In this document: one piece after another, positions 1 through 64,000 of the stretch
How the letters are laid out: each line of letters opens with the position of its first letter
Position numbering within the stretch: the first letter of the stretch is position 1
Source: Bugula neritina
Lineage: Eukaryota > Bryozoa > Gymnolaemata > Cheilostomatida > Bugulidae
Direction: 5' to 3'
Length of the DNA stretch: 64,000 nucleotides
NCBI GenBank assembly: GCA_964035545.1
Contig: OZ037770.1
Location: 5,437,662 to 5,501,661, forward strand
Made by a program: the position numbers and the translations under genes
Notes under the pieces: generated by a model
Told to the model about the DNA's origin: nothing
The model's database searches: none
The model's input: only the letters and a program-made list of their open reading frames with translations

Positions 1-423
1 TACATATTGTATGAAATAAATAGATTATAAAGAAATTAAATGTACAGTAATAATTGTATACTGTATGCCCATACACTAAACTAGTATGTACTATGTCCAC
101 AGTACATATACTAACTTACGGCAGGTTTAATTTACCTTACAATTAGTCATCTCAAAGTGTGATCTAAAGTCTAAACCAAGTGTATGAGATACAATATAGT
201 TGGTCAGCTGAGGAAATCAAAGTAGGTTCATTACTTTCAAACCACAATATTAACACGATAGAATATTTTATAATGTAGAGAGGTTTATTAGCAAGTTGAG
301 CGAAAATTACTTGAGGCGCTTGTTATTCGTTGATTTTTAAATGTTTTAAAGAATAAACAATCAGTCTATTATTCTCATAAATTTCAAACTATCAACACAA
401 TATGTAGTGAGCACAGTTTATTG
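1..423. repeat. Duplicated left flank of minisatellite, copy 1
   Basis: This AT-rich non-coding segment precedes minisatellite array 1. It matches 8848-9260, which precedes array 2, over almost its whole length with point differences and small indels. Shared landmarks are the stretch around TGCCCATACACTAAA, the block around ATAGTTGGTCAGCTGAGGAA, and the junction GTCTAGTGTATATA leading into the array. The match shows that flank and array were duplicated together. It may extend to the left of the window. Confidence 0.85.
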
Positions 424-3400
424 TATACTTTAGTATGTCTAGTGTATATAGTATGTAGTCTATACAGTGTATAGTATATAGTCTACACAGTGTATAGTAT
501 ATAGTCTACACAGTGTATAGTATATAGTCTACACAGTGTATAGTATGTAGTCTACACAGTGTATAGTATATAGTCTACACAGTGTATAGTATGTAGTCTA
601 CACAGTGTATAGTATGTAGTCTACACAGTGTATAGTATTTTATAGTCTGTACAGTGTATAGTATGTTATATTCTGGTTGGTTTATAATAATATATAGTAT
701 ACACAGTGTATAGTATATAGTCTACACAGTGTATAGTATATAGTCTACACAGTGTATAGTATGTAGTTTACACAGTGTATAGTATATAGTATACACAGTT
801 TATAGTATATAGTCTACACAGTGTATAGTATATAGTCTACACAGTGTATAGTATATAGTCTACACAGTGTATAGTATGTAGTCTACACAGTGTATAGTAT
901 GTAGTCTACACAGTGTATAGTATGTAGTCTACACAGTGTATAGTATGTAGTCTACACAGTGCATAGTATGTAGTCTACACAGTGTATAGTATATAGCCTA
1001 CATAGTGTATAGTATATAGTCTACATAGTGTATAGTATGTAGTTTACACAGTGTATAGTATATAGTCTACACAGTGTATAGTATATAGTCTACACAGTGT
1101 ATAGTATATAGTCTACACAGTGTATAGTATGTAGTCTACACAGTGTATAGTATATAGTCTACACAGTGTATAGTATGTAGTCTACACAGTGTATAGTATG
1201 TAGTCTACACAGTGTATAGTATTTTATAGTCTGTACAGTGTATAGTATGTTATATTCTGGTTGGTTTATAATAATATATAGTCTACACAGTGTATAGTAT
1301 ATAGTCTACACAGTGTATAGTATATAGTCTATACAGTGTATAGTATGTAGTTTACACAGTGTATAGTATATAGTCTGCACAGTGTATAGTATGTAGTCTA
1401 CACAGTGTATAGTATATAGTCTACACAGTGTATAGTATATAGTCTACACAGTGTATAGTATATAGTCTACACAGTGTATAGTATATAGCCTACACAGTGT
1501 ATAGTATGTAGTCTACACACTGTATAGTATATAGTCTACACAGTGTATAGTATATAGTCTACACAGTGTATAGTATATAGTCTACACAGTGTGTAGTATA
1601 TAGTCTACACAGTGTATAGTATGTAGTCTACACAGTGTATAGTATGTAGTCTACACAGTGTATAGTATATAGTCTACACAGTGTATAGTATATAGTCTAC
1701 ACAGTGTATAGTATATAGTCTACACAGTGTATAGTATATAGTCTACACAGTGTATAGTATATAGTATACACAGTTTATAGTATATAGTCTACACAGTGTA
1801 TAGTATATAGTCTACACAGTGTATAGTATATAGTCTACACAGTGTATAGTATGTAGTCTACACAGTGTATAGTATGTAGTCTACACAGTGTATAGTATGT
1901 AGTCTACACAGTGTATAGTATGTAGTCTACACAGTGCATAGTATGTAGTCTACACAGTGTATAGTATGTAGTCTACACAGTGTATAGTATGTAGTCTACA
2001 CAGTGCATAGTATGTAGTCTACACAGTGTATAGTATATAGCCTACACAGTGTATAGTATATAGTCTACACAGTGTATAGTATATAGTCTACACAGTGTGT
2101 AGTATATAGTCTACACAGTGTATAGTATGTAGTCTACACAGTGTATAGTATGTAGTCTACACAGTGTATAGTATATAGTCTACACAGTGTATAGTATATA
2201 GTCTACACAGTGTATAGTATGTAGTCTACACAGTGTATAGTATATAGTCTACACAGTGTATAGTATATAGTCTACACAGTGTATAGTATGTAGTCTACAC
2301 AGTGTATAGTATGTAGTCTACACAGTGTATAGTATATAGTCTACACAGTGTATAGTATATAGTCTACACAGTGTATAGTATATAGTCTACACAGTGTATA
2401 GTATATAGTCTACACAGTGTATAGTATATAGTCTACACAGTGTATAGTATGTAGTCAACACAGTGTATAGTATGTAGTCTACACAGTGTATAGTATTTTA
2501 TAGTCTGTACAGTGTATAGTATGTTATATTCTGGTTGGTTTATAATAATATATAGTATACACAGTGTATAGTATGTAGTCTACACAGTGTATAGTATGTA
2601 TTCTACACAGTGTATAGTATATAGTCTACACAGTGTATAGTATATAGTCTACACAGTGTATAGTATGTAGTCTACACAGTGTATAGTATGTAGTCTACAC
2701 AGTGTATAGTATGTAGTCTACACAGTGTATAGTATGTAGTCTACACAGTGCATAGTATGTAGTCTACACAGTGTATAGTATATAGCCTACACAGTGTATA
2801 GTATATAGTCTACACAGTGTATAGTATGTAGTCTACACAGTGTATAGTATGTAGTCTACACAGTGTATAGTATGTAGTCTACACAGTGTATAGTATGTAG
2901 TCTACACAGTGCATAGTATGTAGTCTACACAGTGTATAGTATATAGCCTACACAGTGTATAGTATATAGTCTACATAGTGTATAGTATATAGTCTACACA
3001 GTGTATAGTATATAGTCTACACAGTGTATAGTATATAGTCTACACAGTGTATAGTATATAGTCTACACAGTGTATAGTATATAGTCTACACAGTGTATAG
3101 TATATAGTCTACACAGTGTATAGTATATAGTCTACACAATGTATAGTATATAGTCTACACAGTGTATAGTATGTAGTCTACTCAGTATATAGTATGTAGT
3201 CTACACAGTGTATAGTATATAGTCTACACAGTGTATAGTATGTAGTCTACACAGTGTATAGTATGTAATCTACACAATGTATAGTATATAGTCTACACAG
3301 TATATAGTATATAGCCTACACAGTGTATAGTATATAGTCTACACAGTGTATAGTATATAGTCTACACAGTGTATAGTATATAGCCTACACAGTGTATAGT

Positions 3401-3484
3401 ATATAGTCTACACAGTGTATAGTATATAGCCTACACAGCGTATATAGTATGCATTCTGTATAGTTTATTGTCTTTAGTCTACAC
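424..3484. repeat. 23-bp minisatellite array 1
   Basis: About 130 head-to-tail units of a 23-bp monomer whose core is CTACACAGTGTATAG, a near palindrome. Units differ mainly at one A/G position (TATATAG versus TATGTAG before the core) and by occasional C/T or A/G changes inside the core. A variant block containing GTTATATTCTGGTTGG recurs near 661, 1247 and 2520, so part of the array is organised as higher-order repeats of about 586 and 1270 bp. No open reading frame crosses it. Confidence 0.97.
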
Positions 3485-5131
3485 CAGCTAAGCAAAATTG
3501 CCAAAAGAAACTTCGACTGATCTTTGACCGAAGATGGAACACTTTCGAACTATCAGAGCAAAAAAAATTCTGATTGACAGTTGGAAATTTTTGGAACTAG
3601 CTGGGTGGCTCGACACTACAACTTGCCGATCTTCCGTCGGAGACCGGCTTACACAAGGAAAAACAATTAACGATAAATATAAATACGCAAGCTTATAAAT
3701 AAAATAAAACAGAAATGACAATTCTTAAAAGCTATACTACTATAGTAAGTCGACTTTCGGTTTCTCTAATCCATGAAAAATTTTCAATTAGAATAATATT
3801 TTTAATTTTTAGGAACTTTCATGAAGCATGAGTACTTAAAACATTTCTTAGCAGTATCAAAAAGCTATTTTTTACAAAACTACTAGTAACTTAACTCTTT
3901 GCCATAAAATGCATTTATAATGATTTGGTTATTCTTTTTCCTGCTTGCAGGTATTTTTCTATTGCAAGAGGAAATAGGCTGTGAGCAGCTGGCTTCAATT
4001 TTGGCCCTTAGGTGCAGTAACTGCACCTAAGAGCTGGGCATTAACTGGGAAGCTGCAATAGCCAAAGTTTTCTCATCTTCTTGAAAAATTTAGCTAGTGA
4101 TATCAAAAGAATGCAATTTTTTTAATGTATTTCTAACCAGAAATCCAGGCTTTTCTCAATTACTCTATTGCATGCTGCATCTCTCTCAATATTGATTTAT
4201 CAAAGCCTAAGGCTTAGTTCAGTGTTCAATAGCCAGTTGGTACACATGCAGTCCATGCAGTTGTTGCATTATATTCTAAAATGGAAAGAGATTTTGCTGC
4301 CGCTGCAATATTTTTACCAATCAACCTTATTAAACATGTGTAGGACTGCCATAAATAAATAGATTCAACAGGGTGTTGTACCTAGATCTACGTTTTGCAT
4401 ATTTTAATGCTCTCCAAGTTGCTACTCCACAGAGGCTATACTAGCACTATTGATAACTAAATGGGTAGCTGTTATTTCATTACTTAAGCAACAGCTGGAG
4501 AAAAAGCTATCAGATTAGTCTGTCAAACTATTGACTAGCAGTGATTAGGCAGTTTTGTTTTAAGATTGTTACAATAGCTTATGGCGTTGTTCTTGATGGT
4601 TATGACTACTGAAGTTACTAGCAAAACTGATAAGTTTGAGTAAATACCCCAACAGCAAAAACTAATTATAGTTTGTATAATATGACTAAGGCACAATAAT
4701 ACAGTGTAGGTTTAAACTAGCCTATAGAGAAACATGATGTTGTCTACCATACATGTAGTTGGTAAATGTGGTGCTAAATAAAACTCAAACTAAAAGATAA
4801 TGAAAAAGTTTATATATGTATGGATAATATTATGAAACTGTGAGTTGTGTGTTCCGGTTGAGCGGTCATGTTGCGTGACTCTCGGCCTCTTCAACATTGT
4901 TATTGCTCAGTGAAGGACCTGTGGTCTGTCATATTATTATTATTGTTCTGTCTTGTCAATTATTAAAATTGTTATATTGTTATATTTAATTAGTGTTGTC
5001 TAGAGGTTGTTAATTTTTTGTGTGAATTAACAGTCTAGTTATTGTTAGTCTTCTTCATTTGTAGTTTTCAGTTTTGTTGCCTACCACTAAAGAGGTACTG
5101 GTTATAGGGAGCTGCTAGTGTAGTCCTCAGT
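3485..5131. other. Intergenic, no supported gene
   Basis: AT-rich sequence. Reading frames are short and show no recognisable domain. 3485-3660 is somewhat richer in GC than its surroundings and could be the end of an unidentified element. A short perfect palindrome (4007-4031) is listed separately. 4850-5110 is T-rich. Confidence 0.5.
4007..4031. repeat. Perfect 12-bp inverted repeat
   Basis: The arms CTTAGGTGCAGT and ACTGCACCTAAG are exact reverse complements separated by one A. The site could form a tight hairpin or bind a dimeric protein. Nothing nearby assigns a role. Confidence 0.7.
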
Positions 5132-5645
5132 GTGTACTGCCGAAATCAAACTTTCAATTGTTATTTTCTCCACACATATTGGACATATTATTCAGCATTG
5201 TCGTATAATAATAATTATTGTCGTATAATTATTTATGAAGCCCATAACTCACGTGTGAAGGTAGCAATTCAATTTGAAACTAAAAAATTTCATGGCTTAG
5301 TAAATTTAAATATGTATTTAAGGTATATTATGGAGAAATATAAAGCTTCAGTAGTCTATTCCTACTGCGTTCCAAAAAGGTCTATAAAAAGGTTAGACAC
5401 ACCTGACTTAGATGATTATTATAACAAAACCCTGCGAGTCAGTGATGAAATAATAAAAATATTATCATCACAGAAACAGAGAAGAATATAATTAAGTACA
5501 TAAGTTAGGAGAAGGATTTTTCTATATCTATATGTTTACTATAGTTCAAGGAGAAGCAGCAGGCTGCAGTTATGTATCTCTCTAGCAACTACTAAATCGA
5601 AATTTAACTGCTTTCATGAAGAATATAATTAAGTACATAAGTTAG
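5132..5645 (+). other. Unassigned open frame and 28-bp direct repeat
   Basis: A 119-codon frame is open at 5132-5491 but begins at a non-ATG codon. The first in-frame ATG, at 5312, would leave 59 residues. It has a charged C-terminal end (DLDDYYNKTLRVSDE) and matches no family I know. A 28-bp sequence including ATATAATTAAGTACATAAG occurs at 5481-5508, over the stop region, and again at 5618-5645. This may be a chance frame or a degraded exon or transposon fragment. Confidence 0.25.
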
Positions 5646-5850
5646 AAGTACAACATAGGCTGTTACCTAACAGCTTATGAGACTTTGATTTTGGACAGGT
5701 AGTACTTGTACAAAACAAGTAATTAGTGAACACGGTGACTCAGATGCACTCTAACATAGTACAATAAAGCCATTTAATGCCAAGAGTGGATATATGTGCA
5801 GGCATATAAATGAGGGCTTGTATTTGCAACATGCTGTAAATTAAAAAAAA

Positions 5851-5880
5851 AGACTTCTAAAAGCAAATTTTAGAAAGTCT
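5851..5880. repeat. Short hairpin
   Basis: AGACTTCTAAAA and TTTTAGAAAGTCT are nearly exact reverse complements around a short loop, following an A-run. No role is evident. Confidence 0.5.
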
Positions 5881-7396
5881 ATCGGAGAACAGGGATTACT
5901 CTGTTCATGATCTATTTTTTGTATTTCTGACCTGCATCCTGTATCAGCGATCACCAGAATAATGTTTATATAATACATATAGCAGCTAGAAACATGCCAA
6001 AACCTAAAAACATGACCTCAAACTACTTGTGTACAAATAGATTAAATGGTACTACCACAGTATTTGATTTAACTTTAAAAGTAATGAAAGAGGGAGTTCT
6101 AAAGGCAAAACGAACACCTCGGGAGCAACATGTTTATTAAATAATCACTACCACGCTTTCCTTTTGGAGTAAAACTTTAAACACCAGCTAATTCGTGGAG
6201 GAACATAATGTAGGGCTACTGAACATACATCATTGACATCATTTAATCGAGTAGTAATCAGATCCAATTACATAATGAGTGTGAAACTATTACCCATGGC
6301 ATTCGATTTCAAGAATCGAAACTATATCGAAGTAAAGTATGTGGCAGTGGAGCAAAGTATACATAAACTGATTAGCCAACACAGAAAATCGTCTTCAACT
6401 TGTTTGAAAATATAATTCATCATGAAAGCAAAAAATTTATAAAATTTATAAATCTATTCATATTGTGTGCAGAAAACTCTGCAGTAGATTGCAAATAAGC
6501 CTAAATACTACTTCATACAAAACTATATAGAAGTATGCGCATGAACATACACGTATATGCCCAATTATGTACAAATGTATACATAATTTTTAGAATGATA
6601 TGCACATCCATACAAGTTTATACACAACTGTGGAAGTATATGCATAAACACGCAAGTATATATACAAAACTAAAGAAGGATAGGCAGTACAGTAACTATA
6701 TAGTTCAATAATTGTTACAATGTGTTTTGATTTCATTAAAAGATTAGTTGAATGATGCTCTGCAGCTTTACAAATTTGTTTCTCTCCTAATTCAGCAACA
6801 ATTGTCACATCATTCCATTCACCACTTCATGAATTTGATGCAATTCATACAATTTTCAAGTGATGCAGAGAATGCTTTATTTATAGAAAGTAAAGACTTG
6901 AACACAATAAAACTTTTTTCAGGGGCCGGTACAGAGTTCACTTCAATCATACAATCTTTTACCTTGACTCTGTGCATCTGCATGAAAAACTTATTTTAAA
7001 GCTGAGATACTGAGTGTGGTTATAATGTACCATATGATTTATTCCACAATAATATATATACCAATGACAGCAATTGTATGAACACAGAAGTAATTGAGCA
7101 TGATTTCGAAAAGTTTCTGAATCTATGGCATCATAATTCTTGTCAAAAATTACTCAACCTACCTTTTATAGCTGTTCCTTCGTATATGATTTCCAGCAAA
7201 ACCAAAATATTTTCATCTAAGTGGAAGGTGATGAGGATAATAGGAAGATATGCATTTTTATTGGTGATTTTCTTTCTCTGTATAGTTGGGCTAAGAGACG
7301 GCATGCAGAGTGTTGAATAAGTCGTGTGCATTTATATTAAAGTCTTGATCTGAGTGGATCCTGAAATAGAAATAATAATTTCATTACAGTATATGG
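5881..7396. other. Intergenic, no supported gene
   Basis: AT-rich, with many short frames on both strands. None is longer than about 85 codons or carries a recognisable motif. 6490-6720 is rich in alternating purine/pyrimidine tracts (ATACACGTATATGC-like). Confidence 0.5.
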
Positions 7397-7610
7397 AGAA
7401 CAGCCGTGATTCAGGGGTTAGACCGTTTGCTTAGTGAACACGAAATCATGAGTTCAAACCGGCAATGGCCATTGGTGAGGTCAGAAAGAGTATCCAGTCA
7501 TAATTGCTTCTGTGACTCATCTGAATATAAGCCATTGGCCTGATTTAACAAAAACCTCTTCCGTCAAGGGTTTCTCATAGGGATAGCAACTATAAACTTG
7601 CGTAAAGTTT
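7397..7610 (+). mobile_element. tRNA-derived SINE-like element
   Basis: The 5' part resembles a tRNA-type RNA polymerase III promoter. An A-box-like TGATTCAGGGG (7407-7417) differs from the consensus at one conserved position, and a B-box GTTCAAACC (7452-7460) fits GWTCRANNC. Their spacing of about 35 nt is normal for tRNA genes. A unique body follows (CATCTGAATATAAGCC, GTCAAGGGTTTCTCATAGGG). The sequence does not fold convincingly as a functional tRNA, and there is no clear anticodon arm, so a SINE or tRNA relic is preferred. The 3' end is uncertain. Confidence 0.5.
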
Positions 7611-8847
7611 TATATTACTTCTATTAGCTTAATGAATATATATTATAATATGTACAGTCTCAAATAAAACGCATTGCTTTATCAAAGTATAAAGCAATTG
7701 AAGCATGTTTGTGGTTTTATTGCGAAGCTAAATTAAAATTATCAGTATTTGTAGAGTATAAGTTAGCTTTATTTGAAAAGTTTTAGAAAGGTTGACACTG
7801 ACAATTACTTAGAGTATAGCTGTAGGACAAACTATATATAGTGAAACCTTTTATTATATACAATATTTTATGTTATGTTACTTGGTCAGAATAATAGTCA
7901 TTCAAAAATATATTAATTATATGATGAAAGATAAAATTTAGATCAGATTTAATTATGTTTCAGTAAATCTTCCCCAAGCAAGCGAATAACACAAACACAA
8001 TAACACACGTGCATGCACCTATGCATACACAACGTCGCAAAATAACACAAAATGACACACACAACACACACAACATAAATAAAAACAATTACATAATGTA
8101 CAGGCATACGTGCAAACTATATTTAATTTTATGCCGTATATAAATGTGCACTAAAATTCAAAGCAATAATTTGATATATATATAACACATACCTAAATAG
8201 TCTATAAAATACCACACATGTGATGGTACGGGAAGGTAGCAGAGGAAAAGATCTTTTGACAAAGTAGCATGTTTAGCCTCCTACTTGATTGCTGAGAAAT
8301 AATGATATGATTTATAACCCAGTGAATACGTTTCTTTGCCGGATTAATCAAAGCGAATTGAATGAAAAGAATTTGTTGAAAAGCTAGAAATGCTGGGTGT
8401 GTCTTGCTGCCCTCCTTTCACTGTATTGTATTAGGAGCAATTTAGTCAGTTCAAAGAATATACCTGATGTTTCATATGAGACTCTTTAGTTGATTAGTAT
8501 TTTATAATGTGATTTGATTTCACTGATAGCTATCATTAGTGTCCTTTGTTAGTAGCTTCAACACAGAATTCTTGTTATCTATTCCATTGTTAATTCTTTG
8601 TAATTTATATACACTAAGCAAGGCATGCTGAGCTTGCTTCTTTTAACAAATACAATACTCAAAACATAATGCGGTTCTTTAGACACATATACATACTTTA
8701 CATTGTAGGTATAATGTATCCTGTTCAGTGTACTGCATCATGTGACCTAGTTTCATAGCAACATGTCGTTTATCTTTTTGTGGATTTCCATATATGCTTA
8801 AAAACCTACTATAATATCGCGCTATCTTGCTCAAATATTGCTTTTGA
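7611..8847. other. Intergenic, no supported gene
   Basis: AT-rich sequence without a recognisable gene. 7985-8075 is CA-rich low-complexity sequence (repeated ACACA and AACACA). Confidence 0.5.
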
Positions 8848-9260
8848 TACATACTGTATGAAATAAATAAATTAAAAAAATTAAATACATGCTTAAATGT
8901 ATATTGTATGCCCATACACTAAATTAGTATGCGCACTGTCTATAGAACATATTTACTTAGAGCAGGTGTAATTTACTTTACAATTAGTCATCACAAAGTA
9001 TGATCTAAACCAAATGCATCAGATACAATATAGTTGGTCAGCTGAGGAAGTCAAAGTAGGTTTATTATTTTCAAACAACAATATTAACACGATAGAATAT
9101 CTTATAATGTACAGAGGTTTATTAGCAAGTTGAGTGAAAATTACTTGAGACGCTTGTTATTCGTTGATTTTCAAATGTCTTAAAGAATAAACAATCAGTC
9201 TATTATTCTAATAAATTTCAAACTATCAACACAATATGTAGTGGGCACAGTTCATTGTAT
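8848..9260. repeat. Duplicated left flank of minisatellite, copy 2
   Basis: Second copy of the segment at 1-423, in the same orientation and about 8.85 kb away. It leads directly into minisatellite array 2. Differences are scattered substitutions and small indels, which indicate an old rather than recent duplication. Confidence 0.85.
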
Positions 9261-9333
9261 ACTTTAGTATGTCTAGTGTATATACTATGTAGTCTAAACA
9301 GTGTATATACTATGAAGTCTAGGCAGTGTATAT

Positions 9334-9754
9334 GGGTCATTTTACTTAATTTAGTACACACTGAAGATTTCCAGTTTTTAGCTATTTTTCACAATTTAGC
9401 TGCTAATGAACAAAGGTTTTTGCCCAAAACTAGTTAAATGTCAATCAACACACATAAATAATCGAGGTCCTTTTTAATTTTGATTAATTTTTCATGTTTT
9501 TTCCTAATTATTCAGCTACTTTTGATTGTAGACCTTTACGAAAAAACCATAACGGTCTGCAATCAAAAGTAGCTAAATAATTAAGAAAAAACATGGAAAA
9601 TCAATCAAAAATAAAAAGAACCTCGATTATTTATGTGTGTTGATTGACATTTAACTAGTTTTGGGCAAAAACCCTTGTTCATTAGCAGCTAAATTGTGAA
9701 AAATAGCTAAAAACTGGAAACTTGCGGTGTGTACTAAATTAAGTAAAATGACCC
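9334..9754. mobile_element. Foldback (long inverted repeat) element
   Basis: Almost the whole 421-bp element is one inverted repeat. The left arm (9334-9534) and right arm (9554-9754) are each 201 nt, differ at roughly a dozen positions, and enclose a 19-nt loop. The termini are GGGTCATTTTACTTAA and its complement. The flanks are GTGTATAT and ATATTATAATCT. The uninterrupted sequence GTGTATATTATAATCT is present in related units near 9985 and 11982, so the element inserted with a 4-bp ATAT target-site duplication. It has no coding capacity. It is a non-autonomous foldback or MITE, and its superfamily is not assigned. Confidence 0.9.
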
Positions 9755-11327
9755 ATATTATAATCTGCGAAATGTATAGAATGTAGTCTACACAGTGTAT
9801 AGTATGTTATATTCTGCTTAGTTTATAATATATAGTCTACACAGTGTATATTATGTAGTCTACACAGTGTATAGTATATAGTCTACACAGTGTATAGGAT
9901 ATAGTCTACACAGTGTATAGTATATAGTCTACACAGTGTATAGTATGTAGTCTACACAGTGTATATTATGTAGTCTAGGCAGTGTATATTATAATCTACG
10001 CAATGTATAGTATGTAGTCTACACAGTGTATAGTATGTTATATTCTGCTTAGTTTATAATATATAGTCTACACAGTGTATAGTATGTAGTCTACACAGTG
10101 TGTAGTATATAGTCTACACAGTGTATAGTATGTAGTCTACACAGTGTATAGTATATAGTCTACACAGTGTATAATATATAGTATACACAGTGTATAGTAT
10201 ATAGTCTACACAGTGTATAGTATATAGTCTACACAGTGTATAGTCTACACAGTGTATAGTATATAGTCTACACAGTGTATAGTATGTAGTCTACACAGTA
10301 TATAGTATGTAGTCTACACAGTGTATAGTATATAGTCTACACATACATAGTATGTTATAGTCTGTACAGTGTATAGTATGTTATATTCTGCTTAGTTTAT
10401 AATATATAGTCTACACAGTGTATAGTATGTAGTCTACACAGTGTGTAGTATATAGTCTACACAGTGTATAGTATGTAGTCTACACAGTGTATAGTATATA
10501 GTCTACACAGTGTATAATATATAGTATACACAGTGTATAGTATATAGTCTACACATACATAGTATGTTATAGTCTGTACAGTGTATAGTATGTTATATTC
10601 TGCTTAGTTTATAATATATAGTCTACACAGTGTATAGTATGTAGTCTACACAGTATATAGTATGTAGTCTACACAGTATATAGTATGTAGTCTACACAGT
10701 GTATAGTATGTAGTCTACACAGTGTATAGTATATAGTCTACACATACATAGTATGTTATAGTCTGTACAGTGTATAGTATATTATAGTCTACACAGTGTA
10801 TAGTATATAGTCTACACAGTGTATAGTATGTAGTCTACACAGTGTATAGTATATAGTCTACACAGTGTATAATATATAGTATACACAGTGTATAGTATAT
10901 AGTCTACACAGTGTATAGTATGTAGTCTACACAGTGTATAGTATGTAGTCTACACAGTGTATAGTATGTAGTCTACACAGTGTATAGTATATAGTCTACA
11001 CAGTGTATAATATATAGTATACACAGTGTATAGTATATAGTCTACACAGTGTATAGTATGTAGTCTACACAGTATATAGTATGTAGTCTACACAGTGTAT
11101 AGTATGTAGTCTACACAGTGTATAGTATATAGTCTACACAGTGTATAATATATAGTATACACAGTATATAGTATGTAGTCTATACAGTGTATAGTATATA
11201 GTCTACACAGTATATAGTATGTAGTCTACACAGTGTATAGTATATAGTCTACACATACATAGTATGTTATAGTCTGTACAGTGTATAGTATGTTATATTC
11301 TGCTTAGTTTTATAATATATAGTCTAC

Positions 11328-11856
11328 CAGGGTTGGGGTAATTGTAATTTGTAATTATAATTGGTTGTAATTAATTACATTTTTTCAAGTAATTGAATGT
11401 AATTTGTAATTGATGTATAAAAATGTAGTTGTAATTGTAATTAATTACATATCTAATGTAATTGATTTTTACAATTACTTTATAATTACATGTCAATTAC
11501 TTCAAACTTTGAAATCCTAAAAATTTCATACTTTTCCTACCATGCCTACTGTTAAATAACAAATTCAGATTAATTGTCAATGTGGTATAGTATCACTGTT
11601 GAGTACAAAGGAGGTTCAGCACTGTCAAAATTGCCCCTGCTAGTTGGACCCTAGAGGTGAAATTGCATAACTTTTATTTATCTCTTGCGAGAACAAAAGT
11701 AATTGTAATTGTAATTAATTACATTGTCATGTAATTGTAATTATAATTATTTACATTACTATTTGACTGTAATTATAATTGTAATTGTAATTGACAAATT
11801 GTCATGTAATTGTAATTGTAATTAATTACATCCACATGTAATTGACCCCAACCCTG
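11328..11856. mobile_element. hAT-type MITE (529 bp)
   Basis: The terminal inverted repeats CAGGGTTGGGGT and ACCCCAACCCTG bound an element made largely of AATTGTAATT/TAATTACAT-like motifs. It is flanked by an exact 8-bp duplication, TAGTCTAC (11320-11327 and 11857-11864), taken from the minisatellite unit. An 8-bp duplication and CAGGG termini are characteristic of the hAT superfamily. No transposase frame is present, so it is non-autonomous. Confidence 0.92.
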
Positions 11857-12130
11857 TAGTCTACACAGTGTATATTATGTAGTCTACACAGTGTATAGTA
11901 TATAGTCTAAACAGTGTGTAGTATGTAGTATACACAGTGTATAGCATGTAGTCTACACAGTGTATATTATGTAGTCTAGGCAGTGTATATTATAATCTAC
12001 GCAATGTATAGTATATAGTCTACACAGTGTATAGTATGTTATATTCTGCTTAGTTTATAATATATAGTCTACACAGTGTATAGTATGTAGTTTACACAGT
12101 GTATAGTATGTAGTCTGCACAGTGTATAGT

Positions 12131-13829
12131 CTAGAAGCAGTTGCGTTGAAAGAAAAATGTAACAGAAATCCATTTGAACAGTTCCTTCGGGAAAAAAGTC
12201 CTTTTTGCATTACAACATGTGCAGTTTAGAAACAAACTCTCTTCGAATAAACCAGATGAAACGTTCTTTGGCGGATGCAGAGATTGTGGATTGTTGTGGA
12301 ACATAATTATGAGGCGTATACAATAATATATGTCAAAGCCTTTGCTAAATTGCAGCTCATTCCGAAACAATTTGAAATATTTTAATTAAGTTACCTGCTA
12401 TTATTCAGGTTTATAATTACTAATCATTTTCTCTAAGCAAAACCGTCTAAAAAAATCAATTGGCAGCTATTTTTGTTTTGAAAATTTAAATTACTCTTTA
12501 ATTTACAAGCTGTTAACTAATTTAGGGTTTCATTAGTTTATGCTTTAATAATGAAAAAATGACTCATAGTTTTTGCATGTGATAGATTTAATCTAGCAAA
12601 CATTGTGGCAGAAGCAGCAATGGTGTTGTCATTGGCCGTTGCCACTTGCAAAATGTTGGTCATATTATTGACTTACATTTTAATGCAAACATTTTGATTG
12701 AAAAAGAGTTCCCTTCTTTTTCAAAAAAGACAATTTTTTATGAATTGCATTGGAGTGCAAGTTGTTGGTCACTGTAATTTTTACATGTATTCATACGGAT
12801 TCATTTGATTCCATGAAAACGCAGTAATAATGCTATTACTTTTTTATCAGGTCTATGAATTAGGGTTCCACTCTCTAACTTCTTAGCAAAATGCATTTAT
12901 GTAATTCTGACCAAATAGTTGTGTACTTATGTCTAATCTATACCACTAAATCATTCGATTCAGAACTCTAATACGAACAAGTGGTATAGAGCGTGGAAGT
13001 ACCACAAAATAAATACCCTCAGTGTAGAGGTGATTCTTATAGCTAGACAGCTTCACAGTGTGATGTTTCAGCTTGTCTGTCTGTTCACTGCAGCTTAGCA
13101 ACCAATAGAATTTGAGCCTTTTTGCGAGCCCGCACATTAACAGCTGCATTGAGAAGCTTTCTTTCCCCCAATGTGAAGTGCTGCTTCAGTTTGCTTTTCC
13201 AACTCATGCGATCAATTCAAGATTTTTTTTCAGAACACTATATCTATGCTGACAGCTTCTATATTTATATATTCTTTTCACAAACATCTTTGTAGCGAAG
13301 CCTGGGTTGCCCGTGACTTCAGCTATTGCTGGTTAGTTCAGTATTGAGAATGTCTCTGGGAATGTGTCTGCACATGACCAAACCGGCGCACTTTTTGTTG
13401 CTTCTGCAACTTAAAAAACTTTTTTCTCATATATTTCTTATAACCCGTGTCGTGTGACCCTACGTTCACTAAGTACTCGTATGTTATTAACTTATTATGA
13501 AGAAAGCTGCCAGAGCCAGAGTAGTTGATGAAAAGCTGTTATATAGTCAAAGCTCTTGATGAAATATTTTGATGAAAGCTTTTTCTGAAAGTCTTTGTAA
13601 GACCTTTTTAAATTTTACGTTTCTTGTTGTGTTATGAGTCAGTGCAGCTTAAAATTTGAAATAGTGTAGGAGTTTTATCCTTTTGTATATCAAACAAGCA
13701 ATTCCAAGCATATCCCTCTAGTGTTCCAAGTCTTCTAGGGAGCATACATCTAGCCCAGTACGACACCAACTAACTCTCAGACAATGGACTGAAACTTACG
13801 ACATACAGGAGGCTGGCTAATTAGAGTTG
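12131..13829. other. Intergenic, no supported gene
   Basis: Unique AT-rich sequence with no domain-bearing frame on either strand. The last part, from about 13740, may already belong to the 5' LTR of Gypsy copy A, whose outer end I could not fix. Confidence 0.45.
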
Positions 13830-14103
13830 GTTGACAGCACACTTGGATAAGCGCAGTTGAGTAGTGGTGTTGAATTAGATGAGTCATGTTCTGCTATCAG
13901 TAATTATGTAATGTTTTTCTTGCTTGTGTAGTAGTTAGGTACTTGTGTATCTTTTGCAATAATAAAATCTTTCTTACTCTAATCTTGACAACATTGCATT
14001 AGCTCTAAACAATCTGTTACTAGTGAATGCGTAAATTCACAACAGTGGTGGCAGTGGTGGAATTAATTGAAAGCTAATGCTTCTGGCTGAGGAGTAGAAG
14101 AAA

Positions 14104-15130
14104 ATGGCCGACAAAAGAGGCATTCTCCGTCTGGATCAGATTAAACCGGTGGCTATAAAAGATGTCACAGGTGGCCTATCGCTGCCTGTGGACAGGTATC
14201 ATTTGCTGGTTTCACCCTTTCAGGAGAAAAAGATGTGGAGCAATTTATCACTGAGTTCATCGATAGGGCAGCCATCTGTGGATGGCCTGCCTTAGTTACT
14301 CTGATCCAGCTGTGATTGTGCCTGATGGGATCGGCCAAACCTTATAGTATTGGTCAGGATAATGACAACATCTTCGATGCGTTGAGAGCCCGGTTTGGTC
14401 TCACAGCTCTAGATGCAGGTGTGCAACTCCAAGAGCGTAGGAAAGATCCTAAGACTTCCTTGAGAAAACACGCGACCGTGGTGGAACGGCTGGCATAAAT
14501 TGCTTATTGCGACTTGCCTGCAGAAGGCTGACAGAGATTGGCACTAGATGCCTTCCTTCAGTCTGTCAACAACACAAGCTTAAAAAAGTACTTGCTTGTA
14601 GCCAAAGTGGAGACAATGAAGAGGGCTCTTTGGCTGAGTAATGCCTATTTCCAAGTCGACAATACATGCCAGCCTGAGATGGCTGTACAGTAAGTAAAAA
14701 CCGACAAAAGTGTTTCGCCGTTGTCGGCTAGGTCAGCCATTAAGCCGACCCGTTTAACCACAAGCTTGGTTCAAAAGCTGCTGGCCGAAACCAGGCATCT
14801 CCGCCAACAGTCAGCAGTTGAGCGACCAGCTAGGTCGCCGACAACTGCCATTGGCAGGTGAACCCCCGTATGTTGGAGTTGTGGTAGTGGTGGGCACCTC
14901 CTGAAGAGCTGCCCCTACGATGGGAGAAAACAGTTAACTGACATTGGCCCCCTTGAAGAATTGCCTGATAAGGCAACATACATAGAGTTGGAGCAGGACC
15001 AAAATTTCCCTCGGCTGCCCATCTGTTAGCAGGACCTAGTTTTTACTCAACTGCCCGCGTGCAAAGAAGGTTGAGATGTCATCCGGCTGCCCACTGCTTA
15101 AACATTGAGCGCAGGAATGGTACACCCCTT
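14104..15130 (+). pseudogene. Gypsy copy A gag, broken
   Basis: An ATG at 14104 opens a 63-codon frame. The gag continues in another frame at 14316-14498 (FDALRARFGLTALDAG), which corresponds to FQAFRSRFGLTA in copy D. Stops and frameshifts follow. A zinc knuckle C-x2-C-x4-H-x4-C (CWSCGSGGHLLKSC) is readable at 14871-14912. Gag is the structural capsid and nucleocapsid precursor of the element. This copy could not make an intact one. Confidence 0.8.
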
Positions 15131-15779
15131 GCTCGGACGTGAAGGAGCAGTTAGGGGAAACAGGTATATAGTGAAATTGGTGGGAGTTTGTTTAGCTAGC
15201 TCAGCTATCTCAGCTATATTAATCACACTTGAAGAAAAGCTTTCTACAGCCTAGTCAGTGCTACCTAACAAATCTCTGGCACATGATAACAGCAAGAGCT
15301 AGTGAACTAGTTGATATTTGTAGAGAGCAAAAATAAGTTAGTCATTTATTTTAATTATATTGTTTCTTTTTGTGGATTACAGCTGTTTGTAGTTTTCATA
15401 TTGTTTCTATATATTTATGCTGATATTATGTAAGTTTTGCATTGAAATTGTAGTCTTGACAAGGTCAATCGATGTCAATTACCGTAAAATGATGTCAATC
15501 AAAGTAATGTTAAAATAACAATACAACAAAGGATGTCAATGAGGATTTATTGCCAAAATCACAGCCCAGTTTACTACAAAGTGTATACAGCTGAGAGGAA
15601 GGACAACTATGGTTCGAACCCTTCTTTGAAACTGTCAACACCATTTATGCAAGCCCGACACTACTCCGGTAATTCGGGAGCTAAGTAGGCTCCAAGCCAC
15701 GCTACCTGGGGTGGTAGCTGACTAAGTCCGAGCCAAAAAGGAGGGATGGCAGCCTAGCGAAACAGAACAGCGGGTCAAG

Positions 15780-17312
15780 TGTGCAGAATTCAAGTCTTTC
15801 TGCAACCGCTGAGACTTATTCCAGTCCAGATGGTGATGGGTTGTTAAAGATAACGTTGGCGACCGGTGTGAATCACCAAAAGCTCTTCGCCGGGAGCTGA
15901 TCTGGGAAACCCATAAACAAGCTCATGCTGGAGCCGGACGGGTGACTAGGTGTCTTCAGCTCCAGTGGTACTGGCCCGGATGCGGAAATGTGAGATATGC
16001 CAGGCTAGTAAGCATGCCCGCTCTACTGAGACTGCGGGAAGGCGCCGCCTTCATGACGGTCGTTCATGGCAGATAGTTGCCGTAGATCTGCTGAGCCCAA
16101 TGCCCATGTCTGTGAGAGGTAATAACTTGATACTAGTACTAACTGACTACTTTAGGCAGTGGGCTGATGCTCAGGTTATCCAAGATGCTTCGCCCCTATG
16201 GTGGCTAGGGTCTTGGATCAAAATGTGTTCTGTTATTTCAGCTTGCCAGAACAAATTCTGACCATTCTGACCTAGGCGCCTAGTTTCAGTCACAACTTAT
16301 GATTGATTTCTGTAAGATGTAGGGGTTAATCCAAGTCGGACGACCCCATATCACTCGTAAGGGAATGGGGTTGTGGAGCCGAACAACTGTATGTTAGGCA
16401 ACTATCTGAGAAGTCTACTACTGGGTAGGAGTCAGAAAAAGTGGGACTTGGTGCTGCTGCAAATCTTGAGAGCCTACCGTAGTACCCCTTACTCTAGCAG
16501 GCTGGAGACCCCTAACTTTCTCATGCTGGGTAGAGAAACACGAATTCCTAAAAATTTAACTTACCATGTTCTGACTCCAGAGAGCAATGCCCATGAGTAC
16601 GGGGATGAGCTCATTTCATGCATGAGGAAAACTCACAAGGTGTTACGTGAGCAGCAAAGGCATTTAAAGAGTGGTGACTCCGACGACCCCCCCCCCTTGT
16701 AAAAAATTGGGCAACTGGGTCTGAATAACCAGTCACCGCCGGCAACGCGGACAGGCGGCCAAGTTGAAGCCAAAGTTTGTTGGTCTTTATTGCATGACAG
16801 AGGTGATGCCAAATCACATTCCTAAAGTGGAACCTTCCGACCGAATGTCGGCCCAGAATGAAGCATGACTGAAGCCGCACCGGTCGAGTCTTGATGCAGC
16901 AGCGCAGGCCCCACCACTACTGGTACCTATGCGCCGTTTCATCATAAGGAGATGGGGTAGGGTCGACAAGGAGTTAGAGGTGGTGCTGCAAGATCAGGAA
17001 GATGGGTGCAACGCGCCGACTGACCAACCTCGGCTGCCCCCACCTCCGGAAGAGGCTGTCAACAAACGGGCAGACCGGCCTGGGTCGGCCTAACCACCAG
17101 TAGAGTCGTTTGACACACCTGTTTTCCCTAATGAGATGAAGACTCCTCAAACTCATGAGGAAGATATAGCTAGGGAGAAACCACCCGTAGTGGTGGAGTC
17201 ACCGGTGGCAGCAGCTCCCCAAGTACTGTTGGAACGTAGCCAATGTACTAGGGCTTCCCCATATTATTCGAAAGACTTCTTGTGTGACCTAGTTGACATG
17301 CATAGTATAGTA
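15780..17312 (+). pseudogene. Gypsy copy A integrase and pol tail, broken
   Basis: The N-terminal integrase zinc-binding region is recognisable at 15890-16010 (WETHKQAHAG, then CEICQASKH), followed by the first catalytic Asp region (VAVDLLSPMP, about 16078-16107). The centre is disrupted by stops. The C-terminal part is open at 16373-16702 (LRAYRSTPYS, GRETRIP) and is broken at a run of ten C near 16688, a probable slippage frameshift. The pol tail near 17240-17300 keeps the family's basic R-x-x-R-x-x-P-x-Y-x-x-D signature. It is inactive. Confidence 0.8.
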
Positions 17313-17558
17313 TAACTTGTCAATCAATACAAAAGAAGTATGGAGGGCAGCAACAGAGAGTTGTACTTCCCAGTGGCATATAGATTAGGTCAGCTGGGGG
17401 GTCAGTAGGGCGAAGCCAAATCGCTAGCGAAAAAGGTATTTTGCAATTACACTCAGCTGTGTAGAGCACCCTTTTCAATAGCAACCAGCAGAAGGACAGC
17501 ATGTCTTTTTTTTAACATTGGCCACTACGAGCCCTAAATAAACAGATAAGTAAACAGC

Positions 17559-18334
17559 ATGGCTGATACAGCACCTGTTTTGGAGGGTAAGTCTATCAGT
17601 CTAATTCTATTTAATAATCAGAATTTAATCTAGTAGCCGACTTCAATCTCACTTGGTCATAATGACAAAGTTGAACTCTTGATGTCAGGTAATTTTTTGC
17701 TGATTACTTCGAGTTGAGTAATCACCCAGATGGTTAATAGAAATTAGGAGGTTGTTGATTGTTGTTGACCAACTTAGCCACCGTGTCGTACTGATTAGGT
17801 GAGGTCTCCCTATAGTAGAGTGTGATTCGATAACTGTTTAGTGATTATTGCAGGTAAGACTGCGCCTGTATCTCTCTGGATGCAGGTTTTACTAGACACA
17901 CCAACTACACAGCGAGAAGACATCTCTGACACCGGCTTGGATATGCTGTTGGAACTACACTTTATCCCCTCTCCACCGATGGAGCAGCCGACCACCAGCA
18001 CGGATGTAAGCACCACGCAAGTAGATACAAGTGACCAACTAGAATTACTCCAAGCCTTACTGCGACGAACTAATTGGACAACCCGCCGGACCATGACATT
18101 GATTCAAGCACTTTCTCTACACTTAAAAGACTCAGGGTTCATTTACCCCAACATTTTACTGTGATATTCTGCCCCTGTGGGGTACACCACTTTTACAAGG
18201 ATGCCATCCTACGTCACCAGCAAATTCAGCAATGCTATGTCGGCCATCTATACGAGGTCGACGCAGAATCCTACCCTGAGTTTAGGGAGCTGATACTACC
18301 CCATTTAACCTCCCATGATTGCAGAGAATTTTAG
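17559..18334 (+). pseudogene. Gypsy copy A 3' ORF, spliced zinc-finger-like protein
   Basis: A mini-exon ATG...GAG-G (17559-17586) ends at a strong GTAAGT donor. An acceptor TTATTGCAG ends at 17853. Joining the two keeps the reading frame open into 17854-18164. The frame contains RTNWTTRRT, which aligns with RPHWTTADT in copy D and RWRWVSPET in copy B. In the next frame (18074-18334) lies a zinc-finger-like C-x-C-x12-H-x5-C (FCPCG to IQQC), followed by YEVD and YPEF motifs shared with copy B. One frameshift separates the halves. It sits where an envelope gene would be, but I see no signal peptide or TM helix. Function unknown. Confidence 0.6.
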
Positions 18335-19673
18335 CGATGGTCACTATTTTATGAGAAAACAACTCAAAACTTAATTCGCTGACTGCGTATAAAAATATCA
18401 ATAATAGAAGTCATGTTCTCCTTTAGATTTTTTGTTGAAGTTAAACAAAGACGTAACTATTGTATATTTTTCACTGATATTTACTATTAATTCAGTCTTA
18501 TTTGCATTCCCAACTGATTATAAACACAGAATTCACTCAGCTAATACTTTCATTTGTTTTATCTTTTCTACATAGAGTAACATTATGCCCACAATAGTTG
18601 ACAGTTTCTAGAATTTTATACATCTTTTGCTGTTTTGAAGTGTCAGTAAGTAAGACAGTTCCTACTTCCTTCGATCTTAGCCTTAGTTCTAAGATATTAA
18701 CTCATATCAGCTTTGTACACCACGAGTCATGCTAGAACAGCATCTCTACTCACTAGACAGCTCCATGCATGAGAGTAGCTAACATACTATATTAACATGT
18801 TATATTGTTTTGTATATGCTGCAGGTACGGAGCAGTATAACTAGCAGTGTTGATGTACTCAAAAAGGAAATTGGTGCTGCTTGAAATCACTATGCACAGC
18901 CCTGCACTGTTAAAGGGGTGTTTCGCATCGTCTCTAACACTGAATCTAAGGGAATGAGTTAGTTTTAAGTCTGCCCGCTAGTTCTATTATCAAGCAATTT
19001 TTGTCCGTTTTCCATTTTAAGCCCCACATTAAGTCTGTTTGTGATAATGAAAATGCAAATTCTACAGCTACAGAAGGGGGGGGGTTATTGTGTACACTCC
19101 AGCTAGTGCTTTTTACAAACATCAAATATTTGCATGCATGTGTATGTGTGCATGTATACACATATATAATTATATACATGCATGTATATATAATCTAAAA
19201 ATGAAATACTTACCAAAATCTACATATAGTTCCCCATATAAAAACAAGTTAGAATACTGGTGTAATCTGTATCTATCAGCAATATCTTAATGTTATTGGC
19301 AGTTGTTTTAGCCTATCAGCTTCAACTGCTTAGCTATTTAATTTACTAAAAATCTATGCTGAATGGTCAACTTTAAAAATCATTGGTGTGTGTAAAAATA
19401 CCAAAAGAAACTCGTATATATTAGGATTAGATTTTAAAAATAACAGTTATGCATCTATAATTATTAGGTTTCAGAGCTGCTACACATAAACGATATTGAC
19501 AAGAAAACACTAGCTAAGTAAGCAGCCTGATTATATAGACATACTTTTTTTGCATTATATAGCTGTGTAAATTTTTATCCACATCATTTAAATTGTAGGA
19601 AAATTTTAGTACTGTGGTGCATTTCTAGCCGCATGTTGCACCATCTTCTCCACTGCAGATCAGTCATACAACC
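18335..19673. other. Intergenic region upstream of receptor gene
   Basis: No gene recognised. 19130-19190 is a short alternating TGTGCATGTATA tract. The receptor promoter is presumably in the last few hundred bases, but I cannot point to a TATA box with confidence. Confidence 0.45.
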
Positions 19674-22600
19674 ATGGGTCTTCTGAGTATTACTCTTCTG
19701 TGTGCTTACTTTCTGGTGTCTCTGCAAGCTGCAATTTCTGGTGAGTTACTCGAATTTTAGAGATATATTAGTTTTAAAATTTCCTTAGACAAAATATGTG
19801 CTTTTTGGCACACCTAAGGAATTTTTGTTTCTAATTTTTAGCTCCTCAAATACAAACCCATAGTTTTGATGAGAATTCTGGAGAACTTCTACAATCTGCA
19901 AACATATCATGTTCACAAGATTCAGTGATAGAAATTCTATCACTAGAATATTACTCAAACTCTGCGTATTGTGTTCAGCTGGTCTGTCCAGAATATCGTA
20001 ACTCTAGATATCTAGATGGGCAACACAGTGTTTGTCAGAATGAAGACAGAATCAGAGCCAACTGCTATGCTAAACAGAACTGCTTCATAGGACCTCGTGC
20101 AATAAATATTACAGTACCTAAAGAACAGTGTGAAACTGGATATCCTAAAGCTAATCAGCTGAGAGTGAAGTTTTCCTGCATCAAATCTGGTATTGATTTG
20201 GTTTTTCTAATTTTTTAGCTTAGCTTGATATTTAATATGCTAGATTATACATATATTTAATTCCAAAACTTTTTGATATGCTATAGTACATGTTATTAAT
20301 ATATTCTATTACAGTAATTTATGTTGGAAAACTTCATAGTTCAGCAAACTGTAACTGTTCATGATGGTGCTTTTATCTTTTCTCATTCCAGTGCTTTGGA
20401 TATTCATAAGCTTTATTTATACTTGTGTTTGATAAACATATAGATAATTGAATTCATCATAAATAGACTATATATAACTATTGCGTATTACACAGTTTTG
20501 TTTATTTTGTTTAGACTACACCTTGGATATATGTGAAGACAGATATGAGACTATACCTTCCAGTCAGTCTGTATTTCTAACCACTCCTTCACCTGACACA
20601 GCAGCAGGAAAGGCATCTTGTTCATGTGACTTCAAACCAGCCAATCAGCAGTTGTTTACACAAAACATAACTCTTATTAGACAGAGAATGGCTCATTTCT
20701 TTGCAGATGAGGCTTTCTTTTATAATCCAGCTGATCAAACTGGCTGGGTTGACACATATCCAAACTCTCCTCATTATTTATCAATGAACAGAACTCTTAA
20801 ATTTGGTGTGAATCTTAATATGTTCAGAGTTGTGTTTGTAGACAATAATCAGCTGAGTAGTCAGTCTAGGGTCTATGTGAAGCTAACATCAAGTGAGCTT
20901 ATTTATTAGTATTCATTTATCTGCTGGCTGAATTTTCCTAACTATTGCATCGCATAATATTATGGCTTATTCTGTTGTATAATGTATTTGAGTAATTTGA
21001 ATATTTGCAGATGACCCAATGGAAATGTTGTGTAATGATGCTATTACCAATCCAGAAATGTATACCAAAGTATATACTAGTTCATCAACCAGAAGTAAGT
21101 ATTTCTGTGTATAGACCCTTTTTTTTTCCGTGTGTCTCTCTGCATGGTTTTTGTGTCTTATGTGTTATTTGAGTAAACCTATTTGTAGCTTTCTGTAACC
21201 TCAGCTATTATTATCAACTGTAGGGGTCTCAAATACGTCACCTGTTGGTTCAACCAATACTCTGCCATCAGTTCAAACTACATTCTGGAGAAATGAGAAA
21301 TATAATGCTCCTGAAGGTTAGTCCATATTTTTTTCTAATATTCTATCTTAAGTTTGTTTTAAGTGATTTATTCCAGATGCTTCTACTTTATTCCATGATT
21401 GCAATCATTTTTACTACAGGTAGCGGAGAGTGATTAGATACAATAAAGTGTCAACATCTATAGTTGGTGATTTTATAGGAGTTCTCTCAATCAGATAAAT
21501 ATTCAATTTTACAGTATTCTGTTATTTTCATATTTTTGTTTGCAATGATTTTAGATGTATCAGAAGTAGTTACATATTCAACTAGCAATGGACTTATAGG
21601 TACTCATGAATGCCTAACTCAAATTAATATGATGATTATCGGACTGGCTGGAACACTGTGTGTTCTCAGCATTGTGCAGGTAGTGATGCTCACCTGCATC
21701 CTTTGTTGCAAAAGGTAAAATATTTTTGTTTTCACACTCATGTTAAATTGCTTTATTTATCTTATTTGTGGAGGTTGATTACAGTACTAATATCACACTC
21801 AGAGCTTCCTGTAGCAAAATATTTCACTTAACATCCCACTGAGTATTCTTCGACTAGAGTAGTTCCTGTTGCTAATACCTACAGTGTACGACCTTTCTAT
21901 TTGTTGAGTATTGTTTTGAGTTTTGACCTAAATACTTAGAGTGTTTTGTTGAGAATGTTTTCTATTTATTATTTGGTAAAAAAACTTTACCCTTTGTGCA
22001 GAAAATACCTTTGATGCTTTTCAAAGTTTATAAATTTTTGGCTAAGAGCTGCTTATCTTAGCTGCTCAATTAGTTTTGCCTTGTCTACCTGATAACATTA
22101 TCGTCCTCAAGTCCATGCAAAAGCACGAATACCTATTTTTGTGAGGTTTAGTTTCTTTTGACCAGAAAGAATTCTGGATCTGCCCGTCAATTTATTACTC
22201 AGTTAATTTTCACTGGGACATTTATTCATCAAGACAAAATTTTTATAACCTCATCTTTACCAAAAACCTTTTAGATGCCACCTGAGCTTTCATATAAGAG
22301 CTCCTTTAATAAATACAATTTAATAAACGATGGCTTCGAATGTTCATTGAGATCAGAACCTTAATTAGTTTGAGTTTATTAGATGTGATTAGCAGCAGGC
22401 ATTGTCCCAAACTATGTAACCAACAATTGAAACCATTTGGCATTAAACTGGACTGAATTGCTTACCAAATATAATACCTAATCGTTACAATTTATATAAA
22501 AAATTTTAAAGATTTAAATTGTTCAACTTTTAATTATGCACGCAATATCAATTTATATATCTAAAACTCAGAAGCTTTTAAATTATTCGAAGTTTATGAA

Positions 22601-23864
22601 GTATTTGCTTTTAAACTTGAACTTTTTAGGTTTGTAAATGTACTCTTATGGGAGAAAAATTTACTATACACTCAGTCGTTTCTCATAAATGATTTTTCAC
22701 CTTTCTCCGCCATTTTCTGATCGAGTGGCGAGCTTTGCATACAACATATCAAACTACAAAAGTTAGTGGTGTGGCAGTTAGGCTAAAGGAAATTAAAAAA
22801 ACTGGTGTATATTGTCTCGCTTGATAACCTTTTAAATAAGTTTTAGTCACCCTTATCATATTGGCTGTCAAAAGATCATAATGATAGTTGCAAGTCATAG
22901 AGCCTAGAATGATGAACAGTATAGTGGTAGTAGTATACATTAATTGTGATCATGAATCTCACTAATAGATTCTACTGCTAAACAGTGAAATGTTAAAAGC
23001 GTCTTTTTAATAAAGACCAGTTGATCAAAGGTAATACTGATTTTTTAACTTTATTTGCTTCCCGGTTGTTGTATTTGCATGTAAATTTAGAAATTATTAA
23101 AATTATTTTATTTAATACTCATACGCAAGCTATTTTCTATAAGATGCATCTAAAATTATATTAGAAAAGTTTATTACGATGATCTAAAGAAACACAGCTG
23201 TCTCGGCTAATGATATGCTTCATTGAATACTGGTTAAATACAACTATTAATGTGCAGGCACCTCTGATGAAATTAAGTGATGGCTAAATGATTATCATGT
23301 CATGAATGCCAAATAGATTTGTTCACTACAAGCCACAACCCATCTATTCTATGCTACATCTCTTATCTATTTGGCTGCCAGATTGAAAATTTTGATTAGT
23401 AAAACTGATTTGAAAACTAAGAATATAATGTCACAATTGATTTGTGGGTGTGAGAAAATAGAGGATCTCTATTTTAATATATCCCACCCAATGACTAGTT
23501 GATTTTTTATTACGGGTAAATATATACAGTTATTTTCTAGTCCTTCAGTTTTGATAATGCTGTTATATAACAAACAAAATTTTAACAGATAAAATAAATT
23601 TATTGAAAACACTTGAGTCACGATCAATGCTGCTATGACATCTACTTGCTAATTTAAACATTTAGGCAGGCTGCATTGGCTTGTACAGTAATTGTTTTGT
23701 ATCTATTGCTGCTCAGCTTAACTGGTGCCGAATCATAAATAATTTTAATTGATTACCAAACATTCATGTTGTTAAACAAAATTGCTATGCCTAAGTTCTT
23801 CAATTGCCCTAAATTGCCTACTTGTCTCTTTATCCACACCCACACCCACACACACACACACACA

Positions 23865-23908
<44 letters not shown>

Positions 23909-24689
23909 CACACCCACACACGCACGCACGCACGCACGCACGCACACACGCACACACGCACACACGCACACACACACATATATATGTCAGTCACAATTTT
24001 TCATTGCTTTTCGAAAGAGGAAAAATTGAAAGTCAACATTTACGAAAGGGGGAATGGTATAAAAGACGTAGGAACCCACTGGTTTAAAGAATTTAAAAAT
24101 GTCACTGATTCAAAGCTCCGTAAACTTTTGACAGCTTAAAGTCAACAATATCTATCAATTTATAAGATAATTTCTGCAGGAAAAGAGGAGAGAAGAAGAG
24201 GCAGTTTGAGAAGATAAAGATGTCTAACAATAAATCTAGAAGACTTCCTAGAGTTGGAGTAGAACACTATGAGTTGGCACAACCTAGCAGTTATGATGTC
24301 ATTACAGATATCAATGTATATTCAGGTGCGTCTGTCTGTGTTTCTGTCCCTGCATTATGTCTGGTAATCTAAACTTAAGTATGTTAACCCATAAGTGAGT
24401 TCTGTTTTTAGAGGTTCTGTCAATCCCTAACTGTACTAGTCAGTAGCCCTTAAGTAGTATAACCTAGGTACAAAATGTGGTGGTTTATCCTTCATGATAC
24501 TCGCAGTTAGTCAATTTACTTTTTAAAAGATGACGTTTGGTTGTAGATCCTCATGAAAGGACCAGAGAAAACTATGAAGTTGCTCAAGGTACACTTTCCG
24601 TATTAGACAGGGGCGTCCTTTCTGCCCCTCGCCCTTACAGAAATATGTCTCAATCAGCTCAGCTAACAAGCAGACAACTTTACCAATGA
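19674..24689 (+). CDS. SUEL lectin / CUB-like single-pass receptor, 8 exons
   Basis: Exons 19674-19740, 19842-20189, 20515-20892, 21011-21094, 21224-21316, 21555-21714, 24180-24325 and 24547-24689 total 1419 nt, coding 472 residues plus TGA. All junctions are GT/AG and in phase. The start ATG has the context ACCATGG. Residues 1-22 are a signal peptide. About 43-136 form a cysteine-rich SUEL (rhamnose/galactose-binding) lectin-type domain, ending V-K-F-S-C. Exon 3, about 140-265, is CUB-like (YVKL near its end). A Ser/Thr-rich stalk follows, then a TM helix at about 349-373. The 97-residue cytoplasmic tail is basic near the membrane and then carries tyrosine motifs YELA, YDVI and NYEVA. Inference: a surface carbohydrate- or ligand-binding receptor signalling through phosphotyrosine. 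Exact exon edges are predictions, and exon 2 has a weak donor (GTATTG). Confidence 0.82.
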
Positions 24690-24770
24690 TGTTCAACTAT
24701 ACTTACTATGAGCAGGAAACATTGAAATGTTTATTATAATTGAAGCTTCTTTATTAATGCAATTTTTTTC
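23181..24770. repeat. Large inverted duplication, left arm
   Basis: The reverse complement of this segment is found at 26223-27801 with high but imperfect identity, a spacer of about 1.45 kb separating the arms. The arm covers the 3' half of receptor intron 6, the CA/CG microsatellite, exon 7, intron 7, exon 8 and the first 80 nt of 3' UTR. Shared landmarks are GGGCGTCCTTTCTGCCCCTC, ATCAATGCTGCTATGACATC and AGAAACACAGCTGTCT. Confidence 0.93.
23834..23985. repeat. CA/CGCA microsatellite in receptor intron 6
   Basis: About 150 bp of alternating CA and CGCA units with CCACACC at the start and TATATA at the end. The open frames across it are repeats of Thr/His or Cys/Val and are not genes. An inverted copy with a different unit composition lies at 26997-27133. 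Confidence 0.97.
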
Positions 24771-26222
24771 TTATCAAGTAGCTCAAATTTAATCATATGC
24801 TATCAGTTTTACAATATTGTTTTTTTCCCATTCTGCCAGAACCTTGTATATTTGCTAATTGTTCTTTGAATCTATGTCTTGATCAGTTACAGAGTTTATT
24901 TATGTTAATTAATTTTTCTATTTTTATTTAAATAATAAAGACATGGTATATTTATCAAATTAATAAAACTATATTCCATAGTATTTTTCAAAGATTTAGC
25001 AATGTGAGATAGGCAACTTACAAGTGGTGCTGATAAACAACAATTCATATACAACAACATATGTAACACGATTCTTAGGAAAAGTTTCGAAAAGTAACCC
25101 AATACTTGATAGAATTGCACGAGCCGTGTTTATTCATTTAGGGTAATTCCGCAATCCAGTTGTCATTAGATTTCTTTGGAACTACATGGCTAAAAATCAG
25201 ATTTCTATGAAGGAAAGTATAACAAATAGTTCATTTCAATCTTAGCTGGTTGCTATTATAGCAGTTTATCGCTTGTAAAGATCTACAAAAAAGCTCTTTA
25301 GGATCAAATCTGTTTCAGCAGTTTTTTTTCTCAATCAAAAAATTACGAAGCTTCAAGTTGGTTTTACAGTTCATCTAGCCCCCAGATACCAGAGAATAAC
25401 TTGGCAAAGCAGCTCGGCGTGACAACTATTAACATATGTTTGAACATACGTTTGCAGCTAACATTAAAGAACGTGCATAGCACACACTCTTTAACATACA
25501 AGACAACTGCAAAATAAACATGCATGCAAATAATTTTACAAGGCAAGGTACTGCAAAAAAAGTAAAAATGATGAAACGCAGGCTATAGAAATTTATTGGT
25601 TAAGTAATAACAATTACTATTGTAAACTGAATTCTTCTTTTTATAATTCAATAGCTCTAAGGGTAAGATAACAAGCAACATTTGATGAAACTTTGACAGG
25701 GCAAAACATCAGCTTTCCTTTGATTTTATATTTTAGCAAATGTAAAAAAGACATAATGTTAGATTACTTTTTACATATGTAGAAGAGCATGTACAGTAAA
25801 TAAACTGTAACTGTAGAACTAACTGAAACGAACGATTCATGAAAGCAAGCAAAAGAATTTATATTTGCTATAAAAGTCAATTAATGGTTCAAATTATATA
25901 GCACAAATACTTTTGTTCCAACTAGTTATATACAATACGGTTGCTACAATAGCAGCAATTCATTATTAGCTGTTTGTTATCTTCAGAACAGTAAGATTTG
26001 CATAATTTTTACTTATCTCAACTTTAAAACATAATCAATAAACTTTGCTCTTCCTTTGCTCTTCCTCCGCCAATGGATGAGGAATAAACTATTTATTTCA
26101 AAAGCTCTATTTATATTATATCAACTATAGCTGGATTTTTTTTGCAAGCAACAGCAGCTGGAGCAAGTTTGGAGTTACTCTTTCATAAAACAGACCTTCT
26201 TATAGTTGAGTTGAAAAAAGAA
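24771..26222. other. Spacer between inverted-duplication arms
   Basis: AT-rich unique sequence with no recognisable gene. AATAAA at 24936-24941 is a candidate distal poly(A) signal for the receptor gene. Confidence 0.5.
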
Positions 26223-26295
26223 ATGCATTAATAAAGAAGCTTCAATTATAATAAACATTTCAATGTTTCCTGCTCATAGTAAGTACAGTTGAACA

Positions 26296-26801
26296 TTATT
26301 GGTAAAGTTGTCTGTTTGTTAGCTGAGCTGATTGAGATATATTTCTGTAAGGGCGAGGGGCAGAAAGGACGCCCCTGTCTAATACGGAAAGTGTACCTTG
26401 AGCAACTTCATAGTTTTCTCTGGTCCTTTCATGAGGATCTACAACCAAACGTAACTTTTTGAAAAGTAAAATGACTAGCTGCGAGTATCAGGAAAGATAA
26501 ACCTCTACATTTTGTACCTAGTTTACACTACTTAAGAGCTACTGACTAGTACAGTTAGGAATTGACAGAACCTCTAAACTCACTCATGGGTTAACATACT
26601 TAAGTGTAGATTACCAGACATAATGCAGAGACAGAAACACAAACAGATGCACCTGAATATACATTGATATCTGTAATGACATCATAACTGGTTATAGGTT
26701 GTGCTAACTCATAGTGTTCTACTCCAACTCTTGGAAGTCTTCTAGATTTATTGTTAGACATCTTTATTTTCTCAAACTGCCTCTTCTTCTCTCCTCTTTT
26801 T
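26296..26801 (-). pseudogene. Inverted copy of receptor exons 7-8
   Basis: On the minus strand, exon-7 copy 26801-26653 (149 nt) and exon-8 copy 26438-26296 (143 nt) keep the CTGCAG and TTGTAG acceptors, the GTGC donor and the full reading frame. The tail motifs YELA, YDVI and NYEVA are intact. Compared with the original, one codon is inserted (QPITSYDV versus QPSSYDV) and the stop is TAA instead of TGA. No upstream exons 1-6 are seen on this strand. Either this is a fragment caught in the inversion, or it is the 3' end of a rearranged paralogue. The preserved frame keeps open the possibility of alternative tail use, but that would require an inversion or trans-splicing. Confidence 0.8.
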
Positions 26802-26993
26802 CTGCAGAAATTATCCTATAATCTGATAGATATTGTTATCTTTAAGCTGTCAAAAGTTTACGAAGCTTTGAATCAGTGGCATTTTTAAATTCTTTAAACC
26901 AGTGGGTCCCTACGTTTTTCATACCATTCCCCACTTTCGTAAATGTTGACTTTCAATTTTTCCTCTTTCGAAAAGCAATGAAAAATTGTGACT

Positions 26994-26996
<3 letters not shown>

Positions 26997-27063
<67 letters not shown>

Positions 27064-27133
27064 TGCAAGCGTGCGTGCGTGCGTGCGTGCGTGCGTGTGT
27101 GGGTGTGTGTGTGTGTGGGTGTGGGTGTGGATA
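26997..27133. repeat. TA/TG/TGCG microsatellite, inverted copy
   Basis: A (TA)n tract followed by (GT)n and (GCGT)n. It is the inverted counterpart of 23834-23985, with a longer TA tract and shorter internal CA blocks, showing independent slippage in the two arms. Confidence 0.95.
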
Positions 27134-27801
27134 AAGAGACAAGTAGGCAATTTAAGGCAATTGAAAAACTTAGGTATAGCAATTTTGTTTAACAACATGG
27201 ATGTTTGGTAATCAATTAAAATTATTTATGATTTCGGCACCAGTTAAGCTGAGCAGCAACAGATATAAAGCAATATTACTGTACGTGCCAATGCAGCCTG
27301 CTTAAATGTTTGAGTTAGTAAGTGGATGTCATAGCAGCATTGATCGTGACTCAAGTGTTTTCAATTAATTTATTTTATCTGTTAAAATTGTGTTTGTTAT
27401 ATAACAGCATTATCAAGACTGAAGGACTAGGAAAACCATTTATAAAATAACTGTATATATTTACCCATATTAAAAAATCAACGAGTCATTGGGTGGGATA
27501 TATTAAAATAGAGATCCTCTATTTTCTCACGCCCACAAATCAATTGTGACATTTTATTCTTAGTTTTCAAATCAGTTTTACTAATCAAAATTTTCAATCT
27601 GGCAGCCAAATAGATAAGAGATGTAGCATAGAATAGATGGGTTGTGGCTTGTAGTGAACAAATCTATGTGGCATTCATGGCATGATAATCATTTAGCCAT
27701 CAATTGATTTCATCAGAGCTCACTGCACATATATATTTGTACTTAACAATTAGTATTCAATGAAGCATATCATTTGCCTAGACAGCTGTGTTTCTTTAGA
27801 T

Positions 27802-27880
27802 CAGGGGTGTCCAACCTTTTCAGACCGAGGGCCAGTCTGCAAGTTTCAGCTTGGGCCAAGGGCCACAAATTTTACTCTGT
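27802..27880 (+). mobile_element. hAT-like transposon terminus, fragment
   Basis: CAGGGGTGTCCAACCTTTT followed by GGGCCA and GGGCCACAAATTTT has the typical look of a hAT-family terminal region. No matching opposite terminus (GGACACCCCTG) was found downstream in this window, so the element is truncated or its other end has diverged. Confidence 0.6.
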
Positions 27881-29602
27881 TTTAAAAATCAATTTTCAAG
27901 ATTCATTAAACATCTGCAGGCTATATGTATTATTATAATTATAAGCGATGGCTAGGCTTTGCATGTTTATTAAAATCGTAACGTATTTAAATAGATATAT
28001 ATTACTTGTGTGTGTGGGTGTGTGTATGTAGTTAATTAAAATAGGTAAGAAGAAACATTTCATTTTTATTACTTTAATAATCAATAATTATAAAGCATTT
28101 ATGTTTGTGTATAAAAAATTATACATATATACATACAAAGTATATATTCATGATTGCACTTGCAAATTTAAACAAGATGCGCCAGTGCTAAGAGTCTGTA
28201 CTCATACTGGTATAGTTGTATTTTACAACCATCAGTGAGACACTTGTGAGTACACAGTGAGTACTGTTTGCCTTGAACAATTCTGTTAATATCTAGTTTT
28301 GTATCAGAACATGCAACTCTTAGTTGCTGGACTAAGTGCTGATTAGTGAGTGAAGTGTAGTATCTATTTTTGTGTATTTCATTTGACTGAAAATTGAAAG
28401 TTCAATGTTCAAACCTTCAAGCAGTCTTAATGCAGCATCTAACAAGCAGTCAAAGGTCAAGGCGATTACAAATCCCAAATCATTTCAGTACATACTCGGA
28501 CAAAATTCATTATAAAACAAAATTGTTTAGGCATCTAACCTTAAAACAGTATGTAATTCATGAAAACGAACATATACACAATAATATTTTAGTACTGCAT
28601 AAGTGCATGAAGTGTGTCAGGGATTCTTCAATTACTCATCTTTCACAATACAATCAATAAAAATTAGATCTTAGTTATACTTTCAAAAAGTGTTGTTTCT
28701 ATATATGGCCAGTCCTGATAAAATGTCTTTAAAATATCTGTCTGCACAGGATAGTTACAGGCAACTTTTTAGCTGCAACTGCCTTGCTGAGGTTTGCATT
28801 GTAACTGTGTAAAAATTCAGTACCAGTAAAAACAATCTCATATGATTGAAGGCTACTAGAATTAAAATTTAAAAACTATGTTGTGAATTTTATTTTTCCC
28901 AGTGCAACTTTTTTAGAATTTTTTCATTCTTTTGCAAAGTTATAAAAAATACTACTCACGGAGCACAGTTTGACTGGGACCAGAGTCAACTCAAGCAGGC
29001 GGTTGACGAGTCCCAGAGGTTGTACAAAACCTCTTCGCCAACCCTGTTTTGGCTGATAATGTCCGGGAGCTGAAGAAGCTTCAGGAAGAGCTGCCTGGAG
29101 TAGTGGCAGACATATATCTCAGCAGCAAAGCATGATATCTGAATAAAAATTCTACTGCTGGAATCCTGAGATATTTCTCCAGTGCAAGTTTTTTTCTTTT
29201 TCCAATAACTCTTCTAGATTGCCCATAAATTGGTGATTTATACACTGAAAATGCCATATTTTTTCATGGGTAATTAGCAGCGCGCAGCACTTCACGCTTC
29301 AATGAGCACGTAGGGATGAGAAGATATTGGCGCGTACATGCTAATTACAGGCTTGCTAGCTGGCAGGCTATAATGAATAGCTTGCTTTGTACATTGTTTA
29401 TGTAGCACCCATAATGGAATGTTGATAGATAGCATAGCCCTAATGAAGGTTGCTGCTTATTGGTTGTAGTTTGATATTAGGCTAAACAATTGCAAGTAGG
29501 CAACACGCATGCCACCCGCAGAGCAATATTATTCAAGAACCTAAACTACATTTTGAGAGAAATTTATGATATTCTTAGTGAGGATGCCCTTAACTATCCT
29601 GT
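27881..29602. other. Mostly non-coding, with one GC-rich coding-like fragment
   Basis: AT-rich to about 28970. At 29018-29138 a GC-richer stretch reads openly as a fragment including NVRELKKLQEELPGVVADIY and then stops. It may be a degraded pol or host exon, and I could not assign it. 29280-29600 shows nothing recognisable until Gypsy copy B begins. Confidence 0.4.
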
Positions 29603-30510
29603 GTGGATGATGTGCTCCGGAGTCTACTCCTCAGACGCAGTCAGGAAGAATGGGATACGGTACTGCCACAAGTCATGCCCGCATACCGTAGCACCCCACA
29701 CACCAGTACTGGTGAGACCCCAAACCTTTTGATGCTCAAGAGAGAGACTCGGGTCCCTGACCATCTCACCTACCACATTCCAGAGCAAGACAGCTCGATT
29801 CACGAGTATGCCAGCGAACTAATGCAACGGATGAAGGTCGCACACAAAAGGCTGCGGGAGAAGCAGTGGCAGGTGCGACACGAGGATTCCAAGGAACCAC
29901 CCCTCTATCAGACAGGAGATTAGGTGTAGCTGGTCAACTATTGTGGGCATCGCGGGCAGGCAGATAAGTTACAGCCTAAGTTCGTGGGACCCTACGTGAT
30001 AGTCGAGGCTATGCCCAACCATACCTTTAAGATCGCGCACTCAGGACAAGTGTCCATCCAAAATGAGGTTTGCTTGAAGCCATATTGGGCTAGCCCAAAC
30101 ACAGTGGGAGAAGCCCACCCCTGTTGTTGGAGCCCAGGAGGCAGACAACAACGTGTGGGCAACGGCGGCATGGACCCGAGTATGAAGTGGTCATTCTGCT
30201 GGAAGACGACTTGGTACGAGACGAGCGACTGCTTCTACCCACAGAAGTGCGCCCGCCGCCTCCTATACCAAGTCTGATACCATCACTTATAGAAACCAAG
30301 CCGGTTCCGAAAGTGCAAACTCGCATGGATGGAGGGGCTCTATCTAGAAAATTAGAAGAAATGGTCACTACTGGGGAATTGGAAGCGCTGTCAGTGGCAC
30401 TTACTAGTCCACCGATGAGTGCGCCGCCTCCCCTAGAGCGAGGACAGCGTAAAAGACAACCCCCAGCCTATCTAAAGGACTTCGTATGTGACTGCGTTCA
30501 GAGCGGCACA
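29603..30510 (+). pseudogene. Gypsy copy B integrase C-terminus and pol tail
   Basis: The frame at 29603-29923 includes AYRSTPHTSTGETPNLLML and HLTYHIPEQDSS. It is interrupted by two TAG codons where the family has Trp (GDxVxLVNY; Trp codons in copy D), then continues at 29984 with KLQPKFVGPYVIVE. A shift to another frame leads into a proline-rich tail (IPSLIPSLIETKPVP) ending with RGQRKRQPPAYLKDFVCD, the conserved basic R-x-x-R-x-x-P-x-Y-x-x-D signature. Integrase would insert the cDNA. This copy is inactive. Confidence 0.8.
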
Positions 30511-30876
30511 TATGAAAGTTTAGAGGGGAACCGTACGGGAAAAATATCGAGCAACTGTGGGAGTTGTCAGCACGTCGGAAATATCAACTTTTACATCGGC
30601 GGAAATAAAATTCATCCGCCAGATGTGCAAAGTCCTAGTCACGCACCCCAACCATGTTGCTCGATCTTTTTTTACGCTGATGCAGTCAAAAGCAGACGTG
30701 CCTCTAGTCACTAGTACAAACCATACGCAAACATTCAGTATGTCATACAATACCAGATCGTGGGGTGAATTAACTATGTTCTTGGTATGGAAACTAGATT
30801 GCATCACTCAGCTCCGACTCATCTGAGTCAATTGAGCTGGAGATAGGTTTGCGAACTACAGTGTTAGGAATACAAA

Positions 30877-31784
30877 TTGATTCAGAGATTTCATAATCTC
30901 GTTTCAGTATGTGTCCTTTTCCAACTACTCACTAACAATAATCTCTGTGAGTGTTTAACCAAACGAGCAGTTGTCAGGCTGTCTAAGGCCGACATAACTA
31001 CAGTGTATTTTACTAACGCTGTTGAAACTCTTTCAGGTTACACTCGACCCGCCATGACCAGTGTACAAGACCCAGCATTTCTCGCTCCGCACCACGAGGA
31101 GAATACCAATGGCGGACTACCCGGGCCACTGCGCTGCCGCTGGCGGTGGGTGTCGCCAGAGACGGAGAGAAAAATAGAGGCTGCATGGGGACCTAAAGGG
31201 AGTACGCAGTGCCAACTCTGCTCTAAGGATAGCCTGTCTCACCGCTCACTCTGATTACATGTGGATGCCCACTTCTTACTTACATCCTGCTCATATGGAC
31301 ACCACGACGTCTACCCGTATCCAGTTATTAAACATCGAGCAGCTGGATGCTTCCCTGGGAAAAACTACGTTGTGGATGCTGATCTATACCCGAAATTCTT
31401 AGCACTGATACGGCCTTGGTGAAGAAGGCGATAGTACTGGCCGTTTTGACCTCCGGGTTCCAGCATGTGCTGAAATATGCTCGACAACAATCCTCGATGG
31501 TATCGGACCGACCCCAGATTGTATATACTCCTGAAGAATTCACCTACCCTGACGAAGAAGAGGAGCTAGCACCTTCCCCCCGTAAAGTACCGACCCCATC
31601 TCCAGATCGTACTTGCCTGGCTACTGTAGAAGAGCGGCTCTTTCGGCTACAGGCCGAGTTCACCCAATTAGCCCCAGATCTATTAAGTACCACGACAGGA
31701 CTCTATCAATTAAAAGGCTCAGTGGGTAGGAGTAAAAGGAAGCTACGTGCCCGTCAAGCCAAACACCGGCTATCCAAGCCCTGA
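30877..31784 (+). pseudogene. Gypsy copy B 3' ORF with tandem zinc fingers
   Basis: An acceptor-like CTCTTTCAG ends at 31036, and ATGACCAGTG follows at 31054. The frame holds RWRWVSPETERKIEAAW, then a C2H2 finger C-x2-C-x12-H-x3-H (starting CQLC, ending HVDAH) broken by one TGA at 31252. A second finger-like C-x14-H-x4-C (SCSYGHH...KHRAAGC) follows, and then YVVDADLYPKF, matching YEVDAESYPEF in copy A. After a frameshift, 31416-31784 encodes an acidic, then basic C-terminus (RSKRKLRARQAKHR) that could be a nuclear or nucleic-acid-binding tail. The role is unknown. It is not a recognisable envelope protein. Confidence 0.6.
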
Positions 31785-32077
31785 CTCTGGTTCTCCGTCC
31801 TGAAATGATTCGTAAGCCTTACCATCTTAGAAGTGATTGACTAACGCTGTGATCATGTAAATGCTTGACAGCTCATTTTCCTTGTCCACTACTACAGCTA
31901 GTGCTACTTCTCTCTTTGTAGCTAGCCAATTGTATATGCAGTAACTGTTGTAATGATATTGTCTGTCATTGTTATATATAAATATCTGTCTGTATTTTTA
32001 TGTTTTGGTCTACTGATATTATGTGTGCTGATTGTAAGTTTTTTTGTATCAGAAAGAGGGCTTTCTGCTGGTGGGGG

Positions 32078-32328
32078 CGGTGTGGTGGCTTGTGGAGCTA
32101 CCAGCGTAATAACTGGGAAATTTTACTTCCCCCGTGAGTGCAGCACGGGGTCAATGAGGTGACGCGGAACAGCAGACAACCAATCAGCATGACTGACAGT
32201 TTTTAGTAGTAGTAGCTTCCCGCGATTTAGTTAGTTGAGTTTAGACTGGTGAACTGAATAGACCGTATCAATTAGCTGAATGTATTTGTGTTACTGTAGC
32301 TTTTGTGATGTATTCTTGTGTATAAAAT
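32078..32328 (+). repeat. Putative 3' LTR start of Gypsy copy B
   Basis: TGTGGTGG follows a G-rich tract directly, as an LTR follows a polypurine tract. The D element also begins TGTGG at 54225. No second copy of this LTR exists in the window because copy B is 5'-truncated, so the call is tentative. Confidence 0.35.
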
Positions 32329-32401
32329 TGTTGTAATATTTACACAGTTTATGTAAACTTGGAGTTACCTTGTCTTGATGTTTTAGCTGATCAATTATTA
32401 T
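32329..32401 (+). repeat. 5' LTR fragment of Mag element
   Basis: 73 bp shared with 35705-35777 with one difference seen (CCTTGTCTTG versus CCTTTTCTTG). After it the sequence passes straight into gag coding sequence, with no primer-binding site. Confidence 0.8.
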
Positions 32402-33040
32402 CCAAACCCGAGGAAATCAATGCAGTACAAAATGTTGATAATAGGAAGTCAAGAATTTCTTCTGAGGTTACTTATGATAAACATTCTAAAAACCCATGTG
32501 AGCAATGTGGGAAAGCCATTACAAAAGTCAGAGATGTCCAGCTTATGGAACTAAATGTGCGAAATGCAATCAATTCAACTACTGGGCCGGAGTGTGTAGG
32601 AATTTGAATAAAGTCAATGAAGTACAGCCAGAAAAGGGTGACACAGATTTTTATTTAGGAGAGACACATCACATTAACTCCATAGATTCTCAATCCTGGT
32701 ACACCAATCTCAGAGTAAGCACCAACAAACACAAAGGACAAAGGTGCGTCTCTTAGTGTATGTGGTCCACATCATGTCTCAAGGGAGCTAATCTCAACTA
32801 GCAAAAAATTGTACGGCCCAGGGCAGACACCTTTGACATGTTTAGGAACAATAAAGTGCCAGATAACATCAAAGAATGAGCGCATAAATGAAGACCTTTA
32901 TGTTATTCAAGATCAAACCACACCATTGCTTAGCCGTAGTGCATGTGAGAAATTAAACTCATCTCTGTGGATTCATCTCAATGCCAAATATAGAATGTGT
33001 GTGTTGATGAGAAGCTGTTCCAAGGATTGGGGAAAGTAAA
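32402..33040 (+). pseudogene. Mag element gag end and protease, broken
   Basis: The Cys/His array NPCEQCGK (one frame) continues after a 1-nt shift as HYKSQRCPAYGTKCAKCNQF, giving two consecutive knuckles. The Asn-Tyr in NQFNYW replaces the Asn-His usual in this clade, so the second knuckle lacks its His. The downstream protease region is shattered. Its end is readable at 32809-33000 (YGPGQTPLTCLGTIKC, TTPLLSRSACEKL). The catalytic Asp region was not found. Confidence 0.75.
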
Positions 33041-34340
33041 TACAGAGCATGTCATTACGTTGAAAGGAGATGCTAAACCATTTGCTATCCATGTTCCCAG
33101 ACCCATACCTTTTCCTAGAAGAAAGTTAGCAGATGAAGCATTGATGAAAATGATTGAGGATGGAGTAATTGTTAAAGTTGATGAACCTACTCCATGGGTG
33201 GCACCTATGGTAGTAGTTCCTAAACCTGGCCAAAACAAGGTGAGAATTTGCACAGATTATACCGAGTTAAACAAGCATATTTTGAGAGAGTTCCATCCCA
33301 TGGCAACAGTAGATAGCAGCTTAGCTCAATTAGGACAAGGACAATTTTTTTCCAAGATTGATGCAAACAGTGGATTTTGGCAAATTCCTTTAAGCAAAGA
33401 ATCTAGCAAACTAACAACATTTCTGACTCATTCTGGACGATATCGCTATTTGCGACTGCCTCAAGGCCTATGCAGTGCTCCAGAGATTTTTTTTGCTGAA
33501 ATGAACAATATTTTGAAGGATGTTGATGTTGTGGTTATACATATGGATGACATACTGGTTTTTGGTGAGAGCAAGGAGCAACATGACACAAGATTGCAAA
33601 TAGTGTTGGAAAAACTTAAAGCTTCAGGCATTACGCTCAATAAAGACAAATGTAAATTTGGAGTACCATCTGTTAATTTTTTTTGGTTATGTCATAGATC
33701 AGTCTGGTATACATGTTGGCCCTCGAGTTCAAGGAATAGTAGATTTTCCTACTCCGAGAAATGTAACTTCAGTACGAAGTTTTCTTAGAATGGCCAACCA
33801 GCTATGCTAAGGAATTAGCTGCTGTGAGTGAACCAATTAGAATGCTGTTGAAGAAAGATGTTCTATGGCACTGGTCCAGCAAACAAGAAAACTCCTTCAA
33901 GAGGATAAAAGAAATATTTCAAAATGCACCAGTTTTAGCAGTCTATGATGTAGACAAAGACACCATAATCACAACAGATGCTAGCAATGCAGGTCTAGGA
34001 GCAACACTCTTTCAAATTCAACAGGATGGCTCTCGGCGCTTGATATCTGCTGCAAGTCGTTTTTTAACAGAGACCGAAAAGCGTTATGCAGCCATAGAAA
34101 AAGAAAGTTTAGCAGTCTGTTGCGCTATATGGAAAAGTTTTCTCCATATATACTAGTTATGAAGAATGTGGTTATTGAAACTGATCACCGTCCACTAGTT
34201 ACTTTGTTTGGGAATATCTTTCTAGACAGGCTTCCACCAAGAATTCAAGGGTTTAAACTTAGACCTCAAAGATTTCAGTATACTATCAGACATGTGAGAG
34301 GGTCTGAGAATGTTGCAGCTGATGCTCTCTCCAGGTATAA
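33000..34340 (+). pseudogene. Mag element reverse transcriptase and RNase H, frameshifted
   Basis: RT is open from about 33000 to 33690. It shows PTPWVAPMVVVPKPG, VRICTDYTELNK, FSKIDANSGFWQIPL, LPQGLCSAPEIF and the catalytic box HMDDILVFG, so the polymerase core is intact. A T-run near 33676 shifts the frame (FLGYVID-type segment lost). The connection region breaks near 33800. RNase H resumes at 33824 with IITTDASNAGLGA and, after another shift near 34120, ETDHRPLV and AADALSRY. The enzyme copies element RNA into cDNA. No single frame spans it now. Confidence 0.85.
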
Positions 34341-35594
34341 CACTGCTGAAGCGAACGAGATTGATGCAGCAAGAGAAATGGAAATTGAACTTTATATTGA
34401 TAACATCTACCAACATGGATCTGATAGCAGGTTGGAGCAGCTTCGTTTAGAACAGCATGAACATGAATTACTGTCAAAAGTAATCAAATTTGTAGAAAAT
34501 GGATGGCCAGGGTATTTGTCCACTGAAGATGTCCTTCTGAAGCCCTATTTTGAAAGAAGATCTCTTTTAACAATAAACAAAGGATTCTTGACACTTGGCA
34601 ATCGCTTGGTAATATCGTTAGTTCAAAGAGAACAGGTGTTGCAAGATTTACATAGAGGACACTTGGGCATTACAAAATGTCAAGCACGAGCTAGAGATAG
34701 CGTGTGGTGGCCTTCTATGTCAAAGGCTATTGAGGCTATGATCAGCAATTGTGCTGAATGCAAAATCCATGCAGCTAAAATTACAGAGCCATTACGTCCT
34801 TCTGCAACTCCAGATAGACCTTGGCAACACCTTAGCACTGATTTGTTGACTTATAAAGGCCAAGTATATCTTTTGGTTATTGATAATTATTCAAGGTATC
34901 CTGAACTTGCCTTGCTGGGAAACTCTGACTTTTCTTCAAGTAAAGTAATAACACACCTAAAATCTATTTTTTCACGACATGGCATACCTGAAATACTATT
35001 TTCAGATAACGGCCTGCAATATGCAAGTGCAGAATTTAAACATTTTTCTGTCGAGTATGGATTTACCCATGTGACTAGCAGTCCACATTATCACAGAGCG
35101 AATGGAGCAGCTGAGCGAGGAGTAAGGACCATCAAAAGCATGCTTGCAAAAGAGAAAGATCCTTATTTGGCTTTGTTAGCCTATAGATCCTCACCGCAGT
35201 TTAGCTCATACTCTCCAGCAGAATTGTTAATGGGTAGAAAATTGAGATCCACTGTACCCATCCATCCGGATAAGCTTAAACCTGAACTCCTGACCATGAC
35301 TCATTCAAAAGGAGCAACGATCAGTATAAAGAGAAAATGAAAGAAAATCATGACAAAAATCCTAAAGTGCGCCCTCTTTTGCCAGTAAATAAAGGAGACA
35401 ATGTGATGGTGAGAGATATGCAAAGAGAAGGCTATGCTGCCTCTTCTTCAGATAATATTACTCGTCGAACAAATGTCATGACTGACACTGGACCTTTAAT
35501 ACGTAACAGAGCTGATATAACTAATATCCCAACACGATGTTCTGAGCGAACCAGAAAAGTGCCACGCTACTTAACAGATTTTGATTGTACATAA
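34341..35594 (+). pseudogene. Mag element integrase and tail
   Basis: The 406-codon frame that starts at 34120 runs to 35340. It contains the HHCC zinc domain (HRGHLGITKC, WWPSM, CAECK) and all three DDE region markers (first Asp in LSTDLL, second in FSDNGLQY, Glu in GAAERGVRTIKS), so the catalytic residues are present. A frameshift near 35335 leads into the last segment (KGDNVMVRD, ERTRKVPRYLTDFDCT). This is the best preserved pol part in the window. Confidence 0.88.
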
Positions 35595-35694
35595 TTTATT
35601 ATCCACGCCTGTAATATAAGTTGCACTTGATTTAATTACTGTTGTCAAACCTTTTCTTTTGTTTGTTTTTTTTTGGTTGTTGTAGCCTGAAACT

Positions 35695-35777
35695 AAAGAG
35701 GGGATGTTGTAATATTTACACAGTTTATGTAAACTTGGAGTTACCTTTTCTTGATGTTTTAGCTGATCAATTATTAT
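35695..35777 (+). repeat. Polypurine tract and 3' LTR start of Mag element
   Basis: AAAGAGGGGA is followed directly by TGTTGTAATATT. The LTR probably continues past the shared 73 bp, since AATAAA occurs at 35836-35841, but its outer end cannot be set because the 5' LTR is truncated. Confidence 0.75.
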
Positions 35778-37381
35778 TCTGTTTTTGAAAAAGTTAGTCA
35801 CTTCCTGTTTGACAAACTGTAGTGCTTGATTAAAATAAACTGAAGATTAAAACTAATCAACTAATAATTGCTAGATAAATAGACATCTAAAGAATAAAAC
35901 TCGAATTATCCTAGCGAAGTTTTTCTAGCATAGTAAATAAGACTCTCTTGATTGCACACCAACCCGCAATTCTGGAAATTATAACAATATGAACTAGTAC
36001 ACCACCAGTTGATAAATCAGCTTCACTACCTCTAACTTCGGCTGGTCAACATGTCACTAAAATCAGAACAGACCAACTTATTGATATGGAGAATACAACT
36101 GAAATATAGATTGGGATACTCTGTCTAGCAAATGAAGCTAAAATTTTTTTAGAATATAATCATATTGGCTATTTTTTCCCATCTTATACTTTTATAGTTA
36201 TTATATGAAAAATGTTGTCAAAATTTGCCCACGTGTCGCACAGGCTAGAAAAATATAAGAAACGTGTTAATTGAAAATTGACGTTTTAAGATTTCATATG
36301 GATCATATGACTTCTTGATTGGATTTTAACAGATGCAAGTTCTATGATTTTATACCATGTGCAGTTTAGTAACTTAGTGAAGATTGCTAAATGATGCAAG
36401 CTATAAAATAAGTTCCTCAGATATTCTCGTTACCACAGTGTGACATTGAAGTCTACAATAGCATTGCACATGTTGAGCTATTAATTGACACACCACATGC
36501 AGGCCTATACAGAAAAGATCAAATATAATGAAATGCCTAATTTCCCTCTATTTAGTACTCATGTACCAACAACTTGAGATAAAACAAATGCAAGGATCAA
36601 GGTTTATATTCCGCTACTATTTGGGGTATTTTTATGTGTTGAAAATGTTGAACGTATTTGCTAATTTTGTTGTTTTGACCAAAGGGCAAAGTCAAATAAA
36701 GTATTACCAATTAGTTTAATTCAGGTTACATGAAATACGGTTTACTATGTTAGATTAGGTCTTTTGAGATAAAATATGTTTGTTTTTAGATATATAACTT
36801 AAAACTAGGTATGTTTTACAGCTAAAAAATCTTCTATCATCGTGTCACATTTACTACCAGATTCCAGCTTTAACACCAAAACCTAGACAAAACTTTGATT
36901 TCCTATGAGTGAAACTACTTAATCTCATACAAAAATTGATTTTCAAAAATGTATAGTTCAAATAAAATTTATTGAGGAAATATGAAATAAAACTTGAATA
37001 AAAAGTCAGCAAAATATGTATTATTAATGCATGTAAATATTATTATTATCAATTTTTAATTGAATAAAGCAAGCGTAAAGCTGAACATTGTCAAAGCTTT
37101 ATAGTGCATAAAAGAAGCAGTGAAAAAACCCTTCAGTACAAAGTAATTAAAGCACACTCCACAGCAAATAAACTAATACATAACTCAGTATGATATACTA
37201 GTTCACAACACTATAAAATATATAAATAGTAGATAAAAAATCTACCAGATAGACAGCCTTAGCGACTGTCAGATTATCATAAACATATGATTATAGAGAA
37301 GTATGTATAACAGTGAAAATCCTTTGTCAATTAAACTAATAGAATAACTATTCCTGGTTCATTAACTGAAAATTATTGTTT
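35778..37381. other. Probable rest of Mag 3' LTR, then intergenic
   Basis: No gene recognised. The first few hundred bases may be the R-U5 part of the Mag LTR. The remainder is AT-rich with short frames only. Confidence 0.45.
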
Positions 37382-37387
37382 GTTTAA
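37382..37387 (-). other. Candidate poly(A) signal of the LRR-ROC-COR-caspase gene
   Basis: ATTAAA on the minus strand, about 90 nt after the stop codon at 37476. It is a common variant of the polyadenylation hexamer. Confidence 0.4.
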
Positions 37388-37475
37388 TACAACATATCAT
37401 GCTGGATACCCAAAGAGGGTAAATGCTATGAGTTATTTCATGTGCTAAATTTTAGGAATGATCCTCTTTAGTGGC

Positions 37476-39456
37476 TTAGGGTTTTTCCTCTTCATCCAAC
37501 CCATCAAAGCCAGGAAACAGGTAAAGTCTTTTACGGGGAGGAAGAGTCTTCCAGATTACAACCAAATTTCTGCTTCTCTCTGAATCTTCATCTGCATACA
37601 GTTTCTTCACTAATTTAGTCTGTACCTGTAGAGTAAGAAATGACTAGTATGATTGTGTACCAATGTACTACCAGATGAGATAAATATTTACAACTCTAAG
37701 CTGCTGGAATATACCATCGTATTTGTATCAAATCTAAGCAGCAAAATCTTGAGAGTTGTCTGCTACAGTTAACAATATAAGATATATCATTGCAGTGAGA
37801 CTGAGACAGTCCGTAAACCTTCACAACAGGCTGATAGAAAAATCTCAATCAAAAAATATTAATAATAAACAGCTGAGATAAAAGAAATATTTTTGTATGA
37901 AACCAGAACTCAGCAAAACTATCATTCTAGACTTACCTGCATGAAAATGGTGTAGAGATCACGGTGACAGGCATGTTTGTAGATTGAAGATACGAGAGCT
38001 CTAACCATAGGAGATCCATACTCAGGATGTCTCTTTGATGCTATAATAAAATTAAATGCAGTCAAAATTATGGTGTAATGAAAGCAAGCTCAGTATTTTT
38101 AAAAGTGTTTGTTTGATATACTTTTTAAAGACAAGTTTACAAGATTGGATTAAGAAGAGACAATTTCCTAAATAACTGCAACTGTGCACATGTAAAACTA
38201 AACAATCACTATTTAGTATACGTACAGCAGACGTTGCTCTTTAGAACAAGAAGATTATCAACATCCAGTCTGGTCCTACGCTCTTCTATTCTAGGTGCTG
38301 GTGGTAAGACAGGTTTGATGGGTCTTATTACACTGGGTGTTTCAGGATATACAATATCATCATCAGATTCAGAATGTGTAGAAGAGACAGCTTCAGTTTC
38401 TTCTTCTTGAGCTGCTGCGAGACCAGATCCGTTTGGATTCACCTCAATGTTTGCTGCAAGAAAATATTTTTTAAGCTTGCATCTTGAGCAAAAAAGAAAT
38501 TCAATCAATACAGAGAGCGCTTTTCAAAGATCTTTGTTCTACTTCCACAACTCGACTAAAAATAAAAATTTTCTATAAAACGCTGTAATTACCTCCACTG
38601 CAAGCTTCTAGGATGACAACTGTAGGTTTACGCTTTAGACTTAGAGGAGCGAGTAAATCATACAAGTCTGTAAGATTGACCTTCTCAAGGTCAGTTCCGT
38701 AGATGCAGTTATCTTCTTCACCGTGACTCATGACAACCAGTATTTGACAGCCCAAGCCGTTGTTTCTTACATTTTTTATCTCGGACTTCACAGCAGACAG
38801 CATTTCCTACATTATTTTTATAAAATGTTATTATATCTCTAAAAATTGCTGCATTTTCTATATAATCCTGGCCCATCAGCCATTTATAGCATAACTGCAA
38901 CTTGACAATATTAGGAGGTTGCTAAATCTTGTTTCAATAGTAATAGGTATTTTCAGTTGAAAAGCTAATACGTCAGCCAAGTTGAGCTGTGTAAGTAATA
39001 TTAACCATAAAGGTAGGCCTAAATGAGAGCATTCACTTAAATCAGTATGACTATTGATAACTATAAATTTTGACTCACAAGCAAGTATGCCAAAATGTGC
39101 ACCCATTTTAACAAATCTTAGGTAGTATTAGAACAGTGTGTAAGTTGAGCAAATACTGAAAAAAAAGCTTGACCATAAAAGTTTGAATACAGTTTCACAT
39201 AAAAAGCATTTTAACTTCTTTAAAGAAATAGTATGCTACCGTGTATATAGTTCACTACTATTGCTGCCATTCTAAAATGTTATACCTCTGCTGTCAGGTC
39301 TGTGTGTGTCTCAACATCAAACTTGAGAGATTTCAACATGGCAGACATGTTCTCAACATCAGCATTTGAACCTTCCCTGCATAAGTCTGGTCTTTCGACA
39401 AAATTTTTGTTGTTTATGATCAGAGCTTTTCCTCTGTTTCTGGTCATATTGAACAC
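37476..39456 (-). CDS. Exons 8-12: caspase p20 and p10 region
   Basis: Exon 8 carries RGKALIINNKNF and CREGSNAD, with the S1-pocket Arg. Exon 9 carries the catalytic His (MSHGEED) and Cys (EACSG), 41 residues apart as expected. Exon 10 (76 codons) is the inter-subunit linker, with acidic stretches ESDDD and LDVDN that could be self-cleavage sites. Exons 11-12 are p10-like: SKRHPEYGS, which supplies the second S1 Arg, and RLYLFPGFDG near the end. The usual Gln before Ala-Cys is Glu here. The domain appears complete, so protease activity is plausible. Specificity for Asp is probable but not certain. Confidence 0.85.
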
Positions 39457-42400
39457 CTGGAGGCAAGAATATTTAGAATACCAGGTACAGTGGTGACATG
39501 AAAGTCTAATAAATAAATATTGGGAGCCAATTTGGCCGAGGCTCGCAATTATCAAATTATATTACGATCAAGTTTACTTTAGAAAGGAAGCAAAGATTCT
39601 ACATTCAGGTCTTCTTTATTACTAAGTTGAAAAAATAAAGGAAGAATTACAAGCGTAGAGCCACTCGAAATGTTTTACACGCGGGTGACATGCGAGAAAT
39701 CCCGTTTTGCTCAAAAATTGGACGATGAGAGGGGGATTTTAATGTGTCTAGCATGCTGAGTGAGAAATGCGAGAAGCTCGTGCGTGTTTGATCTAATTGG
39801 CTTATTATTATTTAGCGTGAAAAATTTTTTATTCCAATTCGAGTTTTAGCTTTTAGCAAACTGAAGTAAAACAGTTTTATATAATTCGCATTTCCGCTTT
39901 GATAATATCTGTCGAACTTTCATCGCATTGGTAAAAACTGACAGCTGCGTTCAGAAATCAGACAGTTGTGACGTCACAGAGGTCAACGCTTGGCCTCGAA
40001 AACGCATTCAAAATGGCGTTTCGACGGTAGTGTGGCAGCCCCATAAATTCACTTTGCCGATGACATAGTTTTATAAACAAACGTGTAAAGGCAAGCAGTA
40101 AGGTTTAACGCTAACATTGTTAGCTAATAAATTTTTGCACTCACAACACACGCACTGTGCGTGGCATGTCTATACGGGCACGGGTAAGGGTCTTCCCGCA
40201 CGTGACGCGCATATAAAAGGCTTCGTATGGCCCTACGCTAACACTATAGTGTATTGATTGTCCAAACCAAAATGTCTAAAGACGGCCGATAAACAATGTA
40301 ATAACCTTGACAGTATTTGAAAAGAGTTGTTTAATCCTGGGGTTGTTGGTGGGCTTTAAGTTGAGTTTTATCAACTTCATATCCTTGTCTTTTTCTTCAC
40401 CAGTGTGTAAAACTTCATCCTCATCAGAGAGATCACTTAGATCAACATCGTCTACAGCAACAAGATTTTATTGTCAGTATTTGATAAACGTAGGAAATTT
40501 GTTCAGTCCATACAAATAAACATTATATTTTGCCGGAGATAGCTTTGCTAAACTTGTCAAAGAAATTTACATGGTCAGAATTTCTATACTGTTTATACAG
40601 CTGTTTGAAATTAGTCAACAGCTTTTGCAAATTTTTTTTCTTTCAAACTTACCTCTATCCAGAAAAACAAAGCTAAGAACTAACTATACTGTAAAAGTTT
40701 ACCAGTTAAGTTCTTCTGCTCTATTCTTCGTAGTTTGAGCTCTGCCAACAGTGTCTCCAACATACTAATTTCTGCTTTTGACAACGCTTCACCTGAATAA
40801 AACTGATTAGATCAATTACCTTGACTATTACTTTGAATAAAACTATAACTAGATATGTTTTACTACCAAATCTCAATATTGACACAACTAAAAAATATGA
40901 CGAATATAAAAAAAATGTTTTCAATTGAATAGTTCAAACTGATGATATATTCGGAAACACGATTAGGCAATGTTTGGTGTTTAATCTAGTTATGATGAAT
41001 TCAAATTAGGAGTTCGTAACTTAAACTAACTACTCAAACTGACCTTGTGTACTTTCAACGTTTGAAAATGCATTAATGTTCAATAAAAAAAGAAAGTTTC
41101 AGTAAAAATATTCATGAATTAACTTACATGGGTAGATTAAAGCACTGGGCACTTCCTCGTTGTTACACAATGTTGTTGAAGATCCACTACATTTCTTTAC
41201 ATCTGGTGATGGGTTGCTTAAGGAGCGAAGACACCAATTAGGACGAATGATTTTTTCAGGGCAAGAAACCCCAAGCGTGATGCAGTGAGCACAGAAGCAG
41301 GCAGTGACTGGTCGACTAGCAGTCCAAGTTTCCATCACATGTCTGAGGATGTTGTTGTTGGTTGAAATAAGTTTCTCCCACATCCTCGAAATGTGAGCAG
41401 CATCAGATGACACATAGAGTAAGACTCTTCTTGCTTTGCAGTCATGTATCAGCTGTGTGTATATTTGATCTTGGTAAACATTAACCCCATTTTTCTTTAC
41501 CCTTCTCACAGCAAACTCCTCTGGAAACAGCTCTAGCAAACCCACAGTCATTTGGTGGTAGACGTGCTGTGGTAATGCCAGACCATTAAATTGTGTCTCA
41601 GCAGCAAGTAACAGGTCTTTAGATGATGTGTAGGAAGTGTTATATAGCTCCTTGGCAAACTGCGGAACAATGTAGTATGATTCTTTAGCATCATTTTCCA
41701 AACTACCATATAGCAAGCGGAATGTTCTGAGCAATGAAACAGCAATTTCAACATCACCAGGACTCTTGAAGGAAGTTTCGTCAGCAATCAAATATGTTAA
41801 AAGAAGTTGCATCATCATGCCACTAGTCTTGAAGCAATTAACAGATTTTTCAAAGTCTTGCTTTTCAATCCTGACTCCTTCTATGGAATGATATGATTTG
41901 AACTGATCAACTCGATTGTGCCAAATGTTTGGGTCATGGTGATACAAAACACACAACAGTTTGGTTACTTCTGTGATCTTGTGAAATACGTATGGCCTGA
42001 GTGTATCAATGTTCTTGTACCACAATACTTTGCCACAGTCATGCATGTATGTGAGAATAGTATCTAGCTGGCTTGGCTTCAGTTCAAAGCCGTCTTTTCT
42101 TAACACAAGCAGAATAAACCAAAAGGAGCAAAATGCTCCGGGTAAAGACAAAACCTTTTCATTCACTTTTTCCCATATCAAAGGCAAAGGCTTAACAAAA
42201 TGCTGACTGCTCTCTAGAAGGGAGCTCTTTATCAAGTCGTACTCAGCATAGTCGTCTTCCTTTCCGATCTGATATATATCTTCACTGGCAAAAACCTTTC
42301 CATTCAATGAATTGAAATGCTGAATTTTCACAAATTCCCCATCTGAGCTTTTCTCTTCATCAAGAATTTCTTTGCACAGTTTCTCAGATTCTTGAAGAAA

Positions 42401-45400
42401 GTCATCTTTTAGCTGTTGATACTTCTCACTTTGAAACTTATCTTTGTGTGTGAAAACAAGTTTAGGTGGGCCAAGAGATGGATGAGCGAGATAGAGGTGA
42501 GACATGAAATCAAAGGCCAACTTTCTCACAGCCTCTCTGTTTGTAGATGCTTTCGAAATCTGATCATACTGCTCCATGTTGACTACAATGACTGGTACAC
42601 AATTCTGTCTCAGTGTCAAATGGTATGTGATATGGTAGACCTCCTGGCCTCCCATATCAATGAGACGAAGAGTTGTACCATCCACCTCCACCTCTTCCAC
42701 ATTGAACACTTTTGTGGTCTCATCATACTCTGCATTCGAACTTCTCTTAGTCAGAACTCTCTTCCTGCCAGTGCTTTGTAATGTTTTGATCAGACTGGTT
42801 TTACCTGCCATGGTGTTCCCTAACACCGCTATTGTAGCAAATGGCAAGTTTCTACCAGTGCCCTTGGCCAAATCTGTGTAGTATTGTCGCACAGCATCTA
42901 ATCCTCTCTGACAAATTTCTAGTGGAGGAGATGTAAGAGCATTGCATTTGTTTATATTCAGTGTATGGAGATGTGTTAGCTGTAGTATCTCCGGGTTCAA
43001 GGATGTCATGAATATGTTGAAGAAAAGATTCAGTGTGTGCAGATTACTCAATATGCACACTGAATATGGTAGACTGGTGAAGTTATTTTCATTTATGTCT
43101 AGTGTCTGTAGCTCCTGTAGACTCTGTATTCTAATAAAATATTATATTTCTATTACCATCATAAACTAGAGGTAGTTGGTATACAATAATTAGGCAAGGT
43201 AGTATTGTGTGATAGTGACTATAGTAACCTCATATGAAACACTTTTAACTATCTAGCAATCAGCCTCATGGTAGCTACAGAAAACAAGTACATATAAGCC
43301 ACAACCATCATATTATATATACTGTATGTAAATTGGTGTTGTGTGTTGAGAGTAGAGAAAACGTAGAATAAGTATTGGAAGACTAGAAAAAGATATTAGA
43401 GGATGCCGGCCTATAAGTCAGCAGGTATAAACCTGTGTACCTATCACCAGAAAAAGCAGCGATGACATCAGAATCATGGAATACGATAGATTTGAACATT
43501 CCACTTTGCCTCAAAAAACCATATTCAAATACCTGGAGAATACAATTCACCAGGAAGCAGAATCTAGAGGTACAGGTGCGCATTGGCAACACCTAGGATA
43601 AATGGAGAGAACTGACTGAGGTAATATGTAACAATAAAGGAGAAATGAAGAGAGCTGACAATAAAGTTTGAAAGAAACTAAAGTCGCTTTTTCACAAGAC
43701 AGTAATATGAGCAGTTCTACTGTATGGAGTGTAAATGTAATGTTACGAAATAGGATGTTTACTGAAATTATAACTCGTAGTACAATCACACACAATCACA
43801 ATATCATCAACCTCAAATTAGCCCAACCACTAGCTGCCAGTAGTCAACCTAATGCTTCTTTAATTACTATCCCAAAACAGTAGCTACGCATGTAGAATGA
43901 TTCATAGTCAGCAGCTATGCTTGCATTAGCTGTGATGTCACACGATGCTTGTTTACTTCAGCCCACTTCTTGAAACAGTAAGATCCTACCCCAAAATAGT
44001 AAATTGTAAAATCATACCTCTTACAACACAATAATGTTTATCAAATGGATTAGTATATAAGACAAAACCATTTTTAGTAGTTGCAATATTGTTAGAGTCA
44101 TGCTGTCAGTTTGGACAGCATTAAGTTTATGTAAGACTACCGAAGAGTAGCATTATTTGAAAGACTGTGCAAAGCCACAGCATCAACATAACAGTAGACT
44201 AGGAGAGAGAGAAAAGAGGTAATGAGCATCTATTTACAATTATATATCGTTATTACATTTTTATGTTATAAAGTTTTTAATAATATGGGCTGTAGTTGCA
44301 TGCTATGTTGAATCATTATTTCATGCTGCTATCTACAATTTATGATATACATTGCTAGTGCTTTTACATACATACTTATTATATTACGTACATTTTGTTT
44401 GCCTTATGCCTTATGTTGTATCATTATTATTCTAGTTTTTACGGTCCGCATTTGGTCAGTATTTGGTGACTCAAATAAACTCTGATCACGTCTAAAACCC
44501 TCCCTATTCCTAGTCAGGCTGTATAAGCTAGAGTGTCACTCTAAAGCAAGAGCCATAGCAAAGAGTGTCATTCTATAGTAAACATGGCCATTGACCGATT
44601 ACCTTGCTGAAAGATTTAGCATAGCGTAGGTGAGAACCAGTCTTAAAGATGACAAAACCAGCGAGAGAATTAGGCAGTATTTACACATATATATAGAAGA
44701 GAGATGACATGAGAAGAGTACATGTGATGAGAGTTAGAGCAAAGAGAAATCGAGATGCTCATAGCGTAGTCAGCAGGACGCAATCAGGAAAAATAACCAA
44801 TTCTGTTTTCTCAATGAAGAAGACCCTCAGAATGAAGTTATGTAGAAAAGTTTATTTAGGCTAGGCCTCTGGCAGCCACCCACTACCCAAGCAAGACATA
44901 AAGGCAATAGGTGAGGGTACTGCCATACACTGCGTTTCCATGACTTCGCATAATGCGAATGAATGCCCCATACGGATTATTTGTGGTTTGTGGTTTGCAT
45001 TAACTTATAGTTGCGGTTTCATTCGATGTAACTGTTTCCATTAGCCGAATGAAAAAATCCATTCGCAATAATTCCCATATATGCATAGTATCTCATTGTT
45101 TCATCAAAATTTTGGAAGGAAATGAGAAGAGACACTAATAATTTATATAAATGAAATAAAAAAACCATAAGGATCATTTTGATAGGCATCATGCCTATGG
45201 AAATGCTTTTGTTATGTCTTAAAATTAGCTTGGGACATTGCTATTATGGAAAACAATGAGGCGTCCTCAAACTTTTTCACAGCACTGTACCTGACCACAA
45301 AATCTATTGTTAACCTAAGCCAGTCAGTAGGAGTGTACACATCAGATAGTCAACAAGTCTCTTAGCCCACAACTCTTTAGTCATTAGTAATGAAAGGCAA

Positions 45401-48400
45401 AGTCTGACATATCTCAACATAACTGTATGTTACCATACTTTGTACCACATATAATATGATGGGTATAATTGATTTTGTCATTTTATCTTATATACAGTGT
45501 TGATGTAATAATATGACTACATTATATAATTCATTTATATATGTCTTTTTTGTACCTGCAGGTTTAAATAATATAATATACATGCTAGTAACACTATAAT
45601 AGAGGGTAATGAATTTGTAAGTAAATATCATTATAGTCATTACAGAATACATAAAAACAATATTATTACTCTGTGTGCCTGCATTCTGTTACTGCAATTT
45701 TTTATGTTATAGTTTATCATAGATCATGTGACCCTGAGTATTAAACTTTATGTTTTATTCAACAGAGTACTTGTTTCATGTCATCAATAAAGAGAATCAG
45801 TGTTGTCAAACCTTTGCATTGACTTGTATTGAATACTAGCACAATGTAGTCTACTGTATTATAATAATATATACTGTATATATATTATGCTGCTTGTGCA
45901 TTCAAACAAGGAATAAAGTTTAGGCAGCAATGCAAATTTCAGTGCAGAGCTAATAAGTCAAGACAGCTAATGAGGATTCAACAGTAAATAAATACTAATA
46001 AACTATAAATGGCTGCTTTATTATAAATTATGAAGGTTTTCATATATATTTTACGACAAATCGTAGAACTATGTTATTTTCAAGATGTGAGAGACTATAA
46101 TACACATGTAACTTCAAAAAAACTCCAGATTATATACCTCTATATTTTTAACCTAGTAATATATAATGGGGTACTAATTAAAATTATTTAGCATGCATAA
46201 ATATGTGAGTTACTGTATTTTTAAACAACACAAAAGCTGTGAAACACAAACCTCTCAGGTAGAGTAGATAATCTACAGTCCTTCATACACAACTCTTTAA
46301 GTGATGTGAGTGATGACACAACTTCTGGTACTGTGTAGAGAGGATTATCTCCTATGTCTAGTTTCTCTAACTGAGTCAGCTGACACAGACTATAATATAA
46401 AGTGTGTGATATATGTAGTCTAATGCATAAGGATAATATATATACTGTATACATTTCTTGTGTATTCAAACCAGGTAAAAAATTCAAGTAATGCACTTAC
46501 TGTTACAAGACACCACAAGAGGTCGTTTCATTATTAAATACAAAACGTTTTACTACAGAATGGTATATAATACCATAGCTTACAACTGTGTTACTTCAAG
46601 GATATAACAAACTATTACATGCCTTTGAAAAATTCACTTTATATTTTTAACCACAGCAATATATAATATAATATACTTTAATATTACTTTTTAAGCATAT
46701 AAATATATGAATGTCTCAGTTTTTGAAACAAGGAAAGCATACCATGACACTAGTACACTTACAAAACTACTAAATAGAATTTAGAACTCCAATCATTTTT
46801 CAACAATAAAGCATTAAAATTTCACATACACTATAAAAGCCACCCAGAAAAAAAGGAACTGAATACAGAACAATCAGCCTAAAGAGTTTTGTTGTAACCA
46901 AGTTATTTTGAAGATGTGAATTATTGAATGCTAGAAACAATACAAAATCTGTGAAACACAAACCTCTGAGGTAGAGTAGATAATCTACAGCCTCCCATAT
47001 TCAACTCTTCAAGTGATGTGAGTGATGACACAACTTCTGGTACTGTGTTGAGAGGATTATATCCTACGTCTAGTCTCTCTAACTGAGTCAGCTGACACAG
47101 ACTGTAATATAAAGTGTGTGATACTTGTAGTCTACTGCATAAGGATAATATATATTATATACTGTATACATCTCTTGTGTATTCAAACCAAGTAAAACAT
47201 GCAAGAAACACACTTATTGTTGCATAGTACAGCGGAGAGTTTTTGTAGTTATATTGTAGGTGAGGAGAGAAAGCTTCATTATGCAAAGTTAGCTATTAGC
47301 TTATAGTACATGGGGCCCCATTCTACACGCTAAGTAAGTTAATCTGATGACTAAATTGTAATGTAATATATTTGTAGTTTATGACTTAAAGTAGCCTTTT
47401 CTATACTACTATAAACTGTGAATTACTTCAGTTTTCAGCTACATAAAACATGATTTATTTAATGCTATCAACTAGCAGTATACAGGCAGCTTTAAACCCT
47501 CTAATTACTACAACCAGCTTACTTGGTATAGTTACAATGTTGCACATGTCCTTATTTTTATGTATATTATATTGTATAAATATGTTATCAGCAAAAGGAT
47601 GCTACAGCTTCAGCATCTATTATAGGTTATTATTTAATAAACAACTAAACTCATTTAACATTCACACAGCTATTGTAATAGACACTCACTTGTCCAGACT
47701 TGCCCTGTCAGTCAGGTGAGAAACAAGTAGACGCAGGGCTTTACCAGCAATCTCTCCAATGTTACTTGGAAGTTTCCCTTCCAGTTTCAGATCTATGATA
47801 TCATAACTCCCAACTTCACGTTTTACCTCAGCAGTAGTATATAATTTGGTATTAGCCCACCATACATCTGACCAGCTCACAGGAGGCTGTCCAGAATGTC
47901 TGAACCAGATTTTCATATTCTCTGTAACATAATACAGCAATAGTGTGATTACTACACAGTGCTAGCAGGTGGTGTCTATCATTCTGACACCTGTCATCTA
48001 CTGTTTGAATATATTTATTATATGGTGGATGTTAATATTCATATCTATAACTAAATTACACATAATTATTTTATTGAGTAGCTTTAGACTCTTCATAATT
48101 AGTCATTTTGTGTATAATTTCCAGAGCAGTGTTGATTACTTTGCAATAAGACAACTCTAACCAAGCTGCTTTCATCATCTTACAATTTTTCAAAGCATTA
48201 AGTTGATTGTTGACATAAACAAGTATAGGATGTAGTGATGATGTATTAATCAGTATCTATTAAATTGTATTGACATAACATCTACATTCACTTATCTGTT
48301 ACCTTTCATACTTCAAGGTTTACATACATGTACTAAAGAGTTGGACATACAAACATTACATACAGATGAAGATAACAATGAATAGTGATGGATACAACCA

Positions 48401-48661
48401 AACATATGCATATTCTTCACATTAGTATTTGATGTAAAATCCAAAACTTACAGATTAATAATCTTACATTAGTTTTACATCTAAAGCTACAGTTTGATGT
48501 ATTACTCATATATGAGAAGCCTGTGCAGTGTTGACTAAATATAATAATCAAAATTATACAATTATAATAATTTACATCCTATTATCAGTATTGGAATATT
48601 TTTATTGTCCCGGAACAATTGAATAAAGTAGTTATTAAATTCACTCACCACCAGTTGCCAT
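37476..48661 (-). CDS. LRR-ROC-COR-caspase fusion protein, 12 exons
   Basis: Minus-strand exons 48661-48649, 47921-47690, 47101-46964, 46389-46252, 43130-41128, 40792-40703, 40451-40306, 39456-39286, 38806-38593, 38453-38226, 38040-37937 and 37625-37476 total 3627 nt, coding 1208 residues plus TAA. Every junction has GT/AG and matching phase. Order: an N-terminal segment (1-81), leucine-rich repeats (about 82-240), a ROC GTPase with P-loop GNTMAGKTSL (about 277), DMGGQE (about 331) and THKD (about 402), a COR domain, a Cys-rich region, a short coiled coil (about 843-870), an acidic linker, and a caspase domain (about 921-1200). The caspase His is in MSHGE (about 1005) and its Cys in EACSG (about 1046). 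Inference: a ligand- or damage-sensing switch that activates a protease, like an NLR. Caveat: the exon 7 donor is weak (GTTATT), and reading through it would end the protein within nine codons, so a separate caspase gene is possible. Confidence 0.75.
39660..40260. promoter_or_regulatory. GC-richer promoter-like island in intron 7
   Basis: A CpG-containing island within AT-rich surroundings. It holds a full CRE, TGACGTCA (39969-39976), an E-box CACGTG (40199-40204) directly followed by ACGCGC, and a TATA-like TATAAAAG (40212-40219, plus strand). It lies between the ROC-COR exons and the caspase exons. It could be an internal promoter, an enhancer, or the remnant of an inserted element. The TATA-like box points toward the plus strand, against the gene. 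Confidence 0.4.
41128..43130 (-). CDS. Exon 5: last LRRs, ROC GTPase and COR
   Basis: A single 2003-nt open exon. It begins with LRR units (LQELQTLDINENNFTSLP, LTHLHTLNINKC), then the ROC domain with G1 GNTMAGKTS, G3 DMGGQE and G4 THKD. The COR region follows, with the WYKNIDTLRPYVF block and a helical stretch to YIVPQFAKELY. A C-terminal Cys-rich segment (CFCAHC, SCPEKIIRPNW) precedes a strong GTAAGT donor. ROC and COR act together as a GTP-dependent dimerising switch in ROCO proteins. The exon is intact and free of stops. Confidence 0.9.
43131..46251 (-). other. Intron 4 of the LRR-ROC-COR-caspase gene
   Basis: About 3.1 kb without a supported coding exon. 44930-45070 contains TGCGTTTCCATGACTTCGCA and several ATTCGCA/TGCGAAT motifs, suggestive of a small DNA-transposon remnant. 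45846-45915 resembles the intron just upstream of the two LRR exons and may mark a lost third LRR exon unit. Confidence 0.45.
46252..47101 (-). repeat. Tandemly duplicated LRR exons 3 and 4
   Basis: Exon 3 (47101-46964) and exon 4 (46389-46252) are both exactly 138 nt and of the same phase, each coding two LRR units. They share almost the whole sequence (CQLTQLE, EVVSSLTSL, CRLSTLP). The introns on both sides are also similar (AAAGTGTGTGATA before, GAGGTTTGTGTTTCACA after). The unit was duplicated as an exon with its intron flanks, a route by which the sensor region can lengthen without frame damage. Confidence 0.9.
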
Positions 48662-48724
48662 GGCTACCAAATGGTGGATTGTCTTTCTTGGTAATAAGTT
48701 TTAGCTAAAGTGTAGCAGCTCCAT
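48649..48724 (-). promoter_or_regulatory. First coding exon, start context and short upstream ORF
   Basis: The chosen start, AGCCATGG (48661-48659), has a good animal context and encodes four residues before a GTGAGT donor. An acceptor-like TGTTTTAG ends at 48725. The sequence between contains an upstream ATG followed by a stop after seven codons, which could dampen translation if that exon is used. Confidence 0.45.
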
Positions 48725-51700
48725 CTAAAACATATATTAAATATAAAGTAAAATAATATGATTACTCATCATATTCATTATATTCTTAGAGTACATTAAT
48801 ATTTCTAAATATAATGAATATTTGGCTAAACAATACACCAGATCATCAAAAGTTTCACAACTTCCTGAAATAGGTGTAGGCAGCTATTAAATTTAAAGCA
48901 GTAGAATATAATTACTTGCTATTTTCACCCTTTGTAAAGTACAAGGATATTCTCGAAAAAGAGTCCAGATCTGACTAAGCAATACACCAGGTGAACAAAT
49001 TTGAATCAGAACATTTGACAACTCTCAAATACTTATAGATTTTATAACATATATATATACGTACATATAGTCATTACTAAAAAAAGGATTCCTTTGCTTC
49101 AAATGCTTGAAAGTTGAATAAAATGTTACTTAAGCGGACTAATGACATTAATTTTTCATTTGACTTGACACAGTTTGGGGTTTGAGAAAAACTCATCTCA
49201 AGGGACTTCTTAAAATATTTATTTTCACGCAAGCAAGATAGTTATAATAATGTAACTGCAGAATCAAAAACTGCATTCGACATATCCCCAGGTGCAGAAG
49301 TATTACAAAATGTTGTACTTCTGAACAAAGCTATATCAAACATTATCACCCAGCAATTTACAAACTCCGATATAAATGGACCAAACCTTACAACATGACT
49401 ATAAAACAGTCTAAGGAGATGTGGAGAATTATTAAAAAGTGGAAATTCCACAATTCATGACTAACTCTACAAGATTACTGACCTCTACTAGCTGCAGTGC
49501 TATTGAAACATGTGGCCTAGTAACTTATGTTCACTTCTTTCAAATTAAGTATTTTGCATTTATTCGAGCTCAATAAAACATACAATATATAGCTGCACTC
49601 TTCATTTTTCAAACAGGTAGTAGCACTTTCTGTTTAGTCAAGCTAGCATAGCAAATAATGTGTAATGATACCAAACATGAATTAGTTACTAGAAACTCTG
49701 TTGTAGAGAACCAATAGCGTGGAATTTAAGATCATCACTCATACTGGTTATGATAATAAAATAGCTACAGAAACTATCACAGTTGGTCTGCCATTCTTCC
49801 ATTCTGAACCAACTATAAAAGATGATACCCTTCAGCATACCTATGCACTGCTATACCTAATTTGTATCATTAGATATTAACAAGACTACATACACACAGA
49901 CTTGTAGTCTGTATCTCCTACTCTGTAGTACTGATTAGAGACTTACATAGTTTTACTATTTCTACTCTTAATATATATTTTCTGCTGAGAAGAGTCGATT
50001 ACTAGAAGAGGGTTTAGAGTGATGACAGTAAGACAGTGGGTGAAGATTCCTACACAACTACCAGAATACCTGCGTTTTTCAGTCACCTGAACCAGTGTAA
50101 GCTAGACTATTAGTGTAAGGGTGGAATATATAAACAAAAAACAGTAACAATTCTAATGGCTGTGCCAGGTTATATATATGTGACCAATTAATCCATTTAC
50201 GCAAATAGATTCTCTTAAATCAAATACATATAAGATATATTTTGATTGAACAGGTTGATCTTGCATTCTTTTCATTAGATTTAGGATAGACAAGAATTCA
50301 AAAACTAGATGCAATACATGTTATGTTCTACACTTTAGATGTAAACAAGATAAGATTTCACATATTACATGGTAACAAGATAGTACTCTGTACATAACTA
50401 TATGTAAACAAGGTAGTACTCTGTACAGAACTAGATGTAAACAAGGTAGTACTCTGCACATAACTAGATGTAAACAAGGTTATATTTTATAATTGATCAA
50501 AGAACAAAAAAGTTTATTTTCAGAAGTATTTCATCATCTCTTCAAATTTTCAGGTTTTTCACTATCCTCATTGCAAAGAAAAACTTTACTTACTATTTTC
50601 CGCTAATGTGAGGCAACTTTGGTTGCAAGAGATACAACAATGTTCTTTGAAACGCTAACAAATGAGATGAGTAGGTAATTGGAAAGGGCCAGATAGAATA
50701 TATTAAAAAACTGAAACTAACTAACTAAAAGTAAAAAGAACTGCAAAATAGAATAGTTAAAATCATTACAACTTATACAAATTTTCAAAAAGTCATAGAT
50801 GGATTTAACAAGTTTTTTCTCTTGACTATCATCACAAAACACCAACAAAACTGAGAACAAATTTTAAGCTAAATCTATTTGCTCTTCATATTTTTTCCAA
50901 ATTATTGTATGTTATTCAAAAAATATATATAAAACAATAAATTACTTCATCCTAATTGAGACATGCAATACAACCATAACTTATCTAAAAATAAGTCGAG
51001 CCAGGTAGGAACACCACATGCACAACAACAACTAACACAGTGCAATAACTAAAACTAAACTAAGCACCAGCGAGGCAACTTTCTTAGCTGTATAAAATAT
51101 GTTTAAGCATTTTGCTTCACTTAAAGACCAAAATGAAACCTGACATATGCTAGAGTGTATCTAAAATAAAACAATTTGTAATGACCGTAATAAATATGTT
51201 TGATTGTTATATAATTTAATTCCTATTCAACACTATGTAATTTTACATGGGCAAGCCGATGGTCATGTTTATGAGGTATATTAGAGTGAAGACTTTGAAG
51301 AAAATGTAAAAACCTGTGGGCTATTATTGCTCCATTGCAAGAAGCACCAATATGTTAAAGAACAAACAGTAATCACATTAATAACATGTGGTCTTTGCTA
51401 TGCTCTTGGTTGTTACCAAAATGATCTCAAATTAATTTAAAAAAACTGTTTCAAAAGATTACAACATTGTTATCATACTGATAATTAATTTTTATTCTAA
51501 TAATATTCAGAAGTAATATTGTTGGAGGTATCATAAATATGACTGAGCATGCTTGGACTACCTCGTTTAACTAGCTATTGAAGACTGCTATATTATAGCC
51601 AACGCAGTCCATACCTAACAGTTGAGCTGACAAGTTGCAGATTTAGATATCATGCAGATTATTGGATGTTTATAATAAAGTGCAGTTTGTGTTGAAAACG

Positions 51701-52700
51701 ATACAAAGGTATGTTTTTCTGTTTGTGCTGTCAAACATTAAAGCTATACATATAGAGTCATATTATATCATGTTATTGAGGCTTCTGCAATTGTTAAATG
51801 TTATGATTTTTTGAACCAAAGAATGCTGTTGTGTGATCTTTTGTTATGTTATGCTGTTGGATGTGGATTAAAATGTGATTTCAGATCAGCTGTTTAGTTA
51901 GATATAATGAAGAATATATAAAATAATAATTGGTAAACAGAAAATAACCTTTACAAGTTCTACAAATAGAGAGCTGCTAAGACTGGAGCCAGCAAGGTAT
52001 AAGATAATATAAAAAGGCAGTCCATACAAATTGCTAAAATAGACAACTATTTTATTCACTATTAGCATTAGTGTTTTACTGCCATGAAAAAAATTTCTGT
52101 CTATTGTTTATGATAATTAGAGTGAGAACAAACCGGAAAGATATCAAATTAAAAATTAAAGAGGTAAACAAAGTGCTTTATCTATGACACTTGTTCAGTT
52201 AATTATAACAATGCTATAACACATGTCATGGTATAACTATCAAGCATGATATATTTACCAATAACTGTTGGCACTGCAATGGTACCAATGACTATGTAAT
52301 GTAACAGATTTGAAAATCTATCCATGCCTTAGTTGTTTTTATGTGAATTCTTTAACTGTTCTATTTACATGAACGCCTTAATTAGTCTCATTGCATAGTT
52401 TTCTTTGTTCAAATTTCGTTTGTTTTCTTTTGAGCTCCATTTCATTTGAGCATCGAACATCTCAAGTTTGATTCAACTTTAGACACTTGAAACATTGCAA
52501 AAATTTAGATTGGAAAGTCTTGGAAGTTTGGAGAGTTTAAATTTATGAGTGTAGAAAGGCGATCTTTTCTAGTATTGTATCAATCTGTAATCGCAGCTCG
52601 CCAACTGCTCTTCTACTTGGAGTTATTGATACTGATTAGGCAAACATAACCACAGGTTCTCTTATTAAGGACACCCAATGAGAAAATCAATTTGACCCAA
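48725..52700. other. Upstream region of the LRR-ROC-COR-caspase gene
   Basis: About 4 kb, AT-rich, with no domain-bearing frame. It may include untranslated 5' exons and the promoter on the minus strand, but I cannot place a transcription start. A short minisatellite at 50341-50480 is the only clear structure. Confidence 0.45.
50341..50480. repeat. 33-bp minisatellite, about four copies
   Basis: The unit begins GTAAACAAGGTAGTACTCTG and repeats at 50372, 50404, 50437 and 50470, with a more diverged copy starting at 50341. Period 32-33 bp. Confidence 0.85.
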
Positions 52701-52708
52701 AATCTGTC

Positions 52709-52748
52709 CTTTCTCTGACTACATAAAACTTTATGTAGTCAGAGAAAG
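52709..52748. repeat. Perfect 19-bp hairpin
   Basis: The arms CTTTCTCTGACTACATAAA and TTTATGTAGTCAGAGAAAG are exact reverse complements with a 2-nt loop. It lies just upstream of Gypsy fragments. It could be a MITE remnant or a hairpin-forming RNA element. Confidence 0.8.
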
Positions 52749-52899
52749 CCAATAAAAGCCCACAAGTTCATCAAACGGTTTGAGTTTATTTTGGGACCAT
52801 AGCTAATGCTCTACCAAAAGAAGACACAGGAAAGTGACAGGAGGAGGACCGGAGATGAAGCCACTTACTATGGAGGCTCTAGCCCTGGGTTTCTAAAAA

Positions 52900-54200
52900 G
52901 TTCAGCAGTGCAATAGGCACCACCTGGAAACAACTTTCATTTCAAGACATCAGGATTCAATAAAGATGGTGATGTGGTACAGTTCAGTTCGCAGTTTTTG
53001 AATGTGGCCATGTGGATTTCTGCCAACTGCAATCCCAGATCTAACGCCAACATGAAAAAAGTCTAGCCTGTGCTAAAGAAGCATGGGCAAAACTCTTGCC
53101 GCTGGGTGAGAAGCCCCTCACAGATCTCGGAAGCCGCAAAATCTCACTGAAGCTCTGGCTTGGCCATTCACCAAGCGGCTAGCAAGGTTACCCGGCGAAT
53201 TTGTGGAAAAAAATGTTCTTCCTACGATCAAATGTTCCCCATATTGCCCTCCAAACTTCAGAAATTTCCAAGGTTGTCAAGGTTCAACAGAGTCTTCTTT
53301 TAAGACTCAAAACATGTTTCTCCCAGAGACTGATTGCTTCAAAAACAGCTAATTATACAGAAGCGACTACTTCCTGCCTAGGAAAGTTGCTGGTAAAAAT
53401 GCCACTTTTTTTGACACCGGGTGCTCCACTAAACTGCTGAGTTACGTCTCTTCAACACTCTTGGTGCTCGAGAGCTAGCAAACCCCGAGACGTTTGATAG
53501 TAATCGTGGTTCTTTAGCAAACAGAGCATGTATTCCATCATAGCACTACCTATAAGAACTTGTGATTACCAGACCCTAGTGAAATCAGGCGTTGGCTATA
53601 GATTCTTTGTTAGTTTATTTACTCGATTGAGCTGGTCAGAAGCACAGAAATTCTAACGGTCTGAGCCGTTGTTCATGAGCGAACTGTAGGCAGTGCCTGC
53701 ACATAGAGAACTAAAACGGGTGACTTGCTATTCTTGACAAATTATAGCACCCGTGCAAGATAAGTGCCTACAGCTGCGAACATGGGCATTATGGTCCGAA
53801 CAACCGCTCTGTCCCTTAATAGCATTAAGCTGTGCTGACTCAAAAAGAAGCTACTTGGCGTGGTAGTGGATATGTGTAAGCCAAGAAGAATAAAAGATGA
53901 CCTAGTAAAAAAAACAAGTGGCAGGAAGTGGTTGAGTTCCGACACTTCTGTAGCCACCGGGATCCTCTTCAGTTCAACCAAGATGAGTTACTAGCCATAT
54001 CACTAGCAGCAGCCACCCAACACCAAAAAAGAAGGAGCAGTCTACCCACTTGCTTTCCAACGTGATTTGTAATGGGGGACTAAAAAGCAGGCCCATGCCG
54101 GGGTCAATCAGATAACCACTTACCTATAGTTGTGGTGGAACTAGCATGAAATGACTTGGAACGGTATTGTGAAGTCTGTCATGCTAGCATGAATAGCCAT
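52900..54200 (+). mobile_element. Gypsy copy E, old fragments
   Basis: Heavily decayed relative of copy D. A gag knuckle remnant lies near 52990-53030 (GTTTTTGAATGTGGCCATGT). A stretch at 53110-53220 parallels 55840-55930 of copy D (CAGATCTCGGAAGCCGC). The protease region near 53400-53450 keeps the Asp-Thr-Gly triplet (FFDTGCSTKLL). An integrase zinc-region remnant follows at 53920-54190 (HFCSHRDPLQF, AGCAGGCCCATGCCGGGGTC). RT and RNase H are absent. No frame of useful length remains. Confidence 0.75.
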
Positions 54201-54224
54201 CCCACTAACTATGCCCTGGCTGGG

Positions 54225-54660
54225 TGTGGCACATAGTGTAGTGGAAATCAAAGTACGCACTAACACCACATATTTGTTTTTGTTGTAAGTTGTTTTGCCC
54301 CGCCACATTTTTTTGTATGTTTAATTAATTAAATATGTGAGTCGAAGCTCGGCCAAATTCGGAGCCAAAGGTACGATTTCGGAAGGGTCTGTACGATTTT
54401 GGGCAGATCCTTTTCGACTTCGGCCGGCGGATCACCTAACTTCGGCCGAGTTTCAGACCCCCATAGTGCCGAAAAATGTTTGCTGTATATAAAGGCGAGC
54501 ATTTTCAGTGCTAATCAGTATTACACTGGAGCTCGCAGAAGAAGGAACTAACAACCAATAAAGATTATTGAATGCAAACTACAAATTTTATTCAAGAAAT
54601 GACAACATTGGCATGCAGACTACGTAGTCTATTTTATACAAACCCGCAAAATCATAAAAT
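54225..54660 (+). repeat. 5' LTR of Gypsy copy D
   Basis: It starts TGTGGCACATAG and includes a TATA box TATAAA (54488-54493), a likely start region downstream and AATAAA (54557-54562). It ends next to a primer-binding-like sequence. Several CGAAG/CTTCGG motifs give the U3 an unusual repeated TTCGGCCG composition. Single copy in this window. Confidence 0.6.
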
Positions 54661-54676
54661 TGGTAGCAGCGATGGG
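54661..54676 (+). other. Candidate primer-binding site of Gypsy copy D
   Basis: TGGTAGCAGCGATGGG directly follows the LTR end. TGG is the usual start of a tRNA-complementary primer site. The tRNA species was not determined. Confidence 0.5.
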
Positions 54677-54729
54677 ATAAAATAGATAAGTACGACAAGC
54701 AGCCATTTGAGAAGAAGGAAGAAAAAACG

Positions 54730-55698
54730 ATGGGAGATGAAGGAGAGGAAGAGATGGTGGGAGAGAGAGAAGAGGATGATCGTCTCACTATAGAAACTCG
54801 CATCACGGCCTTCCGAGAAGTTAGCAGGGCCGGGCATGCAGTACTTGGAGACAGGTATCGCCTCAGGCGCCCGATTTTTGGAGGCGACGGAGACATCGAA
54901 CAATTCATTAAGAAGTTTAAAGAGGTAGCCACCCTCGCCGAATGGCCGGCACAGGTGCGCCTTCTTCATCTCCGTACTTGCTGAACAGGTCAAGCAAAGA
55001 GTTATGCTCTCGGGCATGATGTCAGGCACATTTTTCAGGCCTTCAGGTCTCGCTTCGGGCTGACCGCCTGAGCCGCCAGGGATCATCTACGAACCATACG
55101 CAGAGATAGGAAAACCTCATTTCAAGATCATGCAGATGCTATTGAGGCACTAGCACAGGTAGCCCATAGCAATGACGAACCCGAAGCACAAAGAAGCGCT
55201 GTGTACGAGGCCTTCTTTCATACCATCAACAACCCCTGGTTGCAACGCTATTACTTAGCAGCGAAGGTTACTACTATCAAGGAAGCCCTGGCTTTGGGCA
55301 AGGCCTACTACCAAGTGGACGAACCTCAGTGCGCGGATTTCACCACCAATCAGGTTGAGGAACAGCTGAAGGTCCTCAAGCCGGATCCACCAAGCTCACA
55401 GAATGTGGCAGCCGCTACCGCTACACCATCGCCTGACCAGCTGACCATGTTGATGGACATGGTGAAAGGCTTACAGGCTGACATGAAGCAGATGCAACGA
55501 GAACAGGCTGATAGACGGACGCCCAGACCTCGGGGCAAACCAATCAGCACTTCGCACCTCACCTGTTGGGGATGTGGTGCCCGGGGACATGTGCGAAGGC
55601 AATGCTCCCAAGAGAGAAGGGTGTCTTTAAACACCCAAGGCTCGCGGAAACTTCCGCCAACCGTGGGCCCCAAGCCATCCCCATCCGGGAGGAAATAA
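54730..55698 (+). pseudogene. Gypsy copy D gag
   Basis: One reading frame from an ATG at 54730 to 55698, with two TGA stops (54982 and 55069) and otherwise open, about 323 codons. It contains FGGDGDIEQFIKKFKEVA, FQAFRSRFGLTA, AVYEAFFHTINNPWLQ and a CCHC knuckle CWGCGARGHVRRQC (about 55564-55605), followed by a basic Pro-rich end. It is the capsid and nucleocapsid precursor. The next frame, carrying the protease, overlaps its end in the -1 frame. Confidence 0.85.
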
Positions 55699-56530
55699 CC
55701 AAAAGGACCTTTTCCAGGCCTGCTGATGTCAAGTGGCAGGCACCTCGGAGACATCAGAGACTGCCAAGTCTACGCGATTCTCTAGCTCAGCCACTGAAGA
55801 CCCGGGTGGAGCCTAAAGATACAGGATGGCAGGCACCTCTGAGATCTCGGAAACCGCAAGGTGTGCCCGATCCTCCGGCCTGGCCACTCCAAAATTGGTT
55901 CGCAAGGTTGCCTGAAGAGACTGTGGAAAAAGATTCAGCTTACTCGCAAGAGTATCCTAAGTTACCCTCCCAGTCTCAGAAAACCCCCGTTGTCTGTAAG
56001 ACAAAGAGGAGGCCCGCTGTAAGGGCCCAAGAAGTGTCTCCCCCAGAGACTGACCGACCCAGGAGCCCCCAGCCGTACGAAAGCAGCTACTTCCTATCTA
56101 GAAAAAGTTCGTGTAAAGCTACCACTTTCCTGCTGGGGACAGGGTGCACTACAAGCCTGCTAAGTCGGCGTCTCTTCGACACACTCGGTGCCCGAGAGCA
56201 GGCAAGCCTCGAGCTGTACATGGGAGCACATGGTACGTTGGCGGACGGATCGTTTATTCTTTTCTACGACATTATTAGGTTACCTTGACGCGTTCGTGAT
56301 CAAGCAATTGACAGATGTCATTTCTGGAGAAACACCAGTGTTACATGGATTCCCAGAAGTCGGTGGTGGTGATGGCTGGGAAAGAGCTCGCCTATGTGGA
56401 CAAGTTTGGTAGGCCCTTGGTGGGCGGAGTCCAGGTAGTACAGGCCTGCAGGGTTCCAGGAAGATCCCAAGCTACTCTCCGATGTAGAGTCAACTGCAAG
56501 GGGATTGCTGCCCAGGAGTGGTGAAGGGAA
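55566..56530 (+). pseudogene. Gypsy copy D protease region
   Basis: A 240-codon frame (55566-56288) overlaps gag in the -1 register, as in elements that use ribosomal frameshifting. A long Pro/Arg-rich linker leads to the protease start TTFLLGTGCTTSLLSRRL, where the catalytic Asp of Asp-Thr-Gly is replaced by Gly. Old copy E keeps Asp at this place. Two further frame changes follow (56315-56524 with VVVMAGKELAYVD). It is inactive as a protease. Confidence 0.8.
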
Positions 56531-58290
56531 CACACGGAGCAATTCAACTGGCGAACAGCCTTAATTGGCTAGACTGTCGGAGGGAGCTCCTCGTGCAGTG
56601 CATCAACCCCTTCACGGAACCAGTCCAATTGTTGGCTGGGGCACTGGTGGGAAAGTACCACTCCATCCAAGAAGCTGATGTAAGGCCGGCACTGGACACA
56701 GTGGCCGACACTCAGGGAGACTCTCCTCGTGCCAGTCGAGGAGCAGTCCTAAAACACATGGCTAACCTTTACGGTGGAGCATGTGGCAACTGTACTAGTA
56801 GTGCCAAACGCCAGGTACTGACTGGCTCAACTACTGATGTAGTACAGGGGAATTGGGCTGATTAAGGTTATCTCTCATGAGATACCCCTGGCAGCCGGCA
56901 CCACCCCTATCCGACAGCCGACCCGACGGAGAAGGAGGTGAGCCGACAGGTGCAGGCTCTTCTCGACTGGGACTTGATTGAGCCTGCTCACGGTGCGTGG
57001 AGCTCTCCCGTAGTCCTGGTCAAGAAGAAGGATGGTAGCTGGAGACACTGTGTCAGCTACCGCAGACTCAACAGCGTCACCATCCAGGATGCCTACCCTC
57101 TCCCACAAATAGATGAGTCTCTGGATGCCCTCGCAAGTAGCAAGTACTTTAGTACTTTGGATCTGCTTAGCGGGTACTGGCATGTACCTCTCAGTTCTGA
57201 TGCCCAGGACAAAGCAGCATTCATTACTCACGATGGGCTCTGAAAATGGAAGGTACCGTCATTTGGACTTACGTTTGCCCCGGCAACCTTCCAACGGCTC
57301 ATGGAGCAGGTGCTCAGTGGGTTGCACTGAAAGACCCTCCTCATCTATCTAGACGACATCAGTGTTATCTCCCCAGACTTTATTACTCATGCCAGTCGTC
57401 TGCCAGAGGTCTTCGACCGCCTCCGGGCAGCTGGACAGAAGTTGAAGCCCTCCAAGTGCGCGCTCCTTCAACAGGAAGTCACGTACCTGGGCCATATGGT
57501 TGGCCGCGATGGGGTTGCCACCGATCTGGAGAAGTTACAAGCTGTGAAAGAGTGGGCTGTCCCCCGGGACCTCTCCAAATTGCGGGCATTCCAGGGCCTA
57601 GTAGGGTACTACAGACAGTACATACCTGGGTTTGCAGGGGTGGCTCAGCCTTTAAATCGGCTAACCACCAAGGGGGTGCGGTGGCAGTGGACACAGGGGG
57701 AGCAGCAGACATTCGATCACCTCAAACAACGGCTAGTGGAGGCGCCGATTCTGGTGGATCCTGATCCAGCCGAAGAGTACACCCTGGACACAGACGCCAG
57801 CGACCACAACGTGGAAGCTGTTCTGTCTCAAGTCCAGGGTGGAAGTGAGGTGGTTGTTGCTTATTACAGAAAGACTCTTGTAGCCGCCGCCGAAAAGAAC
57901 TACTGCACTACTAGGAAGGAACTTCTAGCAGTAGTCAGGGCAGTCAAGCACTTCCTGCCATATCTGTATGGGAGAACGTTCAGATTACGAACAGACCATG
58001 CATCCCTGATATGGCTGTGCAAGCGTGCAGAGCCCTCGAGTCAGGTAGCTCCCAGGCTAGAGATTCTTGCTGAGTTCTCCTACCGGATAGAGCACCGGGC
58101 CGGTAAGAAACACGAGAACGCCGACGGCATGAGTCGCCAGCCGGTAGAAGACAGCAAGCAATGCCTGCACATTGAGAAGCGTGATGGGGGCCTCGCTTGC
58201 CTTGACCTCAAGGCACAGTTGGGAGAAGGCAACGTCTATCGTTGGGAGCACGGCCATCTTCGGCCCGAAACTCACTCTTATGCTGTCTAG
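56518..58290 (+). pseudogene. Gypsy copy D reverse transcriptase and RNase H
   Basis: Mainly one frame. The RT N-terminal region includes LIEPAHGAWSSPVVLVKKKD and YFSTLDLLSGYWHVPL, with a TGA at 57241. FGLTFAPATFQRLM is followed by a TGA near 57328, then the catalytic YLDDISVIS. VTYLGHMVGRDGV and FQGLVGYYRQYIPGF lead to RNase H (YTLDTDASDHNVEAVLSQ, TTRKELLAVV, LRTDHASLIWL, ENADGMSRQP). The active-site Asp pair of RT and the RNase H Asp are present, but the stops prevent a full protein. Confidence 0.88.
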
Positions 58291-58429
58291 TCACTTCGCG
58301 CCAACCTCACGCTGTACCAGAATATCAAAGAGCTGTGTCGACTACAATAGACATTATCCGAAACAGCCGCTGATATCTTCAGGGCAAAGAAGGACGGTCG
58401 GCGACCCACGGAAGAGCAACAGCGACATA

Positions 58430-60047
58430 AGGACGCAAAGTTCAGGTTGCTCTGTCACCGCTGGAATTCTCTTCAGATCCGTGCAGACGGCCTCCTGACA
58501 ACAACACTTGCAGCAGACAACCGACAACAGGAGAGAGATCGTGTCGTATGTCTACGCGCTCTCCATCGAGAACTCATCTGGGATACCCATAAACAAGCCT
58601 ACGCTGGGGCCAGTCAGGTTATCAGATGCCTGCAGATGCAGTGGTATTGGCCTGGGATGACCGGGATGTCCGACTAAAAATCCGACAATGCGAGATCTGT
58701 CAAGCCAACAAACACGGGCGCCTCACCGAGACCACAGGCCGGCGCCGGCTGTACGCCGACTGGCCTTGGCAGATCGTAGCCTTGGACCTTGTGAGACCAA
58801 TGCCCACAACAGATAGAGGAAACGCCTAGATTTTGGTTTTGACAGACCACTTCACACGGTGGGCGGATGCCTTGGCTATCCCCGATGCAGCGGCACCCAC
58901 GGTAGCCCAGGTCCCGGACCAACACGTGTTCTGTTACTTTGGCCTACAGGAACAGATACACACCAATCAGGGCGCCCAATTCTAATCAGAACTAATGAAA
59001 GACCTCTGCGAAGTATAGGAGGTGAATCAAAGCCGGACCACCCCGTACCACCCTCAAGGAAACGGGGTGATAGAAAGAAACAATCTAATGCTGGGTGATG
59101 TTCTTCAGAGTCTCTTGTTGGGGAGGAGTCAAGAAGAGCGGGACATCATGTTACCACAAATTATGCGAGCTTATCGGAGTACCTCTCACTCTAGTACACA
59201 TGAAATACCAAATCTGCTGATGTTGGGTCGCGAAACTAAAGTTCCGGGACATCTCACTTACCACGTTCCAGCTCCCGAATTTCCCGTACATGAGTATGTA
59301 GGAAAGTTGGTCGAGACCATGAGGAAAGCTTGTGAAGCCCTGCGAAAGAAACAGTGGGCAGTGCGAACAGAAGATTTTGAGGAGCTTCCCTTATACAAAG
59401 AAGGGGACTGGGTGTGGATGGTCAGCTACCGTAGGCGTCGCGGACAGTCGGCCAAATTGCAGCCAAAGTTCGTCGTACCCTACTGCGTAGAGGAGGTTTT
59501 GCTCAACCACACATACCGTGTGAAGCGCTCAGGACAAACCGCTGTCCAAAACGAGCAGCGGCTAAAACCTTACTACAAAAGCCCAGAAGCAGCAAGACAA
59601 GCACCCCCACTGCTGGAGCCCCCCCCGCCAACCCGTCTCTCGGGGGAGGGTAGCTCGGCCTAGAAACCAGGAGATCTTTGTCCGCATTTCTGAAGAGCTT
59701 AATGACACACAGCGGCCACCACCCCAGCCACAGCTAGAGGATCGGCCAATCCCGGGCTTGACCTCGGTGGCCCTATGACAGAGGACCCCACACCACCACC
59801 AGAGAACCCAGGGCCTATCGCACCACCAGAAAACCTAAAAAAAGCACCCCCAATACAAAACACTCCAGACCGGCCAGATACTTCAGCCGCTAACACCTTA
59901 GAAAAAAGAAAAAGGGATAGAAGACCCCCAAAATACTGGGCTGACTACCACATTGGAGGTCTAACCAACCCCAAAATATCGAATTGTTTGCTCCAAACAA
60001 ATATAAATTCAGTTCACAGCCTTAACCTAGGCAATAAATACCTCTAA
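58430..60047 (+). pseudogene. Gypsy copy D integrase and pol tail
   Basis: The zinc domain starts near 58565 (WDTHKQAYAG). Its second His is Tyr here, while copy A keeps His. CEICQANKHGR follows, then the first Asp (IVALDLVRPMP). The second catalytic position reads HTNQGAQF, with Asn instead of Asp, and a stop follows. From 59022 the frame is open with YHPQGNGVIERNNLMLG (catalytic Glu), AYRSTSHSS, HLTYHVPAPEF and KLQPKFVVPYCVEEVL. The tail (59775-60047) ends with the basic signature KRKRDRRPPKYWADY. Inactive. Confidence 0.85.
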
Positions 60048-60117
60048 AACTAGAGACACTCGAAACCGAAATTCGGAGACAAACCGATCTCCGGAGTTAC
60101 CCAACTTAACTGACCAA

Positions 60118-60970
60118 TTGACCGATTACGTGACTGGCGATTCCGCGAATTTGGAATTTAAAATTCAAAACTTGGCCATTTTCACCACTGCTTTGAAAGA
60201 GAACAGATGTGCTTCCAACTTAGTAATCAGAACCAAAAAGAAAATAGAACCAACAATCACTGAAATTACCAACACACTTACGCGATCAGGTATTTCCAAC
60301 ATACTAGAACCTTCTTTTACGGAGTATAGTAGCTCGTTTGATTCATTTTCACCTGATTATCAGTTGGAAACTGAATTATTCCATGACAGTGAGTGTGGGG
60401 TAGATTTAGAATAGTCCCCAGTCCACGACTACCTGCTAGATCAGGAAATCGGACGAGTGGCTCTTCAACTGTCACCTCATTTACCACTCAGTCAGAGAGT
60501 TCCGTACAAAGAGATGCCGAATTTGGGCATCAACCAAATCGGCCCATCACGGCCCCTACTTTCTGTTGCAGAAGCCATGGAATGTGAGGAGGTTGGGACT
60601 CCCCACCCCGAGTAACTCCGGAGACAGCTGCTGTCAGCCCGCAGGGGCCTCTGTCACCTCAGCCTGTACCTCCTAACCACCCAGAGGAGAACACTACCTC
60701 CCCCCAGCCGACGACCCTCCGTCAGAAGAAGACATAAAGCTAAGAGAGGAGCCTGCGTGCCAACAGCTAGCCCTTCCACAAATGCTAACAAAAAGGCCCC
60801 ACTGGACCACAGCTGACACAAGAGCACGGATAGAGAGAGATTGTGGAGAGGCTGGCAACCGCAAGTGCCGCTTTCGGGGCGACCCTCGCTTTGGATCATC
60901 AAGTATTCTTTTAGCTCTGGTTATCTGACAGATTCATACAACCAGGGTGCCCAGCACTAGTCTCAGGACC
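60118..60970 (+). pseudogene. Gypsy copy D 3' ORF remnant
   Basis: 60118-60414 is open without ATG and unassigned. At 60700-60920 a frame contains LPQMLTKRPHWTTADTRARI and RDCGEAGNRKCRF, parallel to NWTTRRT in copy A and RWVSPET plus CQLC in copy B. The second Cys of the expected first finger is Arg, and the fingers themselves are lost after a TGA at 60922. Its position after the pol tail is the same as in A and B. Confidence 0.55.
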
Positions 60971-61000
60971 GCCGAAAAAACGCCAACGAGCCGTCAATAG

Positions 61001-61556
61001 TTTGAATGTGACGAGCCAATCAGATAAAAACATTCTACCATATTCAAGTGGAATGAAATAGTATAGCACATCAGTTAGATTTTAAGTTTGACACATGAAT
61101 ACTTCTCTCTGTTTTCTCATAACAATGAGCAACATAAATGTTTTGAGTATTTTTTTCTGACGAATAACCCATACCAATTTTATAAAAGCTTTTACTAAGC
61201 ATAAAATTACAACAATATAAACAATAATTTTAGATAAAATAGTCTGTCCAAATTGTTAATGATAAAAGTGGCACTGGTAATAATAGCGCAGGCAGTAGTG
61301 TGACAATTGCAAAAGTAGGTAGAAACGGCAAACTAAGGTTGAATCTAGACAAATTCGACATACAAACTCCAAACCTGATGCCCCAATCCTAAACTCAAAC
61401 CTCAAACCTAAATACACCATCTCAAACTTTAACCTAACTGTTGAAAATGTGGCATTTTTACCGAACAGAGCTAAGCATAGTACTACTTAATAATTATTAC
61501 CATCAAAAATATTTATATTATTGAAATATTCATACTCACACTGCTACAAGTGTTGC
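61001..61556. other. Intergenic
   Basis: AT-rich. Short Asn/Thr-like repeated wording (CTCAAACCT, AACTCAAAC) occurs at 61365-61440. No gene recognised. Confidence 0.45.
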
Positions 61557-62376
61557 ATCAAAATCGCATAAGCAATCATATTCATATTCATAATAAATAC
61601 TAGTATTCACTTTTTAGATTAATTTATGCATTGCATTACTGTCAAGATCATGCATGAATAGATGATTAGGATCGAAATAATATTTATATAAAATTTGAAT
61701 AACATAATCATTTGGTTAAGTATTACTAACTTCAATCGGTGTCCGACATGTATTGATATGAGCTATTACTACTAGTATCTACCTCTAGTTCAAAACTATA
61801 ATATTCAGCATCACCAGACAAGCTTGATTGAGATGTGACCAGCTGCTGAGTGGTGAAGACAATGACTGTTGCTGATGATAACTTGTTGTAAAGACATGCT
61901 TTACCCTCATGATTCTTATCTCTGATAGTCAATATGTCAAAAAATCTCTTGTTTGTTTAAAGGCTCTATCACTGTGAGAAACTGGTGGTAAAAGTCTTAA
62001 CCACTGCTGGGTTAAAAACTGTGTCTCTCATAAAACTGATAACACAGTGTGAGAGCCGCATGCATTCTTGTATGCTATTAAGTGTTGTCTACATTCAACT
62101 GGTTTACCATATTCACAGCGAGCTTTGTGCTTGTTGAAAACACCCAACTATGGCTATTTGGTTTAATGCAAGGTTGTATGTTTTTATTCATCACAATTTC
62201 ACCTTTGATCGTTGATTATTAAATGTATCATAATTCTGACAATTAAATTGATATTATAATGCTTGTATGGGTTTATAAGGCTTTAATTGTATTTTGGTAT
62301 AAATTTTCACATGCAATTGCAATTTAAATGATCCAAGCCTTGTTGGAAGTTTTTGGTTGCAACAATGAACAATAAA
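61557..62376. repeat. Tandem duplication unit, copy 1
   Basis: It matches 63187-64000 in the same orientation with an offset of about 1.62-1.63 kb. The best preserved block is 61930-62376, which contains GGCTCTATCACTGTGAGAA and GTGTGAGAGCCGCATGCATT and is close to identical in the other copy. The left part is more diverged and has indels. Confidence 0.9.
61732..61932 (-). CDS. Possible terminal exon, copy 1 (hypothetical)
   Basis: A minus-strand open frame begins after an acceptor-like TTGACTATCAG and reads IRDKNHEGKAC, ending GDAEYYSFELEVDTSSNSSY and a stop. The end is conserved in copy 2 (GDAEYWDIEQEVDTRSNSSY). It looks like an acidic, Ser/Tyr-rich C-terminal tail. An upstream minus-strand frame near 62060-62145 (CEYGKPVECRQHLIAYKNAC) may be another exon. 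No family recognised. Confidence 0.3.
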   Translation of the reverse strand: MTIRDKNHEGKACLYNKLSSATVIVFTTQQLVTSQSSLSGDAEYYSFELEVDTSSNSSYQYMSDTD

Positions 62377-63186
62377 TTAGAATAGAAATTTCCTTAAAAA
62401 CTAGAATTTTGTGAATATAAATTCAGCAAATTTTTGGCAGTAAATATGCAATCAAATATATTTTGTTGGAATGTCATTTTAATTTCATAATTTTAACCTA
62501 ATGAAACATAATTTTGAAAACTTGATAGGTTCTATTTGAGTGCTAATTACTTTGTTTATGTGAGCAACTAATAAACAAATTAGTAATGGTTGCTAAGGAG
62601 AATTGTTTAATAACTGAATTATAAATTATCAAAGCAGCACATAACATGTTCCTTGCTCTTATATACTGATATGCTATCTTTATGAGCGTAATAAAAGTAA
62701 TATAAGCACCTAATATAAGTTATAGTTCTTCAAATTACTAAAATTTAAACTTATGTTTCTGAACTGAAACTTAAAAATATAATTAAAAATGTTACTGCTG
62801 ATTAGTTGAATAGTTTTTTTTAATATAATTATTGTAAAATTTTGCCCATCAACTATAATACTACTTGGAGACTAGCAGTGGAACGCATAATAATAATAAT
62901 TGCTGACAAGCTATACAATCATTTACCTCTAGACTTATAATATGTCAGTCATGAACATATATGCTGACTGAGAATATGAGCATAATTATATGCACTAAGT
63001 AAATTATCAGGGCAATGGTACATTTTCAATGAATAAGTTTTATATAGTATTCTCTTATCAACTATGAAATCTTATTAAATACATGAATTCAATCAAATGT
63101 ATAACCAAATGCTGCTTAATAACAATAAATTTGTCTCAAGTCTTCCTCAAAACAATGACTTAGTAATAAAGTTCATACAATATATC
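62377..63186. other. Between tandem duplication units
   Basis: AT-rich sequence without a recognisable gene. It is the non-matching part of the 1.63-kb period, or too diverged to align by eye. Confidence 0.45.
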
Positions 63187-64000
63187 ACATCAAAATATCA
63201 TACATAATCATTTTTATATCCATGCTAATATTCACATTTTAGAAATTTTATGCATTACGCTATTGTCAAAATTATGAACATATAATTTAAATAAAATTAT
63301 TATTCATTTAAACTTTGAATAACATAATCATTAGGTTTAATTATACTAACTTCAATTGGTGTTCGACATGTCTTGATATGAGCTATTACTACGTGTATCT
63401 ACCTCCTGTTCAATGTCCCAATATTCGGCATCACCAGAAGGAGTAATTAAGATACGTACAACTATAGCTGCTGAGTAATAAAGAAAATGACTGTTGCTGA
63501 AGGCTAACTTGTTGTTGAAACATGCTTTACCCTCGTGATTCTCATCTCTAATAGTCAATATGTCAATAAATCTCTTGTTTGTTTAAAGGCTCTATCACTG
63601 TGAGAAGCTGGTGGTAAGATACTTAACCACTGCTGGGTTAAAAACTGTGTCTCTCATAAAACTGATAACACAGTGTGAGAGCCGCATGCATTCTTGTATG
63701 CTATTAAGTGTTGTCTACATTCAACTGGTTTACCATATTCACTGCAGCGAGCTTTGTGCTTGTTGAAAACACCCAACTATGGCTATCTGGTCTAATGCAA
63801 GGTTGCATGTTTTTATTCATCACAATTTCACCTTTGATCGTTGATTATTAAATGTATCATAATTCTGACAATAAAATTGATATTATAATGCTTGCATAGG
63901 TTTATAAGGCTTTAATTGTATTTTGGTATAACTTTTCACAATTGCAATTTAAATGATCCAACCCTTGTTAGAAGTTTTTGGTTGTAAAAATGAACTATAG
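63187..64000. repeat. Tandem duplication unit, copy 2
   Basis: Direct repeat of 61557-62376, running off the end of the window. It has a 3-nt GCA insertion at about 63743 relative to copy 1, within a frame that stays open on the minus strand. Confidence 0.9.
63352..63558 (-). CDS. Possible terminal exon, copy 2 (hypothetical)
   Basis: Paralogue of 61732-61932. The two share IRDxNHEGKAC at the start and GDAEY...SNSSYQxMSxT at the end. The middle differs because of offsetting small indels that change and then restore the frame. Restoration of the frame hints at coding constraint but could be chance. Confidence 0.3.
   Translation of the reverse strand: MTIRDENHEGKACFNNKLAFSNSHFLYYSAAIVVRILITPSGDAEYWDIEQEVDTRSNSSYQDMSNTN

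Follow-up and report, generated by a model that had tools for sequence, protein, structure and literature searches.

Do the leucine-rich repeats (LRRs), the Roc-COR GTPase and the caspase encoded side by side in the genome of the bryozoan Bugula neritina form a single protein, and what would such a protein do? ROCO research has been driven largely by LRRK2 in Parkinson's disease, and how the state of Roc-COR is transferred to an effector is unsettled; a natural Roc-COR–protease fusion would offer a new readout. The reading that we favor, with a probability of roughly 0.65, is that the gene encodes one presumably intracellular protein, an LRR-sensed and Roc-COR-switched caspase that would belong to a receptor repertoire for cell death and immunity or for self/non-self recognition.

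Gene model and domain order

The gene lies in a 64,000-nucleotide stretch of DNA (the window) on contig C6, taken as chromosome 6, where it occupies about 5,475,137–5,486,322. The host genome is Bugula neritina tzBugNeri2.1 (GCA_964035545.1), which comprises 216.00 Mb in 9 chromosomes according to the consulted part of PMC11480708. The predicted gene is composed of the following features.

37476..48661, minus strand: LRR-ROC-COR-caspase gene, 12 coding exons, 1208 aa (joined frame and Pfam scan)
48649..48661, minus strand: exon 1, 13 bp, encoding MATG, the least certain exon of the gene (joined frame)
47690..47921, minus strand: exon 2, N-terminal part ahead of the LRRs, also with an alternative in-frame ATG
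46964..47101, minus strand: exon 3, LRR exon of 46 codons
46252..46389, minus strand: exon 4, LRR exon, tandem duplicate of exon 3
41128..43130, minus strand: exon 5, last LRRs, Roc GTPase (GNTMAGKT, DMGGQE, THKD) and COR
40703..40792, minus strand: exon 6, start of the linker
40306..40451, minus strand: exon 7, acidic linker with IKQLFSNTVK at its end
39457..40305, minus strand: intron 7, 849 bp, between the linker and caspase exons (the disputed junction)
39286..39456, minus strand: exon 8, start of the caspase domain (VFNMTRNRGKALIINNKNF)
38593..38806, minus strand: exon 9, catalytic His (SHGEED) and Cys (EACSG)
38226..38453, minus strand: exon 10, inter-subunit linker, then start of the small subunit
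37937..38040, minus strand: exon 11, small subunit
37476..37625, minus strand: exon 12, C terminus (RLYLFPGF) and stop

A sequence-only reading of the window had joined twelve minus-strand exons in frame into 1208 residues and had placed LRRs and a ROC-COR GTPase (P-loop, DMGGQ, THKD) before a caspase with catalytic His and Cys. The joined frame confirms the first claim, as the 12 GT–AG exons (48661–37476) are free of stops over 1208 residues, and the Pfam scan, motifs and alignments bear out the second, with the domains in the order LRR, Roc, COR, acidic linker and caspase. Particularly, the Roc domain (PF08477) scores 30.2 bits against a cut-off of 27, COR follows directly behind it, and Peptidase_C14 reaches 104.3 bits (cut-off 21.4, E 1.1e-29). 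CARD, death domain, NACHT, NB-ARC and kinase did not appear in the Pfam scan of the joined protein at E 0.1, in line with the earlier suggestion that the protein works without a CARD adaptor. Elsewhere in the window, long ORFs at 30094-35594 and 55072-59663 (both plus strand) resemble two retrotransposons with reverse transcriptase and integrase, as judged by eye from ORF lists.

The gene family and the linker–caspase junction

A genome search with the window caspase gave 157 matches. Among the matches listed, at least 54 distinct loci match the first caspase exon (exon 8 type); this count is a lower bound, since it covers the exon-8-type rows among the matches listed of the 157, with the best candidates scored. 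These loci, again among the matches listed, are distributed over C6 (32), C1 (11), C5 (7) and C3, C4, C7 and C8 (one each). On C6, at least 28 of them are located at 2.6–6.3 Mb in same-orientation runs of 11 minus, 11 plus, 3 minus (the window among them) and 3 plus.

Seventeen of the at least 54 loci were inspected, the window included. Every one of the 17 contains the linker exon, 16 contain the ROC-COR exon, and exon 6 (30 residues) is matched in nine of the 16 other loci (L039–L045, L053 and L055). The single exception, L057, belongs to a further batch of five loci, four of which contain ROC-COR; it has the linker and the caspase exon, and ROC-COR is absent from the 4.6 kb before its linker exon, a stretch that may be too short. 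That the remaining 37 of the at least 54 loci also encode ROCO-caspases is an extrapolation. Five caspase loci on other chromosomes (L045–L049), taken as controls with other partners, were rejected as such, all five being ROCO-caspases. Among three further control caspases, L051 on C7, not counted in the 54, belongs to a second ROCO-caspase subfamily near the Bugula database protein P0029 (EB796_002463), sharing 87% identity with its ROC-COR part, and L050 and L052 have neither a ROC-COR nor a linker match within ~5 kb upstream. Judged by these matches, the LRR–ROC–COR–caspase gene is a member of a family, not a lone oddity. Some family copies may be pseudogenes, as L041 carries a frameshift in exon 5 (the ROC-COR exon) and L043 an insert of ~700 nt that splits its exon 5 match.

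The junction between exons 7 and 8 is closely preserved in this family. In all 16 other loci inspected, the donor and acceptor of intron 7 (GT–AG, phase 0) fall at the same codons, with intron lengths of 82 to 1236 bp. In seven loci (L045, L046 and L053–L057), the intron is 103 bp or shorter (82–103 bp), leaving little space for a promoter and leader. Moreover, exon 7 is open in 7/7 copies and its dN/dS in six comparisons with the window copy is 0.16–0.33, indicating purifying selection in the joining frame; it is thus very likely translated in the frame that runs into the caspase.

The junction can also be followed outside Bugula. The alignment of Watersipora subatra P0001 with the window protein runs from Roc, includes the linker and extends as far as the C terminus (29% over 960 columns), and in P0001 and the Watersipora protein P0024 the motif (I/V)KxLFxNT, then V(F/Y)xM, bridges the junction. 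The database records of P0024, of P0027 (also Watersipora) and of Bugula P0029 list both Roc and Peptidase_C14, with the P0027 model breaking off inside the caspase and the P0029 model having no segment equivalent to exon 8. In our Roc scan, P0027 and P0029 are above the cut-off of 27, and P0024 (26.0) and P0001 (20.7) are below it. The named matches in the protein searches come from Watersipora and Bugula only, among the best ~8000 candidates scored per search. The sequences thereby show the ROC-COR–caspase fusion to be conserved within the genome and in a second bryozoan genus, both genera being cheilostomes.

Several further database models were noted. Three Watersipora models named MFHAS1-like or MFHAS1 homolog (P0021, P0028 and P0037) break off at the IKxLFxNT motif of the linker or shortly beyond it and may be either truncated models or genuine caspase-less isoforms. 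In one model, the caspase of W. subatra P0024 is followed by fibronectin type III domains and by a hydrophobic stretch at the C terminus, which represents either a further fusion or two merged genes. P0002-P0016 are metagenome ORFs with 43-77% identity to the ROC-COR exon, and are probably animal DNA.

We therefore regard the exon 7–exon 8 junction as real, and a single LRR–ROC–COR–caspase protein, as first read from the window, as well supported by the conserved junction, the selection on the linker and the alignment with Watersipora P0001. That an LRR-ROC-COR gene and an adjoining caspase gene were wrongly joined by eye is very improbable and was rejected: an ATG does stand ahead of the caspase core within the exon 8 frame, P0021, P0028 and P0037 end before the caspase, and the four human ROCO proteins lack one in the consulted part of PMC6337361, but the splice sites and phase are identical in 16/16 other copies with introns down to 82 bp, purifying selection acts on the joining frame of the linker, the spanning motif is kept in Watersipora, and public databases already contain fused models.

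Sensor, switch and protease

The LRR part shows signs of recent change. Over 298 nt, exon 3 and exon 4, flanks included, share 88.9% identity, which indicates that LRR exons are undergoing duplication. At 45845-45913 (minus strand), the intron sequence found ahead of these two exons occurs a third time (79% over 72 nt); no LRR exon match follows this copy, and it probably marks a lost LRR exon. To compare the parts of exon 5, dN/dS was calculated for ten pairs among the window copy and the seven paralogs with full-length exon 5 matches (L039, L040 and L045–L049); L042 and L044 were excluded. In the separate exon 5 comparison with the window copy, L043 was left out because of its insert, and L041 gave no value owing to its frameshift. 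The ten pairs share sequences and are not independent. The dN/dS of the LRR part is 0.26–1.03 and lies above both Roc and COR in nine of the ten pairs; in the tenth it is 0.15, between the Roc and COR values. Roc and COR range from 0.09 to 0.30 over the ten pairs. The LRR ratio exceeds 1 in a single pair only (1.03), and the LRR part often has a lower dS, which inflates the ratio. This pattern fits relaxed or diversifying evolution of the sensor and is no proof of positive selection.

The GTPase motifs GNTMAGKT, DMGGQE and THKD are intact in the window copy, and the motifs GxxxxGKT, DMGGQE and THKD are all present in seven of the eight sequences examined (the window and seven paralogs); in the eighth, L049, the DxGG(Q/N)E pattern is unmatched. 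Together with the frameshift in L041 and the insert in L043, this indicates that the GTPase switch is not intact in every copy. The predicted Roc-COR fold of the window protein matches CtRoco and LRRK1/2. According to the consulted part of PMC5714945, CtRoco, a bacterial Roco protein, is mainly a dimer when nucleotide-free or bound to GDP and a monomer with GTP. In the consulted part of PMC3995007, complex formation by MASL1/MFHAS1 is described as modulated by GTP binding and its toxicity as enhanced by GTP loss. The sequence-only reading had called this part a GTP-dependent oligomerising module; the Roc-COR assignment stands, and GTP might favor either association or dissociation, given the portion of the CtRoco work cited above (PMC5714945).

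The window caspase also matches PDB caspases, namely an ancestral effector caspase and CED-3. Its SHG (His) and AC (Cys) align with the ancestral effector caspase-3/6/7 and with CED-3, and its pentapeptide is EACSG, which deviates from QACxG. Known caspases have a Gln at the position of the Glu in EACSG, where it helps to hold the P1 Asp. One candidate S1 arginine aligns with the solved caspases (CREGS with TRNGT), and a second (SKR with SWR) does so in a non-significant alignment only (score -2.8); S1 arginines are the caspase residues that accept the P1 Asp. In addition, an Asp-containing linker connects the large and small subunit regions. The window copy is thus probably an active caspase, possibly with shifted specificity.

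The catalytic residues vary among relatives. We counted them in 20 close paralogs, that is, the genes obtained by merging overlapping loci among the matches listed, with the window included and the more distant caspases L003–L008 left out. The catalytic His is kept in 20/20. The catalytic Cys is present in 14 (12 with EAC and two with QAC), and six have Ser instead (L011, L017, L019, L023, L032 and L034), these Ser-bearing copies being probable pseudoproteases. The distant caspases show VAC or LAC at the end of the alignment (L003, L005 and L008), EVCSG (L004), QACRG (L006) or HACSG (L007). With the Cys lost in 6/20, not every member would be able to act as an executioner, and proteolytic activity, judged by these residues, is not what all family members have in common. 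The earlier description as an executioner protease may suit the window copy, which keeps His and Cys, and would not extend to the six close paralogs without Cys.

These substitutions, and the departure of EACSG from QACxG, also bear on an alternative in which the protein is mainly a regulator, its caspase-like domain serving as a pseudocaspase-like scaffold or inhibitor and its output coming from the GTPase more than from proteolysis. We consider this unlikely, given that the Cys is kept in the window copy and 13 of the 19 other close paralogs and the His in all 20, and that the dN/dS of exon 8 is 0.14–0.50 in six comparisons.

Proposed role and relation to known systems

Under the favored reading of an LRR-sensed, Roc-COR-switched caspase, we infer a death or immune role for the window protein, which could work as follows. 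A ligand bound by the LRRs would change the nucleotide or oligomer state of Roc-COR, and this change would bring two caspase domains together or release the caspase domains. The caspase domains would then cut themselves at Asp residues of the linkers and cleave targets, by which the cell would be killed or alarmed. Copies with Ser in place of Cys might act as brakes, decoys or scaffolds. The copy number, the duplication of LRR exons and the weaker constraint on the LRR part suggest an intracellular receptor repertoire, which could serve pathogen sensing or self/non-self recognition in a colonial animal. More tentatively, these proteins might constitute a receptor class of the bryozoans' own, dozens per genome, that unites LRR sensor, Roc-COR switch and executioner caspase in one molecule, with the dead members as tuners.

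The large clustered family, the less constrained LRR part and the sessile colonial life of the animal would also suit a role in colony allorecognition and not pathogen defence, with polymorphic LRR receptors triggering local death on contact with a foreign colony; as the specific function, this seems improbable. Larval and polypide tissues undergo extensive replacement in bryozoans. A caspase effector would suit such replacement, and the protein could instead serve developmental cell death, in larval metamorphosis or polypide degeneration, rather than immunity. However, dozens of divergent genes and the duplication of LRR exons seem excessive for a developmental executioner, and we regard this role as quite improbable.

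If the receptor reading is true, a single polypeptide would act much like an inflammasome, needing no recruitment through CARD, PYD or death domains, and this in a phylum about whose immune system little has been learned. The bryozoan receptors would then cover a job shared elsewhere by NLRs, adaptors and procaspases, in immunity or in colony self/non-self recognition, and the family offers natural comparisons between paralogs that retain the catalytic Cys and paralogs that lack it. Our analysis suggests that the bryozoan family represents a class of immune receptor or built-in death switch that had not been described before.

Each part of the protein is known, and the ROCO-caspase combination and its bryozoan expansion are undescribed in the literature examined, which covers the field in part. 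According to the sequence-only reading, no animal ROCO with a C-terminal caspase is known to have been described; a description was likewise not found in that literature, but unnamed Watersipora and Bugula database proteins already have the combination. The review PMC6337361, in its consulted part, distinguishes LRR-RocCOR proteins, a type with a C-terminal kinase, and DAPK1 with a death domain. Group 1 ROCO proteins (MFHAS1/MASL1, CtRoco) likewise have LRRs followed by Roc-COR, and several Watersipora relatives are named MFHAS1 homolog or MFHAS1-like by NCBI; the bryozoan protein has, in addition, an acidic linker that is conserved and a caspase at the C terminus, and exists in many, partly arrayed copies. 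LRRK1/LRRK2 and DAPK1 also combine Roc-COR with an enzyme in one chain, in DAPK1 together with a death domain, whereas the bryozoan enzyme is a cysteine protease and not a kinase, with kinase and death domain absent by Pfam. The LRR-ROCO candidate immune receptors of brown algae are similarly expanded, with shuffled and diversifying LRR exons, and a caspase is unmentioned in the consulted part of PMC11378527.

Other animal proteins share parts of this layout. In the amphioxus LRRs-caspase and TNFR-caspase hybrids, sensor repeats are fused directly to a caspase, and the hybrids were proposed to couple recognition directly to death (PMC2575513, consulted in part). As described there, they are set apart by QACXG and by Roc-COR being unmentioned, whereas the bryozoan protein has Roc-COR and EACSG. 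ROCO proteins with TIR, CARD or death domains are reported, in the consulted parts of the sources, from Aplysia (PMC9334734), Actiniaria (PMC5094078) and Trichoplax (PMC4104024); they likewise join ROC-COR to an immune or death domain, which is an adaptor or TIR in those animals and the protease itself in the bryozoan. For the sponge Dysidea avara, a figure legend on NLRs lists both CASc (caspase) and COR among its domains (PMC12909245, consulted in part); the legend is silent on the two sharing one protein, and the proteins are classed as NACHT NLRs. Finally, NLR inflammasomes and Apaf-1 with procaspase likewise combine a repeat sensor, a nucleotide switch and a caspase output. Compared with these systems, the bryozoan protein has Roc-COR in place of NACHT or NB-ARC, and its caspase lies within the same chain, which would make CARD/PYD recruitment unnecessary.
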